Under the pieces are notes generated by a model. The model saw nothing but the letters and a program-made list of their open reading frames with translations, had not been told where the DNA came from and searched no databases. The position numbers were made by a program, and so were the translations under genes. Below, in pieces: positions 1 to 64,000 of a DNA stretch of 64,000 nt. Location of the stretch: NCBI RefSeq assembly GCF_001295925.1, contig NZ_LJHQ01000003.1:310001-374000 (forward strand), written 5' to 3'. The first letter of the stretch is position 1; each line of letters starts with the position of its first letter. Source of the DNA: Allobosea sp. AAP35 (GTDB lineage: Bacteria; Pseudomonadota; Alphaproteobacteria; Rhizobiales; Beijerinckiaceae).

Positions 1-1551
1 GCGCGGATCCTGCCGCGTGCCGGTCACCGTCGGCAGCGCGGCCGGGTTGTAGAGGTTGGACGGGACCGACTGGGCCGCCGTGTTAGCGACATAGGCGTTC
101 CCGGATTCCTGGCCATAGCCGGTAAAGCCGAAGCTCAGCGAATGCTTGACCGGGCCGGTGTCGAAGCGCGCCCGCAGGCCGATATTGCCGCTGACCGTCT
201 CGGTGTAGGAATCGTAATAGGCGTTGACCAGCCTGAAATTGCCGAGCGCATCCGCGCCACTGGTGAAGCCGGCGACGCGCGAATCCGGGAAGGTCTGGTC
301 GTTCGTGCCCTTGCGATAGCCGATGCCGCCGAACGCCGTCAGCCATTCCGTCAGATCATATTCGACGAAGGACGCGATCGTGTGGTCGCGCTGCTTCAGC
401 TTCGTGCCGGGATACCAGTTGCCGCGTGCGTCCGGGGCGCGGGGGACGAACGGGATGTTCGTTTGCAGCGTCATCTGCGGGCGGAAGTTCTTGGTGTCGT
501 CGTTCTGGGTGATCGCGTCGAGCGACCAGCGCAGGCGCTCTCCGCGATAGTCGAGAGCGATGGAGCCGAGTCCCGTACGCAGGTTGCCGTCCTCGATCGA
601 GGCCTCGCCGCTGCGCACCAGGCCGTTGACCCGCACGCCCCACTCCTTGTTGGCGCCGAAACGGCGGCTGGCGTCGACATGGGTGCCAAAATTGCCGCTG
701 CTGATGAAGGTCGGCGTCACGCGCACGAAAGCCTCGTCGGGCGCCCGCTTGGTGATGATGTTGATGGCGCCGCCGATGCTGCCGCTCGGCGGGATGCCGT
801 TGGCGAGCGCGCCCGGGCCCTTCAGCAATTCGATCCGCGCGATGTACTGCGCCGCGGCGCGGTTGGACGAGATCAGCCCGTAGAGGCCGTTGAAGCCTGT
901 GTCGGCTGAACCGACCTGGAAGCCGCGAATCTGGAAGGTGTCGTCGAAGCCGTTGCTGCCGGTGGTCAGGCGCACCGAGGAATCATTGATCAGCGTGTCG
1001 GCGGCGGTTCGCGCCTGCTGGTCCTCGATCAGCTTCTCGGTGAAATTGACTGTGCTGAACGGCGTGTTGAGCACATTGCTGGTGCCCAGGATGCCGAGCG
1101 ATCCGCCCTGTGCGACCTGCCCGCCGGCATAGGCGGGGGGCAACTCGCCGGGCCTGCGCTCGCCCGTTACCTCGATCGTCTGCAGGTCGATCACATCCGA
1201 GGCCGCGCGTGGCGCCGGAGCCGCCTGCGCATAGCGGATCGAGGGGCGCACGACTGCGGCGTCGGGCCCACGCAGCCCGTGCAGGGGCGTTTCGACCGCG
1301 ACCAGACGTCCCGAACGCGCTGCCGAGGCCTGCGCCGGATGCTGATGCATCATTGACGGGGTCCCGCCCGTCGGCGCGCCGCTGGTATGGGCGATGGCCG
1401 ATGAGGTGAAGAGCACACCCGCCATCACGCCGCCGGCCAGATGCACGGCCATCGCGACGTGGCTCGCTCCGTATCCTGCGATAATCGTGTCGAGACGACG
1501 ATGGTGGCGGGTCGCATCCTTGCGGGAAATCTTGGCCTCGACGCAGAACAT
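1..1551 (-). CDS. TonB-dependent siderophore receptor (3' end beyond window)
   Basis: Outer-membrane receptor that imports a ferric siderophore using TonB energy. 517 residues are visible and the frame is open to the left edge, so the C-terminal half of the barrel is missing. After a hydrophobic export segment at about residues 30-52 comes a plug domain from about residue 118, where IEVTGERRPGE resembles a TonB box. GTSNVLNTPFS, a QIRGF motif and LLKGPGALANG follow, all typical of ferrichrome/hydroxamate-type receptors. The start is the first ATG after an in-frame stop, with GAAGG about 9 nt upstream. An Irr-like box lies 141 bp upstream. The siderophore cannot be named from sequence alone. 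Confidence 0.9.
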   Translation of the reverse strand, partial: MFCVEAKISRKDATRHHRRLDTIIAGYGASHVAMAVHLAGGVMAGVLFTSSAIAHTSGAPTGGTPSMMHQHPAQASAARSGRLVAVETPLHGLRGPDAAVVRPSIRYAQAAPAPRAASDVIDLQTIEVTGERRPGELPPAYAGGQVAQGGSLGILGTSNVLNTPFSTVNFTEKLIEDQQARTAADTLINDSSVRLTTGSNGFDDTFQIRGFQVGSADTGFNGLYGLISSNRAAAQYIARIELLKGPGALANGIPPSGSIGGAINIITKRAPDEAFVRVTPTFISSGNFGTHVDASRRFGANKEWGVRVNGLVRSGEASIEDGNLRTGLGSIALDYRGERLRWSLDAITQNDDTKNFRPQMTLQTNIPFVPRAPDARGNWYPGTKLKQRDHTIASFVEYDLTEWLTAFGGIGYRKGTNDQTFPDSRVAGFTSGADALGNFRLVNAYYDSYTETVSGNIGLRARFDTGPVKHSLSFGFTGYGQESGNAYVANTAAQSVPSNLYNPAALPTVTGTRQDPR

Positions 1552-2001
1552 CTCGCAAACCCTTCGTCACTGTCGTGATGTATTGATGGAAGGCGGTGAT
1601 GCAGGAATCGATAAGGACATGCAGTCAACCGCGAGAGGACCGTTTAACAGTTGTGCTTCTGTATTTGCAAGGTCTCACAAAACTATAGAAATAGAACTAT
1701 TCTAATATCCAAGTTAGAATGATTAAATTGTAGATCTTGCGATTTTTGCTGGCCTCTATCCTGTTCGCGCGTGGGCGGCGGCAGGCGTCGCGTGAGCCGA
1801 TGGAAAAGGCATAGCCATCGGTCGCTCGCTCACGCGCAGCTTCGCCAGAGTTTCGACCCCGGCTTGGACGGAAGGCATGGCGGGTAGAGACAGGGAAGAG
1901 ACCGGTACCGAGGCGACCGCAGGGAGAACGGGGCCGAGGCCCTGAGGGTGAGCCGCGGATTTACCGGTGGACGGTATCGATCGGACCGGTGCCGCCCGCC
2001 C
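1552..2001. other. 450-bp intergenic region, AT-rich receptor promoter
   Basis: No credible gene is present. Positions 1625-1745 are strikingly AT-rich for this genome and probably hold the receptor promoter, including an Irr-like box. An imperfect stem-loop spans 1790-1835: CCGATGG at 1797-1803 pairs with CCATCGG at 1815-1821, and an outer GCGTGAG pairs with CTCACGC. It may end transcription coming from dctM, but it has no clear U-tract. Confidence 0.5.
1692..1704 (-). promoter_or_regulatory. Irr/ICE-like iron control box
   Basis: TAGAACTATTCTA is a perfect inverted repeat (TAGAA-N3-TTCTA). It matches the core of the rhizobial iron control element (TTTAGAA-N3-TTCTAAA) bound by the heme-responsive regulator Irr. 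A second arm, TTAGAA at 1714-1719, forms an overlapping inverted repeat with TTCTAA at 1700-1705. It lies 141 bp upstream of a siderophore receptor start, where iron regulation is expected. Binding is inferred. Confidence 0.55.
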
Positions 2002-3276
2002 TCAGCGCAGCATCCGGGGCAGCCACAGCGTCAGGTCCGGCCAGAAGGTGATGATCGCCAGCGCGCCGAAGAGCGGAATGTAGAACGGCATCACCGCCTT
2101 CAGCACGGCGGGCATCGACGTCTTGGCGATGTCCGACAGCAGGAACAGCGCCAGACCGAGCGGCGGCGTCAACAGGCCGATCATCAGGTTGAAGACGAAG
2201 ATGATGCCGAGATGCACGGGATCGACACCCGCCATCACCAGCGGCGCCGAGACCAGCGGTGCCACCAGCAGCGTCGCCGTCGTGCTGTCGAGGAACATGC
2301 CGACGATGATCAGCAGCACGTTGACGATCAGCAGCAGCACGATCGGGTCGGTCGAGATCGAGAGCAGGCTGCGGGTGAAGCTCTGCGGCAGTTGCTCAAT
2401 GGTTAGAATCCAGCCGAACAGGGCGGCAGCCGAGACGATGATCAGCACGGCCGAGGTCGTCTTCACCGTATCGAACAGGGCAAAGCGCAGCCGCGGCCAG
2501 GTCAGCCCGCCATAGAACACCATCGCGATCAGCAGGATGTAGGCGACCGTGATCGAGGCGGCCTCGGTCGGGGTGAAATAGCCGCCGAGCATGCCGCCGA
2601 CGAGGAGGAGCGGCGTCATCAGCGCGGGCGCTGCCGGCCAGAAGGTCGTCCAGAGCTCGCGGAAGGTCGGCCAGCGCTTCGAGCGCGGATGGTTGTTGCG
2701 CTTGGCGAGCCAGGCTACGGTCGCCATCAGCATGGCGACATAAAGCAGCGCCGGCACGATTCCCGCGATCAGCAATTGCACGATGGAGACGCTCGTCACC
2801 GAGCCGTAGATGATCAGCGGGATCGAGGGCGGGAAGATCGGCCCGACGACGGCCGATGCTCCGGTGATGGCGGCCGAATAGGCCCGGGTGAAGCCGGCCC
2901 TGACCATGGCGCGGATCTCGATGCGACCGAGGCCGCCGATATCGGCGAGCGCGGCGCCCGACGTGCCCGAGAACACCAGCGAACCGATGACATTGACCTG
3001 CGCCAGGCCGCCCGGCACGCGCCCCCCCAGCGTATGGGCGAATCGGTAGATATGGCTGGTGATGCCCGCCTGGTTCATCAGGCTGCCGACGAAGATGAAG
3101 ACCGGAACCGCAACCAGCGGGAAGGAATCCAGCGCATAGGTCATGCGCTGCGCGACCAGTTCCAGCGGGAACCCCGACAGCAGGACATAGAGCAGGGCAG
3201 GGACCGCGATCGCGACCACGACCGGAAACCCGAAGATGAACAGCGCCACGAAGGCCAGGATGATGGTGATCGCCAT
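2002..3276 (-). CDS. dctM: TRAP transporter large permease (DctM)
   Basis: Large membrane subunit of a tripartite ATP-independent periplasmic transporter; it carries the substrate using the sodium gradient. At 424 residues it has the family's usual length, with about 12 hydrophobic segments. Family signatures seen are VFSGTSGAALADIGG in the N-terminal half and a C-terminal stretch with LTPPLGLALFL. It follows dctQ by 12 bp and is the last gene of the dctP-dctQ-dctM run. Expression is probably driven from upstream of the dehydrogenase/amidohydrolase pair or of dctP. The substrate is probably an organic acid processed by the neighbouring enzymes. Confidence 0.94.
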   Translation of the reverse strand: MAITIILAFVALFIFGFPVVVAIAVPALLYVLLSGFPLELVAQRMTYALDSFPLVAVPVFIFVGSLMNQAGITSHIYRFAHTLGGRVPGGLAQVNVIGSLVFSGTSGAALADIGGLGRIEIRAMVRAGFTRAYSAAITGASAVVGPIFPPSIPLIIYGSVTSVSIVQLLIAGIVPALLYVAMLMATVAWLAKRNNHPRSKRWPTFRELWTTFWPAAPALMTPLLLVGGMLGGYFTPTEAASITVAYILLIAMVFYGGLTWPRLRFALFDTVKTTSAVLIIVSAAALFGWILTIEQLPQSFTRSLLSISTDPIVLLLIVNVLLIIVGMFLDSTTATLLVAPLVSAPLVMAGVDPVHLGIIFVFNLMIGLLTPPLGLALFLLSDIAKTSMPAVLKAVMPFYIPLFGALAIITFWPDLTLWLPRMLR

Positions 3277-3288
3277 GACTGTCCGCCC

Positions 3289-3999
3289 TCAGTGCTTCAT
3301 GTCGTCGGGCAGATCGAGCTCGTCTTCGGGCTCGTGCTCCTGGGGGAAGGTGACGTAAAGCGGCCGTCCCTGGATCGCCTTGGCGGTCTGGATGGCGCAT
3401 TCGAGCGTGCTCATCGCAAAGCTGAGGCAGGCCGCGCCCAGAAAGATCCAGTAGGGAATGCCCAGGGTTGGGGTCGAATTGTCGAGATTGCCGCCGATGG
3501 CGACGAAGCTCGCGAGGGTGATCGCCGCGAAGGTCGCGGTTGCTGCAATCGCGCCGATGATCTTCGCCGCACGCACGACGCCGCCCGGCAGCATCGAGAC
3601 GATTTCCTCCATCCGGATATTGGCGCCGGCCGAGATGACATAGGGCAGGGCCAGGAACACCGCGCAGATCAGCATGAAGCGCGCCAGTTCCTCCACGCCG
3701 ATGATCGGCGTGGCGAAGATTTCGCGCGAAACCACCTGGATGAAGGGCAGCGACACCATGGCGATCAGCATCGCCAGGCTGCCCCAGCGGAACAGCCACC
3801 GCACCGGCTCGACGGCGCGGTCGATCGCGTAGGTCCGGCTGTCGACACTCGTCACGGTGACAGGAACGTCAGGGGCGATGGCGGGGCTTTGCAAGAGGCG
3901 TCTCTTCGCGGGATCGAGGAGCGGCAGACGGCTCGGCAAGACCGAGACCGTCGCAGGAAGGCGAAAGCCGGGGCGTGGCGCCCCGGCGCCCGGCGTCAC
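3289..3999 (-). CDS. dctQ: TRAP transporter small permease (DctQ)
   Basis: Small membrane subunit that partners DctM. Four hydrophobic segments are visible, with the family-like motif VVSREIF and an acidic C-terminus. The open frame starts with GTG at 3999, overlapping the dctP stop as GTGA, which suggests translational coupling. This gives 236 residues, longer than the usual 160-190. The first 60 or so residues look non-conserved, so an internal GTG near 3856 (VTSVDSRT...) is a possible alternative start. The fold assignment is solid; the start is not. Confidence 0.85.
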   Translation of the reverse strand: MTPGAGAPRPGFRLPATVSVLPSRLPLLDPAKRRLLQSPAIAPDVPVTVTSVDSRTYAIDRAVEPVRWLFRWGSLAMLIAMVSLPFIQVVSREIFATPIIGVEELARFMLICAVFLALPYVISAGANIRMEEIVSMLPGGVVRAAKIIGAIAATATFAAITLASFVAIGGNLDNSTPTLGIPYWIFLGAACLSFAMSTLECAIQTAKAIQGRPLYVTFPQEHEPEDELDLPDDMKH

Positions 4000-5003
4000 T
4001 TCATGGCGCTGATGCGTGCGATGATCGGTGCCCAGGTCGGGAAGTCGGTGTTGACCTGCGCGCTCACCGATTTGCGGAACTCGTCGACCTTGAGCCCGTC
4101 CTTCTCGGTGATGAAGGTCATGCCCTTCTTCTTGAGCTCGTCGATCAGCTTGACCTCGGCCTCGAGCCCGCGCTTCAGCGTTTCCTCGCCGACCTCGGCC
4201 GCGATGGCGGCGACGACGGCGCGGTCCTTCTCGGGGATCGACTGCCAGCTGCGCTCGTTGATGAAGACCGGCAGTACGTTCTGCATATGCCCGGTCAGCA
4301 TCACATGGCTCTGTACCTCATAGAGCTTGTTGGCGTTGATCATGGTCAGCGGATTTTCCTGGCCGATCACCATGCCGGTCATCAAGGCGGTCGGCAGTTC
4401 GGCGACCTCGACCGGCGTCGGCACCGCGCCCATGCCCTTGATCATCGTCGTCCAGAGCTGCAGCGGCACGCCGCGGAAGCGCTTGTCCTTGAGATCGGCC
4501 GGCGAATAGACCGCCATCTTCGCCGTCATCTGGCGGGCGCCGCGATAGAGCCGCCCGACGATGCGGATATTGGCCTGCTTCACCAGCTTCTCGGACATCT
4601 CCTTCATGATCTCGGAATTCGCCGGGTCGGTGGCGGTCATCGCATGTGTGCCGTCGCGATAAATGAAGGGGGCCGCGAAGGCCGCCATCTCCGGCATCAG
4701 CCGCGACAGCGAGGCGAATTCGTGGTGGGCAAGCGAGATTGCGCCGCTGCGCACGCCGTCGACCGTCTCCTGCGCCCCGCCGAGCTGCGAATTCGGGAAG
4801 ACCTGCACCTTGACGCGGCCGTCCGTGCGCGCCTGGACGCGTTTGGCGAATTCCTCGGCATACCAGTACTGGATGTCGCCCTCGGAGCCGACATGGGCGT
4901 AGCGCAGTGTCACCTGGGCCGCCGCCGGGGCGGCAAAACCCGCCGCGAGCGCCAGCGCCGCGACCATGCTCTTGAGCGTCTGCCTCTTGTTCATTCTGGT
5001 CAT
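3996..5003 (-). CDS. dctP: TRAP transporter substrate-binding protein (DctP)
   Basis: Periplasmic solute receptor of the TRAP system, 335 residues. The N-terminus MTRMNKRQTLKS followed by a hydrophobic run ending AAPAAAQ is a clear Sec signal peptide. The mature protein begins VTLRYAHVGSEGD, typical of DctP. The motif GRLYRGARQMT holds the kind of arginine that binds the substrate carboxylate in this family. The ATG at 5003 is chosen because GGAGGAGGA sits 6 nt upstream; an ATG at 4994 is possible. The ligand is probably a small carboxylate, by family, but cannot be specified. Confidence 0.93.
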   Translation of the reverse strand: MTRMNKRQTLKSMVAALALAAGFAAPAAAQVTLRYAHVGSEGDIQYWYAEEFAKRVQARTDGRVKVQVFPNSQLGGAQETVDGVRSGAISLAHHEFASLSRLMPEMAAFAAPFIYRDGTHAMTATDPANSEIMKEMSEKLVKQANIRIVGRLYRGARQMTAKMAVYSPADLKDKRFRGVPLQLWTTMIKGMGAVPTPVEVAELPTALMTGMVIGQENPLTMINANKLYEVQSHVMLTGHMQNVLPVFINERSWQSIPEKDRAVVAAIAAEVGEETLKRGLEAEVKLIDELKKKGMTFITEKDGLKVDEFRKSVSAQVNTDFPTWAPIIARISAMK

Positions 5004-5050
5004 GTGTTCCTCCTCCGCTTTTTTATGATGAGCTTTGTTGGTTCGGCGGC

Positions 5051-5974
5051 TCACAGCCGGTAGATGCGCCGGGCGTTGTCGTGAAACAGCCGGTCGCGGT
5101 CGCTTCCAGGCAAGCTCGCCGTCGCGGCGAGAAAGCCCGAGAAGATCGTATCGAAATCGCCGACAAGACTGTCGACCGGGAAGTTGCTCGCAAACATCGT
5201 CCGGTCGAGGCCGAAGATGGCGATGGCATCGCGGATGATCGGAGCGTTGGCCGCCATCGTCCAGGGACGCTCCGGCAGGCCCAGTCCCGAGATCTTGAGG
5301 GCGACGTTGGGCTGGGCGGCTGCCCGTTCCAGGGCCTGCCGCCAGGCCGCAAGCGCCTCCGGGGAGCGATCGGCGGGAAGGCCGGTGTGATTGATCACGA
5401 TCTGGGTCGCCGGGAAATCCCTGGCCAGATCGGCCGCCGCGTCGAGATGCCACCACGGCGTCTGCAGATCGAAGGACAGGCCGTGTTGCGCCAGCAACCC
5501 ATAGCCACGGCGCCAGGCGGGATCGTCCATGGAGCCGGCCGCGCCGCGCTTCGCCTCGGTCGGCGTCGAGGTGGCGGCAGGCTTGTGCCGGATCCCACGA
5601 ACGATCGAGACGGATGCGTGGGAGGCGAGCAGCGCGGCGGCATCCGAGGACGCCGGATCGCACCAGGCGACCACGACCGAGGGCAGCCCTTCCGCCTTCG
5701 ACACGGCCGCGACCCAGCGGCTTTCGTCGGCCGCCTTGTCTCGGGCCCATTCCGCTTCGACATAGACCGACCCCACGACCGGCCAGCCGGCAATATCGGC
5801 TCGATAATCCACCGGCATGTAGTCGCGGCAGATCGCGGAATAGTCTCCGTAGCGGAACGGAACGCGCTCGTGCTTCAGCCAGGGGAGATCGTTGGCGAGG
5901 TCCCAGACATGGTGATGCGCGTCGATGACGGCGCGCGGCCGGTCAGGCTGGGTCAACCTCGCCGCGGCCGTCAT
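5051..5974 (-). CDS. amidohydrolase family 2 metal-dependent hydrolase
   Basis: TIM-barrel hydrolase of the Amidohydro_2 family, which includes 2-pyrone-4,6-dicarboxylate lactonase and sugar-lactone hydrolases. 307 residues. The N-terminal metal motif is AVIDAHHHVWD; later family landmarks are VINHTGLP (about residue 190), LKISGLG and MFASNFPVD near the C-terminus. Its ATG overlaps the stop of the upstream dehydrogenase (ATGA), so the two are probably co-translated, and dctP follows 47 bp downstream. It probably opens a lactone or related ring formed from the imported substrate. The exact reaction is not deducible. Confidence 0.88.
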   Translation of the reverse strand: MTAAARLTQPDRPRAVIDAHHHVWDLANDLPWLKHERVPFRYGDYSAICRDYMPVDYRADIAGWPVVGSVYVEAEWARDKAADESRWVAAVSKAEGLPSVVVAWCDPASSDAAALLASHASVSIVRGIRHKPAATSTPTEAKRGAAGSMDDPAWRRGYGLLAQHGLSFDLQTPWWHLDAAADLARDFPATQIVINHTGLPADRSPEALAAWRQALERAAAQPNVALKISGLGLPERPWTMAANAPIIRDAIAIFGLDRTMFASNFPVDSLVGDFDTIFSGFLAATASLPGSDRDRLFHDNARRIYRL

Positions 5975-6888
5975 GGCTTGCCCGCCGCGCGCTGGGCCGC
6001 GTCGTGCTCGTAGAGCTTCACCACCGCCGCCGAATCCGTCATCTCGTGGCCGAGTGCGACATAGTCCTTGTAGCGCTGCACGCCCTGCTCGATCACCTTG
6101 AGGTCGAGCCCGAGATCGCGGGAGAAGGCGGAAACGGCCTTGAGGTCCTTGAGAAGCTGGCGGGCGTAGCTCGACGGCGGCTCGAAGGCGCGGGCTTGCA
6201 TCTGCGGGTAGAGTCGCTGCAGCAGGCTTGAATCGGCATGGCCCCCGGCGAGGCATTGCGGCAGCCGCGCGGCGTCGATCCCTGCTGCTTCCGCCAGCAT
6301 CAGCGCCTCGGCCATCACGACATAGCCGGTTCCGACGATCGCCTGGTTGATGATCTTCGTGGTCTGGCCGGCGCCGACCGGGCCCATCAGCGTGACGTTG
6401 CCGGCCATCTGGTCGAGGATCGGCTTCGCCTTGGCGAAATCGGCTTCCGACCCGCCGGCCATCACGGTCATGCCACCGGTGCGGGCGAGTTGCGGGCCTC
6501 CCGAGACCGGAGCGTCGATCCAGCCTGCGCCGGTGCGCTCCTTGAGCGCCGCTGCCACCTGACGGGTGCCGTCCGGGTCGGCGGTCGAGAAGTCGATGAC
6601 CAGCGCCGGACCACGGCCGGCCGCGGCGACACCGTCCTCGGCCAGGATGCAGCGTTCGACCGCCGCCATATGCAGGACGCAGAGCATGACGATGTCGCTC
6701 GCCGCCGCGACCTCGGCGGGGCTCGCCGCCTCGACCGCGCCATGCGGGACCACGGTGTCGAGCCGCTCCGGCTCGAGATTCCAGACGGTGACGGGGTAGC
6801 CGAGGTCCAGCAGCCGCCGCACCATGGCTTCGCCCATGATGCCGATGCCGATAAAGCCGATCCGGGGCAGGGTAGGCGAGGCGCTCAT
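5971..6888 (-). CDS. NAD(P)-dependent 3-hydroxyisobutyrate/tartronate-semialdehyde reductase family
   Basis: Beta-hydroxyacid dehydrogenase family protein, 305 residues, usual length. The Rossmann motif GFIGIGIMGEAM begins at about residue 11. The substrate signature DAPVSGG is at about residue 125 and the catalytic lysine lies in TTKIINQ at about residue 175. Members reduce or oxidise 3-hydroxyacids such as 3-hydroxyisobutyrate, tartronate semialdehyde or 2-(hydroxymethyl)glutarate; sequence alone does not choose. First gene of a coupled pair with the amidohydrolase and followed by the TRAP genes. Repeated TTGCATGCCA sites in the 208-bp upstream gap suggest GntR control. Confidence 0.9.
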   Translation of the reverse strand: MSASPTLPRIGFIGIGIMGEAMVRRLLDLGYPVTVWNLEPERLDTVVPHGAVEAASPAEVAAASDIVMLCVLHMAAVERCILAEDGVAAAGRGPALVIDFSTADPDGTRQVAAALKERTGAGWIDAPVSGGPQLARTGGMTVMAGGSEADFAKAKPILDQMAGNVTLMGPVGAGQTTKIINQAIVGTGYVVMAEALMLAEAAGIDAARLPQCLAGGHADSSLLQRLYPQMQARAFEPPSSYARQLLKDLKAVSAFSRDLGLDLKVIEQGVQRYKDYVALGHEMTDSAAVVKLYEHDAAQRAAGKP

Positions 6889-6922
6889 GCGAACACCCTC
6901 CCGTCACGGCGGCCGGCGCCGG

Positions 6923-6932
6923 TTGCATGCCA
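6923..6932. promoter_or_regulatory. candidate GntR operator TTGCATGCCA (site 1)
   Basis: TTGCATGCCA lies 35 bp upstream of the dehydrogenase start and recurs at 7006-7015. It differs by one base from the perfect palindrome TTGCATGCAA at 19827. An 11-bp direct repeat CATGCCAGATT also occurs at 6938-6948 and 7009-7019. FCD-type GntR proteins often bind palindromes of this style (TTGTATACAA-like). Confidence 0.4.
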
Positions 6933-7005
6933 TGGGTCATGCCAGATTGTGATCTTGGCCATCAATTTGTCTCCCTTCGGCATGGTTCGTCTCGTGACGA
7001 CAATC

Positions 7006-7015
7006 TTGCATGCCA
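7006..7015. promoter_or_regulatory. candidate GntR operator TTGCATGCCA (site 2)
   Basis: Second copy of TTGCATGCCA in the gap upstream of the dehydrogenase-amidohydrolase-TRAP unit, 83 bp from site 1. It overlaps the second copy of the direct repeat CATGCCAGATT. Paired sites at near-integral helical spacing would suit a dimeric regulator. Which of the three nearby GntR proteins binds is unknown. Confidence 0.38.
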
Positions 7016-7096
7016 GATTTGAGATGTCAGCAGAGCGAGCGGTCTGGGGCTCGGTGCGCGATGTTGACGTGGGTTTCGGTTGGCCCGTTGATCCGC

Positions 7097-7879
7097 TTAG
7101 CGCCCCGTCCAGGTCGGTAGCGTCTTGGTTTTGGCGAGGAACTCCTGCACGCCGCGCCGGAAATCGTCGCTGCCATAGACCGTCTCGATCAGCGCATCGA
7201 CATCGGGCAGCGCCTCCAGCGTCATGCGCCGCAGCGTTTCCTTGGTCGTGCGGGTGGTCAGCGGCGCGTTCTCGGCGGCGCGACGGCACAAGGCCTCGAT
7301 CTCATCATCCATTGCCTCGCGCTCGACCACACGCAGCAGGAACCCGCCTGCCACAAGCTCCGGCGCCGTGACGATCTCGCCCAGCAAGACCATGCGCCGC
7401 GCCATCGCCACGCCGATCGCGCCGCCGATGCGCGCCAGGCTGAGCGCCGACAGGCAGTTGCCCAAAGTCCGACCGATCGGCGAGCCGAAGCGGGCATCGG
7501 GCGTCGCGATGCGAAAGTCGCAGGCTGCCGCGATGTTGAGCCCCCCACCGACAGCCCAGCCATCGACGACCGCGATGGTCGTGACTGGAATAGCGTCGAG
7601 CGCCCGCATGCACTCGTCGATCTCGCGCTCATAGGCGACGCCGTCGGCGCCGCCCGTGAACTTGGCGAAGCCGGAGATATCGGTGCCCGAGACGAAGGCC
7701 TTGCCGCCCGTGCCGCGGAACACCGCGACGCGAACGGCCGGATCGGCGGCAATGGCCAGCGCGGCGTCGCGCATGTCCAGCCACATCTGCTTGGTCAGGG
7801 CGTTGAAGGCCTGGGGATTGTCGAATCGGATATGGGCGACGCCATCGACGGTTTCGAAAACGATGCGCGGCCCCGTCAT
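7097..7879 (-). CDS. enoyl-CoA hydratase/isomerase family protein
   Basis: Crotonase-fold enzyme acting on an acyl-CoA thioester, 260 residues. The oxyanion-hole segments are visible: KAFVSGTDISGF at about residues 61-72 and VDGWAVGGGLNIAAACDFRI at about 105-124. The usual catalytic Glu pair is not obvious (GSPIGRTLGNCLS follows), so it may be an isomerase or hydrolase rather than a classical hydratase. The ATG overlaps the CoA-transferase stop (ATGA), so it probably works on the thioester that enzyme makes. Same transcription unit as the CoA-transferase, with a palindromic operator ahead of both. Confidence 0.87.
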   Translation of the reverse strand: MTGPRIVFETVDGVAHIRFDNPQAFNALTKQMWLDMRDAALAIAADPAVRVAVFRGTGGKAFVSGTDISGFAKFTGGADGVAYEREIDECMRALDAIPVTTIAVVDGWAVGGGLNIAAACDFRIATPDARFGSPIGRTLGNCLSALSLARIGGAIGVAMARRMVLLGEIVTAPELVAGGFLLRVVEREAMDDEIEALCRRAAENAPLTTRTTKETLRRMTLEALPDVDALIETVYGSDDFRRGVQEFLAKTKTLPTWTGR

Positions 7880-9066
7880 TGTGCGGCCTCCGGCTGTCGG
7901 GCGCGCTTGAGCAGTCCCTTGCGCAGAAGCTCGTCGCGGATCTCGTCGCCATGCTGATTGAGCAGGGGCGGGGGCAGGCGGATTTCCTGCGGCGTCCCGC
8001 TGAGCTTCACGGGGAAGCCGAGCGCCTTGAACTCGCCCTCGACCGGATGGGGAATGGTCTTGACCATCTCGCGCGCCACGGCCTGTTCGCTTTCCACGGC
8101 CTGCGCATAATCCAGAATCGGCGCGGCCGGCACACCCGCCTCGATCAGCGCGTCGATCCACTCCTGCTTGGTCCGGGTGCGGAATGTCGGCGCCAGCGTC
8201 TCGATCAGGACGATGCGGTTGGCGATGCGGTTGGCGTTCGTCGCGAAGCGCTCCTCCTCCTGCAGCGCCTCGCAGCCGATCGTCTTGATCAGCTTGAGCC
8301 AGAGCCCCTGATTGGCGGCGCCGATGACGAACCAGCCATCCGAGGCCTCCACGGCCTGGTAGGGCGCCGACATCCGGTTCGCGGAGCCGATCGGGATCGG
8401 CGAGCGGCCGGTGCCCCAAAGTTCGGTCGTCTCCCAGACCGAGAGGGCCAGCGCCGCCTCGAACAGGGAGGAATCGATGAACTGGCCGACATTGGAGGTC
8501 TGGCGGCCGATGATCGCGCTCAGGATCGCATAGGCGCTGAACAGCCCGGCGCCGAGATCGGCCACGGGAATCGAGTTCTTGGCCGGCTCCATGCCCGGAA
8601 ATCCGTTGGAACTGAGCACCCCGGAAACCGCCTGTGCCATCAGGTCGAAGCCGGGTCGCTGCGACCAGGGGCCGGTCTGGCCGAAGCCCGAGATGCTGGC
8701 ATAGACCAGGCGCGGATTGATGGCCCGCAGCGTCTCGTAATCCATGCCCAGACGCGCGGCGACGCCGGGGCGGGCATTCTCGACGAGGACATCGGCGGTC
8801 TGCACCAGCCCGTAGAGAACCTCCCGGTCCTCCTCCTGCTTGAGATCGAGCGTGATGCTGCGCTTGTTGCGGTTAAGCGCCAGAAAGCCTGGGCTGTCGG
8901 TGCCCTTCAGGCGGAAACCCATGGACTGACGGGTCGAATCGCCGGTGCCCGGCTGTTCGATCTTGATGACGTCGGCGCCCATATCCCCCAGCAGCATGCA
9001 GCAGAAGGGGCCGGCCATCACCTGCGTGACGTCGAGCACACGAATGCCCGCGAGTGGCAGTGCCAT
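7876..9066 (-). CDS. CaiB/BaiF (class III) CoA-transferase
   Basis: Family III CoA-transferase that moves CoA from a donor thioester to a free acid, 396 residues, usual length. The N-terminal MALPLAGIRVLDVTQVMAGP and GADVIKIEQPGTGD are classic. The catalytic aspartate is in RPGFDLMAQAVSG at about residue 160. It is translationally coupled to the downstream crotonase-fold enzyme and preceded, 118 bp upstream, by the palindrome ATCCTATAGGAT. It probably activates the catabolised carboxylate. The substrate is not identifiable. Confidence 0.92.
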   Translation of the reverse strand: MALPLAGIRVLDVTQVMAGPFCCMLLGDMGADVIKIEQPGTGDSTRQSMGFRLKGTDSPGFLALNRNKRSITLDLKQEEDREVLYGLVQTADVLVENARPGVAARLGMDYETLRAINPRLVYASISGFGQTGPWSQRPGFDLMAQAVSGVLSSNGFPGMEPAKNSIPVADLGAGLFSAYAILSAIIGRQTSNVGQFIDSSLFEAALALSVWETTELWGTGRSPIPIGSANRMSAPYQAVEASDGWFVIGAANQGLWLKLIKTIGCEALQEEERFATNANRIANRIVLIETLAPTFRTRTKQEWIDALIEAGVPAAPILDYAQAVESEQAVAREMVKTIPHPVEGEFKALGFPVKLSGTPQEIRLPPPLLNQHGDEIRDELLRKGLLKRARQPEAAQ

Positions 9067-9183
9067 CGTTCAGTTCCTCCCGTGATCGCCTTCGCATCTG
9101 TGCTGAAGACGCTGTCCGCTTGGCGCGGGCTTATTGGGCGGCGCCTATCGACGCCGCCGATCTTTGTATGCGCTATTCTGCAT

Positions 9184-9195
9184 ATCCTATAGGAT
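9184..9195. promoter_or_regulatory. perfect palindrome ATCCTATAGGAT, candidate GntR operator
   Basis: A 12-bp perfect palindrome in the gap between the gntR stop (it touches the TAA) and the CoA-transferase start, 118 bp upstream of that start. Near-identical sites stand at 9995-10006 before gntR and 12937-12948 before the iron alcohol dehydrogenase. The local GntR protein is the natural candidate to bind it. Confidence 0.6.
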
Positions 9196-9974
9196 TACGG
9201 GCAGCGTTCGCTGCTGTCAATGCGGCGCGGCGTTGAGCCTTCGCGATCGGGCGTCGCGACGTCATGGCGCGCGAGCGCGCGTGCCATCCGCTGTCGCGAC
9301 GCTTCGAGATGGTCACGCATCGCGCCCTCGGCTGCGTCTGCGTCGCGCGCCAGCAGCGCACGGACGATGGCAGCATGTTCCTGCAAGGCCTGCTCGGGCG
9401 CGTTGGTGCGGAACAGAAAGCGGAAGATGTGGAGGTGAACGTGAAGTCCTTCGACCGTCTGCGCAACGAAGCGATTGCCGCTGGCCTGGGCGACGAGGTG
9501 GTGCAGTCTGGCATCGCCCTCGGCGAACTGGGCGTAATCGGTCTCTTCGCCGCCGGCGACACGCGCCATGTTGTCCGACAGGATCGTCAGCGCGTCGAAA
9601 TGCTCCTGGCTGCTGCGCAGCGCGGCGAAAGCGGCCGCCTTGGGCTCGATCAGCAGGCGCATCTCGAACAGATCGTCGATTTCCGGCCCGGTCAGCAGAT
9701 CGGCCGCCCGGAAGCCGACATTGGGAATCTTGTAGGCGAGTTTCTGGGCCTCGAGCAGGGTCAGCGCCTCCCGAATCGGCGTGGGCGAGATCTGAAGATC
9801 CCGCGACAGCGCCTCGATGCCGATATGGGCGCCGGGCGCGATCTTCATCGTCACCAGCATCGACAGAAGCTGCTCATATGCGAGTTCCACGAGCGATTTC
9901 GGATAGGTGAGCGGCTGCTCCCTCAGCGTGAGGAGCCGGGAAAAAGCGGGCGATGCGGGTGTCTTGGCGACCAT
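9195..9974 (-). CDS. GntR/FCD-family transcriptional regulator
   Basis: 259-residue regulator of the FadR subfamily of GntR. The N-terminal winged helix includes IEALSRDLQISPTPIREALTLLE at about residues 52-74, followed by an all-helical FCD ligand domain with FEMRLLIEPKAAAFA and a later H-x3-H-type metal/ligand region (EGDARLHHLV). A one-mismatch copy of ATCCTATAGGAT sits 21 bp upstream of its ATG, which implies autoregulation. It lies between alcohol/aldehyde dehydrogenase genes and the CoA-transferase pair, both also preceded by that palindrome. It is probably the local repressor, with a pathway acid as ligand. Confidence 0.9.
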   Translation of the reverse strand: MVAKTPASPAFSRLLTLREQPLTYPKSLVELAYEQLLSMLVTMKIAPGAHIGIEALSRDLQISPTPIREALTLLEAQKLAYKIPNVGFRAADLLTGPEIDDLFEMRLLIEPKAAAFAALRSSQEHFDALTILSDNMARVAGGEETDYAQFAEGDARLHHLVAQASGNRFVAQTVEGLHVHLHIFRFLFRTNAPEQALQEHAAIVRALLARDADAAEGAMRDHLEASRQRMARALARHDVATPDREGSTPRRIDSSERCP

Positions 9975-9994
9975 CGGTGAAAACCTGAGAGGGA

Positions 9995-10006
9995 ATTCTA
10001 TAGGAT
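9995..10006. promoter_or_regulatory. ATTCTATAGGAT, candidate autoregulatory GntR operator
   Basis: Matches the palindrome ATCCTATAGGAT at 11 of 12 positions. It is centred about 26 bp upstream of the gntR ATG, where a bound repressor would block transcription or initiation. Confidence 0.5.
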
Positions 10007-10117
10007 ATTGGGCTTCCCTTGGCGCTCCAACCCCGTCGATGCCGCGACCTGGCCGATCGCATCGTCTTCCTCACGGCATTCGGGACACGGAGCCAGCGCG
10101 CCGTGTCCCGGGAAGCC

Positions 10118-11626
10118 TCACCAACTCACGGCGATGTATTTGGTCTCGGTGAATTCGAGCAGACCGTGATGGGATCCCTCGCGCCCGAGCCCGCTCTGCT
10201 TCATGCCGCCAAAGGGGGCGGCGGGATCCGACACCAGGCCGCGATTGAGCGCGACCATGCCGTACTCAAGCCGCTCGGAGATCTGGAGCCCGACCTTGAG
10301 ATCGCCGGTATAGACATAGGCTGCCAGCCCATATTCGGTGTCGTTGGCCATGCGGATCGCGTCCTCCACATCGTCGAAGGGCGTGACGGCGGCGACCGGC
10401 CCGAAAATCTCCTCGCGCTGGATCGCGGCGTCGCGCGACAGATCGGCGACGACCGAGGGCGGGTAGAACAGCCCCGGACCAGGGCCGGTGACGCCGCCCA
10501 GGCGAAGCGTGGCGCCCTTGGCGAGCGCATCAGCGACCAGCGACTCGATCTTGTCGATCGCGGCGCGGTTGATCATCGCGCCGCATTGCGTGGCGGCATC
10601 GGCACCGGGGCCGACCTTCAGCGCTTCCATGCGCGCAACCAGCTTGTCCACGAAGGCGTCGTAGATGCCGCGCTGGACATAGAACCGGTTTGCCGCCGTG
10701 CAGGCCTCGCCGGCATTGCGCATCTTGGCGATCATCGCGCCATCGAGCGCCGCCTCGATATCGGCATCGTCGAGAACAAGGAACGGGGCGTTGCCGCCCA
10801 GCTCCATCGAGCAACTGATGATGTTGTCGGCGGCCTCGCGCAGCAGGATGCGGCCAACCTGCGTCGAGCCCGTGAAGGAGAGCTTGCGCACGCGCTTGTC
10901 ATGCAGGATAGCGCGGCAGAGGCCCGCCGGCTCAGAGGTGTTGACGATGTTGACGACTCCGGCCGGCACACCGGCGCGCCGCAGGATCTCGCCGACGGCG
11001 AGCGCCGTCAGCGGCGTCTCCTCGGCCGGCTTGAGGATGCAGGTGCAGCCGGCCGCAAGGGCAGGGGCGATCTTGCGCGTCGCCATCGCCGCCGGGAAGT
11101 TCCAGGGCGTGATCAACAGCGCGATGCCGATCGGCTGGTACTGCACGAGGATGCGGTTGCCGCCGGCCGGCGCCATCGCGATCTCGCCATTGATGCGCAC
11201 GGCCTCCTCCGCATACCAGCGGAAGAATTCGGCGGCGTAAAGCACTTCGGAGCGGGCATCGGCGAGAGCTTTGCCGTTCTCCAGCGAGATCAACCGGGCC
11301 AGCCAGTCCGCCTGATCGACCATCGCCTGATAGCAGCGCTGCAGGATCACGGACCGCTGACGCGGCGGTGTCTGCGCCCAGCTGGCAGCCGCTGCTTCCG
11401 CAGCGTCGACGGCCGCGATCCCGTCGGCGACCGTGGCGTCGGCCACCGAGGTCAGGACGGTGCCGGTCGAAGGATCGAGCACATCGATGCGGCCCGTGCC
11501 GGTGCCTGGCGTCCAGCCGGCGCCGATCAGATGGTCGGTGGGAATCGGGAAGCCGCCTTCCCCGGTGAATCCGGAGACGACATAGTCCTGGCCGGCAGGG
11601 GCCTCATATTCGGTCTTGGCATGCAT
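10118..11626 (-). CDS. NAD(P)-dependent succinate-semialdehyde-type aldehyde dehydrogenase
   Basis: Aldehyde dehydrogenase superfamily, 502 residues, closest by motifs to the GabD/succinate-semialdehyde group. The cofactor/transition-state motif ITPWNFPAA is at about residue 170, the general-base Glu in MELGGNAPF at about residue 274, and the nucleophile Cys in GEACTAANRF at about residue 308. It lies 19 bp downstream of the iron alcohol dehydrogenase on the same strand, so together they would oxidise an alcohol to an acid. Co-regulation by the ATCCTATAGGAT-type operator upstream of the dehydrogenase gene is likely. Substrate chain length is not determinable. Confidence 0.92.
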   Translation of the reverse strand: MHAKTEYEAPAGQDYVVSGFTGEGGFPIPTDHLIGAGWTPGTGTGRIDVLDPSTGTVLTSVADATVADGIAAVDAAEAAAASWAQTPPRQRSVILQRCYQAMVDQADWLARLISLENGKALADARSEVLYAAEFFRWYAEEAVRINGEIAMAPAGGNRILVQYQPIGIALLITPWNFPAAMATRKIAPALAAGCTCILKPAEETPLTALAVGEILRRAGVPAGVVNIVNTSEPAGLCRAILHDKRVRKLSFTGSTQVGRILLREAADNIISCSMELGGNAPFLVLDDADIEAALDGAMIAKMRNAGEACTAANRFYVQRGIYDAFVDKLVARMEALKVGPGADAATQCGAMINRAAIDKIESLVADALAKGATLRLGGVTGPGPGLFYPPSVVADLSRDAAIQREEIFGPVAAVTPFDDVEDAIRMANDTEYGLAAYVYTGDLKVGLQISERLEYGMVALNRGLVSDPAAPFGGMKQSGLGREGSHHGLLEFTETKYIAVSW

Positions 11627-11645
11627 GGCGTTGGGTCCTGTCGCT

Positions 11646-12869
11646 TCAGGCGTTCAGCAGGGCTGCGCGATCGCCGGTAAAGGCAGCGCGGGTGATGGCG
11701 AGCATGGCTTGGAGATCGAGCGCACGCGGATTGTTCTTGACCAGGCGCTCGGCCTTGAGGGCGCCGGTTGCAATCTCATCGTCATGGCCGGGAGCCAGCC
11801 CGAGCTCGGCGAGTGTTTTAGGGACGCCGACCGAAGCAAACAGCTCCGCGACCGCGTCGACGAAAAGCTGCGAGCGCTCGGCCGCGCCCATCCCCGCCTC
11901 GCCGAGCCCGACAATGCCCGCGAGATCCGCGAGATCCTCAGTGCAGGCGCTGCGGTTGAACTGCATCACATAAGGCAGAAGCGCGCCGACGCCGTCGCCA
12001 TGCGCGGTATGGGTGAGATTGCCGACCGGATATTGCAGCGCATGCGCCGCTGCGGTGCCCGCTGTCCCAAAGGCGCAGCCGGCCGCCAGCGACGCCAGCA
12101 TCAGCCCCTCGCGGGCCTCGGCATCCGAGCCGTCCCGACAGGCGCGCGCCAGGAAGCGGAAGACGTTCGTGACGGCCAACCGGGCGAAATGGTCCGATAG
12201 CACGTTCTTGCCGACGAAGACCTGCTGTTCAGTCAGCAGCGGATCGGCCGGGCGGCGCTTGCTGGTGAAGGCCTCGACGGCATGGGCCAGCGCATCCGCA
12301 CCCGAGCAGGCGGTCAGGCGCGCGGGGCAGGTCATGGTCAGCGCGGGATCGCAGATCGCGATGCGCGGGATGATGTGGGGGCTGGCGACGCCGATTTTCA
12401 AACCCCGCCCGCTGTCCATCACGACCGCGACCGGCGTGACCTCGGAGCCCGTGCCCGCAGTGGTCGGCACCGCGACCAGCGGCAACACCGGGCCCGGCAC
12501 GGCGAATTCGCCGTAATAATTGCTGACCGGCCCGCCATGGGCGAGCACGACCGCGACCAGCTTGGCCAGATCCATGCAGCTGCCGCCGCCGATGCCGATG
12601 ACGAGTTCGGGCGAAAACGCCGTCGCTTCGCGCGCGCAGTCTTCGATGCATTCGATCGGCAGGTCGGGAATCGTGCGGTCATAGACATGGACCGCGACAC
12701 CCGCAGTGCGCAGGTCTTCCAGCGCCTCCGAGAACTCCTGTTGCGCCGAGAGGCGGCTGTCGGTGCAGATCAGCGCCCGGCGGCCGAGCCGGGCGGCCGC
12801 GCTCCCCAATGCACGGCGCTTGCCCTCGCCGAAGAGGATCGTATCGGGCAGTCGCAGGGCTCCGAACAT
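11646..12869 (-). CDS. iron-containing alcohol dehydrogenase
   Basis: Group III Fe-dependent alcohol dehydrogenase, 407 residues. The NAD-binding GIGGGSCMDLAK is at about residue 93. Metal-ligand histidines appear in GADALAHAVEAF and in the C-terminal HALQYPVGNLTHTAHGDG stretch. Maleylacetate reductases share this fold, so either role is possible, but the downstream aldehyde dehydrogenase favours alcohol oxidation. First gene of a two-gene unit. A palindromic site ATCCTATATGAT lies about 70 bp upstream. Confidence 0.9.
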   Translation of the reverse strand: MFGALRLPDTILFGEGKRRALGSAAARLGRRALICTDSRLSAQQEFSEALEDLRTAGVAVHVYDRTIPDLPIECIEDCAREATAFSPELVIGIGGGSCMDLAKLVAVVLAHGGPVSNYYGEFAVPGPVLPLVAVPTTAGTGSEVTPVAVVMDSGRGLKIGVASPHIIPRIAICDPALTMTCPARLTACSGADALAHAVEAFTSKRRPADPLLTEQQVFVGKNVLSDHFARLAVTNVFRFLARACRDGSDAEAREGLMLASLAAGCAFGTAGTAAAHALQYPVGNLTHTAHGDGVGALLPYVMQFNRSACTEDLADLAGIVGLGEAGMGAAERSQLFVDAVAELFASVGVPKTLAELGLAPGHDDEIATGALKAERLVKNNPRALDLQAMLAITRAAFTGDRAALLNA

Positions 12870-12936
12870 GGCGTCAACCTTTTCCCGTCAGGCAAATCAG
12901 CAGACCGCATTCCCATCGCGCGGTCCATTGCCGCGA

Positions 12937-12948
12937 ATCCTATATGAT
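12937..12948. promoter_or_regulatory. ATCCTATATGAT, candidate GntR operator before Fe-ADH
   Basis: 11 of 12 match to the palindrome ATCCTATAGGAT. It is embedded in a longer inverted repeat, AATCCTA-N7-TAGGATT (12936-12956). It sits about 70 bp upstream of the Fe-ADH start, linking this unit to the GntR gene 3 kb away. Confidence 0.5.
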
Positions 12949-13051
12949 CTAGGATTTCGGGCAAGGGGGGGGCTGATCGTTGCGACGATCATCGAACCGC
13001 CCCGGCCGTTCGGCTGGGACGCCCGTTGGCACGCTGATCGGTCACCCTGGC

Positions 13052-14563
13052 TTAGGCGGGAACTGTCGATGTCCGGCCAAACATACGGCGCAGCAACGTG
13101 CCGAGCAGCGGCAGCAGGAGCAGGGCAAAGCCGATGCCCATCAGCGTCGAGACCAGCGCGTTCGACCAGAAGATCGAGAGCGAGCCCTGGCTGAAGATCA
13201 TCGATTGGCGGAAGGCGTCCTCGGCCTTGTCGCCGATGACCATGGCGAGCACGAGCGGGGCGATCGGGTAATCGAGCTTCTTGAACACATAGCCGACGAT
13301 GCCAAAGGCCAGCGCGACCCAGATGTCGAACTCCTTGCTGGCCACCGTATAGGCGCCGATGAAGCAGATCATCACGATCAGCGGCGCGACGATCGAGAAC
13401 GGGATTTTCAGGATCGAGGCGAAGATGGGCACCGTCGCCAGCACGACGATGACCGCCACGACATTGCCGAGATACATCGAGGCGATCAGCCCCCAGACGA
13501 AATCGGGCCGCTCGATGAACAGCATAGGGCCCGGATTCAGGCCCCAGATCATCAGGCCGCCCATCATCACCGCCGCTGTCGCCGACCCCGGAATACCGAG
13601 CGCCAGCATCGGCAGCATCGCAGCAGAACCTGCGGCGTGGTCGGCGGTTTCAGGTGCGATCACGCCCTCGGGCTCGCCCTTGCCGAATTTGTCCGGGTTG
13701 CGCGAGGAGCGCTTGGCCATGGCATAGCTCATGAAGGAGGCTGCCGTCGGCCCGCCTGGCGTGATGCCCATCCAGATGCCGATGGCGCTGGAGCGCAGCA
13801 GCGCGACCCAGTAGCGCGGCAGCTTGGCCGCCGTGCGCAGCACGTCGCGGACGCTGACCTTGGCGGCGACGCCGTCAAATTTGAGGCCCTCTTCCATCGT
13901 CAGCAGCAATTCGCCGATGCCGAACAGGCCGATGACGGCGATCAGGAACGAGATGCCGGCGAGCAGCACATCGAATTCGAAGGTCAGGCGGACATTGCCC
14001 GAGACCGAATCCATGCCGATCGAGGCCAGCGCGAAGCCCACGCCCATCGCAACGATCGACTTGAAGGGGGACGCGCCGCCGAGCCCGATGAAGCTGGCGA
14101 AAGTCATGAAATAGACCGCGAAATATTCGGGCGAAGAGAAGCGCAGTGCGAAACTCGCGACCCACCCGGCCAGAAGCGTGATCAGGATGACGCCCGCCAT
14201 GGCGCCGAAGCCCGCCGACAGGAAGGCGAAGGACAAAGCTTCGGTCGCCCGGCCCTGCTTGGCCATTGGGTGCCCGTCGAAGGTCGTCGCCACCGAGGAG
14301 GGCTCGCCTGGAATATTGAACAGGATTGAGGTGGTCGAGCCGCCAAACAGCGCGCCCCAGTACAATGACGTCAGCAGGATGATCGCCGAGACCGGGTCCA
14401 TGGTGAAGGTCAAGGGCAGCATCAGCGAGACGCCGTTGGGTGCGCCGAGACCGGGCAGGACGCCGACCAGGATGCCCAGCAGCACGCCCGCCATCATCAG
14501 CAGGATATGGTGGGTCGTCAGCACGACGGAGAAGCCGTGCATCAGCGAGGCGATGTTATCCAT
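13052..14563 (-). CDS. tctA: tripartite tricarboxylate transporter large permease TctA
   Basis: Large integral membrane subunit, 503 residues with about 12 hydrophobic segments, usual length. Family landmarks are GVLPGLGAPNGVSLMLPLTF near residue 40 and GIPGSATAAVMMGG in the second half. Last gene of the tctC-tctB-tctA unit on the minus strand, 30 bp after tctB. It imports a carboxylate captured by TctC. The substrate is unknown; the neighbouring PdxA-like and SAF-domain oxidoreductases suggest a sugar acid or aromatic acid. Confidence 0.94.
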   Translation of the reverse strand: MDNIASLMHGFSVVLTTHHILLMMAGVLLGILVGVLPGLGAPNGVSLMLPLTFTMDPVSAIILLTSLYWGALFGGSTTSILFNIPGEPSSVATTFDGHPMAKQGRATEALSFAFLSAGFGAMAGVILITLLAGWVASFALRFSSPEYFAVYFMTFASFIGLGGASPFKSIVAMGVGFALASIGMDSVSGNVRLTFEFDVLLAGISFLIAVIGLFGIGELLLTMEEGLKFDGVAAKVSVRDVLRTAAKLPRYWVALLRSSAIGIWMGITPGGPTAASFMSYAMAKRSSRNPDKFGKGEPEGVIAPETADHAAGSAAMLPMLALGIPGSATAAVMMGGLMIWGLNPGPMLFIERPDFVWGLIASMYLGNVVAVIVVLATVPIFASILKIPFSIVAPLIVMICFIGAYTVASKEFDIWVALAFGIVGYVFKKLDYPIAPLVLAMVIGDKAEDAFRQSMIFSQGSLSIFWSNALVSTLMGIGFALLLLPLLGTLLRRMFGRTSTVPA

Positions 14564-14593
14564 GGCAGCGTCCTCGTTGCGAACGGTTGCGGA

Positions 14594-15082
14594 TCAGTAG
14601 CCGAGCATCCGCTCGATCGGGCCCTTCAGCAGCCCGATCTGGAAGAAGCGTTCGAACACGACATAGAAGACGAAGGCTGCGCCCACCGCGCTGGCGATCG
14701 AAACCAGCCAGCCATAGCCGCCCTGGAAGCGCATCGCGTAGAGCAGGTAGGCGATGGTGGCGACATACATGCCGGCGAAGGCGGTGATCACCACAAACGC
14801 CAGCAGCGGCGCGAAGAACGACAGGACGCGGCCGGCGCGCTCGCGATCGAGGAAGACCTCGTTGACGATTGCCGCGCCGCGCAGGCGCTGAGCCAGCGTG
14901 ACGACGAGCGTGCCGAGGCTCGCCAGCGCCACCAGCGCCCCGGTGTAGAAAGGAAAGGCGCCGGGCTGCGGACCCGAGGAATCCCAGCCCGTGCCGAATT
15001 CCAGCGCCCCATAGACGATGACGAGGCCAAACAGCAGCGTCGCCAAAGCGGTCGCCGTCTCGGCCCAGAAGCGCGTGATCAT
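14594..15082 (-). CDS. tctB: tripartite tricarboxylate transporter small permease TctB
   Basis: Small membrane subunit of the Tct system, 162 residues with four hydrophobic segments and the typical GTGWDSSGPQPGAFPFY region after the first. The ATG at 15082 (MITRFWAET) is chosen because GAGGA lies 8 nt upstream; the frame stays open to 15127 without a better ribosome site. A large inverted repeat separates it from tctC, so its transcript level may differ from that of the binding protein. Confidence 0.9.
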   Translation of the reverse strand: MITRFWAETATALATLLFGLVIVYGALEFGTGWDSSGPQPGAFPFYTGALVALASLGTLVVTLAQRLRGAAIVNEVFLDRERAGRVLSFFAPLLAFVVITAFAGMYVATIAYLLYAMRFQGGYGWLVSIASAVGAAFVFYVVFERFFQIGLLKGPIERMLGY

Positions 15083-15122
15083 GGGCGGTTTCCTCGTGAT
15101 CGGATTTGCTGTCGAGCGCCAC

Positions 15123-15209
15123 GTCATTGCGAGGAGCGAAGCGACGAAGCAATCCAGGGGGGGGCGTAGAGCGCGTAGCCCTGGATTGCTTCGCTACGCT
15201 CGCAATGAC
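15123..15209. repeat. REP-like palindromic repeat between tctC and tctB
   Basis: The left arm, 15123-15159, begins GTCATTGCGAG and ends CAATCCAGGG. The right arm, 15179-15209, is its near-exact reverse complement. They can form a stem of about 30 bp around a GC-rich loop. GTCATTGCGAG...GCAATCCAG repeats occur at many sites in Hyphomicrobiales genomes. On the mRNA it follows the tctC stop, where it could protect the binding-protein message, as REP does between malE and malF in E. coli (inference). Confidence 0.8.
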
Positions 15210-15223
15210 GGCGAGCGGCGTCT

Positions 15224-16219
15224 TTACTTGGCGATCCAGCCTTCGGCCTCGAAGACCTTCTTGTTGGCGGCATCGTCCTTGGCGACGAAGTCGGTCAGTT
15301 CCTTGCCCTTCATGAAACGGCCGGTCTGCGCGGTGCGCGTCACGAACTCCTTCCACTCCGGCGTCTGGCTGACCTTCTCGAGCACGCCTTCATAGAAGGT
15401 GACCGCGTCAGCGGGGACTTCGGCCGGCAGCCAGACGGTGCGCGGCATCTGGAAGGTCTCGATCGGGAGGCCGGATTCCTTGCAGGTCGGGATGTCGCCC
15501 CAGCCCTTGCCGTCGAACACCGGCTCGCCCTTGGCCAGGCGCACCGGCGAGAAGACGCAGAGCGGCTTGACCTGTCCGGCCTTCCACTGGCCGATATTCT
15601 CGTTGGGGTTATTGACGTTGGAGTCGATATGCCCGCCGGCCAGCTGCACGGCCGCCGCGCTGCCGCCCTGGAACGGGACGTAGATCATCTTGACGCCGGT
15701 GACGTCCTGAATCATCGAGGTCAGCGTCTGGTCGGTATCCTTCGACTGGCTGCCGCCCATCTTGAAGCCCATCGGCTTGGCCTTGGCGGCCTCGACGAAG
15801 CTCTTGGCGTCGGCATAGGGCGCATCGCCCTTCACCCAAAGCAGGAACTCGTCGAGCGCCAGCGCGGCCACCGGGGTGAGGTCGCTGAACTTGTATCCAA
15901 GCTTGGCGACATAAGGCAGCAGATAGGCGTTGTTGGTGCCGAAGATGACCCGGTGCGCGTCGCCCTTGCCGCCCTTGCCGTGGATATAGCCTTCCGCGCC
16001 CGATCCGCCGCCCTTGTTGACGACCACGATCGACTGATCGATCAGCTTGTGCTTGCTGATGATCGACTGGATCATGCGGGCGAAATTATCGGTGCCGCCG
16101 CCGGCACCGGAGGTAACGACGAACTCGACCGGCTTGGTCGGCTGCCAGGCCTGGGCCGCGCCGGCGCCCCCGAAAGCGATGGCGCCCGTGATCGCGGCTG
16201 TGATGCTGAAGGTCTTCAT
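15224..16219 (-). CDS. tctC: tripartite tricarboxylate transporter substrate-binding protein TctC
   Basis: Bug-family periplasmic binding protein, 331 residues. A signal peptide (MKTFSITAAITGAIAFGGAG... ending AQA) precedes the mature WQPTKPVEFVVTSGAGGGTD, the family's N-terminal ligand loop. The ATG at 16219 has GGGAGA a few bases upstream; the longer open frame to 16444 is antisense-like sequence without family homology. First gene of the tct unit, followed by a REP-like hairpin. It determines substrate choice for TctAB, but the ligand cannot be read from sequence. Confidence 0.92.
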   Translation of the reverse strand: MKTFSITAAITGAIAFGGAGAAQAWQPTKPVEFVVTSGAGGGTDNFARMIQSIISKHKLIDQSIVVVNKGGGSGAEGYIHGKGGKGDAHRVIFGTNNAYLLPYVAKLGYKFSDLTPVAALALDEFLLWVKGDAPYADAKSFVEAAKAKPMGFKMGGSQSKDTDQTLTSMIQDVTGVKMIYVPFQGGSAAAVQLAGGHIDSNVNNPNENIGQWKAGQVKPLCVFSPVRLAKGEPVFDGKGWGDIPTCKESGLPIETFQMPRTVWLPAEVPADAVTFYEGVLEKVSQTPEWKEFVTRTAQTGRFMKGKELTDFVAKDDAANKKVFEAEGWIAK

Positions 16220-16322
16220 GCGCTGTCTCCCTGCATGCGTTTCGTCCCTGGATGAGCGATTTTCACGACCGCTCTTGCGCGGCGGTCTTGGAAACGGTGG
16301 TGGTGTCTGAAGGGGTCGGTCG

Positions 16323-17357
16323 TCAGGCGGCGGCCTTGGCCCTCGCCTTGCCGTCCTTGGCCATCTTGATGGCCAGCGCCAGAGCCGCCCGGCAGGCGCC
16401 GAGATTGGCGACGCCTTTGCCGGCGATCTCATAGGCCGTGCCATGGGCGGGCGTGCAGATCGGGAAGGGGAAGCCGCCGATCAGTGTGACGCCGCTGTCG
16501 AAGCCAATCAGCTTCATCGCGATCTGGCCCTGATCGTGGTACATCGTCAAAACGGCATCGAAATCGCCGTTCTTCGCCCGCAGGAACACGGTGTCGGAGG
16601 GAAAGGGGCCCTCGACGGTGAAGCCCTGGGCCTTGGCCGCCTTGACCGCGGGCTCGATCGTCTCGATCTCGTCGCGGCCGAAATTGCCGCCATCGCCGGC
16701 ATGGGGATTGATGCCCGCGACCGCGATGCGCGGCGGATTGAAGCCGGCCAGCCGCAGATTGGCGTCCGCCAGCGTCAACGCCCGCAGGATGCGCTCCTGG
16801 GTGATGTTGGCGGCGACCTCCGAGAGCGGGATATGCGAGGTGACGCGCGCGTTCCAGAGCTTGTCGAGGATGTTGAACTCGCTGGCGGGGCCCTCGAAGC
16901 CGATCGCATCCCGCACGAAACGGATCTCGTCGTCATAGCCGGGATAGGCGTAGCGCATCGCCGCCTTGTTGAAGGGCGTGAAGAACACCCCGTCGGCATG
17001 GCCGGCAGCGGCAAAACGCAGCGCGCGGCGAAAGTTATCGGTCGCGGCCTTGCCGCCGGCCAGCGTGGCAACGCCGCGCTGCAGATCGGCGGGATCATGG
17101 TTGGCGAGATCGATGAAGACCGGGCGGCTGTCCTGGTTGGGCAGCGGCGTGCCGTCGGCGATCGTCTCGACCTGCGGGTCGACGCCGCTGTCGGCAATGC
17201 CGAGATCGAGCAGGCGCCGGTCGCCGAAGACGACGAAACGGGCGGCGTCGCGAAGGTCCGGCTCGGCCAGGATCCGCGCGGTCAGTTCCGGGCTGATGCC
17301 GGACGGATCCCCCATGGCAACCACGATGACTGGCCGCGCGCTGTCTTGATCCGACAT
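16323..17357 (-). CDS. PdxA-family dehydrogenase (PdxA2-like)
   Basis: Metal-dependent NAD dehydrogenase of the 4-hydroxythreonine-4-phosphate dehydrogenase family, 344 residues. AMGDPSGISPE is near residue 15. The three metal-binding histidines align at H175 (SHIPLSEV), H219 (INPHAGDGG) and H274 (MYHDQGQ). The catabolic context, with a tct transporter and a divergent oxidoreductase and no pyridoxine genes, favours a PdxA2 role on a C4 sugar-acid phosphate. The same family also holds TphB-type cis-dihydrodiol dehydrogenases, which use TctC-like transporters. Start by AGGA 7 nt upstream of ATG 17357. Probably regulated from the palindromes at 17418 and 17453. Confidence 0.85.
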   Translation of the reverse strand: MSDQDSARPVIVVAMGDPSGISPELTARILAEPDLRDAARFVVFGDRRLLDLGIADSGVDPQVETIADGTPLPNQDSRPVFIDLANHDPADLQRGVATLAGGKAATDNFRRALRFAAAGHADGVFFTPFNKAAMRYAYPGYDDEIRFVRDAIGFEGPASEFNILDKLWNARVTSHIPLSEVAANITQERILRALTLADANLRLAGFNPPRIAVAGINPHAGDGGNFGRDEIETIEPAVKAAKAQGFTVEGPFPSDTVFLRAKNGDFDAVLTMYHDQGQIAMKLIGFDSGVTLIGGFPFPICTPAHGTAYEIAGKGVANLGACRAALALAIKMAKDGKARAKAAA

Positions 17358-17417
17358 GGTTTGTCCTGACTTCGTTTCCTTGCCCAATCGGTATCATGTG
17401 AGGTTTGAGCCGGCAAG

Positions 17418-17435
17418 TATGCTGCATGCAGCATA
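17418..17435. promoter_or_regulatory. 18-bp perfect palindrome, candidate operator
   Basis: TATGCTGCATGCAGCATA is a perfect palindrome in the divergent gap between pdxA2 (ATG 17357) and the SAF-domain oxidoreductase (GTG 17504). Its GCATGC core resembles the other candidate GntR sites in this island. It is well placed to control both genes. Confidence 0.6.
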
Positions 17436-17452
17436 TATTTCGGGCATTCGCT

Positions 17453-17470
17453 ATTCTTGCATACAAGAAT
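17453..17470. promoter_or_regulatory. 18-bp near-perfect palindrome, candidate operator
   Basis: ATTCTTGCATACAAGAAT has 7-bp perfect arms (ATTCTTG/CAAGAAT) around CATA and contains TTGCATACAA, a common FCD-GntR operator style. It is 35 bp from the first palindrome, centre to centre, and ends 33 bp before the GTG start at 17504. Confidence 0.55.
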
Positions 17471-17503
17471 GGAGTAAGACTCTTTCCGACAGGAGGAGCC
17501 TTC

Positions 17504-18907
17504 GTGAATTTCCATCAGCACTATGCGCGCATCGCGCGGCCCATCGAGACCTGCCTGGTCGGCAGCGGCAGCTTCGGCCGCTCATTCCTGACCCAGGCCG
17601 CCCGCATTCCGCTCGTCAATGCGCGCATCGCCGTGGACAGGACCGCCGAGGCCGCGGGCGAGGCCTTCGCCTCCGCCGGGATCGCGCGTCGCGAAATTGC
17701 GCTTTGTGCCACAGCCGCCGAGGCGCGCACGGCCTGGGAAGCCGGTCATCGCGTGGCGGCCGATTCGCTTTCGATCGTCATCGACCTGCCCTTCGACATC
17801 CTGATCGAGGCCACCGGCGCACCCGTCGCCGCAGCCCGCCACGCGCTGCTGGCGATCGAGGCCGGCCGCCATGTCGCGCTCGTCTCCAAGGAAGCCGATT
17901 CGGTCGTCGGGCCGGGGCTTGCCCGTCTGGCAGCAGAGAAGGGCGTCGTTGTCACCCCCGTCGATGGCGACCAGCCGAGCCTTCTGATCGGTCTCGTGAC
18001 CTGGGCCGAGCTGCTCGGCTTCGACGTCATCGGCGCCGGCAAATCCAGCGAGTATGATTTTGTTTTCGACCCAAAGACGGGCGACGTGACCTGCAACGGC
18101 GTGACGCGGCCGCTGCCTGAGCTTGCTGAGCAGTGGTCGCTCGGCGGTGCTGACGCAGTCGCGCGCTCCGCAGCCCGCGCCGCCGTGCTGGGAACGGCCT
18201 TTCCGCTGCGCACCGTGCCCGATCTTTGCGAGATGACGGTGGTGGCCAACGCGACTGGGCTTGGTGCCGACACGGCTCGCTTCCATGCACCGCCAGCGCG
18301 CATCAACGAACTGGCCGACCTGTTCTGCGAGCGCGGGCAGGGTGGTCTGCTCAATGGCACCCGCCGGGTCGATGTCTTCCATCACCTGCGTCTGGCCGAC
18401 GAGGCGAGCTTCGCCGGTGGCGTTTTCGTCACGGTCCGCTGTGAGGATCCGGCCAGTTGGGCGCTGCTAGCCGAGAAAGGGCATGTCGTGGCATCCGGCG
18501 GGCACACCGCCGCGCTCTATCTGCCGCGCCATCTGCTCGGGCTGGAGGCGGCAACGTCGCTGCTCGATGCCGCCGGACTGGGCCTGTCCCGCTACGGCAC
18601 GGACTACCGGCCGCGTCAGGATCTCGTCGCGGTGGCGGAGGCTGATCTGCCGGCCGGCACCGTGCTGAGCATGGGCGGCCATCATCACAGCATCGCCGAT
18701 GTCGGCGGCGCGATGGTGCCGGCCGGTCCGCTGCGCGAGGGCGATCCCGCCCCGTTCTATCTCGTGGCCGATGCGACGCTGGTGCGGCCGGTCCGTGCCG
18801 GCGAGGCGATCAAGCTCGGCGATGTGGCAGTGGACGATGCCTCGCCGCTGCTGGCGGTCCGCATCCGGCAGGATACGATGTTCTTCGGCGATACAGCGCC
18901 GCGTTGA
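17504..18907 (+). CDS. homoserine-dehydrogenase-like NAD(P) oxidoreductase with C-terminal SAF domain
   Basis: 467 residues. The N-terminal Rossmann fold has CLVGSGSFGRSF at about residues 17-28. The middle catalytic domain resembles homoserine-dehydrogenase/DRL-type oxidoreductases (VALVSKEADSVVGPG, VTPVDGDQPSL). The C-terminal 80 residues look like a SAF domain (DLPAGTVLSMGG..., VRPVRAGEAIKLGDV). Such proteins accompany catabolism of branched or C4 sugar acids, but the reaction is not established from sequence. The GTG start has AGGAGGA 6 nt upstream. Divergent from pdxA2 and followed 49 bp later by a gntR, which probably controls both. Confidence 0.8.
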   Translation: MNFHQHYARIARPIETCLVGSGSFGRSFLTQAARIPLVNARIAVDRTAEAAGEAFASAGIARREIALCATAAEARTAWEAGHRVAADSLSIVIDLPFDILIEATGAPVAAARHALLAIEAGRHVALVSKEADSVVGPGLARLAAEKGVVVTPVDGDQPSLLIGLVTWAELLGFDVIGAGKSSEYDFVFDPKTGDVTCNGVTRPLPELAEQWSLGGADAVARSAARAAVLGTAFPLRTVPDLCEMTVVANATGLGADTARFHAPPARINELADLFCERGQGGLLNGTRRVDVFHHLRLADEASFAGGVFVTVRCEDPASWALLAEKGHVVASGGHTAALYLPRHLLGLEAATSLLDAAGLGLSRYGTDYRPRQDLVAVAEADLPAGTVLSMGGHHHSIADVGGAMVPAGPLREGDPAPFYLVADATLVRPVRAGEAIKLGDVAVDDASPLLAVRIRQDTMFFGDTAPR

Positions 18908-18956
18908 CAGCGCCTTGTGGCCATGGCGTAACCCCGAAGAAGGAGCGACCAAGCCC

Positions 18957-19625
18957 ATGAGCGAGGCTGCCGAGGCCTATCCCCGCATCCAGCGACGCAC
19001 GCTGCACGACGAGGTGCTGGAGCGCCTGCGCGACATGATCATCGAGGGCCGGCTGGAGCCGGGCCAGCGGATCAATGAGGGCGCGGTCGGAGCCCAGCTC
19101 GGCGTCTCGCGCACGCCTTTGCGCGAGGCGATCAAGAGCCTCGCCAGCGAGGGGCTGGTCGAGATGCAGCACGCCAAGGGCGCCGTGGTCCGGCGCTTCT
19201 CGGTGCGTGATCTGCGCGAGATCCTGGAGGTCACCAAATCCCTGGAACAGCTCGGCGGCCGCATCGCCTGCGCGCAGGCGAGCGATGCGCAGATCGAGGC
19301 GATCGCCGCCATGCATCAGCGGATGATGGAGCTTTATGAGCAGCGCAACCGGCTGGAATATTTCAAGCTCAACCAGGCGATCCATTCGGCGATCGTCGCC
19401 GCCGCCGGCAATGCCGTGCTGATGGAGATGCACGAGACGCTGCAGGCGCGGATCAAGCGTCTGCGCTTCATCGGCAATGAGGGGCCGGTGAAATGGGCCG
19501 GTGCCGTGGCCGAGCACGAGGCGATGGTCGCAGCCCTGAGCCGGCGGGACGGCGAGGCGCTCGCTTTCGAGATCGGCAAGCACATGGACCATACGCTGAC
19601 CCGCGTCAGCGAGGTCATCGTCTAG
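18957..19625 (+). CDS. GntR/FCD-family transcriptional regulator
   Basis: 222 residues. The winged helix-turn-helix has INEGAVGAQLGVSRTPLREAIKSLASEG at about residues 38-65 and is followed by a helical FCD domain ending with HMDHTLTRVSEVIV. AAGGAG precedes the ATG by about 11 nt; the earlier open frame overlaps the oxidoreductase and is rejected. Same strand as and immediately after the SAF-domain oxidoreductase, so it is the likely regulator of the pdxA2/oxidoreductase divergent promoters, where two palindromes sit. Its effector is unknown. Confidence 0.9.
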   Translation: MSEAAEAYPRIQRRTLHDEVLERLRDMIIEGRLEPGQRINEGAVGAQLGVSRTPLREAIKSLASEGLVEMQHAKGAVVRRFSVRDLREILEVTKSLEQLGGRIACAQASDAQIEAIAAMHQRMMELYEQRNRLEYFKLNQAIHSAIVAAAGNAVLMEMHETLQARIKRLRFIGNEGPVKWAGAVAEHEAMVAALSRRDGEALAFEIGKHMDHTLTRVSEVIV

Positions 19626-19928
19626 GATTTGCCGTCGAACAGGGTGACCACCATGACGGTGCTGCGGCCGTTCACGCGGCGTCGGCCGGCCGGTCGCTGA
19701 GTTTGAGCACGCGGCGGGGGCCGACCACGGCCAACAGCGGCGATGGGCATAGGCAGGTCGACAATGGTCGCGAATGGGTATCCTTTGACGCGTCGGCCTG
19801 CAGCCCTCACTTGAAGGGGCCGGAATTTGCATGCAAGCAAGAGCGGCAATCAAGCAACCGGACAGGTTTTCGCCCATGCGGGCACGCCCACATCGCAATG
19901 CCCTCCTCCCAATGATGATCGTCCCGAC
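19626..19928. other. 303-bp intergenic region between two gntR genes
   Basis: No supportable gene. It contains one perfect palindrome, TTGCATGCAA at 19827-19836, about 92 bp before the second gntR start. The rest is GC-rich with no conserved frame that I recognise. Confidence 0.5.
19827..19836. promoter_or_regulatory. palindrome TTGCATGCAA, candidate GntR operator
   Basis: Perfect 10-bp palindrome upstream of the second gntR gene. It shares nine of ten bases with the two TTGCATGCCA sites before the dehydrogenase-TRAP unit. TTGCATGC also recurs at 20699-20706 just past this gntR gene. It suggests autoregulation and a link to the TRAP operon. Confidence 0.5.
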
Positions 19929-20696
19929 ATGACGCTCTCCCAGATCCCGACGCCGCTCGCCGCGCTGATCGCACGCACCCCGACTCTCGACGGTGGTCGC
20001 AGGAAGGGCGCGCTGCATGGCGGCGTGGTGACCCAGTTGCGCAATCTGATCGTCACGGGCGTGCTGGCTCCCGGCGCCAAGCTCAACGAGCGCGAGATCT
20101 GCGAACAGCTGGCGGTCTCGCGCACCCCGGTCCGGGAAGCGATCAAGACGCTGATCCAGGACGGGCTGTTGCATGCGCTGCCGAACCAGTCGGCCGTGGT
20201 CGCAGAGCTCGATCTCGACCATGTCACCGCGCTGATCGACGTGGTGACGACGATCGAGGGACTGGCGGGCGAACTGGCGGCGCGCAATATCACGGAAGAG
20301 GCGATCGCCGAGATCGGATTGCTGCATTACCGGATGCGGCTGCATCACGCCCGCGACGAACTGCCGGGCTATTTCGAGGCCAACACCGCGTTTCACCGCA
20401 AGATTGTCGAGATCGCCGCCAACCCCGTGTTGCTTTGGGTGTGGGATCTGTTGGCGCTGCGGGTCGATCGCGCGCGCTACTCCTCCAACCTCTGGCCGAC
20501 GCGCTGGAAGGCGGCGATCCAGGAACACCAGGGCATACTCGATGCCCTGTCCGCGCGCGATTCTGTTAAAGCTGGCGAGGCGCTGCGCCAGCATGTGCGC
20601 AATGGTCTCTCCGGGCTGGTTGCGGCCCTCTCGGGCGAGCAGCCGCCTCCGCTGCAAAAACATCCAACGATCGACCCGCCGGCTGATGCCGTCTGA
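19929..20696 (+). CDS. GntR/FCD-family transcriptional regulator
   Basis: 255 residues. The DNA-binding part has LNEREICEQLAVSRTPVREAIKTLIQDG at about residues 55-82. The FCD domain includes the metal-type motif NTAFHRKIVEIA and the C-terminal R..HVRNGLSGL. The ATG at 19929 is preferred; an upstream TTG at 19827 would place the start inside the palindrome TTGCATGCAA. It is monocistronic, and its nearest catabolic partners are the pdxA2/SAF unit and, through shared operator sequence, the TRAP unit. Confidence 0.87.
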   Translation: MTLSQIPTPLAALIARTPTLDGGRRKGALHGGVVTQLRNLIVTGVLAPGAKLNEREICEQLAVSRTPVREAIKTLIQDGLLHALPNQSAVVAELDLDHVTALIDVVTTIEGLAGELAARNITEEAIAEIGLLHYRMRLHHARDELPGYFEANTAFHRKIVEIAANPVLLWVWDLLALRVDRARYSSNLWPTRWKAAIQEHQGILDALSARDSVKAGEALRQHVRNGLSGLVAALSGEQPPPLQKHPTIDPPADAV

Positions 20697-20753
20697 TCTT
20701 GCATGCCGGACCGTGACGGCCACCCCCATGGCGCGTGCTGTGGCCGGCCGGGA

Positions 20754-21806
20754 TCAGGCCAGCGCCTGCGTGATCTCGGCAACCGTGGAACGCGCCGTCC
20801 GCATCACCCCGATCAGGGTCGCGGAGGCCGCTCCGGTCCAGTCGCCATAGCCGACGAGCCAGAGCCCCGGCTCGGCGAACGAGCGCGTGCCATCCGTGGC
20901 GACGCGGCCATCCTCGCCGACGACGCCGAGCGGCGCCAAGTGTGACAGAGCAGGTCGAAAGCCGGTGCACCAGATCACGGCGTCGACGGGAGACGCCGTC
21001 CCGTCCTGCCAGACCACTCCGTCCCGCGTGAAGCGGGTGAAAGGCGCGACCGCGTGCAGCACGCCGCGCTCGCGCGCCTCCTTGACGGGTGGCACCATCA
21101 CCACATCGCCAAAGCCGCCGACCGGCAGGTCGATCGTGCGGCCTTCCTGAGCGGCCTGCCAGCGCGCCGTCGCGCGTTCGAACAGCACGCGCCCATCGAC
21201 CTCATCGGGCAGGAAGGACGGCGGCGTCGCCGTCACCCAGGTGGCATCCGCCATCAGCGACAGCTCCGCCAGGATCTGCGCCCCCGAATTGCCGCCACCC
21301 ACCACGAGAACGCGCTGGCCGGCGAATTCGGTCGGCGTGCGGTAATCCGCAGAGTGGATCTGGCGCCCTCCAAAAAGGGCCTGATCGGGATAGTCCGGCC
21401 AGAACGGCTGGCGCCAGGTGCCTGTTGCGCTGATCACGGCGCGGGCCTTCCTCGGGCCGCTATCGGTCGCGATCGAGAACCCGTCGCCTTCGCGCGCGAC
21501 GGCCTCGACCTCGACAGGGCGCTCGATGTTGAAGCCGTAGCGGGCCTCGTAGCGGGTGAGGTAGTCGATCACCGCATCGCGCGCGGGGTAGCCGTCTGGG
21601 CTCGCCGGCATCGGCCAGCCCGGCAGCGAGCTCCATTGCGCCGGCGAGAACAGCCGCAGCGAATCCCAGGCATGGCGCCAGGCGCCGCCGGGCCCCGGCT
21701 CACCGTCGAGAATGGAAAAGCGCAGGCCGGCCCGGCGCAGGAAATAAGCGCAGGCAAGCCCGGCCTGGCCGCCGCCGATCACCACCACATCCAGCGGTTC
21801 GTCCAT
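20754..21806 (-). CDS. arsO: FAD-dependent monooxygenase, ArsO-like
   Basis: 350-residue flavoprotein of the pyridine-nucleotide-disulfide/flavin-monooxygenase type. FAD motif [20 protein letters not shown] is at about residues 8-27 and the NADPH motif [13 protein letters not shown] at about residue 165. An ATGxWxxP-like stretch ([14 protein letters not shown]) lies between, and VIWCTGFRP near residue 280. This size and context, the last gene after arsC-arsH-arsB, match ArsO, a putative flavin monooxygenase found in ars operons. ATG 21806 has GGAGGAGA upstream. Its true arsenic substrate is not well settled in the literature. Confidence 0.82.
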
Positions 21807-21856
21807 GCCGGCTCTCCTCCGCGAGGCCGTGTCCAGCGTCGTCGACGGCGCCAGGG

Positions 21857-23161
21857 TTATGACACCACCGGCAGCCAGAGCCAAAGCGCGCCCAGGGTGA
21901 CGAACAGGACCGGCGGCGTGATGACGAGCCCGACCTTCATGTATTGGCCCCAGCTGATCGTCTGGCCCTTGCCGGCGAGGACATGCAGCCAGAGCAGGGT
22001 CGCCAGCGAGCCGATCGGCGTGAATTTCGGCCCGAGATCATTGCCGATGACATTGGCATAGACCATCAGCTCCTGGGTCAGCGGCGCCACCGCTGCGCGG
22101 TCGATGGCGAGCGCGCCGACCAGGGTGGCGGGCATGTTGTTCATGATCGAGGCCAGCACGGCGACGACGAAGCCGGTGCCTACCGTGGCGACGAAGCTGC
22201 CCTGGCCGGCGAGCCAGACCAGAACGCCGGCCGCGATGTCGGTGAGCCCCGCATTGCCGAGCCCGTAGACCACGAGATACATGCCGATCGAGAACAGCAC
22301 GATCTGCCAGGGCGCCCCGCGCAGCACCTTCTCGACCGAGACCACGGCGCCCTTGCCCCCCGACAGCCAGCGCCCGGCGATGGCGACAAGGATGAGCGCG
22401 GCCGCACCCGTGACGAAGGCGATCGGGATACCGAGCGGGGCGGTCGCGAAATAGGCCACGAGCAGCAGCCCCAGCAGCGGAAAGGCGGCGCGGAACACGG
22501 CCTTGTCCCGGATTGCGGCGGCGGGCGCCTCGAGATCGCCGACGGCATAGGTGGCGGGGATATCCCGGCGAAAATACAGCCAGAGGACCAGCAGCGTCGC
22601 GCCCAGCGAGACGAGGTTCACCGGCACCATCACCGCCGCATAGCGCCCAAATGAGATCTGGAAGAAGTTGGCCGTGACGATGTTGACCAGGTTGGAGATC
22701 ACCAGCGGCAGCGAGGTCGTGTCGGCGACGAAGCCGCAGGCGACGATGAAGGCCATGGCGCCGGCCGGCGGGAAGTTCAGCCGCAGCAGGATCGCCAGCA
22801 CGATCGGGGTGAGCAGCAGCGCCGCGCCGTCATTGGCGAAGAAGGCGGCGATCACCGCCCCCAGCAGCACGACCAGCGGAAACAGGCGCCGTCCGTTGCC
22901 ACCGCCCCAGCGCGCGACATGCAAGGCCGCCCAGGCGAAGAAGCCGGCTTCGTCGAGGATCAGCGAGATCACGATCAGGCCGACGAAGGTGAAGGTTGCG
23001 TCCCAGACGATGTGCCAGACCGTGCCGACATCCGCCCAGCCGACGACACCCGCCAGCATGGCAACCGCAGCCCCACCGAGCGCCGACCAGCCGATGCCGA
23101 GCCCTTTCGGCTGCCAGATCACCAGAACGAGCGTCATCACGAAAATGGTGAGTGCGAGCAT
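21857..23161 (-). CDS. arsB: arsenite efflux transporter ArsB
   Basis: Inner-membrane As(III)/Sb(III) extrusion protein of the ion-transporter superfamily. 434 residues against 429 in the E. coli protein, with about 12 hydrophobic segments. Signatures seen are [19 protein letters not shown] at about residue 105 and a C-terminal half with [14 protein letters not shown] and [17 protein letters not shown]. It lies between arsH (74 bp upstream) and arsO (50 bp downstream), same strand. No arsA is present, so efflux would be driven by membrane potential alone. Confidence 0.93.
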
Positions 23162-23235
23162 GAAGCTGTCCGTGGAAAACGCGCGGTCAATGGCGGGGGG
23201 ATAGGCTGTCGCTGCCGGAATGGCCAGCCTGCGGG

Positions 23236-23967
23236 TCAGATCGCGCTTTGGTTGACGCGGGCCATCAGTGCGTCGGCGCTTTCCATCCGCTCCGAGTAGC
23301 GGTCTGTCAGATAGCCGGAGCGCCCCCGCGTCAGATGCGTGAACTTCACCAACTCCTCGCAGACATCGACGATGCGGTCATAGAGCGGGGAGGGCTTCAT
23401 CCGGCCGGCCTCGTCGAATTCGAGAAAAGCCTTCGGCACCGAGGACTGGTTTGGAATCGTGATCATCCGCATCCAGCGCCCGAGAATGCGCATCTGGTTG
23501 ACCGCATTGAAGCTTTGCGAGCCGCCGCTGACCTGGATCAACGCCAGCGTCTTGCCTTGCGTCGGACGTTTGGCGCCGAGGCTCAGGGGAATCCAGTCGA
23601 TCTGCGCCTTCATGATCGCGGTCATCGCGCCATGGCGTTCGGGGCTGACCCAGACCATGCCCTCGGCCCAGTCGGCGAGATCGCGCAGCTCCGCGACCTT
23701 GGGGTGATCGGGCTCGGCGCCATCGGGCAGCGGCAGGTCGCGCGGATCGAATGTGCGGACCTCGCAGCCGAGAAAGCGCAACAGGCGGCCGGCCTCCTCG
23801 GAAGCCAGACGCGAATAGGAGCGCTCCCGGATCGAGCCGTAGAGCACGAGAATGCGCGGCTTGTGAGCGGGGGCATCAGGGCCGCCAAGCGCCGCGACGT
23901 CGATTGGTGCGAGCTGCGTCGGCGTGAGGTTGGGCAGGTCGCGGCCGTCGGGAGACGCGTTGGTCAT
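23236..23967 (-). CDS. arsH: NADPH-dependent FMN reductase / organoarsenical oxidase ArsH
   Basis: Flavodoxin-like flavoprotein, 243 residues. The FMN loop [14 protein letters not shown] (about residues 40-53) and the ArsH signatures [22 protein letters not shown] and [15 protein letters not shown] are all present. ArsH oxidises trivalent methyl- and aryl-arsenicals to the less toxic pentavalent forms. Its ATG overlaps the arsC stop (ATGA), so the two are translationally coupled. A role for organoarsenicals fits with the phosphonate-type importer at the head of the same gene run (inference). Confidence 0.95.
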
Positions 23968-24377
23968 GGCGTCTTTCTCGCCGCGCCGACGACCTCGCCA
24001 TCCTCCTTCACGAAACGCGCGACCGGATGGTCGAGCAGATCGAGGACCGTCTCCGAGGGGCGGCAGAGACCGACGCCCCTGTCGGTGACCACGATGGGAC
24101 GGTTGATCAGGATCGGATGTGCCATCATCGCATCGAGTAGCGCGTCGTCGGGCAGGCTTTCATCGCTGAGACCGAGCTGTGCATAGGGCGTGCCCTTCTC
24201 GCGCAGCAGAGCACGCGGCGGCAGCTGCATCGCCGCCAGCAGGCCGATCAGAGTCTCGCGGCTCGGCGGGGTCTTGAGATATTCGATCACGCTGGGTTCC
24301 TCGCCGGATTGACGGATCATCGCGAGCACGTTGCGCGAGGTTCCGCAGGCGGGGTTATGATAGATCGTGACGGCCAT
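23964..24377 (-). CDS. arsC: glutaredoxin-dependent arsenate reductase ArsC
   Basis: 137-residue arsenate reductase of the E. coli/R773 type. The active-site motif CGTSR carries catalytic Cys11, and the anion-binding arginine region is in [18 protein letters not shown]. It converts As(V) to As(III) for export by ArsB. AGGAGG lies 6 nt upstream of ATG 24377; the longer open frame covers the phnE gap and is rejected. It follows phnE after 83 bp on the same strand and overlaps arsH by 4 bp. Confidence 0.95.
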
Positions 24378-24460
24378 GACGAGCCTCCTCTTGCGATCTC
24401 CCCGACGGCGGCTTGACGGCTCGATGGGCGACAGGCTGGTCGCGCCTGCCGCCATCGGCG

Positions 24461-25267
24461 CTAGATGATGCGGCGCCGCAGCGAGCCGCCGATCTGCTCG
24501 ACCGCCACCACCAGCGCAAACACCGCCAGGATGATCGTCAGCGCCGTGTCGTAGTCGAACAGGTCGAAGGCGACCTTGAGCTCGACACCGATGCCGCCGG
24601 CACCGACCAGGCCGAGAACGACCGAGGCCCGCGTCGCCTTCTCCACGCAAAACAGCGAGGTCGCGATGAAGGAGGGCATGGCGTTGGGCACCACGGCCGA
24701 GAAGATCAGCCCCGTCTTGCTCGCGCCGATGGTCGATAGCGCCTCGCGCGGGCCCTTGTCGGTCTCCTCCATCGCCTCGGCGAAAAAGCGCCCGGCATAG
24801 CCGATCGTGTCGATCATCAACGCCAGCACGCCGGCTGCCGGCCCCAGGCCGACCGCGATGACGAAGAATAGCGCCCAGATCAGGTCCGGCACCGTGCGGA
24901 AGAACGCGATCAGGCCCCGCGCCAGCGTCCGCACGATCGGGTGGGGCGAGAGCCCCTCGGCGGCCAGCACCGCGAGCGGGAAGCTCAGGATCAGCCCGAG
25001 AACGCAGCCCGACACCGCCATCTGGAAGGTGGTGGCCAGCGACCACAGGATCGAATCGAGCCGAGACAGATCCGGCGGGAACATCCGTCCCAGGATGTTG
25101 CCCATATAGGGCACGCCCCGGATTAGTTTCTCGGCGGACAGTTCGGAGCCGCTGAACGACCAGATCACCAGCGCTAGCGCCAGGAACGTACCGATGAAGG
25201 TCGTGGCGCTGGGGCGGGCGAAGCGGTCGGTCGTGGCAGCCAGGCGGGGTGAGGCGGACAGGCTCAT
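24461..25267 (-). CDS. phnE: phosphonate-type ABC transporter permease (PhnE-like)
   Basis: Inner-membrane permease of a phosphonate/phosphite-class ABC importer, 268 residues with six hydrophobic segments. The EAA-type cytoplasmic loop is EALSTIGASKTGLIFSAVVPNAMP and GLVGAGGIGVELKVAFDLFDY is typical of PhnE. It overlaps phnC by 4 bp (ATGA). Unusually, arsC-arsH-arsB-arsO follow on the same strand with no opposing gene, making it part of an arsenic gene run. The true ligand may be a phosphonate, phosphite or an arsenic analogue. Confidence 0.9.
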   Translation of the reverse strand: MSLSASPRLAATTDRFARPSATTFIGTFLALALVIWSFSGSELSAEKLIRGVPYMGNILGRMFPPDLSRLDSILWSLATTFQMAVSGCVLGLILSFPLAVLAAEGLSPHPIVRTLARGLIAFFRTVPDLIWALFFVIAVGLGPAAGVLALMIDTIGYAGRFFAEAMEETDKGPREALSTIGASKTGLIFSAVVPNAMPSFIATSLFCVEKATRASVVLGLVGAGGIGVELKVAFDLFDYDTALTIILAVFALVVAVEQIGGSLRRRII

Positions 25268-26118
25268 GTCAGCACCGCCAGCGGCCTGGTAGCCGGCTCG
25301 ATGTTGTCGCTCGGCTCGTCAGGCGCCTCGAAGAAGGCGGCGAGTTCGGCCTCGTTGCAATGCAGGGCCCGGCGGTCGAGCGCGATGCCGCCGCCGCTTT
25401 CGCTGCGACCCAGACCGACGATCCGGTCGGAGAAGCGCAGCGCATGCGCCATATGGTGCGAGACGAAGATCAGGCTCAGCCCCTTGTCGCGGGTCAGCCG
25501 GAACAGAAGCTCCATCACCTCGCGCCCGGCGCGCGGATCGAGGCTGGCATCGGGCTCGTCGGCCAGCACGAGTTCCGGGCGCTGCATCAGCATCCGTGCG
25601 ATCGCGACACGCTGGGACTGGCCGCCCGACAGGGAATCGGCGCGCTGCATAGCCTTGTCGGCAAGCCCGACGGCATCGAGGCAGGCCATGGCCTCCTCAC
25701 GGACTTCGGCGGTGGCAAGCGATTGCGCCCAGGCGCGCGGACCCGATTGCCGCGATTGGACGCCATGCACCACATTGGACAGCGCGCTCAGCCGCGCGAC
25801 GAGGTTGTGCTTCTGGAAGACGACGCCGACCCGGGCCCGGAAGCGCTTCAGCGCGATGCCGCGCAACCCGCCGACCGTCTCGCCGAGCACGCGGATCTGG
25901 CCGGCATCGGCCTCGGCGAGCCGCACGATCATGCGCAGCAGCGTCGATTTGCCGGTTCCGTTCGCGCCGATCAGGGCGAGCGATTCCCCGGCCGGCACCG
26001 CGAGGTCGAGGCCGTGCAGGATGCGGCGCGGGCCGAAGCTCTTGCTCACCCCGGAGATGGCGACGACGGGGGAGGGTTCCCCCGTCGTCGCGGTGGTGTC
26101 GGAACCGGTCGGTATCAC
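25264..26118 (-). CDS. phnC: phosphonate-type ABC transporter ATPase (PhnC-like)
   Basis: ATP-binding subunit, 284 residues. Walker A is GANGTGKST at about residue 50, the Q-loop VVFQKHNLV follows, the signature is LSGGQSQR and Walker B LVLADEPDASLD. The signature is LSGGQSQR rather than the usual LSGGQQQR, a conservative change. The long linker between Walker A and signature matches PhnC (FRARVGVVFQKHNLVARLS). It overlaps phnD and phnE by 4 bp at each end, so the three subunits are co-translated. Confidence 0.92.
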   Translation of the reverse strand: MIPTGSDTTATTGEPSPVVAISGVSKSFGPRRILHGLDLAVPAGESLALIGANGTGKSTLLRMIVRLAEADAGQIRVLGETVGGLRGIALKRFRARVGVVFQKHNLVARLSALSNVVHGVQSRQSGPRAWAQSLATAEVREEAMACLDAVGLADKAMQRADSLSGGQSQRVAIARMLMQRPELVLADEPDASLDPRAGREVMELLFRLTRDKGLSLIFVSHHMAHALRFSDRIVGLGRSESGGGIALDRRALHCNEAELAAFFEAPDEPSDNIEPATRPLAVLT

Positions 26119-26984
26119 TCGATGAACTTGCTGAATTCGGTGATGCCGATCGTGGCGTAGATCGCCCGGACATAGTCGTAATCGGAGTCCTTGACCTCGG
26201 GCAGGAAGACGCCGCCGGCGAATTTGCGGTTGTCGTCGGTGCCGGTGACGACCGCCTTCATCAGATCGGTGCCATGGTCGAGGAAGGCCTTGCGGATCTT
26301 GGCGACGATCTCGGGCTTCACCTTCGGGCTGGCGATCATCACGTCATTGGGCAGATCGCGCCCGCGCGCCACGACGAAGAAGCCGGTCTTGGTGTCGCTC
26401 TCGCGGATGCGCTGGAGATGGGTCAGGTTGAGGCCGATGGCGGCGATGTCGCCGCGCTTCATCGCCTCGACGGCGACATTGCGCTTCACGAAGATCGGCT
26501 TGTAGTCGACATTGTATTTCAGGCCGGCATCGGCCAGCGCCTGCGCCGGGCCCAGATGCTGCGAGGTCGAGCCGATCTCGCCGAAGGAGATCGTCTTGCC
26601 CTTGAGATCGGCGACGCTCTTCACCGGCCCGGTCGCCAGGACCGCGACCTGGCTGAAATAATCGGGACGCTGCCAGCCGACCACCGGCACGGCCTGGGTG
26701 CGTGCCTTGAACACCACATATTCGGCTGGCCCGGTCAGGACGAAATCGACCTGGCCGGCGGCCATGGCCTCGACGGCGGCGGTGCGGCCGGAGACGGCGA
26801 AGAACTGGACCTTGACGTCGGTCAGCTTCTCCAGTGCCGCCTTGAAGGGCCCGAATTCGCGCTGCAGCGATTCCGCCCCATCGATGTCGGTGACGGCGAA
26901 GCGGACCGCGTCCTGCGCCTGGACGGCAGGGGCGGATATGAGCGAGGCGGCGGTGACGAGCGCGCAGGCAAGCTTCTTCAGCAT
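26115..26984 (-). CDS. phnD: phosphonate-type ABC substrate-binding protein (PhnD-like)
   Basis: Periplasmic binding protein, 289 residues. The signal peptide ends SAPAVQAQ. The anion-binding loop GSTSQHLGP at about residues 155-163 matches the S-T-S-x-H ligand site of PhnD, and GPAEYVVFKAR is a family landmark. First gene of phnD-phnC-phnE and divergent from phnM-like across a 159-bp gap holding an inverted repeat. The PhnD fold binds the phosphonate head group, but arsonate or arsenate mimics cannot be excluded. Confidence 0.92.
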   Translation of the reverse strand: MLKKLACALVTAASLISAPAVQAQDAVRFAVTDIDGAESLQREFGPFKAALEKLTDVKVQFFAVSGRTAAVEAMAAGQVDFVLTGPAEYVVFKARTQAVPVVGWQRPDYFSQVAVLATGPVKSVADLKGKTISFGEIGSTSQHLGPAQALADAGLKYNVDYKPIFVKRNVAVEAMKRGDIAAIGLNLTHLQRIRESDTKTGFFVVARGRDLPNDVMIASPKVKPEIVAKIRKAFLDHGTDLMKAVVTGTDDNRKFAGGVFLPEVKDSDYDYVRAIYATIGITEFSKFIE

Positions 26985-27058
26985 CGCGTTTCTCCTTTGG
27001 TTGGATGGCGGCGGTAAGCCCGGGCGATGACGCAGCCGTGACGGACCGGCTTCGGTTT

Positions 27059-27077
27059 GATGACGCTCGTTGTCATC
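27059..27077. promoter_or_regulatory. inverted repeat in phnD/phnM divergent promoter
   Basis: GATGAC (27059-27064) and GTCATC (27072-27077) form an inverted repeat with a 7-bp spacer. It is 75 bp from the phnD start and 67 bp from the phnM start, almost centred. An outer pair GTGACGG (27038-27044)/CCGTCAC (27081-27087) surrounds it. It would suit control of both directions by one regulator; which one is unknown. Confidence 0.35.
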
Positions 27078-27143
27078 CTTCCGTCACCGACGCGCGTCAT
27101 GGGCCGGTCCCCGGCGGGCGGCCGCAGGCCAGGAGACGGCGAG

Positions 27144-28286
27144 ATGGCGATTTACATCACCGGCGGAACGGCCCTGCTCGACGAACTCACGCGCGTCGAT
27201 GTCCTGACCGACGGGGCCTCGATCGCAGCGCTCGATGCGCCCGCGCCGTCGGGCACGCTGCGCCTTGATGCGACGGGCCTGCTGGTGCTGCCGGGGATCG
27301 TCGACTGCCATGGCGACGCTTTCGAGCGGCACATCATGCCGCGCCCCAAGGTCGCCTTCGACATCGATCTGGCGCTCCGCGATACCGATCGCGCATTGCT
27401 CGCCAATGGCATCACCACGGCCTTCCATGGCGTGACCTGGTCCTGGGAGCCGGGCCTGCGGAGCGCCGAGAATGCGCGCCATCTGTTCGCGCGCATCGAT
27501 GCGCTGGCCCCCGAATTCGGCGCCGACACGCGCTTCCATCTGCGCCACGAGACCTTCAACCTCAATGCAGAGACCGAAATCCTGGCCTGGCTCGCGACGG
27601 GCAAGGTCGGGCTCCTTGCCTTCAACGACCACACCGAGGGCACGCTGAAGACGCGGCACCGCCCCGACAAGGTCGGCAAGATGGTCGAGCGCTCGGGGCT
27701 GACCGCAGAGGCCTTCGCCGCGCTGGTCGAACGCGTCTATGCCCGCAAGGACGAGGTCGCCGCCTCGCTGACGCGGCTGGCGGCGGCGGCGCGCGCTCAC
27801 AACGTGCCGATGCTCTCCCATGACGACATGACGCCGGAGATGCGGCGCTGGTATCGCGGCCTCGGCGTGACGGTGGCCGAGTTCCCGATCGACGAGGCGA
27901 CCGCGCGCGAGGCCGCAGCCGAAGGCGAGGCGATCGTCTTCGGCGCGCCCAATGTCGTGCGCGGCGGCTCGCATACGGGCTGCCCCTCGGCCGAGGCGAT
28001 GGTCCGCGCCGGCCTCTGCACCATCCTTGCCTCCGATTACTATTATCCGGCGCTGCTGCTGGCGCCCTTCCTCCTCGCTCGAAACGGCGCGGCCAGCTTC
28101 GCGCAGGCCTGGTCGCTGGTCTCGGCTGCGCCGGCGAAGGCATTCGGTCTGGATGATCGCGGCGTGATCGCGCCCGGCAAGCGCGCCGATCTCGTGCTGG
28201 TCGAGGACAAGGAGCAGCCGCGCGTCATAGCGGTGATCGCGGCGGGAAAATTGGTCCATCTGAGCGATCAGGCCGTGCTGGCTTGA
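27144..28286 (+). CDS. phnM: PhnM-like amidohydrolase (ribose-1-phosphonate 5-triphosphate diphosphatase family)
   Basis: 380 residues, near the 378 of E. coli PhnM. The metal-binding N-terminal strand GIVDCHGDAFERH (about residue 59), SHDDMTPE in the middle, and ILASDYYYPALLLAPF near residue 300 are all PhnM-type. PhnM normally removes pyrophosphate from alpha-D-ribose-1-phosphonate 5-triphosphate before C-P lyase. No phnGHIJKL is in the window. ATG 27144 has AGGAGA 8 nt upstream. It is divergent from phnDCE and followed 96 bp later by arsR, so it may have been recruited to arsenic handling. Confidence 0.88.
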   Translation: MAIYITGGTALLDELTRVDVLTDGASIAALDAPAPSGTLRLDATGLLVLPGIVDCHGDAFERHIMPRPKVAFDIDLALRDTDRALLANGITTAFHGVTWSWEPGLRSAENARHLFARIDALAPEFGADTRFHLRHETFNLNAETEILAWLATGKVGLLAFNDHTEGTLKTRHRPDKVGKMVERSGLTAEAFAALVERVYARKDEVAASLTRLAAAARAHNVPMLSHDDMTPEMRRWYRGLGVTVAEFPIDEATAREAAAEGEAIVFGAPNVVRGGSHTGCPSAEAMVRAGLCTILASDYYYPALLLAPFLLARNGAASFAQAWSLVSAAPAKAFGLDDRGVIAPGKRADLVLVEDKEQPRVIAVIAAGKLVHLSDQAVLA

Positions 28287-28321
28287 GGAAAACCACGGAC
28301 GAGCTCAGTCGGACTCCACAC

Positions 28322-28349
28322 CAATCGACACATCTGGATTTATCGATTG
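28322..28349. promoter_or_regulatory. inverted repeat upstream of arsR, candidate ArsR operator
   Basis: CAATCGA (28322-28328) and TCGATTG (28343-28349) are perfect arms with a 14-bp spacer. The right arm overlaps TTGACA (28347-28352), a plausible -35 element, 34 bp before the arsR ATG. This arrangement fits autorepression. Confidence 0.45.
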
Positions 28350-28382
28350 ACAGCACGGCGGGCCTGCGACATCCATGCCGGC

Positions 28383-28700
28383 ATGGAGATGATCGACGCT
28401 GCCGCCAGATTGGAATCCCTCGGTAACCCGACGAGGCTCGCGCTCTATCGCCTGCTGGTGCGGGCTGGCCCCGCCGGTCTGTCGGTCGGCGAGTGCCAGC
28501 AGCGGCTTGCGACCGCGCAGTCGACCCTGTCCTTCCATCTCAAGGCACTGATCATGGCCGGGCTGGTGACACAGGAGCGTCAGAGCCGGACGCTGATCTG
28601 CCGGGCGAATTACGAGGTCATGAACGCGCTGGTCGGGTTCCTCGTCGCCGAATGCTGTGTCGATGAACGCTGCCAGCCGGCACAGCCGGACGCTGCCTGA
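28383..28700 (+). CDS. arsR: ArsR-family metalloregulator
   Basis: 105-residue winged-helix repressor. The core is LESLGNPTRLALYRLLVRAG, then recognition helix AQSTLSFHLKALIMAGLV. The C-terminal AECCVDERC (CC-x4-C) resembles the three-cysteine As(III) site of Acidithiobacillus-type ArsR. It would release DNA on binding arsenite. Start is ATG 28383; a TTG at 28347 would overlap the candidate operator. It lies between phnM-like and an MFS exporter on the plus strand, probably as part of one unit. Confidence 0.9.
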   Translation: MEMIDAAARLESLGNPTRLALYRLLVRAGPAGLSVGECQQRLATAQSTLSFHLKALIMAGLVTQERQSRTLICRANYEVMNALVGFLVAECCVDERCQPAQPDAA

Positions 28701-28747
28701 GACCGATGATGAGGCTCCTCTGGAGCGATGGAGCTTGCGACCGCCTG

Positions 28748-29995
28748 ATGACGACCCTGCCCACCCCGCTTCGCCAGCCCGCCGCGCGCGGTGGTCTGGG
28801 CCTCATCGGCGCGCTCGGCGCCACCCAGGTGGCCGGCTATGGCACGCTCTATTATGCCTTCGCGGTGCTTGCCCCCGAAATGACCCGGAGCTTCGGCTGG
28901 GCGCCCGAATGGACTTATGGTGCCTTCGCCGCCGGCTTGCTCGCGGGTGGCATTGCCGCGCCGTTTTCGGGCCGTCTGATCGATCGATACGGCACGCGGG
29001 CGATGATGAGCCTGGGCACGGTCCTTTCGGCCGCCTCGCTCTACGCCCTGTCGCAGGCGCGCGAGCCGGTGAGCTTTTATGCCGCGATGATCGCGCTCGA
29101 GATCGTCTCGACGCTGGTGCTCTACGACGCCGCCTTCACGGCGCTGACCCAGGCTCACGGATCAGGCGCGCGTCGGGCGATCAGCAAGCTGACCCTGATC
29201 GGCGGCTTCGCCTCGACCCTGTTCTGGCCGCTGACGACGGCCCTGCTGACGCAATATGACTGGCGGGCGATCTACCAGATCTACGCGCTCGGCTATCTGG
29301 CGCTGTGCCTGCCCCTGCACCTGGCCCTTCTGCCCGCCGGGGGCGCTCTCAAGCCCGTCGCCAAAGGGCCGTCCGCGCTGCCGGATGCGGCGCCGGAAAC
29401 CTATCTCGTCGGAACGGCGCGCACGCGCGCCTTCCTGTTGCTCGCGCTCGCCTTCTCGCTGCAGGGCTTCGTCGTCTCGGCGATGGCGGTGCATATGCTG
29501 ACCATGCTGCAGGGGCTGGGCCTCAGCGCCGCGCTGGCTGTCGGCATCGGCGCGATGGTCGGCCCCTCGCAGGTCGCCGGACGGCTGGTCGAGATGCTGT
29601 TCGGCACCAGCCTAGAGCCGACGACGACGGCCTGGGTCTCCGCAACGCTGATGCCGATCGGCTTCGCGCTGCTGCTCGTCAGCGGCACCACGGCCACGCT
29701 GGCGGGGCTGTTTGCCATCGCCTATGGCATCAGCATGGGGCTGAGCTCGATCGTGCGCGGCACCGTGCCGCTGCGGCTGTTCGGGCCGGCCGGCTATGGC
29801 GCGATGCTCGGCAAGCTCTCGGCGCCAGGGTTGGCCATCAGGGCTGCGGCGCCGGTGGCCTTCGCCGTCATGGTCGAGCGCGCCGGCCTGTTGCCGAGCA
29901 CGCTGCTGCTGATCGCGCTGTCGGGGGCGGCGGCGGTCGCGCTGTTCCTGCTGTCGCGCTATCCCGTCGCCGCGCCTGTCCGTGTCGAGAGCTAA
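28748..29995 (+). CDS. MFS transporter, possible ArsK-type arsenic exporter
   Basis: Twelve-segment major facilitator protein, 415 residues from ATG 28748; an ATG at 28706 would add 14. GRLIDRYGTRAMM after the second segment is the MFS loop motif A. It lies directly after arsR and within an arsenic island. That is the setting of ArsK, an MFS exporter of arsenite, antimonite and trivalent organoarsenicals in Agrobacterium. The link to ArsK rests on context, not on diagnostic residues, so general MFS drug export remains possible. Confidence 0.75.
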   Translation: MTTLPTPLRQPAARGGLGLIGALGATQVAGYGTLYYAFAVLAPEMTRSFGWAPEWTYGAFAAGLLAGGIAAPFSGRLIDRYGTRAMMSLGTVLSAASLYALSQAREPVSFYAAMIALEIVSTLVLYDAAFTALTQAHGSGARRAISKLTLIGGFASTLFWPLTTALLTQYDWRAIYQIYALGYLALCLPLHLALLPAGGALKPVAKGPSALPDAAPETYLVGTARTRAFLLLALAFSLQGFVVSAMAVHMLTMLQGLGLSAALAVGIGAMVGPSQVAGRLVEMLFGTSLEPTTTAWVSATLMPIGFALLLVSGTTATLAGLFAIAYGISMGLSSIVRGTVPLRLFGPAGYGAMLGKLSAPGLAIRAAAPVAFAVMVERAGLLPSTLLLIALSGAAAVALFLLSRYPVAAPVRVES

Positions 29996-30060
29996 GCGGC
30001 TGCCGGGCCTGATGAAAGCGAGCAAACCATCGTCTTCGTTTGACGACGACGCCTCGGCGC

Positions 30061-30957
30061 TCAGGCGGCAGTGGCCAGCGATTTTTGGGTCGCCCCATCC
30101 ATCCGGCCGATCGCGGCCATCACGGGCTGGAGGTCCTGCAGCCGCATGTGCTCGAAGGGCAGGTTGACGAAGGCGCTGACGCGAGCGGTCAGATCCCGGT
30201 AGCTCTGCACGAAAGCGGCCCGCCGGGCGGAGTCCGGGCCCGCGGTCGCGGCGGGGTCGTCGAGGCCCCAATGGACTCGCATCGGCACGCCCGGAAAGCT
30301 TGGGCAGGTCGCCTCTGCCGCGTCGTCGCAGATGGTGATGACGAGGTCGAGTTCCGGCGCGTCGGCGCCCAGGAACTCGTCCCAGGATTTCGACCGCATC
30401 GCGCCGACGTCATAGCCCAACTCGCCGAGCAGGCCCAGCGCCAGCGGATGCGGTGCCTCCTGCGGGCGGCTGCCGGCCGAAAATGCCTCGATTCGGCCAA
30501 GGCCCTCCCGGTTGAGAACCGCCTCGGCCATGATCGAGCGCGCCGAATTGCCGGTGCAGACGACCAGGACCCGCAAGGGGCGGTCGCTGGCGACATATTC
30601 CCGGCGTGCCGGAACGACCGAACGCTGCGGGGCGCAGGCCGCCGGAGCTTCGGTGCAGCACGCCTCCGACAGGAAGACCAGAAGCGCATCGGCACGCGAA
30701 GCCTGGGCGGCGAAGATGATGTGGCGGCCTTCGCGCCGCGAAGCCAGCAATCCGACCTGCTCGAGCGAGGCCAGATGTGACGACAGCGTATTGTGCGCCA
30801 CCGCCAGCAGCCGGCCGATATCGCCGGCTGCAAGCCCATGCGGGCGATAACGCATCAGCAGCTTGAAGATCTCCAGCCGCGTCGGCTGCGCCAGGGCCCC
30901 GAGCAGGGCCACGGCGTCGGGAGAGTCGAGCCGCGAAGCGGCTGGTTTGGCTGTCAC
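30061..30957 (-). CDS. fused ArsR repressor - low-molecular-weight-phosphatase ArsC
   Basis: 298 residues with two domains. Residues 12-105 are an ArsR winged helix (ALAQPTRLEIFKLL; HNTLSSHLASLEQVG) ending in a CC-x6-C arsenite site, C100, C101 and C108. Residues 128-265 are a LMW-phosphatase-type arsenate reductase with P-loop C134TGNSAR140 and resolving cysteines C210 and C218. The linker is about 20 residues. Sensor and enzyme in one chain suggest that product As(III) directly derepresses the operon (inference). It overlaps the upstream arsC by 4 bp (ATGA) and shares its promoter. Confidence 0.93.
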   Translation of the reverse strand: MTAKPAASRLDSPDAVALLGALAQPTRLEIFKLLMRYRPHGLAAGDIGRLLAVAHNTLSSHLASLEQVGLLASRREGRHIIFAAQASRADALLVFLSEACCTEAPAACAPQRSVVPARREYVASDRPLRVLVVCTGNSARSIMAEAVLNREGLGRIEAFSAGSRPQEAPHPLALGLLGELGYDVGAMRSKSWDEFLGADAPELDLVITICDDAAEATCPSFPGVPMRVHWGLDDPAATAGPDSARRAAFVQSYRDLTARVSAFVNLPFEHMRLQDLQPVMAAIGRMDGATQKSLATAA

Positions 30958-31487
30958 GCAGCGTTGTCCCTCTGCAGCGGAGCGGTCCGCCCCATATCCT
31001 TGCCGATCGCGTCGAGCCGGTGCTGCAGCGCCATGCCCTGCAACGTCGCCAGCGGCAGGCTCGCGAAAATCGAGATGCGGTTGTTGAGCATGCGGTAGGC
31101 GTCGGCGAAGGCAAGCGCTTTCTGAACGTCGTCGCCCTCAAAGGCGGCGGGATCGGGCAGGGTCCACAGCGCCGTCGTCGGATTGCCCGGCCAATCCGGC
31201 GCGACCGCGTTGGCGGCGGTCTCGGACAGCGTGAACACGAAATCGAGATCCGGCGCGCCGGCCTTGGCGAACTCGTCCCAGCTCTTGGGCGCGAGCCCGG
31301 TCAAATCATGATTCAGCGATTTGAGCAGCCGCACCACGAAGGGGTTGACCTCGGGCCGTGGCTGCGAACCGGCGCTGAACACTGTGAACTTGTCGCCCGG
31401 CAGCCGACGCATGATCGATTCCGCCATGATCGAGCGGGCGTGATTGCCTTTGCAGACGAACAAAACCTTGAGGGGGGACGTTTCCAT
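30954..31487 (-). CDS. LMW-phosphatase-fold arsenate reductase homologue without resolving cysteines
   Basis: 177 residues. The P-loop C12KGNHAR18 is intact, and KSWDEF and the overall length match LMW-phosphatase ArsC. The two redox cysteines seen in its fused neighbour are replaced: C210 aligns with S88 and C218 with A96. It could reduce arsenate with an external thiol, act as a phosphatase, or be an arsenate sensor. ATG 31487 is preferred over longer starts because these would run through two operator palindromes. First gene of the pair with the ArsR-ArsC fusion, divergent from GAPDH-arsJ. Confidence 0.82.
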   Translation of the reverse strand: METSPLKVLFVCKGNHARSIMAESIMRRLPGDKFTVFSAGSQPRPEVNPFVVRLLKSLNHDLTGLAPKSWDEFAKAGAPDLDFVFTLSETAANAVAPDWPGNPTTALWTLPDPAAFEGDDVQKALAFADAYRMLNNRISIFASLPLATLQGMALQHRLDAIGKDMGRTAPLQRDNAA

Positions 31488-31498
31488 GATTGATCTCG

Positions 31499-31522
31499 TT
31501 ATGTCGGTTAGGGTCGACATAA
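31499..31522. promoter_or_regulatory. inverted repeat TTATGTCG-N8-CGACATAA, candidate ArsR operator
   Basis: Perfect 8-bp arms in the divergent gap, 12 bp upstream of the arsC-like start. Shares ATGTCG/CGACAT with the palindrome at 31536-31557, so the same protein probably binds both. The fused ArsR-ArsC protein of this operon is the likeliest ligand. Confidence 0.6.
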
Positions 31523-31535
31523 TGTGATCGTCAAT

Positions 31536-31557
31536 CATGTCGGAGTCAACCGACATG
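31536..31557. promoter_or_regulatory. inverted repeat CATGTCGG-N6-CCGACATG, candidate ArsR operator
   Basis: Perfect 8-bp arms, spacer six. It lies 14 bp from the first palindrome and about 63 bp upstream of the GAPDH start, so it probably serves the rightward promoter while the other serves the leftward one. Confidence 0.6.
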
Positions 31558-31619
31558 TTGACATATTGTCGTCATCCGGGGCATGGACGATGCTGCGACA
31601 GCGAAGGGAGCTTGGAAAC

Positions 31620-32663
31620 ATGCGGGTCGGAATCAATGGCATGGGGCGGATCGGGCGCCTGGCCCTGCGGGCGGCGCTGGGCGCGGCCGAGCGGCAGAGC
31701 GACGACCCGCGCGCCGGAAACCGCCTCGACATCGTCCATCTCAACGAGATCAAGGGCGGGGCGGCCGCAATCGCCCATCTGCTGGAATTCGACAGCATGC
31801 AGGGCCGCTGGCGCGGCGGCATCGCAAGCCCAGGCGAGGATGCAATCACGATCGGCGAGCGCCGGCTGGGGTTCTCGGCTGAGGCCGCACCGGGCGACAT
31901 CCCCTGGGGCGATCTCGGCGTCGATGTGGTGCTCGATTGCACCGGGAAATTCCTGACGCCGGCTGCGCTGGAGGGCCATCTGAAGCGCGGCGCCAAGCGC
32001 GTCATCGTCGCCGCGCCGGTGAAGGACGCCTCGGTCCTCAACGTCGTCGTCGGCATCAACGAACATCTCTACGATCCCGCCACGCACCCGATCGTCACCG
32101 CTGCCTCCTGCACGACCAACTGCCTCGCACCGGTGGTGAAGGTCGTGCATGAGAATCTGCGCATCCGGCACGGCCAGATCACCACCATCCATGATCCGAC
32201 CAACACCAATGTGGTCGTCGACGCGCCTCACAAGGATTTGCGCCGCGCCCGCTCGGCGATGCTCTCGCTGCAGCCGACGACGACGGGCAGCGCCACCGCC
32301 ATCGCGCTGATCTATCCCGAACTCAAGGGCAAGCTCGACGGCCATGCCGTGCGTGCGCCGGTGCTCAACGCCTCGCTGACGGACTGCGTCTTTGAACTCG
32401 AGCGGCCGACGACTGCCGCCGAGGTCAACGCGTTGTTCGAGGCGGCTGCCAAGGGGCCGCTGGCCGGCATCCTCGGCTTCGAGCCCAGGCCGCTGGTCTC
32501 GATCGACTACCAGCGCGATACGCGCTCCGCCATCGTCGACGGGCTCTCGACGCTGGTCACCGACGGCACCATGCTCAAGGTCTATGCCTGGTACGACAAT
32601 GAGATGGGCTATGCCTGCCGCATGGTCGATCTCGCCTGCCATCTCGAACAGATCGGGATCTGA
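31620..32663 (+). CDS. ars-linked glyceraldehyde-3-phosphate dehydrogenase
   Basis: 347 residues, typical GAPDH. NAD motif [15 protein letters not shown] is at residues 3-17 and the catalytic Cys164 is in [10 protein letters not shown]. The C-terminal [15 protein letters not shown] is present. Beside arsJ its role is to add arsenate to glyceraldehyde-3-phosphate, giving 1-arseno-3-phosphoglycerate, which ArsJ exports. Start at ATG 31620 with AAGGGAG about 10 nt upstream. arsJ follows after 4 bp, so the pair is one unit, divergent from the arsC/arsR-arsC pair. Confidence 0.93.
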
Positions 32664-32667
32664 GCCG

Positions 32668-33921
32668 TTGACCGAGGGCTCGCGCAACTACGCCATCGTC
32701 ACTGCCGCCTATTGGGGCTTCACCCTAACCGACGGCGCCTTGCGCATGCTCGTTCTGCTGCATTTCTTCCGGCTGGGCTACTCGCCCTTCACGCTCGCCT
32801 TCCTGTTCCTGCTCTACGAGGCGGCCGGCATCGCCGCCAATCTGATCGGCGGCTGGCTTGCCGTGCGCTACGGCATCACCCGTATGCTCGCGATCGGGCT
32901 GGTGACGCAGATCCTCGGCTTCCTGCTGCTCTCGGGCCTGTCGCCCGACTGGACGGCGGCCGCGTCCGTCGCCTGGGTGGTGATGGCGCAGGGCATCTGC
33001 GGCGTCGCCAAGGATCTGACCAAGACGGCCTCGAAATCCGCGATCAAGGTCGCCGAGGCCGCGGCCCGCATTGAAGACGCCGAGGGCCGGCTGTTTCGCT
33101 GGGTCGCTTGGTTCACCGGCTCCAAGAACGCGATGAAGGGCATCGGCTTCTTTCTCGGCGGATTGTTGCTGGAAGCGCTGGGCTTCCGCGGTGCGCTCTG
33201 GGCGATGGCGGCGATGCTGGCGCTGATCCTGTTTGGCGTGCTCACTTTCCTGCCGGCCCAGATGGGCAAGGCCAAGGCGAGCAAATCGGCGCGTGAACTC
33301 TTCGCCAAGAATCGCGCCGTCAACCTGCTGGCTCTGGCCCGCGTCGCGCTGTTTGGCGCCCGCGACGTCTGGTTCGTCGTCGGCGTGCCGGTCTTCCTCT
33401 ACGCCTCGGGCTGGACCTTCACGCTGGTCGGCACCTTCCTGGCGGTCTGGACGATCGGCTACGGCCTGATCCAGGCAGCAGCGCCCGCCTTCATCCGCCG
33501 CAGCCCCGACGGGCTGTCGAGCGAAGTCCCGGCCGCGCGGCTCTGGTCGCTGGCGCTCGCCATCATCCCCTTCGCCATCGCAGCGCTGCTGGCCGGCGGG
33601 GTGGGCTTGCGACCCGATCTCGTGCTCGTCGTGGGCCTGAGCCTGTTCGGCTTCGCCTTCGCGGTGAACTCGTCGGTCCACTCCTATCTGATCCTGGCCT
33701 ATGCCGGGTCGGAGAAGTCGGCCGAGGATGTCGGCTTCTACTATGCCGCCAATGCGCTCGGCCGTTTCCTGGGAACGCTGCTGTCGGGGCTGCTCTACCA
33801 GGCGGGCGGTATCCAAGCCTGCCTGCTCGGTTCGGGGCTGATGCTGGCGGCCTGCTTCATCGCGACGATGGCGCTGCCAGGCCGCGCCGCAGTGACACCG
33901 GTGCGCAGCCAGGCCGGCTGA
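32668..33921 (+). CDS. arsJ: organoarsenical efflux MFS transporter ArsJ
   Basis: 417-residue MFS protein with the ArsJ N-terminus NYAIVTAAYWGFTLTDGALRM and the characteristic cytoplasmic GVAKDLTKTASKSAIK. ArsJ extrudes 1-arseno-3-phosphoglycerate, which then falls apart to arsenate outside the cell. With GAPDH this gives arsenate resistance without reduction. TTG start four bases after the GAPDH stop; the ribosome site is weak, so coupling with GAPDH translation is probable. Confidence 0.93.
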   Translation: MTEGSRNYAIVTAAYWGFTLTDGALRMLVLLHFFRLGYSPFTLAFLFLLYEAAGIAANLIGGWLAVRYGITRMLAIGLVTQILGFLLLSGLSPDWTAAASVAWVVMAQGICGVAKDLTKTASKSAIKVAEAAARIEDAEGRLFRWVAWFTGSKNAMKGIGFFLGGLLLEALGFRGALWAMAAMLALILFGVLTFLPAQMGKAKASKSARELFAKNRAVNLLALARVALFGARDVWFVVGVPVFLYASGWTFTLVGTFLAVWTIGYGLIQAAAPAFIRRSPDGLSSEVPAARLWSLALAIIPFAIAALLAGGVGLRPDLVLVVGLSLFGFAFAVNSSVHSYLILAYAGSEKSAEDVGFYYAANALGRFLGTLLSGLLYQAGGIQACLLGSGLMLAACFIATMALPGRAAVTPVRSQAG

Positions 33922-33956
33922 AGTCGACCCGGTCGGCGCACCTTCTCGCCTGACCG

Positions 33957-34679
33957 TCAGGCGGCGGTTTCGATTCCCTGCTGCCAGCGCGAGATATCGA
34001 TGCGCGCCGTCAGCGGCAGGTGGTCGGAGGCCTTGCGCGCCAGCGGGCTGTCATGGATCGCGAGTTCCGAAATCAATCCTTCCGGCCAGGCCAGGATGCG
34101 GTCGAGCGGCAGCATCGGCCGGCGCGAGGGAAAGCTCGGCGGATGCTTCATGTCGGAAAAATGCGGCACGAGGACATCGAGCGCCGAGCGGCGGCTGCGG
34201 CGCCACTCGTTGAAGTCGCCGAGCAGGATCGTCGGCATCGGCGTCAACTCGAGAAAGGCGTGCAGCAGCGCCGTGGCCTGGTCGATGCGCGAGCGGCGCA
34301 GCAGGCCCAGATGCGCCGCGATCACGCGAAACCGGCCCTCGCCGAGATCGAGTTCGGCGACCACCGCGCCGCGCGGCTCGACGCCAGGCAGCTTCAGCCG
34401 GAAGCGGCGATAGGACAAAGGCTCGCCGCGCACCAAAAGCGCATTGCCGTGCCAGCCATGACCATCGACGACATCGGACTGGACCAGGAGATGCAGGCCG
34501 GTCTCGCGCAAGATCGCGGCCGGGTCGAGCAGCCCGGTGCGCTGTCCAAAGCGGCGATCGACCTCCTGCAGCGCCACCATGTCGGCACCGATCTCGGCGA
34601 GGACCGAGACAATCCGGTCGGGTCGGACGCGGCGATCCGTGCCGCGGCATTTGTGGATGTTGTAGGATGCGACCTTCAC
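33957..34679 (-). CDS. endonuclease/exonuclease/phosphatase family protein
   Basis: 240 residues of the EEP (DNase I-like) fold. MKVASYNIHKC at the N-terminus, LQEVDRR with the metal-binding Glu, the catalytic HLGLLRRSR, LLGDFNEWRR and the C-terminal ASDHLPL are in order. Substrates in the family range from DNA to phosphoinositides, so the function is open. It follows the cardiolipin-synthase-like gene by 19 bp on the same strand. Such EEP-PLD pairs recur and suggest a joint role in phospholipid handling (inference). Confidence 0.88.
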   Translation of the reverse strand: MKVASYNIHKCRGTDRRVRPDRIVSVLAEIGADMVALQEVDRRFGQRTGLLDPAAILRETGLHLLVQSDVVDGHGWHGNALLVRGEPLSYRRFRLKLPGVEPRGAVVAELDLGEGRFRVIAAHLGLLRRSRIDQATALLHAFLELTPMPTILLGDFNEWRRSRRSALDVLVPHFSDMKHPPSFPSRRPMLPLDRILAWPEGLISELAIHDSPLARKASDHLPLTARIDISRWQQGIETAA

Positions 34680-34698
34680 GGGACCTCGCTCATCGCCA

Positions 34699-36126
34699 TC
34701 ACAGATAGGGCATCAGCAGCCGCGCCGCCGCATCACGAATTTTCACGATCGGCCAGCGCGCGTCGATCTGCTCCAGCGTCACGGCACCGCCGCGCTTGCT
34801 GTCGATCAGGCGTGACAGGCGCTGGGCCAGGTCGCCGTCATAGAACTCCATCGTGATCTCGAAGTTCAGGCGCAAGGAGCGGGCATCCCAGTTGGCGCTG
34901 CCGATCAGGCACCAGTGATCGTCCATGGTTGCGAGCTTGGAATGATCGAACGGTCGGGGCGAGCGCCAGATTCGGCAGCCGGCCTTGAGCAGCGGCCGTA
35001 TATGGGCCTGCATCGCCCAGCCCATCAGCCGATGGTTGTTGCGCGCGGGGATGACGATATCCACCGCGACGCCCCGCAGCGCGGCGAGTTGCAGGGCGGT
35101 AATGACCTGTTCGTCGGGCAGGAAATAGGGCGTGGCAATCCGCAGCGACGAGGAGGCACTGTTGATGGCCGACAAGAGGACCATCAGCAGTTGATCGACG
35201 CTCTGGTCGGGGCCCGACGAGATCGTCCGCGCCGGTGCCGACCTGCGGGTCTCGATCGGGGGAAACCACAGCGGACCCTCGAGTATCTCGCCCGTCGAGA
35301 AGGCCCAGTCATCCTGGAAACTGCTCATCACCTGCAGCACGACCGGCCCTTCGACGAGGAAATGGACGTCGCGGACGGGATCGGCCGGGCGCGTCGCCAG
35401 CATGTTCTCCGCCCCGATGTTGAGACCGCCGATGAAAGCGCTGTGACCATCGAGCAGCAGGATCTTCTTGTGCAGCCGCAGGTCGAGGAGCGGCATTTTC
35501 CAGGGCAGCAGCGAATGCAGATAGCGTGCCGCGGGCACGCCGTTGCGGCGCAGCGCGTGATAGGCGCGCGAAAACAGGAAGCCGCCGCCAAATCCGTCGA
35601 TCAGCACCCGTACCGCGACGCCGCGACGATGCGCCCGCGTCAACGCCGCAATGAAGCGCTGACCGAGTTCGTCGTTGCGGAAGATGAAGGTCGAGAGCGC
35701 GATGCTTGTCGTCGCCGCCTCGATCGCCGCCAGCATCTTCGGATAGGCCTCGTCGCCGCAATCCAACACGGCGCTGACGCTGCCGGGCTGCGTATCGGAG
35801 CCGGTGATCTGGCGCACCGCCAGTTGCAGGCTGCCGGTCGGCCCGGCGGGGATCACGACCGTCTCCGGCGCCGCCGGGCCGCCATCATCGGTGCCGCGCA
35901 GGCGCCGGGCGCGGCGCTTCACCCGATTGATGCCGAAGCCCAGATACAAGAGCGGCCCGAACATCGGCGAGAGCCAGGCCAGCCCGATCCAGCCAATCGC
36001 CGCGGGCACGTCGCGCTTGCGCATCAAGGCATGGATCGTCACGACGCCGGCGGTGGCGACATGGCCGACGCTCAGCAGCAGGGGGCCATGATCGACGAGG
36101 CTCGTGGGCAGCGCGGCAAGGTCCAT
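34699..36126 (-). CDS. phospholipase D-like cardiolipin synthase
   Basis: 475 residues. Two N-terminal membrane segments (about residues 10-65) are followed by two PLD domains. Both HxKx4D motifs are intact: HKKILLLD near residue 225 and HSKLATMD near residue 405, each followed by a G-x2-N/N-type stretch (FIGGLN; LIGSANWD). This is the layout of ClsA-type cardiolipin synthases, which join two phosphatidylglycerols at the inner membrane. A minus-strand gene directly upstream of the EEP protein. Confidence 0.9.
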   Translation of the reverse strand: MDLAALPTSLVDHGPLLLSVGHVATAGVVTIHALMRKRDVPAAIGWIGLAWLSPMFGPLLYLGFGINRVKRRARRLRGTDDGGPAAPETVVIPAGPTGSLQLAVRQITGSDTQPGSVSAVLDCGDEAYPKMLAAIEAATTSIALSTFIFRNDELGQRFIAALTRAHRRGVAVRVLIDGFGGGFLFSRAYHALRRNGVPAARYLHSLLPWKMPLLDLRLHKKILLLDGHSAFIGGLNIGAENMLATRPADPVRDVHFLVEGPVVLQVMSSFQDDWAFSTGEILEGPLWFPPIETRRSAPARTISSGPDQSVDQLLMVLLSAINSASSSLRIATPYFLPDEQVITALQLAALRGVAVDIVIPARNNHRLMGWAMQAHIRPLLKAGCRIWRSPRPFDHSKLATMDDHWCLIGSANWDARSLRLNFEITMEFYDGDLAQRLSRLIDSKRGGAVTLEQIDARWPIVKIRDAAARLLMPYL

Positions 36127-36245
36127 GCCGCCCCGATACTATGAAACCGACGCGCTTTGAAATCGGCAAAGACGGGGCGCGCGCCTGGCTCGCCAGAAGG
36201 CGCCGCGATGCGGGTGCCGGCCCGATGCCCGACCCTGCGCCCGTC

Positions 36246-38660
36246 TCAGCCCGCCGCACCGGCCTGGGGCCAGCGCCAATTCCGGATTTCGGGCATATCC
36301 TCGCCATGCTCGCGGATATAGGCCGCATGCGCGATCAGCCGGTCGTGGAAATGCTGGCGCGCCGCTGCCGCATCGGACCCCAGCCCCGGCAGCCGGTCGA
36401 TCGCCGCAATGGCGAGATGGAAGCGGTCGAGCCCGTTCATCACCAGCATGTCGAAGGGCGTCGTGGTGGTGCCTTCCTCCTGGTAGCCATGGACATGAAG
36501 CCCGCCATGGTTGGCGCGGCTGTAGGTCAGCCGGTGAATCAGCTGCGGATAGCCATGGAAGGCAAAGATCACCGGGCGGTCCTGCGTGAACAGCGCATCG
36601 AAATCAGGATCGCTGAGCCCATGCGGATGCTGCTTGCGGCTCTGCAGCGTCATCAAATCGATCACGTTGACGACGCGGATGGAAAGCTGCGGCAGCGCCT
36701 CGCGCAGCAGGGCGGTGGCGGCCAGGGTCTCGATCGTGGGAACGTCGCCGGCACAGGCCATGACGATGTCGGGCTGTGCGCCGCGACGCTCGCTGCCCGC
36801 CCAGTGCCAGATGCCGATGCCGGCTTCGGCATGGCTCGCCGCATCCTCCATGCCCAGCCATTGCGCCGCCGGGGCCTTGCCGGCGACGATGACATTGATG
36901 CGGTCATAGGTCCGCAGGCAATGGTCTGTGACCCAGAGCAGGGTGTTGGCGTCCGGCGGCAGGTAGATGCGGGCCGTGTCGGCCTTCTTGTTGGCGATCA
37001 GGTCGAGAAAGCCCGGATCCTGATGGCTGAAGCCGTTATGGTCCTGCTGCCAGACATGCGAGGTCAGGAGATAGTTCAGCGAGGCGATCGGCACGCGCCA
37101 GGGAATCTCGCGCGAGACCTTCAGCCATTTGGCGTGCTGGTTCACCATCGAATCGACGATGTGGATGAAGGCCTCGTAGCAGGAAAACAGGCCGTGGCGA
37201 CCGGTCAGCAGATAGCCCTCGAGCCAGCCCTGGCAGAGATGCTCGCTCAGCACCTCCATCACCCGCCCCTCGGGCGCCAGATGCACATCCTCGGGCAGGA
37301 CCGCCTCCATCCAGACGCGTTCGGTGACGTCGAACACGGCATCGAGGCGGTTCGACGCCGTCTCATCGGGCCCCATGATGCGGAAATTGCGGGCGTCTGC
37401 GTTGAGCGCGACGACATCCTTCAGGAAGGCGCCCATCACCCGCGTCGCCTCGCCCTTGACGGCGCCCGGTCCGGGCAGCGCGAGCGCGTAGTTGCGATAA
37501 TCCGGCAGGTTCAGCTCGCGCTTCAAGAGCCCGCCATTGGCGTGGGGATTGGCACCCATCCGGCGTGTTCCCAACGGAGCGAGCGCCCGCAATTCGGGCT
37601 TTAGCCGGCCATCGGGCTCAAACAGCGTCTCGGGCTGGTAGCCGGCCATCCACGCTTCGAGCAGCTCCAGGTGGGCCGCATCGCCGCGCGCATTGGCGAT
37701 CGGCACCTGATGCGAGCGCCAGAAGCCCTCGACCTTCTTGTTGTCGACGGTCTTGGGCCCGGTCCAGCCCTTGGGGCTGCGCAGCACGATCATCGGCCAG
37801 CGCGGGCGTGTCCTGGCGCCTTCTCCGGCTCGCGCGTTCGCCTGGATCGCATGGATCCGGTCGCAGACGATGTCCAGCGTGCCGGCCATCTGCTGGTGCA
37901 TGGGCTCCGCCTCGCTGCCCTCGACGAAGAAGGGCTCATAGCCGTAGCCGACGAGCAGGCTGCGCAACTCCTCGGCGGGCATGCGGGCCAGGATCGTCGG
38001 GTTGGCGATCTTGTAGCCGTTCAGATGCAGGATCGGCAGCACGGCGCCGTCATGCACCGGATCGAGGAACTTGCTCGAATGCCAGGCGGCGGCGAGCGGC
38101 CCGGTTTCGGCCTCGCCATCGCCGATGACGCAGGCGACGATCAGTTCGGGATTGTCGAAGGCAGCGCCGAAAGCATGCACCAGAGCGTAGCCGAGTTCGC
38201 CGCCTTCATGGATCGAACCCGGCGTCTCCGGCGCGGCGTGGCTGGGGATGCCGCCGGGAAAGGAAAACTGCCGGAACAGCTTGCGCAGCCCCTCGGTGTC
38301 CTGCGTGATGTCGGGATAGGTCTCCGTGTAGGAGCCTTCGAGATAGGTGTTGGCGACCATGCCCGGCCCGCCATGGCCCGGCCCGCAGACATAGAGGATG
38401 TCGAGGTCGCGAGCCGCGATGACCCGGTTGAGATGCGCGTAGATGAAGTTCAGCCCCGGCGTCGTGCCCCAATGGCCGAGCAGGCGCGGCTTGACGTGCT
38501 CCGGTTTTAGCGGCTCGCGCAGCAGCGGGTTGTCGAGCAGGTAGATCTGGCCGACCGAAAGGTAATTCGCCGCGCTCCAGTAGCGGTGGATCAGCGAAAG
38601 CTCTTCCGGGTTCAGCGTCGCTGGGCTCGGCGGGGTCTGGCTCTGCATGGCTTGGCTCAT
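36246..38660 (-). CDS. xfp: xylulose-5-phosphate/fructose-6-phosphate phosphoketolase
   Basis: TPP enzyme splitting xylulose-5-phosphate (or fructose-6-phosphate) with phosphate to acetyl phosphate and glyceraldehyde-3-phosphate (or erythrose-4-phosphate). 804 residues, usual length. [17 protein letters not shown] near residue 65, [20 protein letters not shown] and the TPP/Mg motif [19 protein letters not shown] are all present. ATG 38660 has an AAGGA-type site. It may serve a carbon-conserving acetyl-CoA route with acetate kinase or phosphotransacetylase, which are not in this window. Confidence 0.95.
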
Positions 38661-38814
38661 GACGATGTCCTTCGCGGTTGCCGGCGGAAGGGACCACGCC
38701 GTCTGGCCGCGCGCCCTGATCCAGCGCAATCACCGTCGAATGGCGCGAGCCCTGATCGCGGGATCGCGGCACCCGTCGTATAGCTGCGCAACTGCAGCGA
38801 ATCGCGAGAGTTCC

Positions 38815-39027
38815 ATGTCCAAGCTCTGCCAGTTCACCTCGCCCGCCGACGGCAAGCCCGTCTACGTCAACCCCGATCAGGTCAGCGCGGTCTACACCTT
38901 CAAGGGCCAGCCGCCCGACACGATCATCGCCTTCGGCAAGGATTTCCTGCTCGGCGTCCGCGAAAGCCTCGACGAGACAGTCGCGCGGCTCGACGCGGCA
39001 AGAGCGCAGCGCGAGCCGGGCGACTGA
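38815..39027 (+). CDS. small hypothetical protein
   Basis: 70 residues, divergent from phosphoketolase by 154 bp. The sequence looks like a compact beta-rich fold (VYVNPDQVSAVY, DTIIAFGKDFLLGV) ending in a charged helix. I do not recognise a family. Start is ATG 38815; the frame is open upstream to 38647, but that part is antisense to the phosphoketolase leader. Codon use matches neighbours, so it is probably a real gene. Confidence 0.6.
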   Translation: MSKLCQFTSPADGKPVYVNPDQVSAVYTFKGQPPDTIIAFGKDFLLGVRESLDETVARLDAARAQREPGD

Positions 39028-39218
39028 CGACCCACCGGGCAGTGCGGCCAGTCAGCCTTGCTCGCGCGCGCGACGTCGGCAGTTTTGCCGCTCGGGCTTG
39101 CGCCAACGGGGCTGCCGGGGGGCACGCCACCTCGGTAAGACAGACGGCGCGGCGACGACTGCTGCGCCGCGATCACGCGACAGAATCGCGACAAGAAGAG
39201 AGAACAGGGACAGAAACG

Positions 39219-40136
39219 ATGACCGAACCCTATAAGGGCATCCTGCCGATCGCCCCGACCATCTTTCACGACAATGGCGATCTCGATCTCGACGGCAACC
39301 GACGGGTCATGGACCTGATGGTCGATCAGGGTGTCGACGGCATCTGCATCCTGGCCAACTTCTCCGAACAATTCCTGCTGACCGATGATGAGCGCGACCA
39401 GGTGATGCGGCTTTCGCTGGAGCAGGTCGCCGGCCGCGTGCCGGTGATTGTCACCACCTCGCATTTCTCGACGCGCATCGCCGCGAGCCGTGCCAAGGCA
39501 GCAGCGGACGCCGGCGCGAAGATGCTGATGATGATGCCGCCCTATCACGGCGCCCTCCTGAAAGCCGACGAGCAGGGCATGATCGAGCATTTCAAGCAGG
39601 TCGCCGATGCCTGCGGCATCCCCATCATCCTGCAGGACGCGCCGCTCTCGGGCGTCACGCTCACCGTGCCCTTCATGATCCGCCTCGCCAGGGAGGTGCC
39701 GCTCGTCCGCTACTTCAAGATCGAGGTCGCCGGCACCGCCAACAAGCTGCGCGCGCTGATCGAGGCCGGCGGCGAGGCGGTCGCCGGGCCCTTCGACGGC
39801 GAGGAGGCGATCACCCTGATGGCCGATCTCGACGCCGGCGCCACCGGCACGATGACATCAGCGATGATCCCCGATCTGATCAAGCCGATCCTCACCGCCC
39901 ATGCCGAAGGCGACCGCGAGCAGGCGGCGGCGCTCTATGCGAGGGTGCTGCCGATCATCAATTACGAGAACCGCCAGTGCGGGTTGCGCTCGGCCAAGGC
40001 GGTGATGAAGGAGGGCGGGGTCATCAAGAGCGAGGCCGTGCGGCACCCGTTGACCCCGCTGCATCCCAAGACCCGCGAAGGCCTGATCGAACTGGCGCGC
40101 GCGCTCGATCCGTTGGCCCTGCGCTGGGCGAAGTAG
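39219..40136 (+). CDS. DapA-family lyase, L-2-keto-3-deoxyarabonate dehydratase-like
   Basis: 305-residue class I aldolase-fold protein. The Schiff-base lysine is K167 in RYFKIEV. Where true DapA has a catalytic tyrosine in a YNVP-like motif, this has ILQDAP (residues 137-142), as in 2-keto-3-deoxyarabonate dehydratases. It would convert a 2-keto-3-deoxy sugar acid towards 2-oxoglutarate semialdehyde or cleave it. AGGGA lies about 9 nt upstream of ATG 39219. It is monocistronic and ends at a strong hairpin shared with the convergent hydrolase. Confidence 0.82.
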   Translation: MTEPYKGILPIAPTIFHDNGDLDLDGNRRVMDLMVDQGVDGICILANFSEQFLLTDDERDQVMRLSLEQVAGRVPVIVTTSHFSTRIAASRAKAAADAGAKMLMMMPPYHGALLKADEQGMIEHFKQVADACGIPIILQDAPLSGVTLTVPFMIRLAREVPLVRYFKIEVAGTANKLRALIEAGGEAVAGPFDGEEAITLMADLDAGATGTMTSAMIPDLIKPILTAHAEGDREQAAALYARVLPIINYENRQCGLRSAKAVMKEGGVIKSEAVRHPLTPLHPKTREGLIELARALDPLALRWAK

Positions 40137-40156
40137 CCAACGCCCCCCGCATTCGC

Positions 40157-40192
40157 AGGGCGCCATGCCGCCGATCGACGGCATGGCGCCCT
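40157..40192. terminator. bidirectional hairpin between convergent genes
   Basis: AGGGCGCCATGCCG and CGGCATGGCGCCCT form a 14-bp perfect stem with an 8-nt loop (CCGATCGA). It lies exactly between two convergent genes. There is no long U-run, but the stem is strong on both strands. Confidence 0.75.
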
Positions 40193-40223
40193 GAGGCGTC
40201 GCGATGGCCTCGGTCGTCGCCGA

Positions 40224-41054
40224 TCAGGCCTGGATGAAGGCGAGCAGATCCGGGTTCACCACCTCGGGATGGGTGGTGCACATCCCGTGCGGCAGGCCTG
40301 CATAGGTCTTCAGTGTGCCGTGCTTGAGCAGCTTGATCGCCAGCAGCGCCGAGTCGGCGATCGGCACGATCTGGTCGTCCTCGCCATGCATGACCAGCAC
40401 GGGAACATCGATCGCCTTCAGATCCTCGGTGAAATCGGTTTCCGAGAAGGCCTTGATGCAGTCGTAATGCGCCTTGGCGCCGCCCATCATGCCCTGCCGC
40501 CACCAGTTGTCGATGACACCTTGCGAGACCTTGGCGCCGTCGCGGTTGAAGCCGTAGAACGGGCCCGCGGGCACATCGACATAGAACTGCGCGCGATTGG
40601 CGACCAGCGCTTCACGGAAGCCGTCGAAGACCTCGATCGGCAGACCGCCGGGATTGCTCTCCGACTTGACCATGACCGGCGGCACGGCGCCGATCAGCAC
40701 GGCCTTGGCGACGCGGCCGGTCTCGGCGCGGGCGACATAATGCGCGACCTCGCCGCCGCCGGTGGAATGGCCGATATGGATGGCGTTCTTCAGGTCGAGC
40801 GCGGCGGCGAGCTCGGCGACGTCGGCTGCATAGGTGTCCATCTCGTTGCCGGTCGCGGTCTGCGTCGAGCGGCCATGGCCGCGGCGGTCATGCGCGATCA
40901 CCCGGAAGCCCTTGTGGAGGAAATAGAGCATCTGGTTGTCCCAATCGTCGGCACTCAGCGGCCAACCATGATGGAACACGATGGGCTGAGCGTCCTTCGG
41001 ACCCCAGTCCTTGTAGAAGATCTCGGTGCCGTCCTTCGTGGTGATCGTGCTCAT
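40224..41054 (-). CDS. alpha/beta hydrolase, non-heme chloroperoxidase-like
   Basis: 276-residue alpha/beta hydrolase. Oxyanion motif [11 protein letters not shown], nucleophile Ser97 in GHSTGGGE, acid in HGEDDQIVP and His in LPHGMCTTH complete the triad. This pattern is that of cofactor-free haloperoxidases/perhydrolases, which act physiologically as esterases or lactonases. AAGGAA precedes ATG 41054. It is divergent from a GlxA-type regulator by 123 bp, which probably controls it. Confidence 0.9.
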
Positions 41055-41177
41055 CGTCGCGTTCCTTCGGCTCTCAAGGGCGGCAGGAGCGTCGCCCTTC
41101 GATATGGACGTTATAGGGCTCGCCATGCAGGATGGCGCTTGGCAGAACCGACAATGTACCGTGGCAAAACTGACAAG

Positions 41178-42164
41178 ATGACGACAGACACGACCATCGC
41201 TGCCGAGATCGGCATCGTTCTCTATCCCGACGTCCAGCTCGCGGCCGTCCATGGGCTGACGGACCTGTTCCGCATCGCCGGCGAGATGAGCGAGGCCAGT
41301 GCTGGGCCCGGCGCACGGGTCATCCGTGTGACGCACTGGCAGCAGAGCGGCAAACAGGCGCAGATCGTCTGCGTCTACGACAGTCATCCGGGCACGCCGC
41401 ATGCGCCGGGCCATCTGATCGCGCCGCCGAGCCTGATCATGCCCGCGAAGATGCAGCCGATGGATGGTTTTGCCGCGTGGCTGTCGGAGCGACATGCCGC
41501 AGGAACGACACTCTGCTCGGTTTGCGCCGGGGCCTTCGTGCTGGGTGAGACGGGCCTGCTCGAAGGCCGCCCGGCCACGACCCACTGGGCCTTCGCGGAG
41601 GCGCTGGCGGCGCGCTTTCCGGCGATACGCGTCGAGACCGACAGGATGGTCATCGACGACGGCGACATCATCACGGCCGGCGGCATTCTCGCCTGGGCGG
41701 ATCTCGGCCTGACGCTGGTCGAGCGGCTGCTGGGGCCCAGCATCATGCTGGCCACGGCGCGCTTCCTCCTGGTCGATCCGCCGGGGCGCTCGCAGCTTCC
41801 CTATGGCGGCTTCGTGCCCCGCCTCGACCATGGCGATGCCGCTATTCTCAAGGTCCAGCACTGGCTCCAGGCGACTGGTGCCAAAGACCATGCCGTGCCC
41901 GGGCTAGCGCAGAGGGCCGGGCTGGAGGAGCGCACCTTCCTGCGCCGCTTCCGAAAGGCAACCTCGTTGCGCCCGACCGAATACGCCCAGCAGATTCGCA
42001 TCACGAAAGCGCGCGAGGCGCTGGAGCAGAGTCGGCGCCCGGTCGCGCAGATCGCCTGGGAGGTCGGCTATGGCGATGCCGCAGCCTTCCGCAAGCTGTT
42101 CCAGCGCGTCACCGGCCTGTCGCCGGCCGACTACCGGCACCGCTTCGGGGTGGCCGCCGGGTGA
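41178..42164 (+). CDS. GlxA-type transcriptional regulator (DJ-1/PfpI + AraC)
   Basis: 328 residues. The N-terminal DJ-1/PfpI-like domain (about 10-190) has the nucleophile-elbow segment [17 protein letters not shown]. The C-terminal AraC domain (about 225-325) has two helix-turn-helix units, including [20 protein letters not shown] and the ending [13 protein letters not shown] 41178 is preferred; one at 41154 would add eight residues. It lies divergent from the chloroperoxidase-like hydrolase and is its most likely activator. Confidence 0.9.
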
Positions 42165-42194
42165 GCGAGCGTTCAAAGCTGCCCAAAAGCCCGC

Positions 42195-42851
42195 TCAATG
42201 CCCGCGCAAAACCCGCTGCTGCGCCAGCCGCACCGCAGCGGGGATCGGCGCGATCACCGGGATGGCAAAGCGCAGATTGAGCGATTGCGCCGCCTGGCCG
42301 AGCGGTCCGCCGCCAATGACCAGGGCCTGGGCGCCCATCGTCTCGATGGCCTCCGCACAGGCCTCGGCCAGCGCCTCCACCAATGTCGCATGATCGGCCA
42401 TCACCGCATGCACGTCCCCCTTCGTCAGCGCGACGCCCCGGAAGGTCGCGCCATGGCCATAGGCCTGGGCGAGCTTCGTGATCGAGGTCACGAGATCGGG
42501 CGTGGTCGTCACCACCGCGAAGGGCCGCCGGCCCGAGCCGGCCTCCGCCATGCCGGCCTCGGCGATGCCGGTGACCGGGCAAGAGAGGCGCAGCCGCAGC
42601 GCCGCCAGCCCGGGATCGCCGAAGGCCGAGATGATGACGCCATCGGGCAGGGCGGTGGTGATCGCGCCCGTCAGCGCCTGCATGGCCTTGGCCGCCTGCG
42701 CCAGCGCCTCTTCATCGGTGATGAGCCGCACCCCGTAAGGCGCGCTCATTGCTTCGATCACCGTGCCGGCGGCCGCCGCCGCCTGGGCGATGGCGCGCAT
42801 CATGCCGGTGGTGCCGGCATCGGTGTTGGGGTTGATCAGGAGCAGGCGCAT
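42195..42851 (-). CDS. Asp/Glu/hydantoin racemase family protein lacking both catalytic cysteines
   Basis: 218 residues with the family start MRLLLINPNTDAGTTGMM. The two catalytic cysteines of hydantoin/allantoin racemases align with A76 (ISAFGDPGL) and G181 (VIGGGPLG), so cysteine-based racemisation cannot work as in the classical enzymes. It may be a decarboxylase/isomerase-like variant or a binding protein. It is followed upstream on the same strand, after 189 bp, by a PuuE-like deacetylase, suggesting a purine/hydantoin setting. Confidence 0.85.
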   Translation of the reverse strand: MRLLLINPNTDAGTTGMMRAIAQAAAAAGTVIEAMSAPYGVRLITDEEALAQAAKAMQALTGAITTALPDGVIISAFGDPGLAALRLRLSCPVTGIAEAGMAEAGSGRRPFAVVTTTPDLVTSITKLAQAYGHGATFRGVALTKGDVHAVMADHATLVEALAEACAEAIETMGAQALVIGGGPLGQAAQSLNLRFAIPVIAPIPAAVRLAQQRVLRGH

Positions 42852-43040
42852 CAGGGCTCTCCGGCAAGGCTGGGATCATGACCCGCGCGATCTTCGCATG
42901 GCCGCGAGATTGCCGACAACCGACACGGCTAGCCGCCCGCCATTGGGGTTTGGTGAAACCCGGCGATGAGCCTGCACCGCCCTCGCCGTTGCGGTGGGGC
43001 ACCGGCACCGCGCCCTGAACGGTCGCAAAGAGGCAACGCA

Positions 43041-43949
43041 TCAGCGCCTGCCGAGCGCGCTCAGCCAGTGCCTCGCAATCGCATCACGCCGCGCGAACCA
43101 GACGCCGGATCTCGACGCCGCATGGGCCAGGAAGCGCTCCAGTCCGACGATGCGTCCAGGCCTGCCGATGATGCGCGGATGCACCACCACCGACATCATG
43201 CGCGGCGTCACCGCACCTTCGTCATAGAGGCGGTCGAAAGCATCGATGCAGTACCGCGCGAAATCCTCGCCGAAAACGAAGCCGCCGCCGCGCTGAAAGC
43301 GCATGTCGTTGGTGTCGAAGGCGGATGGCAGCACCAGATGCCCTTCACTCCCAACCTCGACCATATAGGGAATATCATCGTTGTAAGCATTGGAATCATA
43401 CAGGAAGCCGCCGTGTTCTTTCAAGAGTCGGCGGGTGTTGATCGAGGTCGCCGAGCGGGTCTGCCAGCCGACGGGTGGCGTGCCGATGGCGTCCGTGATG
43501 GCTGCAACCGCCAGCGCGATGGCCTCGCGCTCCTGTGCTTCGCCCATCTCGGCATGACGCTCGGAGCGCCAGCCGCGAGCTGCGACTTCATGCCCGTCGG
43601 CAACAGCCTGCTGCGCCAGCCAGGGAGAGAGCGCGACAGCGCGGCCGCTGGCGTTCACGGTGGCGCTGACGCCATAACGCTTCAGGATGGCGCGGATGCG
43701 CGGCCAGCCGGCGCGCGGGCCGTATTCGAAATGCGATTCCATGCAGAGATCCCCGACGCCGGTGACCTCTTCCTCCACCTCGTAGACGCTCTCGTTGCGC
43801 TCATCGCCCTGGCCGATGGACAGCTCCGCGCCTTCCTCGACATTGACGACGATGGAGAGGGCCAGCCGCGCGCCGTTCGGCCAGGGGAGATTGGGCGGTT
43901 GGCCGCCATAGCCGCGGAAGTCCCGGTCGGTCCGAAGGGCTGGTGGCAT
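43041..43949 (-). CDS. polysaccharide deacetylase family protein, PuuE allantoinase-like
   Basis: 302-residue NodB-fold protein of the PuuE group. FRGYGGQPPNLPWPNGARLALSIVVNVEEGAE at the N-terminus and the HFEYGPRAGWPRI region match PuuE-like allantoinases/chitooligosaccharide deacetylases. The C-terminal SVVVHPRIIGRPGR gives the conserved histidine motif. It would hydrolyse a ring amide such as allantoin. ATG 43949 (a TTG at 43952 is also open) overlaps the stop of an open-frame remnant, and a 10-bp stem-loop covers the ribosome-binding position. Confidence 0.85.
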   Translation of the reverse strand: MPPALRTDRDFRGYGGQPPNLPWPNGARLALSIVVNVEEGAELSIGQGDERNESVYEVEEEVTGVGDLCMESHFEYGPRAGWPRIRAILKRYGVSATVNASGRAVALSPWLAQQAVADGHEVAARGWRSERHAEMGEAQEREAIALAVAAITDAIGTPPVGWQTRSATSINTRRLLKEHGGFLYDSNAYNDDIPYMVEVGSEGHLVLPSAFDTNDMRFQRGGGFVFGEDFARYCIDAFDRLYDEGAVTPRMMSVVVHPRIIGRPGRIVGLERFLAHAASRSGVWFARRDAIARHWLSALGRR

Positions 43950-44176
43950 CAATGATCAGCTTTCCGCCGCAAGCTGATCATGAGCATGGCGAACGCCGCC
44001 GCGATGGCATGGTCGTGGCTTGCCTCGATGTTTTGCGGCATAGAGATCGACAAGCTCCTGATCGACGCGTTCCGAGAGGCAACCCCGTTGAGATCATCAA
44101 CGATCTCAACGCGAGAGCCAATATGCTTGAAGGACGAGCAGACAGATAGTCGGTTACTTCGCTCGGGCCGGAAACG
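43949..44176 (-). pseudogene. 75-codon start-less open frame upstream of deacetylase
   Basis: An open frame between stops at 44177-44179 and 43949-43951 ends as TGATG, sharing a base with the deacetylase ATG, the pattern of a coupled upstream gene. No start codon with a ribosome site is seen; the only ATG with meaningful length gives 30 residues (MPQNIEASHDHAIAAA...). It may be the C-terminal remnant of a lost gene. I do not recognise the family. Confidence 0.3.
43953..43980 (-). promoter_or_regulatory. stem-loop at the deacetylase ribosome-binding site
   Basis: TGATCAGCTT (43953-43962) and AAGCTGATCA (43971-43980) form a 10-bp perfect stem with an 8-nt loop, 3 nt upstream of the ATG at 43949. 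On the mRNA the loop carries the purine-rich GGCGGA. It could act as a translational switch, an operator or a remnant repeat end. Confidence 0.4.
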
Positions 44177-44262
44177 TCATCGTGGCCCAAACCGCCATCA
44201 AGCGGCTCTTCGCGGGCACAGCCCTTGGCGTGAACTATGCAGCTGAAATGTCGCCGGCTGGT
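43981..44262. other. gene-poor gap next to remnant frame
   Basis: With the preceding stem-loop this makes a 313-bp stretch without an intact gene. Besides the 75-codon frame on the minus strand I find no recognisable element and no insertion-sequence ends. Confidence 0.4.
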
Positions 44263-44844
44263 TCAGCCGCTGGCGGGCTCCTGCGGCGGAACGATCGCCA
44301 CCGCGTGAACCTCGACGCCGGCCTGAGCCAACAGGCGGGCGCCCCCAAGCCCCTCGATCTCGAACGCAAACAGTGCCTGATCGCACAGCGCGCCCAGTTC
44401 TCGCAGCAGTTGGATGCTGGCCAGGGCGGTTGCGCCGCTCAGAAGACAGTCATCCACGATCGCGACCCGCCGACCGGCGATGGGGACGTTTTTCGAAAGC
44501 GCCAGCCCATGCCCGATCTCATGGTTCGCGACGACGCTGCGGATGATGTCGGTGCGCAGCGATCCGACCTTGCGGACATGCACGAACCCGGCCCCGTGCG
44601 AGGCGGCCAGGGCGCCAGCGAGCGCGGCGCCGCCAAGATCGATCCCCGCGATGATCTGCGTGTCCTCTCGCAGGACCGGGAGCAGATTTGCCACGATGCG
44701 ATTCACTTGGACCGCGTCTTCGCAGACCGTGTTGATGTCGGGAAAATCGATGCCGGGGCGCGGGTGGCCCTTCCAGCGCCGATGCGACAGGCCGATCGGC
44801 TTGGCAACTGTCACCGTGTCGCTCGCGAATTCGACCGTCGACAT
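44263..44844 (-). CDS. phosphoribosyltransferase family protein
   Basis: 193 residues with a type I phosphoribosyltransferase core. The PRPP loop is VAIVDDCLLSGATALA at about residues 129-144, and GIDLGGAALAGALA is near residue 75. The fold resembles adenine/orotate phosphoribosyltransferases, but the base-specificity hood is not diagnostic. ATG 44844 has AAGGAG 7 nt upstream; the longer frame to 44955 is not supported. It is divergent from the small ArsC-fold protein and may be salvage-related. Confidence 0.8.
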   Translation of the reverse strand: MSTVEFASDTVTVAKPIGLSHRRWKGHPRPGIDFPDINTVCEDAVQVNRIVANLLPVLREDTQIIAGIDLGGAALAGALAASHGAGFVHVRKVGSLRTDIIRSVVANHEIGHGLALSKNVPIAGRRVAIVDDCLLSGATALASIQLLRELGALCDQALFAFEIEGLGGARLLAQAGVEVHAVAIVPPQEPASG

Positions 44845-44947
44845 GCGAAATCTCCTTGATCCGGGGAGCGATGACGGGCGAAAGCGCGGTTGCAGGCGGG
44901 TAGGCTCGAGAGGCCGCGCCGGACGAATCCGCACGATCGGGGCCAAC

Positions 44948-45292
44948 ATGATCACTCTCTACGGCATCAAGAATTGCGACACCATGAAGAAGGCGCGCGC
45001 CTGGCTCGATGCCAGGGGCGTCGCCTTCGCCTTCCATGACTACAAGGCGAGCGGGATCGATCGCAACGCGCTCGCGCGCTGGGTCGCGGAGCATAGCTGG
45101 GAGGTCGTGTTGAACCGCGCCGGCACCACCTTCCGGGCCCTGCCCGATGCCGACAGGCAGGGCCTTGATGCGGACAGGGCCATCACGTTGATGCTGGCCC
45201 AGCCGGCAATGATCAAGCGTCCGGTGCTCGATCTTGGCGACCGGACGATCGTCGGGTTCAAGCCGGAGATTTACGAGGCGGCGCTGATCTGA
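44948..45292 (+). CDS. ArsC/Spx-fold small protein (YffB-like)
   Basis: 114 residues, thioredoxin-like ArsC/Spx family. [20 protein letters not shown] at the N-terminus carries Cys10 (CDTMKK). The E. coli YffB group has this motif in place of the CGTSR arsenate loop and lacks proven arsenate reduction. [10 protein letters not shown] and [10 protein letters not shown] follow the family order. Despite the fold it is 11 kb from the arsenic island and is probably a general redox or glutathione-linked protein. Confidence 0.88.
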
Positions 45293-45384
45293 GACGCTGC
45301 CAACCCAAGCGCCTGCCTTCCAGGCAGGGGAGGGTCGCCAGCCGGCCTCTTTCCCGCAAGGCCGCTCTGCGCTACCTCGCGGGC

Positions 45385-46563
45385 ATGACCGATGAGCCCG
45401 ACCTTCCGCAGCCGGCGCCGCCGCAGCCCGGCCCGACCGACTTCACCTTCCGACTCCACGCCCGCGACGGCGCCGCCCGCACGGGCGAGATCGCCATGCC
45501 GCGCGGCGTGATCCGCACGCCGGCCTTCATGCCGGTGGGGACGGCCGCGACCGTCAAGGGCATGTATCCCGATCAGGTCAGGGCGCTCGGCGCCGATGTC
45601 GTGCTCGGCAACACCTATCACCTGATGCTGCGCCCGGGCGCCGAGCGGGTCGCGGGCCTTGGCGGCCTGCACCGCTTCATGAACTGGCCGCACCCGATTC
45701 TGACCGATTCCGGCGGCTTCCAGGTGATGTCGCTCGCCAATCTGCGCAAGCTCACGGAGGAGGGGGTCGCCTTCCGCTCGCATATCGACGGCTCCAAGCA
45801 CATGCTCACCCCCGAGCGCTCGGTCGAGATCCAGAACCTGCTCGGCTCCGATATCGTCATGCAGCTCGATGAATGCGTCTCGCTGCCCTGCGAGGACGCG
45901 GTCGCCGAGAAGGCGATGCGGCTGTCGCTGCGTTGGGCGCAACGCTGCAAGGAGGCCTTCGGCCACCATCCGGGCCGGGCGCTCTTTGGCATCGTGCAGG
46001 GCGGCTCGGTTCCCGCTTTGCGGGTCGAGAGCGCGCGTGAACTCGTCGCCATGGACCTCAAGGGCTACGCCATCGGCGGGCTCGCGGTCGGCGAGCCGCA
46101 GGACGTGATGCTGGCGATGATCGAGACGGTCGAGCCGCATCTGCCGGTCGAAAAGCCGCGCTATCTGATGGGCGTCGGCACGCCCGACGACATCGTCCAG
46201 GCTGTCTGTCGCGGCATCGACATGTTCGATTGCGTGATGCCCACCCGCGCCGGCCGCCATGGCCAGATCTTCACGCGCTTTGGCCGGATGAACCTCAAGA
46301 ATGCCAAGCATGCCGACGATTCCCGACCGGTCGACGAGGGCTCCTCCTGCCCCGCCGCCAATGGCTGGTCGCGGGCCTATCTCCACCACCTCGTCAGATG
46401 CGAGGAGATGCTTGGCAAGATGCTGCTGACCTGGATCAACCTGGCCTATTACCAGGAATTGATGGCGGGCCTTCGCGCCGCCATCGCCGCCGGCCGTCTG
46501 GCTGACTTCGTGGCCGAGACCAAGGAGGGCTGGGCGAGGGGCGACACGTCCGGGCCGGCTTGA
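45385..46563 (+). CDS. tgt: queuine tRNA-ribosyltransferase (TGT) with altered zinc site
   Basis: Exchanges guanine-34 in tRNA anticodons for preQ1 in queuosine synthesis. 392 residues. The catalytic aspartates are D108 ([11 protein letters not shown]) and nucleophile D282 ([13 protein letters not shown]). The zinc cluster is altered: aligned on SRAYLHHL, the E. coli ligands C302, C304 and C307 become S320, C322 and A325. Some alphaproteobacterial TGTs seem to lack this site, so it is probably active with a zinc-free loop. queF lies 4 kb downstream, supporting a working pathway. Confidence 0.95.
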
Positions 46564-46576
46564 GCGACATCGGGTC

Positions 46577-47362
46577 ATGATCGACCCCTGGCTCCTGATG
46601 CTGGCCTTCAAGATGGCGACGGCGGCCGCTGTCGTTGTCGGCTGCTCGATTTTGGCCGAGCGCAGCGGGCCGATGATCGCGGCGCTGATCGCGACGCTGC
46701 CGATCTCGGCGGGGCCGGTCTTCGTCTTTCTGACGCTCGATCACGATGCGGCCTTCATCGCGCAGGGCGCGCTGGGTGGCATGGCCTCCAACCTCGCCAA
46801 TGCGGGCTTGTGCCTGACCTATGTTCTGCTCGCCCAGCGCTTCGGTACCCTCATCTGTCTTTTGGCCGCGCTGGCGGCTTGGGCCGCGACGCTTGCCCTT
46901 CTGCGCGGGCTTGAGCCGTCCTTTGCCACAATGCTGGCCGCCACGGTCGTCGTTTACGGCGGGCTTCATTGGCTGTTCCGGCCCTATCTCGCGGCGAGGC
47001 CCAAGAGCCCGCCGAGCCGACCGTGGTATCTGATCCCGATGCGCGCCGCCTTCGTGGCGATCCTGGCTGGAACCGTGACGACACTCAGCGCCCATGTCGG
47101 TCCAGGCTGGTCGGGGTCGCTGGCGGCGCTGCCCATCGTGCTCAGCAGCATGATCGCGATGCTTCAGCCGCGGATTGGCGGGCCTGCGACGGCGGCCGTC
47201 CTCGCCAATGGCGCGCTGGCGCTGATCGGCTTCGGGCTGGCGCTGGCGAGCATCCATCTCACGGCGGTCCCGCTCGGTTCGGCGTGGTCGCTGACATTGG
47301 CGCTCGCCATCGCCATGCTCTGGAACCTGGGCCTGATGCGCTTAAGCCGCCGCTCGCGCTGA
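46577..47362 (+). CDS. uncharacterised multi-pass membrane protein
   Basis: 261 residues, about eight hydrophobic segments, with repeated S/G/P turns such as TLPISAGPVFVFLTLD and ALPIVLSSMIAM in the two halves, suggesting internal duplication. No family recognised. It starts 13 bp after tgt on the same strand and so may be co-transcribed. Its 3' end overlaps the convergent EamA gene by 21 bp. Confidence 0.75.
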   Translation: MIDPWLLMLAFKMATAAAVVVGCSILAERSGPMIAALIATLPISAGPVFVFLTLDHDAAFIAQGALGGMASNLANAGLCLTYVLLAQRFGTLICLLAALAAWAATLALLRGLEPSFATMLAATVVVYGGLHWLFRPYLAARPKSPPSRPWYLIPMRAAFVAILAGTVTTLSAHVGPGWSGSLAALPIVLSSMIAMLQPRIGGPATAAVLANGALALIGFGLALASIHLTAVPLGSAWSLTLALAIAMLWNLGLMRLSRRSR

Positions 47363-48274
47363 GCGCCGCCAGGAGGCGATGAACAGTCCGGCGATGATCA
47401 AGGCGATGCCCGCGACCTGAAGCCCGGAGGGGATTTCACCCAGCACCGGGATCGCCAGCAGCGTCCCGATGATGGGAATCGTCGGGGGGAAGCGTCCCGC
47501 GACAGCAGGCCCGAGCCGGCGCGCCGCCAGGCTCCAAAGCCACAGCCCCAGGATGACGTTCAACACGCCCTGGTTGATGCCGTGCAGGACGATGACCCAC
47601 CAGGGCGCGACGTCGAAGCCGCGAAAGAAGAACAGCGCGTAGAACGGCAGGTAGACCATCGACAGCACAGCAACCACGCTGGTCACCTTCAGCGCGTCGA
47701 GCCGCCAGATCTGGACCAAGAGCGGATACATCCCCCAGATCAGTCCGACCCCGACGAAGCAGAGATCGCCGAACAGGATCGAGGGGTTGGTGTATGTCGT
47801 GCCAGCGATGCCGAGCGCGACCAGCCCCAGCAGGACTGCCACGATGCCAAGCACGAGTTGGCGCGTGATCACCGCCCCGAACAAGACCACGCTGCCGATG
47901 ATGCTGATCACCGTGACTAGGCCCGGCCCGATCGTCGCGCCATGGGCGGCCGGCGCATAGGTCACGCCGGTCAGGAGCAGGAAGCTCATCGGAAAGCCGC
48001 TCATGATCGCCAGCAGCGTACCGCGTCGCCAGCCGATGCCGCCGCATGTCCTGACGCCTCCCGCAATGAAGGTCGGCAGCAGCAAAATCCCCGCGATGCC
48101 GAAGCGCATCGCCAAAAGTTCGTGAGCAGTGAGACCGTTGAGAACGGCATGGCGGCTGACGACGAAATTCGCGCCGAAGATCAGCATCGCCAGTACCATG
48201 CCGGCAAAGGCCAGCCGCCAGAGGCGCTTGTCGCGGCCGTGGTCGGTGTCGGTTAAGGGCGCGATCTGGTCCAT
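47342..48274 (-). CDS. EamA/DMT-family transporter
   Basis: 310-residue drug/metabolite transporter with ten hydrophobic segments in two EamA repeats. MRFGIAGILLLPTFIAGG is in the first half, and GINQGVLNVILGLWLWSLA with AVAGRFPPTIPIIGTLLAIPVLGEIPS in the second. It exports or imports small metabolites; no substrate can be assigned. It ends convergently within the last codons of the unknown membrane protein. Confidence 0.9.
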   Translation of the reverse strand: MDQIAPLTDTDHGRDKRLWRLAFAGMVLAMLIFGANFVVSRHAVLNGLTAHELLAMRFGIAGILLLPTFIAGGVRTCGGIGWRRGTLLAIMSGFPMSFLLLTGVTYAPAAHGATIGPGLVTVISIIGSVVLFGAVITRQLVLGIVAVLLGLVALGIAGTTYTNPSILFGDLCFVGVGLIWGMYPLLVQIWRLDALKVTSVVAVLSMVYLPFYALFFFRGFDVAPWWVIVLHGINQGVLNVILGLWLWSLAARRLGPAVAGRFPPTIPIIGTLLAIPVLGEIPSGLQVAGIALIIAGLFIASWRRSARAAA

Positions 48275-48482
48275 GCCCTCCTATCGCGCGATCCCGAGGG
48301 CGGCGTTAGCCTGCGCGAAGCATGACGCCCGCGCGCTCTGTTCGCGCGCGCAACATGGCGCGCCGGCAACACGTGTCCATGACCCTGGGAAACAATCGGA
48401 GACAAATCACCGCAATTGCTCCCCTCTTTGGCCGTGCTGGAGCCCGAGCGCAGATGTCTATGGCGATCATTCACGGAGGATA

Positions 48483-49163
48483 ATGTCGGACATGACGCGT
48501 TCTGTCTTCTCGGCCACGGCTGGCTTCTTGCGCGGCGTCGGCAATCAGGCGGCGATCTCGGTCGCTGCATCCGCCATCGCCGCGGCGCTGCTTGCGCTCC
48601 CCGCCGGCGTGTCGCTCTGGCGCTCCGCAGGCGCGCCAGAGTCGGCTGAAATCGGCGCTGGCGTCGAAAACGGCTGGGCCTTGCCGGTGGCCGCCGACGG
48701 GAAGATCCGTGCGCGCCACCAGGACGCCCCAGGCATTCAGCCCGGCCTGCCGGCCCACGATGGTCAGGGCCTGTTCAGCCCGGCCGCGATCGTGATGCCG
48801 ATGGCGCTCGACTGGGCGGCGGCAGCCACCGACATCGCCGTCGTGTCGCCGTCCCGCCCCGTTGCTGCCAGCGAGCCGCGCGCTCGCAGCCAACAGGCCC
48901 AATCGCTGCCGCCCCGGCGTCCGGTGATCGAGCGGGCGGTCGTGACGGCTGAGGCCGCACCGTTGCCGATTTCGCCAGCTGTCCAGGTGCAGGCGGCCTC
49001 GCTCGATGGCGCGGTGTCGCCGTCACGGCTCCGGCTGCTCGGGGTTCCGATGCCCGCCCCGGTCGCCCGCGTCGGCGACGCGATGTCCGGAGCGGTCGGC
49101 TTCGTCGGCGCGGCCGGGATCTGGACGCTCTCGCGCGCCTCGGCTCTGTTGCCGCGCCTGTGA
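48483..49163 (+). CDS. hypothetical protein with one N-terminal membrane segment
   Basis: 226 residues. One hydrophobic segment at about residues 23-47 (AAISVAASAIAAALLALPAGV) is followed by a low-complexity Ala/Pro/Arg-rich region and a second mildly hydrophobic C-terminus. No family recognised. GGAGGA stands just upstream of ATG 48483; the ATG at 48492 gives better ribosome spacing. It ends four bases before the convergent eno stop. Confidence 0.6.
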   Translation: MSDMTRSVFSATAGFLRGVGNQAAISVAASAIAAALLALPAGVSLWRSAGAPESAEIGAGVENGWALPVAADGKIRARHQDAPGIQPGLPAHDGQGLFSPAAIVMPMALDWAAAATDIAVVSPSRPVAASEPRARSQQAQSLPPRRPVIERAVVTAEAAPLPISPAVQVQAASLDGAVSPSRLRLLGVPMPAPVARVGDAMSGAVGFVGAAGIWTLSRASALLPRL

Positions 49164-49167
49164 GGCC

Positions 49168-51097
<1,930 letters not shown>

Positions 51098-51103
51098 CCA
51101 GCC

Positions 51104-51120
51104 CCGGCCCGTCGGGCCGG
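51104..51120. terminator. hairpin between convergent queF and Tad-type gene
   Basis: CCGGCCCG and CGGGCCGG flank a single T. As RNA, about six G-C pairs would close a five-base loop. It lies in the 39-bp gap between convergent stops; no U-run is seen. Confidence 0.5.
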
Positions 51121-51136
51121 AGCCGTCAGGGCAGGC

Positions 51137-52624
51137 TCATTGCGACAGGCGCAGGCTGGTCAGCGACTGGCCGATGGCCTGGAAGGCAGCGGCGAGCGCG
51201 GCCGCGTCGGTGGCGTCGTAATAATGGGCGGCATCGGTCGCGCAGCCCTGCAGCATCGTCTTGGCGGCGACATCGGTCACAGCAAAGGCAACGGTGAAAA
51301 CCTCGATCTTGCGCGCCTTGGCCTCGGTGCAGACGCGCAGAGTGTCGTTGTTGACCTTCGTCACCTGCGTCGCCCTCGTCGCGGCGTTGTTGCTGAGGTC
51401 GGAGTGGTCGCCTTTCGCGTTGTTGAAGATCCGCCTGTTGTCCCCATCCGTCATGAGCACCAGCGCCTTGCGCGGTAGCTTGTTGGCCGTGTCATAGACT
51501 TTGCCTTCCGAGAACGGGGCCTCGGACGACAGGACGTTGACGCCCCAGACCATGCCGTCGGGGATATACGTCGCGGGCTTGTAACTGCCGCGATTGATGA
51601 TCAAGCCGTCGATCGCGCTTGTCAGCGTCGACTTGTTGTTCGTCAGCGGCACGATCGGGTTCAGGCAGGTCTGGCTGGTCTGCTGGATCCCTTTGTAAAG
51701 GGTCCCGGTTGACTGGTCGGGCAACAGCAGGTTCGAGCCGTTGTTGCGCGTATAGACGCACCCGAACCATTTATTATGCGTCGTTCCACCGCCGCTGCAC
51801 GTCTCGTATTCCGGAACCGTCTGAATCTGGCATGTCTGGGGTGTGCAATCGTAGTTCTCCCTGACGCCGTCGATGGTCCGCGTGCAGGTGGCTGGAGCGC
51901 CCTTGGTGCAAACATTTCTCGTTGTGTGCTTTTTGCAGGTCCTGGTGCTTGTGGACGACGTGTCCGCCGGCACGGAAATCCATGACTCGCCCCGGTACGC
52001 CGTGCCGACATTCACGTAATCGGCGAAGGGCACGATGCCGATCTTCACATTGGCTCCGCCCTCCTTGAGGACGGTCTCGATCAGGTTCTTGGCCGCCGCC
52101 TTGAGCACGGTGATCTTGGAGTCGCTGCCGCCGGCGCTCTCTGACATCGACCAGGTGTTGTCGAGGACGAGCGCCATCTCGACCGTGCCGGTCACCTCTT
52201 TCACCGCGGCCGATTTCGAGCTGAACCCCATCGTCCTGATGCCGGCGATCGACATCAGCGAGGTGTCAAGCACACCGCTGGTCTCGACCAAGACGGTACC
52301 GGTCGATTCCTCGAAGCCGAATTTCGTGATCTGGACATTGGTGCCGTCGATATTGGTGGTGTTGGCCACGAAGAAATTGTTCGCCGCCGTCCGCATGGCG
52401 GCCGCGTCCTTGCTCGGCAGGCGCGCCGCCGCCAGCGCTGCCGCGTCGGTCGCGGCCTGCAAGGTGGTGTGGGCCTTGGTCAGACGACCGTAATCGATCA
52501 CGACGCCGGCCATGCCGATCAGCACGACGCCAGCAAAGGCGAACATGGTGACGGTCGCGCCGGATTCCTGTTTGCGAAAACGGCAGGCAAGCCGAAAAAA
52601 CGAATCCATCAAGGACTGGCTCAT
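51137..52624 (-). CDS. Tad-type pilus assembly protein with von Willebrand A domain and Cys-rich insert
   Basis: 495 residues. A TadE/TadG-like N-terminus (QESGATVTMFAFAGVVLIGMAG, about residues 20-40, one membrane segment followed by AAALAAAR) leads into a vWA domain starting at about residue 148. The MIDAS motif is DNTWSMS, with Thr where Ser is usual. Residues 230-289 form an insertion with seven cysteines, unusual for the family and probably disulfide-linked outside the membrane. It may act in surface attachment, but no tad pilus operon is in the window. Confidence 0.82.
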   Translation of the reverse strand: MSQSLMDSFFRLACRFRKQESGATVTMFAFAGVVLIGMAGVVIDYGRLTKAHTTLQAATDAAALAAARLPSKDAAAMRTAANNFFVANTTNIDGTNVQITKFGFEESTGTVLVETSGVLDTSLMSIAGIRTMGFSSKSAAVKEVTGTVEMALVLDNTWSMSESAGGSDSKITVLKAAAKNLIETVLKEGGANVKIGIVPFADYVNVGTAYRGESWISVPADTSSTSTRTCKKHTTRNVCTKGAPATCTRTIDGVRENYDCTPQTCQIQTVPEYETCSGGGTTHNKWFGCVYTRNNGSNLLLPDQSTGTLYKGIQQTSQTCLNPIVPLTNNKSTLTSAIDGLIINRGSYKPATYIPDGMVWGVNVLSSEAPFSEGKVYDTANKLPRKALVLMTDGDNRRIFNNAKGDHSDLSNNAATRATQVTKVNNDTLRVCTEAKARKIEVFTVAFAVTDVAAKTMLQGCATDAAHYYDATDAAALAAAFQAIGQSLTSLRLSQ

Positions 52625-52778
52625 CGCGGCATCTCTCTTGGCTCCAGGCCGCGCAGTGCCGCTGTGACGGGCGTGGCGGCGCTCAGTTGCTCATGAGATC
52701 ATGGCTATGACGCGCAGATGTTGAGATTCCGTTCCGCGAACCTTCGAAACACGGGCCTGTTCAGCCATTCCGGACGGT

Positions 52779-53993
52779 TTACGTCCGGCTGCCGGCAATC
52801 GGCATGATTTTCGGCGTGGCATAGCCAAACAACGCGATGGCCGCCGCAAACAGCAGGATCGCGGCGCTGTTGCCGATCAGATGCATCGCGAACCCCATCA
52901 CCACCGGGCCCGCAGCCTGTCCAAGGAAAAAGCAGCAGGCAAACAGTGCCATCGCCGAGCCGCGCGCGGTGGGCGCGAGCTCCGTCGCCTGCGCCTGGAA
53001 GGTGCCGTGCAGCAGGAAAAAGCCGAAACCCTGCAGGGCAAACAGCGGGATGGCGCTCCACCACGGCCAGTCGAAGGCAAACAGGGCCAGCCCCAGCGCG
53101 CAGATCACGCCGCCGGTGCGCGTCATCAGCCTGGGTCCGAGCCGCTCGACCAGGATGCGCGTCAGCAGCCCGTAGACCAGGCAGCCGAAGCCCATGCCGG
53201 CGATCACCAGCCCGGCCTGGGCCGGGCCGACGCCCGAACGCGAAAACAGGATCGCGGCAACATAGGCCGGGATCCCGAACAGCAGGATGCCCTCGACGAT
53301 CACCAGCCCGTACAGCAGCTTGGTCCGGGGGTTGGCAAACACCGTCCGGTAATTGCCAAGTGCGCCGGCGATGCTGAGCCGCTGCCGGGCCACGTTGCGG
53401 CGCGGCTTGAGCACGATGGTCACGAGCAGGGCCGCCAGCGATGCCACCACCGCCGCGGAGATGAAAGCCGCGCGCCAGCCCGCCTGGGTCGCGATCAGGC
53501 CCGAGCAGGCCGAACCCGCCATCTGCCCGATGATCATCAGCACAAGGAAGCGTCCAAGCGCGATCTGGCGCTCCTGCATCGGCGCGCGGTCGCCGATCGC
53601 GGCCATGGCGACGGGTATGATGCCGCCCGATGCGATTCCGGTGACGCCGCGCACCACAGACATGATCTCGAAAGAGGTCGAGAACGCCGCGACGGCGGAC
53701 AGAACCGCCAGCACCAGCAGGCAGATCAGAATCGTACGGATCTTTCCGATCGCATCGGCGAGGGGGCCGAGGAAAGGTTGGCCCAGCGCATAGGCCAGCG
53801 AGAACCCGGTCACCATCATCACGATCTGCGGCACGCTGCGGCCGAATTCGCCGGCCAGCGTCGGGATCAGCGGGTCGATGATCCGCATCGTGAAGGTCGA
53901 TGCGAAGCCGCAGGCTCCGAGAACCAGGATCAGCGGGGCAAGCGATACGGGAGCCGGCGCGGGGGCCGGCGCCGGATGCGGCGTTTCAGACAT
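52779..53993 (-). CDS. MFS transporter (Bcr/CflA-like exporter)
   Basis: 404 residues with twelve hydrophobic segments. A Pro/Ala-rich N-terminal tail (MSETPHPAPAPAPAPV) precedes the first segment, and GPLADAIGKIRT is the MFS loop motif. Bcr/CflA or sugar-efflux relatives have this pattern. ATG 53993 overlaps the kdsA stop by eight bases, so it is translated from the kdsA message. The substrate is unknown. Confidence 0.88.
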   Translation of the reverse strand: MSETPHPAPAPAPAPVSLAPLILVLGACGFASTFTMRIIDPLIPTLAGEFGRSVPQIVMMVTGFSLAYALGQPFLGPLADAIGKIRTILICLLVLAVLSAVAAFSTSFEIMSVVRGVTGIASGGIIPVAMAAIGDRAPMQERQIALGRFLVLMIIGQMAGSACSGLIATQAGWRAAFISAAVVASLAALLVTIVLKPRRNVARQRLSIAGALGNYRTVFANPRTKLLYGLVIVEGILLFGIPAYVAAILFSRSGVGPAQAGLVIAGMGFGCLVYGLLTRILVERLGPRLMTRTGGVICALGLALFAFDWPWWSAIPLFALQGFGFFLLHGTFQAQATELAPTARGSAMALFACCFFLGQAAGPVVMGFAMHLIGNSAAILLFAAAIALFGYATPKIMPIAGSRT

Positions 53994-54867
53994 AAGCCAG
54001 CGTAGGCTCGACCCTGGCTTTAGCAAGTCGATCAAAGCCTTGCAGCTCTGCGATCAGCGCAGGGAAGGCGGAAAGCGGCACCATGTTGGGCCCGTCGCTG
54101 GGGGCGTTGTCGGGGTCCGGATGCGTCTCGATGAAGACACCCGCGACCCCCACCGCCACCGCCGCCCGCGCCAGCACGGGCACGAATTCGCGCTGGCCGC
54201 CGGAGGAGGAGCCCTTGCCGCCCGGCTGCTGCACCGAATGCGTGGCGTCGAAGATCACCGGCGCGCCGATCGTCTGCGCCATGATCGGCAGCGCCCGCAT
54301 GTCGGAGACCAGCGTGTTGTAGCCGAAGGAGGCGCCGCGCTCGGTGACCATCACGTTGGGGTTGCCGCTCTCGGTGATCTTGGCGGCGACGTTAACCATG
54401 TCCCAGGGGGCGAGGAACTGCCCCTTCTTGACGTTGACGACCCGCCCCGTCAGCGCCGCCGCCACCAGCAGGTCGGTCTGGCGGCAGAGGAAGGCCGGGA
54501 TCTGCAACACATCGACGCACTCCGCGATCGCCGCGCACTGGCCCGCCTCATGCACGTCGGTCAGGACGGGTAGACCCGTCACTTCGCGGATCTCGGCAAA
54601 GACCGGCAGCGCTGCCGCCAGTCCCATGCCGCGCTGCGCCCTGACGCTGGTCCGGTTGGCCTTGTCGAAGGAGGTCTTGAAGACGAGCCCGATGCCGAGC
54701 GAAACGGCGATTTCCTTGAGCGCGAAGGCCATTTCCAGCGCGTGCGCGCGGCTTTCCATCTGGCATGGGCCGGCGATGAGGGCGAGCGGCATCGCATTGC
54801 CGAACTGGACGGGAGAGCTCAGATCGGCGCCGATGGTGACGATGGCGTTGGCGGGCACGGGCAGCAT
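53986..54867 (-). CDS. kdsA: 3-deoxy-8-phosphooctulonate (KDO8P) synthase
   Basis: Condenses PEP and arabinose-5-phosphate for lipopolysaccharide KDO. 293 residues. The loop IAGPCQMES carries Cys35, the metal ligand of class II KdsA; E. coli has Asn here, so this one should be metal-dependent. VFKTSFDKANRTS, the TDVHE motif, LQIPAFLCRQTDLL, NVKKGQFLAPWDM and FIETHPDPDNAPSDGPNM follow in order. Coupled to the MFS gene by an 8-bp overlap and divergent from clpS. Confidence 0.96.
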   Translation of the reverse strand: MLPVPANAIVTIGADLSSPVQFGNAMPLALIAGPCQMESRAHALEMAFALKEIAVSLGIGLVFKTSFDKANRTSVRAQRGMGLAAALPVFAEIREVTGLPVLTDVHEAGQCAAIAECVDVLQIPAFLCRQTDLLVAAALTGRVVNVKKGQFLAPWDMVNVAAKITESGNPNVMVTERGASFGYNTLVSDMRALPIMAQTIGAPVIFDATHSVQQPGGKGSSSGGQREFVPVLARAAVAVGVAGVFIETHPDPDNAPSDGPNMVPLSAFPALIAELQGFDRLAKARVEPTLAYV

Positions 54868-55011
54868 CTCCTCAGGGCGAACGCGCCGGGCTTATGTCCG
54901 GCAGGGGCGCGGGGTCAAGGTCAACCGCTCGTCTGAACGATAAGCTGAGATATCCTGTCGAACGGACTGGCGGAGCGGCAACGAGGTCTGTAAATTCGGC
55001 TACGAGGCATT

Positions 55012-55491
55012 ATGTCGGGTGGGAAGCGCCAGGGACCGATTTTGAGAACGATGTCAGTCGAGACGATGGGGGCAGGGGACATCACGGGGTCCAGCGACGC
55101 CGTGGTGCGTCCGCCGCTTGCCGATGCCGGTGCCAGCGTCATGGCCGATCGCCCCCGGAAGCCTTCGGTGCCCACTGACAACGGCGGACGCGACGGCACC
55201 GGCGCGGGCACGGCCGTCCTGACCCGGACCCGAACCCGCAAGCCCAACCTGTACCGGGTCCTGCTCCTCAACGACGACTACACCCCGATGGAGTTCGTCG
55301 TTCACGTCCTCGAACGGTTTTTCCAGAAGGACCGCGCCGCCGCGACGCAGATCATGATGCATGTGCATCAGAACGGCGTCGGCGAATGCGGCGTGTTCAC
55401 CTATGAAGTCGCCGAGACGAAGGTTACCCTCGTCATGGACCTTGCGCGCAAGCACATGCATCCGCTCCAATGCGTGATGGAGAAGAAGTAA
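55012..55491 (+). CDS. clpS: ATP-dependent Clp protease adaptor ClpS
   Basis: N-end-rule adaptor that hands substrates to ClpA. The core begins around residue 78 ([22 protein letters not shown]) with the substrate-pocket DD and M and ends [10 protein letters not shown]. The 159-residue reading from ATG 55012 has a good GAGG site; ATG 55141 would give a 116-residue protein closer to family length. It precedes clpA by 48 bp on the same strand. Confidence 0.93.
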
Positions 55492-55539
55492 CGTCTTGAG
55501 TTCGCTCACCCCTTTTTTATCGGAATAGGAGCGCAATCC

Positions 55540-58092
55540 GTGCCGAGTTTCTCGCGCAGTCTCGAACAGGCGCTTCACCGGGCCTTGGCGCTCGCCAACG
55601 AACGCCACCACGAATACGCAACCCTCGAACATCTGCTGCTCGCCTTGGTCGACGATCAGGACGCGGCTGCGGTGATGCGCGCCTGCAGCGTCGATCTCGA
55701 CACGCTGCGGCGCAACCTCGTCGATTATGTCGATGCCGAACTCGCCAATCTGGTGACGGATGGCCGCGACGATTCCAAGCCGACAGCCGGCTTCCAGCGC
55801 GTGATCCAGCGCGCCGTGATCCATGTCCAGTCGTCGGGTCGCGAGGAGGTGACGGGCGCCAATGTGCTCGTCGCGATGTTCGCCGAGCGCGAAAGCCACG
55901 CCGCCTATTTCCTGCAGGAGCAGGACATGACCCGCTACGACGCGGTCAACTACATCAGCCATGGCATCGCCAAGCGCCCGGGCGCGAGCGAGCCGCGCCC
56001 GATCCGCGGCGCCGACGAGGAGCCCGAGCAGCAGCGTGATTCGCGGGCCGGCGAGCCTGGCAACGACGCCGACAAGGACAAGAAGAAGAAGGAAAGCGCG
56101 CTCGACGCCTATTGCGTCAATCTCAACCGCAAGGCGCGCGACGGCCGCATCGATCCGCTGATCGGCCGCGAGGCCGAGGTCCAGCGCACCATCCAGATCC
56201 TCTGTCGCCGGCAGAAGAACAACCCGCTGCTGGTCGGCGATCCCGGCGTCGGCAAGACCGCGATCGCCGAGGGCCTCGCCCTCAAGATCATCCGCGGCGA
56301 GGTGCCCGAGGTGCTCGAGGACGCGACCGTCTTCTCGCTCGACATGGGAACATTGCTGGCGGGCACGCGCTATCGCGGCGACTTCGAGGAACGCCTCAAG
56401 CAGGTGATGAAGGAGATCGAGGCTCACCCCAAGGCGATCATGTTCATCGACGAGATCCACACCGTGATCGGTGCCGGCGCGACCTCGGGCGGGGCGATGG
56501 ACGCCTCGAACCTGCTCAAGCCCGCGCTCGCCTCCGGCGGGCTGCGCTGCATCGGCTCGACCACCTACAAGGAATACCGCCAGTATTTCGAGAAGGACCG
56601 GGCGCTGGTGCGCCGCTTCCAGAAGATCGACGTCAACGAGCCTTCGATCCCCGATACGATCGAGATCCTCAAGGGCCTGAAGCCCTATTTCGAGGAGTTC
56701 CACAAGCTGCGCTACACCAACGACGCCATCAAGGCGGCGGTGGAGCTTTCGGCGCGCTACATCCATGACCGCAAACTGCCCGACAAGGCGATCGACGTCA
56801 TCGACGAGACCGGCGCCTCGCAGATGCTGGTGGTGGAAAGCAAGCGCAAGAAGACGATCGGCGTGAAGGAGATCGAGGCGGCGATCGCCACCATGGCGCG
56901 CATCCCGGCCAAGACCGTCTCGAAGGATGATGCCGAGGTGCTGCGCAACCTCGAAACCACGCTCAAGCGCACCGTCTATGGTCAGGAAAAGGCGATCGAG
57001 GCTCTGTCCTCGTCGATCAAGCTCGCCCGGGCCGGCCTGCGCGACGGCGAGAAGCCGATCGGCTGCTATCTCTTCGCCGGCCCCACCGGCGTCGGCAAGA
57101 CCGAGGTCGCACGCCAGCTGTCGCTGTCGCTGGGCGTCGAACTCGTCCGCTTCGACATGTCGGAATACATGGAGCGCCACACCGTTTCGCGGCTGATCGG
57201 CGCGCCTCCCGGCTATGTCGGGTTCGACCAGGGCGGCCTCCTGACCGACCAGATCGACCAGCATCCCCATTGCGTGCTGCTGCTCGACGAGATCGAGAAG
57301 GCCCATCCCGACCTGTTCAACATTCTCCTGCAGGTCATGGACCACGGCAAGCTGACCGACAACAATGGCAAGCAGGTCGATTTCCGGAACGTCATCCTGA
57401 TCATGACCACCAATGCCGGAGCCGCCGACATGGCCCGCAACGCCTATGGCTTCACCCGTCAGAAGCGCGAGGGCGACGATACCGAGGCGATCAACAAGCT
57501 GTTCGCGCCGGAATTCCGCAACCGGCTCGATTCGGTGATCTCCTTCGGCCATCTGCCCAAGACGGTCGTGTCTCGCGTTGTCGACAAGTTCGTCCTCCAG
57601 CTCGAGGCCCAGCTCGCCGACCGCAACGTGACGATCGAGCTCTCCGACGAGGCGCGCGAATGGCTGGTCGAGAATGGATATGACGAGGCGATGGGCGCGC
57701 GCCCGATGGCCCGTCTGATCCAGTCGACGATCAAGACGCCGCTGGCCGACGAGGTGCTGTTTGGGCGCCTCAAGAATGGCGGTGCGGTCAGGGTCGTGGT
57801 CGTGCAGTCGGAAACCGGCATCAAGGTGCTGGGGCTCGAATTCCCCGACGGGCCGGTCAAGCCCAAGCCGGAGAAGGATGTCGCTGCCGCTGGCGAGAAG
57901 CGCGAGCGCAAGCCGCGCGCGAAGCTGGCCGGCGGGGCCAAGCCGGCTTCCGCGGGCCCGCGTCGCAGCGGGCCGGCGGCTGGCGGCAAGGGCGATGGTG
58001 GCGGCAAGGACGGCGGGAGCAAGGTCTCCGAGGCGCCAAAGGCGCAGCGCGCTGTTCGGACCGTCCCCAAGGTCCCGCTGACGAAGGCTTGA
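55540..58092 (+). CDS. clpA: ATP-dependent Clp protease ATP-binding subunit ClpA
   Basis: AAA+ unfoldase feeding ClpP, 850 residues against about 758 in E. coli. The N-domain starts PSFSRSLEQALHRALALANE. D1 has Walker A GDPGVGKT and Walker B MFIDEIHT; D2 has GPTGVGKT and LLLDEIEKAHPD. A 30-residue charged linker (about 145-185) and an 80-residue Lys/Ala/Gly-rich disordered C-terminal tail make up the extra length. GTG start with AGGAG 8 nt upstream. It follows clpS. Confidence 0.97.
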   Translation: MPSFSRSLEQALHRALALANERHHEYATLEHLLLALVDDQDAAAVMRACSVDLDTLRRNLVDYVDAELANLVTDGRDDSKPTAGFQRVIQRAVIHVQSSGREEVTGANVLVAMFAERESHAAYFLQEQDMTRYDAVNYISHGIAKRPGASEPRPIRGADEEPEQQRDSRAGEPGNDADKDKKKKESALDAYCVNLNRKARDGRIDPLIGREAEVQRTIQILCRRQKNNPLLVGDPGVGKTAIAEGLALKIIRGEVPEVLEDATVFSLDMGTLLAGTRYRGDFEERLKQVMKEIEAHPKAIMFIDEIHTVIGAGATSGGAMDASNLLKPALASGGLRCIGSTTYKEYRQYFEKDRALVRRFQKIDVNEPSIPDTIEILKGLKPYFEEFHKLRYTNDAIKAAVELSARYIHDRKLPDKAIDVIDETGASQMLVVESKRKKTIGVKEIEAAIATMARIPAKTVSKDDAEVLRNLETTLKRTVYGQEKAIEALSSSIKLARAGLRDGEKPIGCYLFAGPTGVGKTEVARQLSLSLGVELVRFDMSEYMERHTVSRLIGAPPGYVGFDQGGLLTDQIDQHPHCVLLLDEIEKAHPDLFNILLQVMDHGKLTDNNGKQVDFRNVILIMTTNAGAADMARNAYGFTRQKREGDDTEAINKLFAPEFRNRLDSVISFGHLPKTVVSRVVDKFVLQLEAQLADRNVTIELSDEAREWLVENGYDEAMGARPMARLIQSTIKTPLADEVLFGRLKNGGAVRVVVVQSETGIKVLGLEFPDGPVKPKPEKDVAAAGEKRERKPRAKLAGGAKPASAGPRRSGPAAGGKGDGGGKDGGSKVSEAPKAQRAVRTVPKVPLTKA

Positions 58093-58096
58093 GACC

Positions 58097-58375
58097 GTGT
58101 TCTTCAGGCGAAAAACTGACACCCTGCTCGCCCACGCGGCCGAGCCTGCGCCGGAGCGGGCAGCTGCGCGGCACAAGGAGAAGCTGAGCTGGTTCGAGAA
58201 GCGCGACCGGCGCCGGCGCCGGCGGAAGATTTTCGAGGAAGTCCTCGGCTGGATCCTCGTGCCGGCCTTCGTCTACCTGATCTATCTCGGGGTGAAGGCG
58301 GTCGGCGGTATTCCCAAGGAACTGATCGACTTCGGCAATGAGCTGATTGGCATCCTGTTCAAGGGCTTGCGCTGA
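58097..58375 (+). CDS. small membrane protein of unknown function
   Basis: 92 residues. A highly basic stretch (FEKRDRRRRRRKIFEE) precedes one membrane segment (VLGWILVPAFVYLIYLGV), so the N-terminus is probably cytoplasmic. No family recognised. The GTG start lies four bases past the clpA stop, suggesting co-translation with clpA. Confidence 0.65.
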   Translation: MFFRRKTDTLLAHAAEPAPERAAARHKEKLSWFEKRDRRRRRRKIFEEVLGWILVPAFVYLIYLGVKAVGGIPKELIDFGNELIGILFKGLR

Positions 58376-58539
58376 ACGCGCCCGCGCCGTCTCCCCGTTG
58401 CAGCAGGCGCAGAGCCGACTACCCGCTGCCGGGGCTCGGAGCGGTTGAAACGGCGCGTTAGGGAGAGGCGCCAGCTCGCCATCACGGCGACCAGGCCCGA
58501 TTCCTCCCGACCGCGAGACGGCCACTTGCCGACCCCTTC

Positions 58540-59259
58540 ATGAGTGTATCCGTCGAGTGGAGCGCCTGGCGTGTCGCGCTCGCCGGCATGCGCGATGCCT
58601 TGTCGCTGCCGGCCTGGGTCGTTGGCTTCGGCCTGATCGGCGTCGGCTCGCTGGCGCGCGATGTCGGCTATCCCGTCGAGGTCGCTGTGCTCTCGACCAT
58701 GCTGGTCTGGGCCGGCCCGTCCCAGGTCATCTTCTTCGCCTCCATCGCCGCCGGCGCCGCCTGGAGCGCGATCGCGATCGCGGTCGGTTTCGCCTCATTG
58801 CGCTTCCTGCCCATGACGGTGGCGATTCTGCCGCTGCTGCGCCGTCCTGGCCAGAGCGTCTGGATGCAGCTGCTGCTGGCGCATTATGTCGCGGTGACGG
58901 CCTGGACCGAGGGGCTTCGCCGGCTACCCCATGTGCCGCCGCCGCAGCGCGTGGCCTATTTCCTCGGCTTCGCCAACGCCTGCATGGCGATGAGTTCGCT
59001 TGGCACCTTCCTCGGCTATTATCTGATTGGGGCGCTGCCGATCCCGTTCGCAGCCGGGCTGATGTGCCTGACCCCGATCTTCTTCCTGGCTTCGCTGTCG
59101 GCTGGGGTGCGCCATCGCGGCGATGTCGCCGCCATCCTGCTCGGGCTCGTGCTCGCGCCGATCTGCGCCCGTTTCATCGGCGGCGGCTTCGACCTGATCG
59201 TGGCCGGCCTGATCGCCGGGACGCTCGCCTTCCTGCTGCGGCCACGGAAGCCGGCATGA
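58540..59259 (+). CDS. azlC: branched-chain amino acid exporter large subunit AzlC
   Basis: 239 residues with about seven hydrophobic segments. The family patterns GMRDALSLPAWVVGFGLIGVG and STMLVWAGPSQVIFFASIAAG are at the start. With AzlD it forms a branched-chain amino acid efflux pair. Its stop overlaps the azlD start (ATGA). Confidence 0.92.
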   Translation: MSVSVEWSAWRVALAGMRDALSLPAWVVGFGLIGVGSLARDVGYPVEVAVLSTMLVWAGPSQVIFFASIAAGAAWSAIAIAVGFASLRFLPMTVAILPLLRRPGQSVWMQLLLAHYVAVTAWTEGLRRLPHVPPPQRVAYFLGFANACMAMSSLGTFLGYYLIGALPIPFAAGLMCLTPIFFLASLSAGVRHRGDVAAILLGLVLAPICARFIGGGFDLIVAGLIAGTLAFLLRPRKPA

Positions 59260-59633
59260 CGCAGCCATTGATCACCCAGCCGATTCCCTGGCTGGACGGG
59301 CCGTTCTGGCCGTTTCTGGCGCTCCTGCTCTTTGCCGTGCTGCCGACCGAGATTTGGCGTTGGCTCGCGGTCGCATTTTCGCGGCGTCTCGATGCCAATT
59401 CGCCGGCGCTCGAATGGGTGCGGGCGGTGGCGACAGCGCTGCTCGCCGGCATCGTCGCCAAGCTGATCGTGGCGCCGCCCGGCGCGCTGGCGGCCGTGCC
59501 GCTGGCGCTGCGAGTCGGGGCGCTGGCGGTCACGCTTGGCATCATGCTGTTCGACCGCCGCCGCGTCATGCTGGCGGTGCTCGCCGGGGAGGCGGCGCTG
59601 ATCGGCGGCGCCTATTGGCTTTTGACGCCGTGA
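59256..59633 (+). CDS. azlD: branched-chain amino acid transport protein AzlD
   Basis: 125 residues, four hydrophobic segments, with the AzlD pattern WPFLALLLFAVLPTEIWRWLAV. It is coupled to azlC by a 4-bp overlap. Its end faces the HIT gene, and a hairpin at 59641-59670 is placed to stop its transcript. Confidence 0.88.
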   Translation: MTQPLITQPIPWLDGPFWPFLALLLFAVLPTEIWRWLAVAFSRRLDANSPALEWVRAVATALLAGIVAKLIVAPPGALAAVPLALRVGALAVTLGIMLFDRRRVMLAVLAGEAALIGGAYWLLTP

Positions 59634-59640
59634 GCGGCGC

Positions 59641-59670
59641 GATCAGGACGCTTTCAGCGCAGTCCTGATC
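59641..59670. terminator. hairpin between azlD and convergent HIT gene
   Basis: GATCAGGAC (59641-59649) and GTCCTGATC (59662-59670) form a perfect 9-bp stem with a 12-nt loop. It lies 8 bp past the azlD stop and inside the last codons of the HIT gene. Confidence 0.5.
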
Positions 59671-60071
59671 CGCTCGGCATTCGCCGCAAGAACATCCGGC
59701 TTCTCCATCGCACCGGTATGGGCCCGCAGCGGTTGCCCGTCATGGCGCGGGATGACGTGGACGTGAAGGTGGAACACCACCTGTCCGCCGGCGGCCTCGT
59801 TGAACTGCTGGATCGTCACGCCATCGGCGTCGAAGGCGGCCGTGACGGCATGGGCGAGCTTTTGCGTGGTCAGGGCCACCGCCGCCAGCGCCTCGGGGGG
59901 CGCATCGAGCAGGTTGCGGCAGGCGACCTTCGGGATCACCAGCACATGCCCGTCGGCGCGCGGCATGATGTCCATGATCGCCAACGTCTGCGCGTCTTCG
60001 TAGACGGTCTGCGACGGCAACTCGCCGCGCAGGATTTTGGCGAAGACATTGGATTCGTCATAGGCGGTCAT
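59643..60071 (-). CDS. HIT-family nucleotide hydrolase
   Basis: 142 residues of the histidine-triad family. The C-terminal HLHVHVIPR is the HxHxHxx active site with the catalytic middle histidine. MTAYDESNVFAKILRGELPS and PRADGHVLVIPK are the conserved N-terminal blocks. It hydrolyses nucleoside phosphoramidates or AMP-linked substrates. ATG 60071 is preferred to one further upstream. The gene converges with azlD. Confidence 0.92.
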   Translation of the reverse strand: MTAYDESNVFAKILRGELPSQTVYEDAQTLAIMDIMPRADGHVLVIPKVACRNLLDAPPEALAAVALTTQKLAHAVTAAFDADGVTIQQFNEAAGGQVVFHLHVHVIPRHDGQPLRAHTGAMEKPDVLAANAERIRTALKAS

Positions 60072-60137
60072 GCGCGGTCCCGGGCAGGTGAGGGGCGGGG
60101 TCATTGCCGTCAGCCTGTCGCGAGCGGGCTTGTGTCG

Positions 60138-60953
60138 TCAAGGCTGCAGACGAGGAGCGGGGCGCGGTGCGCCGGCGTGCAGCTCCAGTGTCGTTGCGAT
60201 CTCGGCATCAAGCACGAGATCGTCGCAGGCGCCCAGCACCCAGAGATCCCGGACCGTCCAGCGCAGCAGCGGCACGTCCCACCAGCGCCCGATCATCTCC
60301 GACAGCGCAGCGGTCTCCCGCGAATCGAGATCGTCGGTCAAATTGTAGAGCCCGACCAGATAAAGGTCGCCGGGCGGGCGGCCGAAGGCGGCCTGGAGCG
60401 CCTGGATCGGGTTCGATCCGTCGCGCCTCTCAGGATAGGCCCGCAGATAGAGCCGGCCGAGATTGACGTTGCCACAGAACAGCCCGCGCAGTTCGACCTC
60501 GAAGGGCCCCAACTTCGCGATCGTCTCGCGCAGGGCTGCGTCGATGGCGGGCGCGTCTCCCGTCGAGAGCGTGCCGCACAGCGTTGCATGCAGCCGGTCG
60601 GCCCGGCGCGGCAGGATGTCCCAGGCGATCTTGTGGGCGAAGGGCGCGCGCCGCATCGCGTCGTCAAGCCGCAGGAAGGGTTCGGCTGCCGCCAGCACAG
60701 TACCGTCGACCGGCAGAACCAGCGAATAGATCCGCGCATGCCGGCCCATCTCGTAGGATCGGCCCTCCTGCCGCGCGATCACGCCGGGATGGGCCGGCGC
60801 GACCAGGGGAAGATGCGCGAGACGATAGGGCTCGTCCAGCCTCACCGCGGCGCCAGCGGCGAACACCGTGCGGCTGCGCTGGTAGCCGAGGTCGTCATCC
60901 GTGCAGAAAGCCTGCGGCTGATCGGCTGCCAGGGGCGAGGCAGGCTCACTCAC
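60138..60953 (-). CDS. 2H phosphoesterase-like hypothetical protein
   Basis: 271 residues. One HxT motif (LHATLCGT at about residue 120) and the following VELRGLFCGNVNLGRLYLRAY suggest a 2H phosphoesterase/RNA-ligase-like fold. The second His motif is not seen (VGLYNLTDDL sits where it may belong), so activity is doubtful. GTG start overlaps the upstream acyltransferase stop as GTGA. Last of four coupled minus-strand genes. Confidence 0.55.
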   Translation of the reverse strand: MSEPASPLAADQPQAFCTDDDLGYQRSRTVFAAGAAVRLDEPYRLAHLPLVAPAHPGVIARQEGRSYEMGRHARIYSLVLPVDGTVLAAAEPFLRLDDAMRRAPFAHKIAWDILPRRADRLHATLCGTLSTGDAPAIDAALRETIAKLGPFEVELRGLFCGNVNLGRLYLRAYPERRDGSNPIQALQAAFGRPPGDLYLVGLYNLTDDLDSRETAALSEMIGRWWDVPLLRWTVRDLWVLGACDDLVLDAEIATTLELHAGAPRPAPRLQP

Positions 60954-62158
60954 GGGGCATCGCCGGCTTTGCGGAAAGGGCTTTCCGCCGCCAGCGCCTC
61001 TTGCGCCTGCGCGATCTGCTGTCGTTCCCGAGTGAGGAAATGCGCCACCGCGCGCTGCAGGCCGGGGTCGGCGAGCTGGTGCAGCGAGCGCGTCACCACC
61101 GGCCGATAGCCGCGCGCGAGCTTGTGCTCGCCCTGCGCACCCGCCTCGACGCGGACGAGCCCGTGCGCAATCGCGTAATCGATGGCCCGATGGTAGCAGA
61201 GCTCGAAATGCAGGAAGGGGTGGTCCTCGACGCATCCCCAATTGCGGCCATAGAGCGTGTTGGCGCCGCGGAAATTGATCGCGCCGGCGATATAGCGGCC
61301 CTCGCGCTTGGCCATCATCAGCACGATGCGCTCGCCCATGGCCGTCCCGACCGCCGAGAAGAAGGCGCGGTTCAGGTAAGGGCGGCCCCATTTTCGCGCA
61401 CCGGTATCTTCATAGAACGAGTGAAAATCGTCCCAGACCGCTTCGGTGAGGTCGGCGCCAGAAAGCACTTCGACCGTGATGCCATTGGACAACGCCTCGC
61501 GGCGTTCGCGTTTCAAGGCCTTGCGCTTGCGCGAGGCCAGCGTCGCCAGGAAATCATCGTAAGCGGAGAAGCCCTCGTTTTGCCAATGAAACTGCAGGTC
61601 GTGGCGTTCGAGATAGCCCGCCTCGCGCAAGCTCGCGATCTCGGGCTCCTGCGCGAAAGTGACATGAACTGATGAGGCCTCGGTCTGGTCGCGCAAGGCC
61701 TCCAGCCCGGCAATGAGACCGGCCCGGGCTTCCTTGGCGCGGCCCCCAGCCGCGACCAGGAGGCGAGGCCCGGTTGCCGGGGTGAACGGAGCCGCGACCT
61801 GGATCTTGGGGTAATAGCGACCGCCCGCCCGCTCATAGGCGTCGGCCCAGCCATGGTCGAAGACATACTCGCCTTGGCTGTGGCTCTTCAGATAGCTCGG
61901 CGTCGCGGCAAGCAGCGCGCCCGCCTCATCCTCGACCAGGAGATAGGCCGGCGACCAGCCCGAGCGACCACCGACGCAGCCGCTTTCCTCCAGCGCCCTC
62001 AGGAATTCATGGCAGATAAAGGGGTTTTCGCGGTCATGGCCTGCAGGCGAGCGCTCGGGCGCGTCGGACCAGGCGCAGGCGTTCCAGGCGGCAGCCGGCA
62101 CGGCCTTGAGCGAGGTCGCGACGCGAACCCGCAGGTCGCCGCCCTCGCCGCTGCTCAA
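60950..62158 (-). CDS. COG3146/DUF482 GNAT-fold acyltransferase-like protein
   Basis: 402 residues. The N-terminal NPFICHEFLRALEESGC and the C-terminal GAINFRGANTLYGRNWGCVEDHPFLHFELCYHRAIDYAI are hallmarks of the COG3146 family (called peptidogalycan biosynthesis/recognition in databases). It resembles FemAB in using a GNAT fold, but the acceptor is unknown. It overlaps the GDPD gene (ATGA) and the 2H-like gene (GTGA), so a tightly coupled operon runs from RidA to the 2H-like gene. Confidence 0.88.
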   Translation of the reverse strand: MSSGEGGDLRVRVATSLKAVPAAAWNACAWSDAPERSPAGHDRENPFICHEFLRALEESGCVGGRSGWSPAYLLVEDEAGALLAATPSYLKSHSQGEYVFDHGWADAYERAGGRYYPKIQVAAPFTPATGPRLLVAAGGRAKEARAGLIAGLEALRDQTEASSVHVTFAQEPEIASLREAGYLERHDLQFHWQNEGFSAYDDFLATLASRKRKALKRERREALSNGITVEVLSGADLTEAVWDDFHSFYEDTGARKWGRPYLNRAFFSAVGTAMGERIVLMMAKREGRYIAGAINFRGANTLYGRNWGCVEDHPFLHFELCYHRAIDYAIAHGLVRVEAGAQGEHKLARGYRPVVTRSLHQLADPGLQRAVAHFLTRERQQIAQAQEALAAESPFRKAGDAP

Positions 62159-62934
62159 GGCGTGAAGCCCTCGAACACGATCTGGTCGGCATGGCGCGTT
62201 GCTATCTCGCGATCGGCCGGCGTCCGCACCGTCCAGCTCATCAGCGGCAGGCCGAGCGCGGTGCGGCAGAGATAGGGCGCGGCGCTTTCGAGATCGGCCA
62301 CTTTCCAGGACAGGAAATCGGGCCGGCTTCGGTCGAAATGCAGCAGGTTGGCCATGGCGCGCCGCTCGCTGGAATCGAGATGGGCAAAGTCGGCCGAGGA
62401 ATAATCATTCATCGCGACAATGCCGCGCGGGACCGCGGGAGCGATCTCGCGCAGCGCCGTGACGATGTCGGGATCGAAGGACTTGAACACGATCGGCTGG
62501 CCGCTGTGGCCCGCGACGATCTCGGCGGCGCGGCGCGTCAAGGCGAGATCGCCGTCGAACCGGCTCTTGATCTCGATGACCAGCGGCACGCGCCCGCCGA
62601 TCGCATCGAGAAAGGCCGACAGTGTCGGGATCTGGCCCTGGCAGCCCTTCAGAACGGTCGCGGCGAGCGCCTTGGCCGTCTGCGACGAGACCGCGCCGGT
62701 CGTTTCGGTCAAGCGGTCCAGAACGAAGTCGTGGAACACCATGGCCTCGCCATCGGCGCTGAGCTGGACGTCGCATTCGATGCCGTAGCCGCGCGCGATC
62801 GCCGCCTGCGCCGCCGGAATGCTGTTTTCGATGACGCCCGCCGCCGCATCGTGCAGGCCGCGATGCGCGATCGGCCGGGCAGTCAGCCAGCCGAGGCCGG
62901 AATGGGCATGGTCGTGCAGGGGCCGGTCCCGCAT
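62155..62934 (-). CDS. glycerophosphodiester phosphodiesterase family protein
   Basis: 259 residues of the GDPD fold. AHRGLHDAAAGVIENS and ECDVQLSADGEAMVFHDF carry the catalytic histidines and metal-binding Glu/Asp, and VIEIKSRF follows. It releases glycerol-3-phosphate from phospholipid head-group diesters. Its ATG overlaps the RidA stop by one base (TGATG), and its end overlaps the acyltransferase. Confidence 0.92.
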   Translation of the reverse strand: MRDRPLHDHAHSGLGWLTARPIAHRGLHDAAAGVIENSIPAAQAAIARGYGIECDVQLSADGEAMVFHDFVLDRLTETTGAVSSQTAKALAATVLKGCQGQIPTLSAFLDAIGGRVPLVIEIKSRFDGDLALTRRAAEIVAGHSGQPIVFKSFDPDIVTALREIAPAVPRGIVAMNDYSSADFAHLDSSERRAMANLLHFDRSRPDFLSWKVADLESAAPYLCRTALGLPLMSWTVRTPADREIATRHADQIVFEGFTP

Positions 62935-63407
62935 CAGGCGATCTCAAACATCGCTTCAACCTCGACGGCAGCATCGGCCGGCAGTTGCGCGACACCGATC
63001 GTCGAGCGGGCATGGCGCCCCTTGTCGCCGAGCACCTCGACCATCAGATCGGACGCGCCGTTCATGATCGCCGGCAGCGCCGCGAAATGCGGGGCGGCGT
63101 TGATGAACCCGCCCAGGCGCACGCAGCGCGTGATCCGGCTGAGATCTCCCCCGAGTGCGGCCTTGGCCTGGGCGAGCACGTTGATGGCGCATAGCCGCGC
63201 CGCCTCGAGCCCGGCCTCGTTGAAGATCTCGCCACCGAGCTTGCCCTTGTGGGCGTCGGCGAGCTTGCCATCGAGCCCGAAGCAGAGCTGCCCCGAGATC
63301 ACCAGCAGATTGCCGCTGATGACGTAGGGCACGTAATTGGCGATGGGAGCGGCCGGCGTGGGCAGGGTGATGCCGAGTTCGGCGAGCTTGGTATCGACGG
63401 CATTCAT
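62934..63407 (-). CDS. RidA/YjgF-family protein
   Basis: 157 residues. LVISGQLCFGLDGKL, the ARLCAINVLAQAKAALGGDLSRITRCVRLGGFI stretch and the C-terminal GVAQLPADAAVEVEAMFEIA follow the family order. The reactive-imine deaminase arginine is in CVRLGG. It may detoxify enamine intermediates. ATG 63407 has GGAG upstream. First gene of the four-gene unit. Confidence 0.9.
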   Translation of the reverse strand: MNAVDTKLAELGITLPTPAAPIANYVPYVISGNLLVISGQLCFGLDGKLADAHKGKLGGEIFNEAGLEAARLCAINVLAQAKAALGGDLSRITRCVRLGGFINAAPHFAALPAIMNGASDLMVEVLGDKGRHARSTIGVAQLPADAAVEVEAMFEIA

Positions 63408-63575
63408 CGGGGCAACTCCACCGGGGCAGATGCCTTTCATGGCCGATGACCGGCGCGCCCGCAAGCGCAGCCAGGCGCGACGTTAAGGCGCCGATCCGCT
63501 CCGCCGCCGCCTTGTTTGCGCCATCGCGGCATTGCACCTAGATTCGGTGCAGTACCAACGAAAGCGGCGTGCCCC

Positions 63576-64000
63576 ATGACGACGAACGCTCCAGGCCTTG
63601 CGGGATTGCTCGCCGTTGCGGCGCTGTGGAACGGAACGGCGCTCGCGCAGCCGCAAGCGGCCGATCGCGTCGTCCTGGTCCCGCACCGGGCGGTCTATGA
63701 TCTCGTTCTCGACGCGGGCAAGGCCACCAAAAACATTGAATCGGCGCGCGGCCGCATCGCCTTCGATTTCACCGGCGACGCCTGCGAGGGCTACGCCTTG
63801 TCGTTTCGCCAGGTGACGCAGTTGCAGAGCGGCGAAAGCGGGCCGCGCGTCATCGACGCCCGCACCACGAGCTTCGAGGCCGGTGACGGCGCCAGCTACC
63901 GCTTCAAGACCGAAAGCTCCGCTGCCGGTGCGCCGACCGAGACGGTGGATGGCATCGCCAGCAAGGCCGGCGAGGGTTTCGAGGTCAAGCTGACCATCCC
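63576..64000 (+). CDS. EipB/DUF1849-family periplasmic protein (3' end beyond window)
   Basis: The first 141 residues are visible and the frame is open to the right edge. A signal peptide (GLLAVAALWNGTALA) precedes VPHRAVYDLVLD and RGRIAFDFTGDACEGYAL, as in the EipB family. Brucella EipB is a periplasmic beta-spiral protein needed for cell-envelope integrity, with a conserved disulfide; one cysteine (in GDACEG) is seen. It is divergent from RidA by 168 bp, where an inverted repeat TGCACC-N7-GGTGCA lies at 63533-63551. Confidence 0.85.
   Translation, partial: MTTNAPGLAGLLAVAALWNGTALAQPQAADRVVLVPHRAVYDLVLDAGKATKNIESARGRIAFDFTGDACEGYALSFRQVTQLQSGESGPRVIDARTTSFEAGDGASYRFKTESSAAGAPTETVDGIASKAGEGFEVKLTI

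Follow-up and report, generated by a model that had tools for sequence, protein, structure and literature searches.

Phosphonate-type import genes have been described in arsenic gene islands before. Li et al. (2013) counted six phn1 operons in 21 arsenic oxidase islands. Possession of aioBA defines these islands, pst genes are often present as well, and the role of the phn and pst genes in them is presented there as an open question (PMC3834237). In Agrobacterium tumefaciens 5A, four phn1 transporter genes were reported to rise 2.8- to 15.6-fold under As(III), with three of those four also raised in an arsR1 mutant without arsenic (PMC7965956). In Halomonas sp. HAL1, a Pho box precedes the arsenic genes aioBA, is active at low phosphate, and drives arsenite oxidase (PMC4563254). 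The linkage between arsenic and phosphate is already published, and the arrangement that we describe here is seen in one genome.

The locus lies within the 64-kb stretch of DNA analyzed here, referred to as the window. As in the phn1 islands, a second phn importer sits near ars genes, and another phn operon is present elsewhere in the genome (PMC3834237; PMC7965956). Here, however, phnE is succeeded by ars genes in the same orientation, the phn promoter region carries Pho-box-like repeats, and a phnM is present, whereas in Alcaligenes faecalis the phn1 operon is written phnDCEE′ and phnM is absent from the text on those islands (PMC3834237). While the Halomonas box drives an oxidase, the repeats at our locus would drive a phosphonate importer and then genes for reduction and efflux. 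The same type of PhnDCE and PhnM occurs on plasmid pMAQU01 of Marinobacter nauticus VT8 (PhnD 47%, PhnE 52%, and PhnM 41% identical), but there the importer and PhnM are joined to C-P lyase in a single phnDCE-M-GHIJKL-NP run, with this PhnM2-type gene as its sole phnM; here they lie apart from C-P lyase and phnM is divergent. The same set of ars genes is found on a plasmid of Acetobacter senegalensis as arsR-arsC-arsB-arsH-arsO, where arsR heads the operon and overlaps arsC. In our locus, arsH comes before arsB and, unlike in the classical ars operon, phnE rather than arsR stands at the head.

Gene order and extent of the locus

The gene order given in a preliminary description of the window was borne out by the coordinates. 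On the minus strand, phnD2 (26115..26984), phnC2 (25264..26118), and phnE2 (24461..25267) run into arsC (23964..24377), arsH (23236..23967), arsB (21857..23161), and arsO (20754..21803), with the described 4-bp overlaps inside phnDCE and between arsC and arsH, and other gaps of 83 bp (phnE-arsC) and 74 bp (arsH-arsB). Divergent phnM2 (27147..28286, plus strand) is followed by arsR (28383..28700, plus strand), again as described. The limits proposed for the block, 20754-28286, proved too narrow, as arsR, an ArsK-type MFS exporter gene (28706..29995, plus strand), and, downstream of the latter, a second arsenic cluster with GAPDH-ArsJ continue beyond them, extending to 33921.

ArsC is a glutaredoxin-type arsenate reductase (TIGR00014, 133.3 bits, cut-off 106.05), ArsB is an arsenite efflux pump (NF011980, 646.6 bits, cut-off 457), and both ArsH (TIGR02690, 385.8 bits, cut-off 292.25) and ArsO, a flavin monooxygenase of the ArsO family (NF040505, 569.8 bits, cut-off 425), also exceeded their thresholds. 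ArsR was assigned to the ArsR/SmtB repressors (NF033788, 60.9 bits, cut-off 55; PF12840 and PF01022 also above cut-off), and the ArsK-type exporter scored below its cut-off (NF033733, 374.3 bits, cut-off 400). The starts of arsC (ATG at 24377), arsR (ATG at 28383), and arsO were chosen by us. Neither Rfam, at gathering scores, nor a tRNA search gave any match in the window.

The phnDCE2/phnM2 module

The permease PhnE2 scores above its family cut-off (TIGR01097, 264.2 bits against 216.7), and PhnC2, PhnD2, and PhnM2 all fall below their equivalog cut-offs. The best NCBIfam match of the ATPase PhnC2 is TIGR02315 (216.8 bits, cut-off 266.1), and the periplasmic binding protein PhnD2 reaches 80 bits of a required 261, 111.9 against TIGR01098 (cut-off 112.05), and 130.6 against PF12974 (cut-off 27). 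PhnM2, a PhnM-family amidohydrolase, exceeds the subfamily cut-offs of NF011987 (447 bits, cut-off 253) and NF011990 (294/233) and stays under those of the equivalogs NF011985 (535/656), TIGR02318 (348/390.6), and NF011984 (252/260). The motifs HxD, E, PR, HDD, EFP, GAPN, RG.SH.G, and SDY, which we take to be the active-site motifs of PhnM, are common to the five PhnM2 and six PhnM1 sequences aligned.

PhnM had been described as solitary and C-P lyase genes as missing, and the latter holds for the window but not for the genome. A genome search found one PhnJ match, on contig C31, within a run that includes PhnG, PhnH, PhnK, PhnL, PhnM, PhnC, and two PhnE, all above family cut-offs, along with a PhnD. 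Because a second PhnM (33% identical) sits on this contig, PhnM2 is not solitary in the cell. The PhnM2 type tracks C-P lyase: PhnJ was present in 45 of 45 carrier genomes (for G995 the match is a 58-residue fragment where a contig ends), and in a class sample it was found in 35 of 36 PhnM2 carriers versus 30 of 349 non-carriers (Fisher, 1.6e-30). C-P lyase genes lay within the fetched stretch at 17 of the 45 PhnM2 loci. These data point to a recurring second PhnM that accompanies C-P lyase across Alphaproteobacteria, often with its own importer. In this cell, phnDCE2/phnM2 appear to be an ordinary add-on to the phosphonate-degrading enzyme encoded elsewhere in the genome.

By sequence and profile, PtxB and PhnD are closer to PhnD2 than ArrX is (91 versus 29.5 bits), and PtxB is its nearest match by profile and fold. 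Fold similarity to arsenate-binding ArrX (TM 0.66-0.71) is as high as that to PtxB (0.62-0.72), and the fold is also common to arsenite-binding AioX. The arsenic-oxyanion sensor AioX has Cys106 (PMC5908839). PhnD2 lacks this cysteine; the only one in the protein, residue 7, belongs to the signal peptide. Asn169 replaces the histidine common to the PhnD, PhnD1, and AioX pockets. The motifs compared, with the row of the genome's third PhnD left out, showed no arsenic-specific change, and orthologues that lack ars linkage have the same ones. PhnD2 appears closest to phosphite/methylphosphonate binders. A separate alignment took in the window protein and 20 of 25 listed PhnD rows, the others being four from plasmids and one that duplicates the window. 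Searching plasmids with the PhnD of G1015 gave nothing further.

The gap between phnD and phnM holds two divergent Pho-box-like direct repeats, one facing phnM (27070..27087, plus strand, 11/14) and one facing phnDCE (27027..27044, minus strand, 10/14), each scored over the 14 positions of a pattern in which a 7-bp direct repeat occurs twice with a 4-bp spacer. By these predicted sites, the module resembles a member of the Pho regulon, and the phn genes, described earlier as built into an arsenic operon, have a separate promoter region. The gap is the sole place in the window where a plus-strand site of at least 11/14 and a minus-strand site of at least 10/14 fall within one 162-bp frame. The repeats are kept in Bosea relatives: the plus-strand box upstream of phnM scored 10-13/14 at 20 of 20 Bosea-type loci and at least 10 at 2 of 25 other loci, a split that we drew afterwards on PhnM identity (at least 69% versus lower). 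The window boxes are weaker than those of most orthologues. A genome-wide scan found 38 Pho-type sites versus 7 for the reversed pattern, and four of the five one-mismatch sites, which the repeats in the gap resemble, precede ugpB, pstS, phoH, and another phnD. The window site itself has two mismatches, a class of 33 sites in which chance matches are to be expected. Loci are available for 8 of the 38 sites, and genes were checked at all five one-mismatch and three two-mismatch sites; of the latter, two share one insertion-sequence place and one has no family match.

The ars genes on either side of the module

Neighborhoods in relatives were mapped by tblastn, the query panel being drawn from the window and C31 proteins, as antisense ORFs in GC-rich DNA interfered with gene calls based on ORF conservation, which were set aside. 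Acr3, ArsM, and ArsP were not in the panel, and their genes may have escaped notice; two C31 entries (14060E and 15988D) had been translated in a wrong frame and carried zero weight. PhnM2 occurs in 40 other genomes of the genus, and loci were fetched for 29 of them; these 29, the window, and eight others of our choosing make up the 38 rows of the tree. The phnDCE/phnM module is found again in Bosea and in other Alphaproteobacteria, in most cases with no ars genes close by, and the genomes of these relatives encode C-P lyase. Together with the separate phn promoter region, this largely corresponds to what the preliminary description had named as grounds for rejecting its idea.

The phnE-arsC junction was found in this genome only, with no ars-protein matches in the flanks of the 16 other phnE2 loci. 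In the nearest relative, G1015, the order is phnECD|phnM-arsR-FMO-arsK. The window aligns with it from 24458 to 28674 at 84.8%, and homology stops at the end of phnE, at a convergent methyltransferase gene. Flanks beyond this common block do not align, and the history is partly traced. Since phnE of G1015 is not followed by ars genes, the block arsC-arsH-arsB-arsO, which has no arsR, appears to be an addition; we infer gain rather than loss. The arsR at 28383 is on the other strand, beyond phnM. In genome G789, an ArsR-like match stands directly ahead of arsC.

The 83-bp gap (24378..24460, minus strand) contains one imperfect GC-rich inverted repeat at 24427-24453, with AGGAGG before the arsC ATG. 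As a special RNA structure or terminator the repeat was rejected (z-score of -1.2 versus shuffles, no T-run behind it); it could be a protein-binding site. A scan limited to the sigma-70 consensus found no recognized promoter in the gap, and arsC could have a cryptic promoter there or in phnE. Within phnE, positions 24792-24804 of the minus strand form a terminator-like site; 9 such sites were found, against 5.9 expected by chance.

On the other side, arsR follows phnM in 5 of the 29 other Bosea loci. A promoter candidate spotted by eye, TTGACA-17 nt-CATCCA, lies at 28347..28375 (plus strand), 7 nt from the arsR ATG, and its TTGAC-17-CATC layout is common to all four sequences compared (the window and three relatives). 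By this candidate layout, arsR-arsK would be a separate unit behind phnM2. A palindrome before arsR, CAATCGA-14-TCGATTG, was considered as an ArsR operator, which we do not claim because it is not kept in G1015, L054, or L065.

Explanations of the arrangement

We regard it as reasonably probable that three units lie side by side here: Pho-type phnDCE2/phnM2, arsR-arsK, and arsCHBO, the last joined behind phnE and read through. This reading draws on gene order, the repeats and their conservation, co-occurrence with C-P lyase, the break at phnE, the missing arsR, and the arsR promoter layout. That the ars block came to lie behind phnE by chance, with its own cryptic promoter and no link between detoxification and uptake, seems rather unlikely. 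Such a reading would suit the restriction of the junction to one genome, the independent promoter layout of the ars unit behind phnM in relatives, and the inverted repeat and terminator-like site; yet the genes share a strand across a short gap with AGGAGG before arsC, no T-run, and no recognized promoter, and ars genes flank the phn module on either side. An assembly artefact at the junction, which would likewise explain its occurrence in this genome only and a break coinciding with the end of homology to G1015, is scarcely credible: the junction is inside a 527-kb contig, the assembly is given as 99.97% complete and 0.01% contaminated, and arsC has a sensible ribosome-binding site and spacing.

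Two further explanations would tie the importer to arsenic itself. It could be an arsenic-induced phosphorus importer like phn1 of A. tumefaciens 5A, with ArsR repressing phnDCE and arsenic relieving this, upholding phosphorus supply under arsenate stress. The phn1 precedents in that strain (PMC7965956) and in arsenic islands (PMC3834237), the rise of phnI and phnM of A. tumefaciens GW4 reported under Sb(III) (PMC5328403), and the adjacency of arsR here and in relatives are consistent with this. We nonetheless consider it improbable, as the Pho-box-like repeats are kept also in Bosea without nearby ars genes, no copy of the arsR promoter layout was seen by eye in the phnD-phnM gap, and most module carriers examined have no close ars match. 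The preliminary description had proposed uptake and processing of an arsono-compound or organoarsenical by PhnDCE, PhnM, and ArsH. For this only adjacency speaks, along with the fold that PhnD2 shares with ArrX and AioX. The cysteine and profile results for PhnD2, its motifs, the company of PhnM2 with C-P lyase, and the presence of ArsH and ArsO in a common ars operon that contains no phn genes make it very improbable. Of its other suggestion, that phosphorus is scavenged in connection with arsenic detoxification, a modified version still stands, with arsCHBO downstream of a phosphate-starvation-type box.

Under the three-unit reading, phosphorylated PhoB would switch on both the phnDCE2 and phnM2 arms at phosphate exhaustion. 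PhnDCE2 may then import phosphonate- or phosphite-like phosphorus compounds, and PhnM2 would act as an extra alpha-D-ribose 1-alkylphosphonate 5-triphosphate diphosphatase for the C-P lyase on C31. The arsR-arsK unit would be transcribed separately from its own promoter, and arsCHBO, joined directly behind phnE in this lineage, is probably transcribed by read-through from the Pho-type promoter. Arsenate enters cells via phosphorus importers; arsenate reduction, arsenite efflux, ArsH, and ArsO would be made while high-affinity importers that also admit arsenate are open, a presumed benefit. With arsR-less ars genes directly behind an operon that carries Pho-box-like sites, phosphate hunger rather than arsenic may therefore induce part of the arsenic defense. 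In a stronger form, which is tentative though quite possible, PhoB would act through the boxes before phnD to transcribe phnDCE-arsC-arsH-arsB-arsO as one unit before arsenic is sensed, with arsR-arsK and the ArsJ cluster staying under arsenic control, a feed-forward defense that would have arisen when an ars operon lost arsR and was captured downstream of a Pho operon. The locus offers a clean test, with a conserved Pho-type module, an ars block that has no repressor gene of its own, and a nearest relative from which this block is absent; if real, read-through would show anticipatory arsenic control arising by operon capture. In genome G789, an ArsR-like match stands directly ahead of arsC.

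Arsenic genes behind phnE

We found the gene order and spacing of the preliminary description to be correct on both strands: phnD-phnC-phnE-arsC-arsH-arsB-arsO run on the minus strand and phnM-arsR-arsK on the plus strand, with overlaps and gaps as it had stated and arsC starting at 24377, 83 bp behind phnE. No arsR heads the ars block; phnE stands in its place. By contrast, an Acetobacter senegalensis plasmid carries arsR-arsC-arsB-arsH-arsO, with arsR overlapping arsC, and further plasmids hold the same ars set by gene name. Within the family sample, G789 has the closest ArsH (77%), and its arsC is immediately preceded by an ArsR-like match.

The 83-bp phnE-arsC gap contains AGGAGG ahead of arsC and an imperfect GC-rich inverted repeat with no T-run. 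A scan that would miss weak promoters recognised none in this gap, and the one terminator-like site inside phnE was at chance level. As phnE replaces arsR, and given the AGGAGG, the lack of a T-run, and the lack of a recognised gap promoter, the simplest reading is that the ars block would be transcribed by read-through from the phnD promoter. A weak promoter ahead of arsC, overlooked by the scan, is possible, and the inverted repeat may serve as an operator. Regulation of the joined ars block is directly testable.

We then compared the nearest relative, G1015 (PhnM 85%), whose DNA matches window positions 24458-28674 at 84.8%. Behind its phnE lies a convergent methyltransferase gene, with no match to the ars panel proteins, and 0 of 16 other phnE2 loci in the order and family samples had ars matches in their flanks (up to 1.5 kb; two loci end earlier, at contig ends). 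Either the window lineage acquired arsCHBO behind phnE once it had separated from G1015, or G1015 lost the block; gain is favoured because none of the other loci seen has it in that position. The ars genes appear to have joined the phn module at a later stage, and the novelty is an arsR-less ars block joined behind a Pho-type phn module, in one genome so far. Outside 24458-29947, neither flank of the phn-arsRK block that the window shares with G1015 aligns between the two, which would fit relocation of the block or rearrangement of the DNA around it.

In published work, phn1 operons occur in arsenic islands (PMC3834237), phn1 is induced by As(III) and controlled by ArsR1 (PMC7965956), and phnI and phnM are Sb(III)-induced (PMC5328403). 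Within the accessible portions of the open-access PMC literature searched, we found no report that places phnM beside an ars operon or has phnE followed by an arsC-arsH-arsB-arsO block.

The phn module and C-P lyase

The earlier premise that C-P lyase is missing proved wrong. The genome has one PhnJ match, on another contig (C31), surrounded by PhnG, PhnH, PhnK, PhnL, PhnM, PhnC, and two PhnE above NCBIfam cut-offs. The gene in the phnI place gave no match in the NCBIfam scan at E 1e-40, and TIGR03308 and TIGR03223 genes come after the run. The window PhnM (PhnM2) is thus a second copy, with 33% identity to the C31 PhnM, and the genome has at least three sets of phnC and phnD.

One scan of genome contigs yielded 45 PhnM2 loci, and all 45 source genomes had a PhnJ match (in G995, a 58-residue fragment abutting the end of its contig). 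Across a class sample of 385 genomes, our own included, PhnM2 (E 1e-60 or better) occurred in 36, with PhnJ in 35 of these (exception G154); PhnJ was present in 30 of the 349 genomes without PhnM2, counts that ignore kinship between genomes. The fetched stretch included phnG, H, I, or J at 17 of the 45 loci and a PhnM1-like gene, the type of C-P lyase operons, alongside PhnM2 at 11. These two-phnM loci, from Alphaproteobacteria (L077, L079-L082, L084, L085, L087, L090, L091, and L093), had C-P lyase genes in 10 of 11 cases. On a Marinobacter plasmid, a PhnM2-type PhnM is the only phnM of the run phnDCE-M-GHIJKL, and PhnM1 motifs are retained in the PhnM2 alignment. Because of this motif retention, the Marinobacter run, and the co-occurrence with C-P lyase, the simplest view of PhnM2 is that of an additional PhnM. 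The phn genes of the window most likely form an ordinary accessory of C-P lyase, of the Pho type. On two other plasmids phnECD is divergent from phnM-phnF; one such module, on Haematobacter massiliensis plasmid pOT1-5 (L178), adjoins recombinases and transposases of the Tn3 family, and the module may therefore be mobile.

Sites were scored against a Pho-type pattern, CTGTCAT-4-CTGTCAT, out of 14. Three window sites reached at least 11/14 on 127,966 scored positions, one of them between phnD and phnM at 27070; a second site there, at 27027, scores 10/14 in the opposite orientation, towards phnD, and no other such divergent pair within 162 bp was found in the window. Upstream of phnM in 20 Bosea-type loci (L050-L068 and L070), plus-strand scores ran from 10 to 13, with at least 11 in 19; the 10 of L066 was matched by 23 of 300 shuffles and the remaining loci by at most 4. 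Among 25 other loci (17 with C-P lyase genes in the stretch), scores of at least 10 occurred in two on the plus strand (L088 and L094) and two on the minus strand (L084 and L094). Genome-wide, 38 sites had at most two mismatches versus 7 for a reversed control pattern. The five with one mismatch lie upstream of ugpB, pstS, phoH, the third phnD (13/14), and priA; the window site is one of 33 with two. Two of three two-mismatch sites inspected lie at one insertion sequence, so the list is a mixed one. An 11/14 site precedes the C31 phnC, although three such sites occur within the same 19.5 kb. These matches point to a Pho-type promoter region for the phn module; for aioBA, a Pho box and PhoB are described in PMC4563254. 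The priA site (C31, 66489-66506) lies ~140 bp before priA, which is not a usual Pho gene.

The PhnD2 ligand

The window PhnD (PhnD2; AlphaFold2 model, mean pLDDT 86) best matched PtxB by sequence, profile, and Foldseek E-value, followed by PhnD-type proteins; ArrX scored below PtxB (29.5 versus 91 bits), and AioX lower still. Since the fold score of ArrX (TM 0.66-0.71) was on par with PtxB (0.62-0.72), the modeled fold would be compatible with arsenate as a possible ligand. The PhnD2 STS motif has Thr, like PhnD, whereas AioX has Asn there (PMC5908839), and the AioX cysteine is absent. Asn169 replaces the histidine of the PhnD, PhnD1 (pocket described in PMC10284923), and AioX pockets, so these features do not define the ligand. 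The window copy shares GPAEYVVF, GSTSQHLGP, and RDLPND unchanged with seven orthologues of the Bosea group that have no ars match close by, and NVAVEA with five of the seven.

arsR-arsK and the second arsenic cluster

We fetched 29 other Bosea loci, out of 40 genus genomes with PhnM2. Directly behind phnM, arsR occurred in five (L142, L151, L152, L157, and L158), and phnD was divergent from phnM in eight; G1015 alone had both. G1010 and G1042 gave weak arsR matches (34-35%) 1.7 and 2.7 kb from phnM. Any ars match was present in 4 of the 45 PhnM2 stretches: arsR and arsK in L054 and L065, one arsR in L078, and a 29% reductase match in L074. The ars-linked rows of the PhnM tree formed two groups: the window pairs with G1015 (support 100/99), and the remaining four cluster together (100/100); a single origin is possible from these sequences. 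The layout TTGAC(A/G/C)-17-CATC(A/C/G)(A/T), located 6-7 nt ahead of the arsR ATG, is common to the window, G1015, L054, and L065, and for this reason arsR-arsK is probably a unit separate from phnM. Behind phnM, a flavoprotein gene (FMO) lies between arsR and arsK in G1015, L065, G1004, and G1054 and is absent there from the window; its product is about 500 aa and distantly ArsO-like (47 bits, cut-off 425).

A second arsenic cluster at 30061-33921 encodes an ArsR-arsenate reductase fusion and a second reductase-like protein, both below the arsC_pI258 cut-off, and an ArsJ-linked GAPDH and ArsJ, both above family cut-offs. The reductase-type genes are divergent from the latter pair. Two perfect inverted repeats were spotted by eye in this cluster, TATGTCG..CGACATA at 31500-31521 and CATGTCGG..CCGACATG at 31536-31557.
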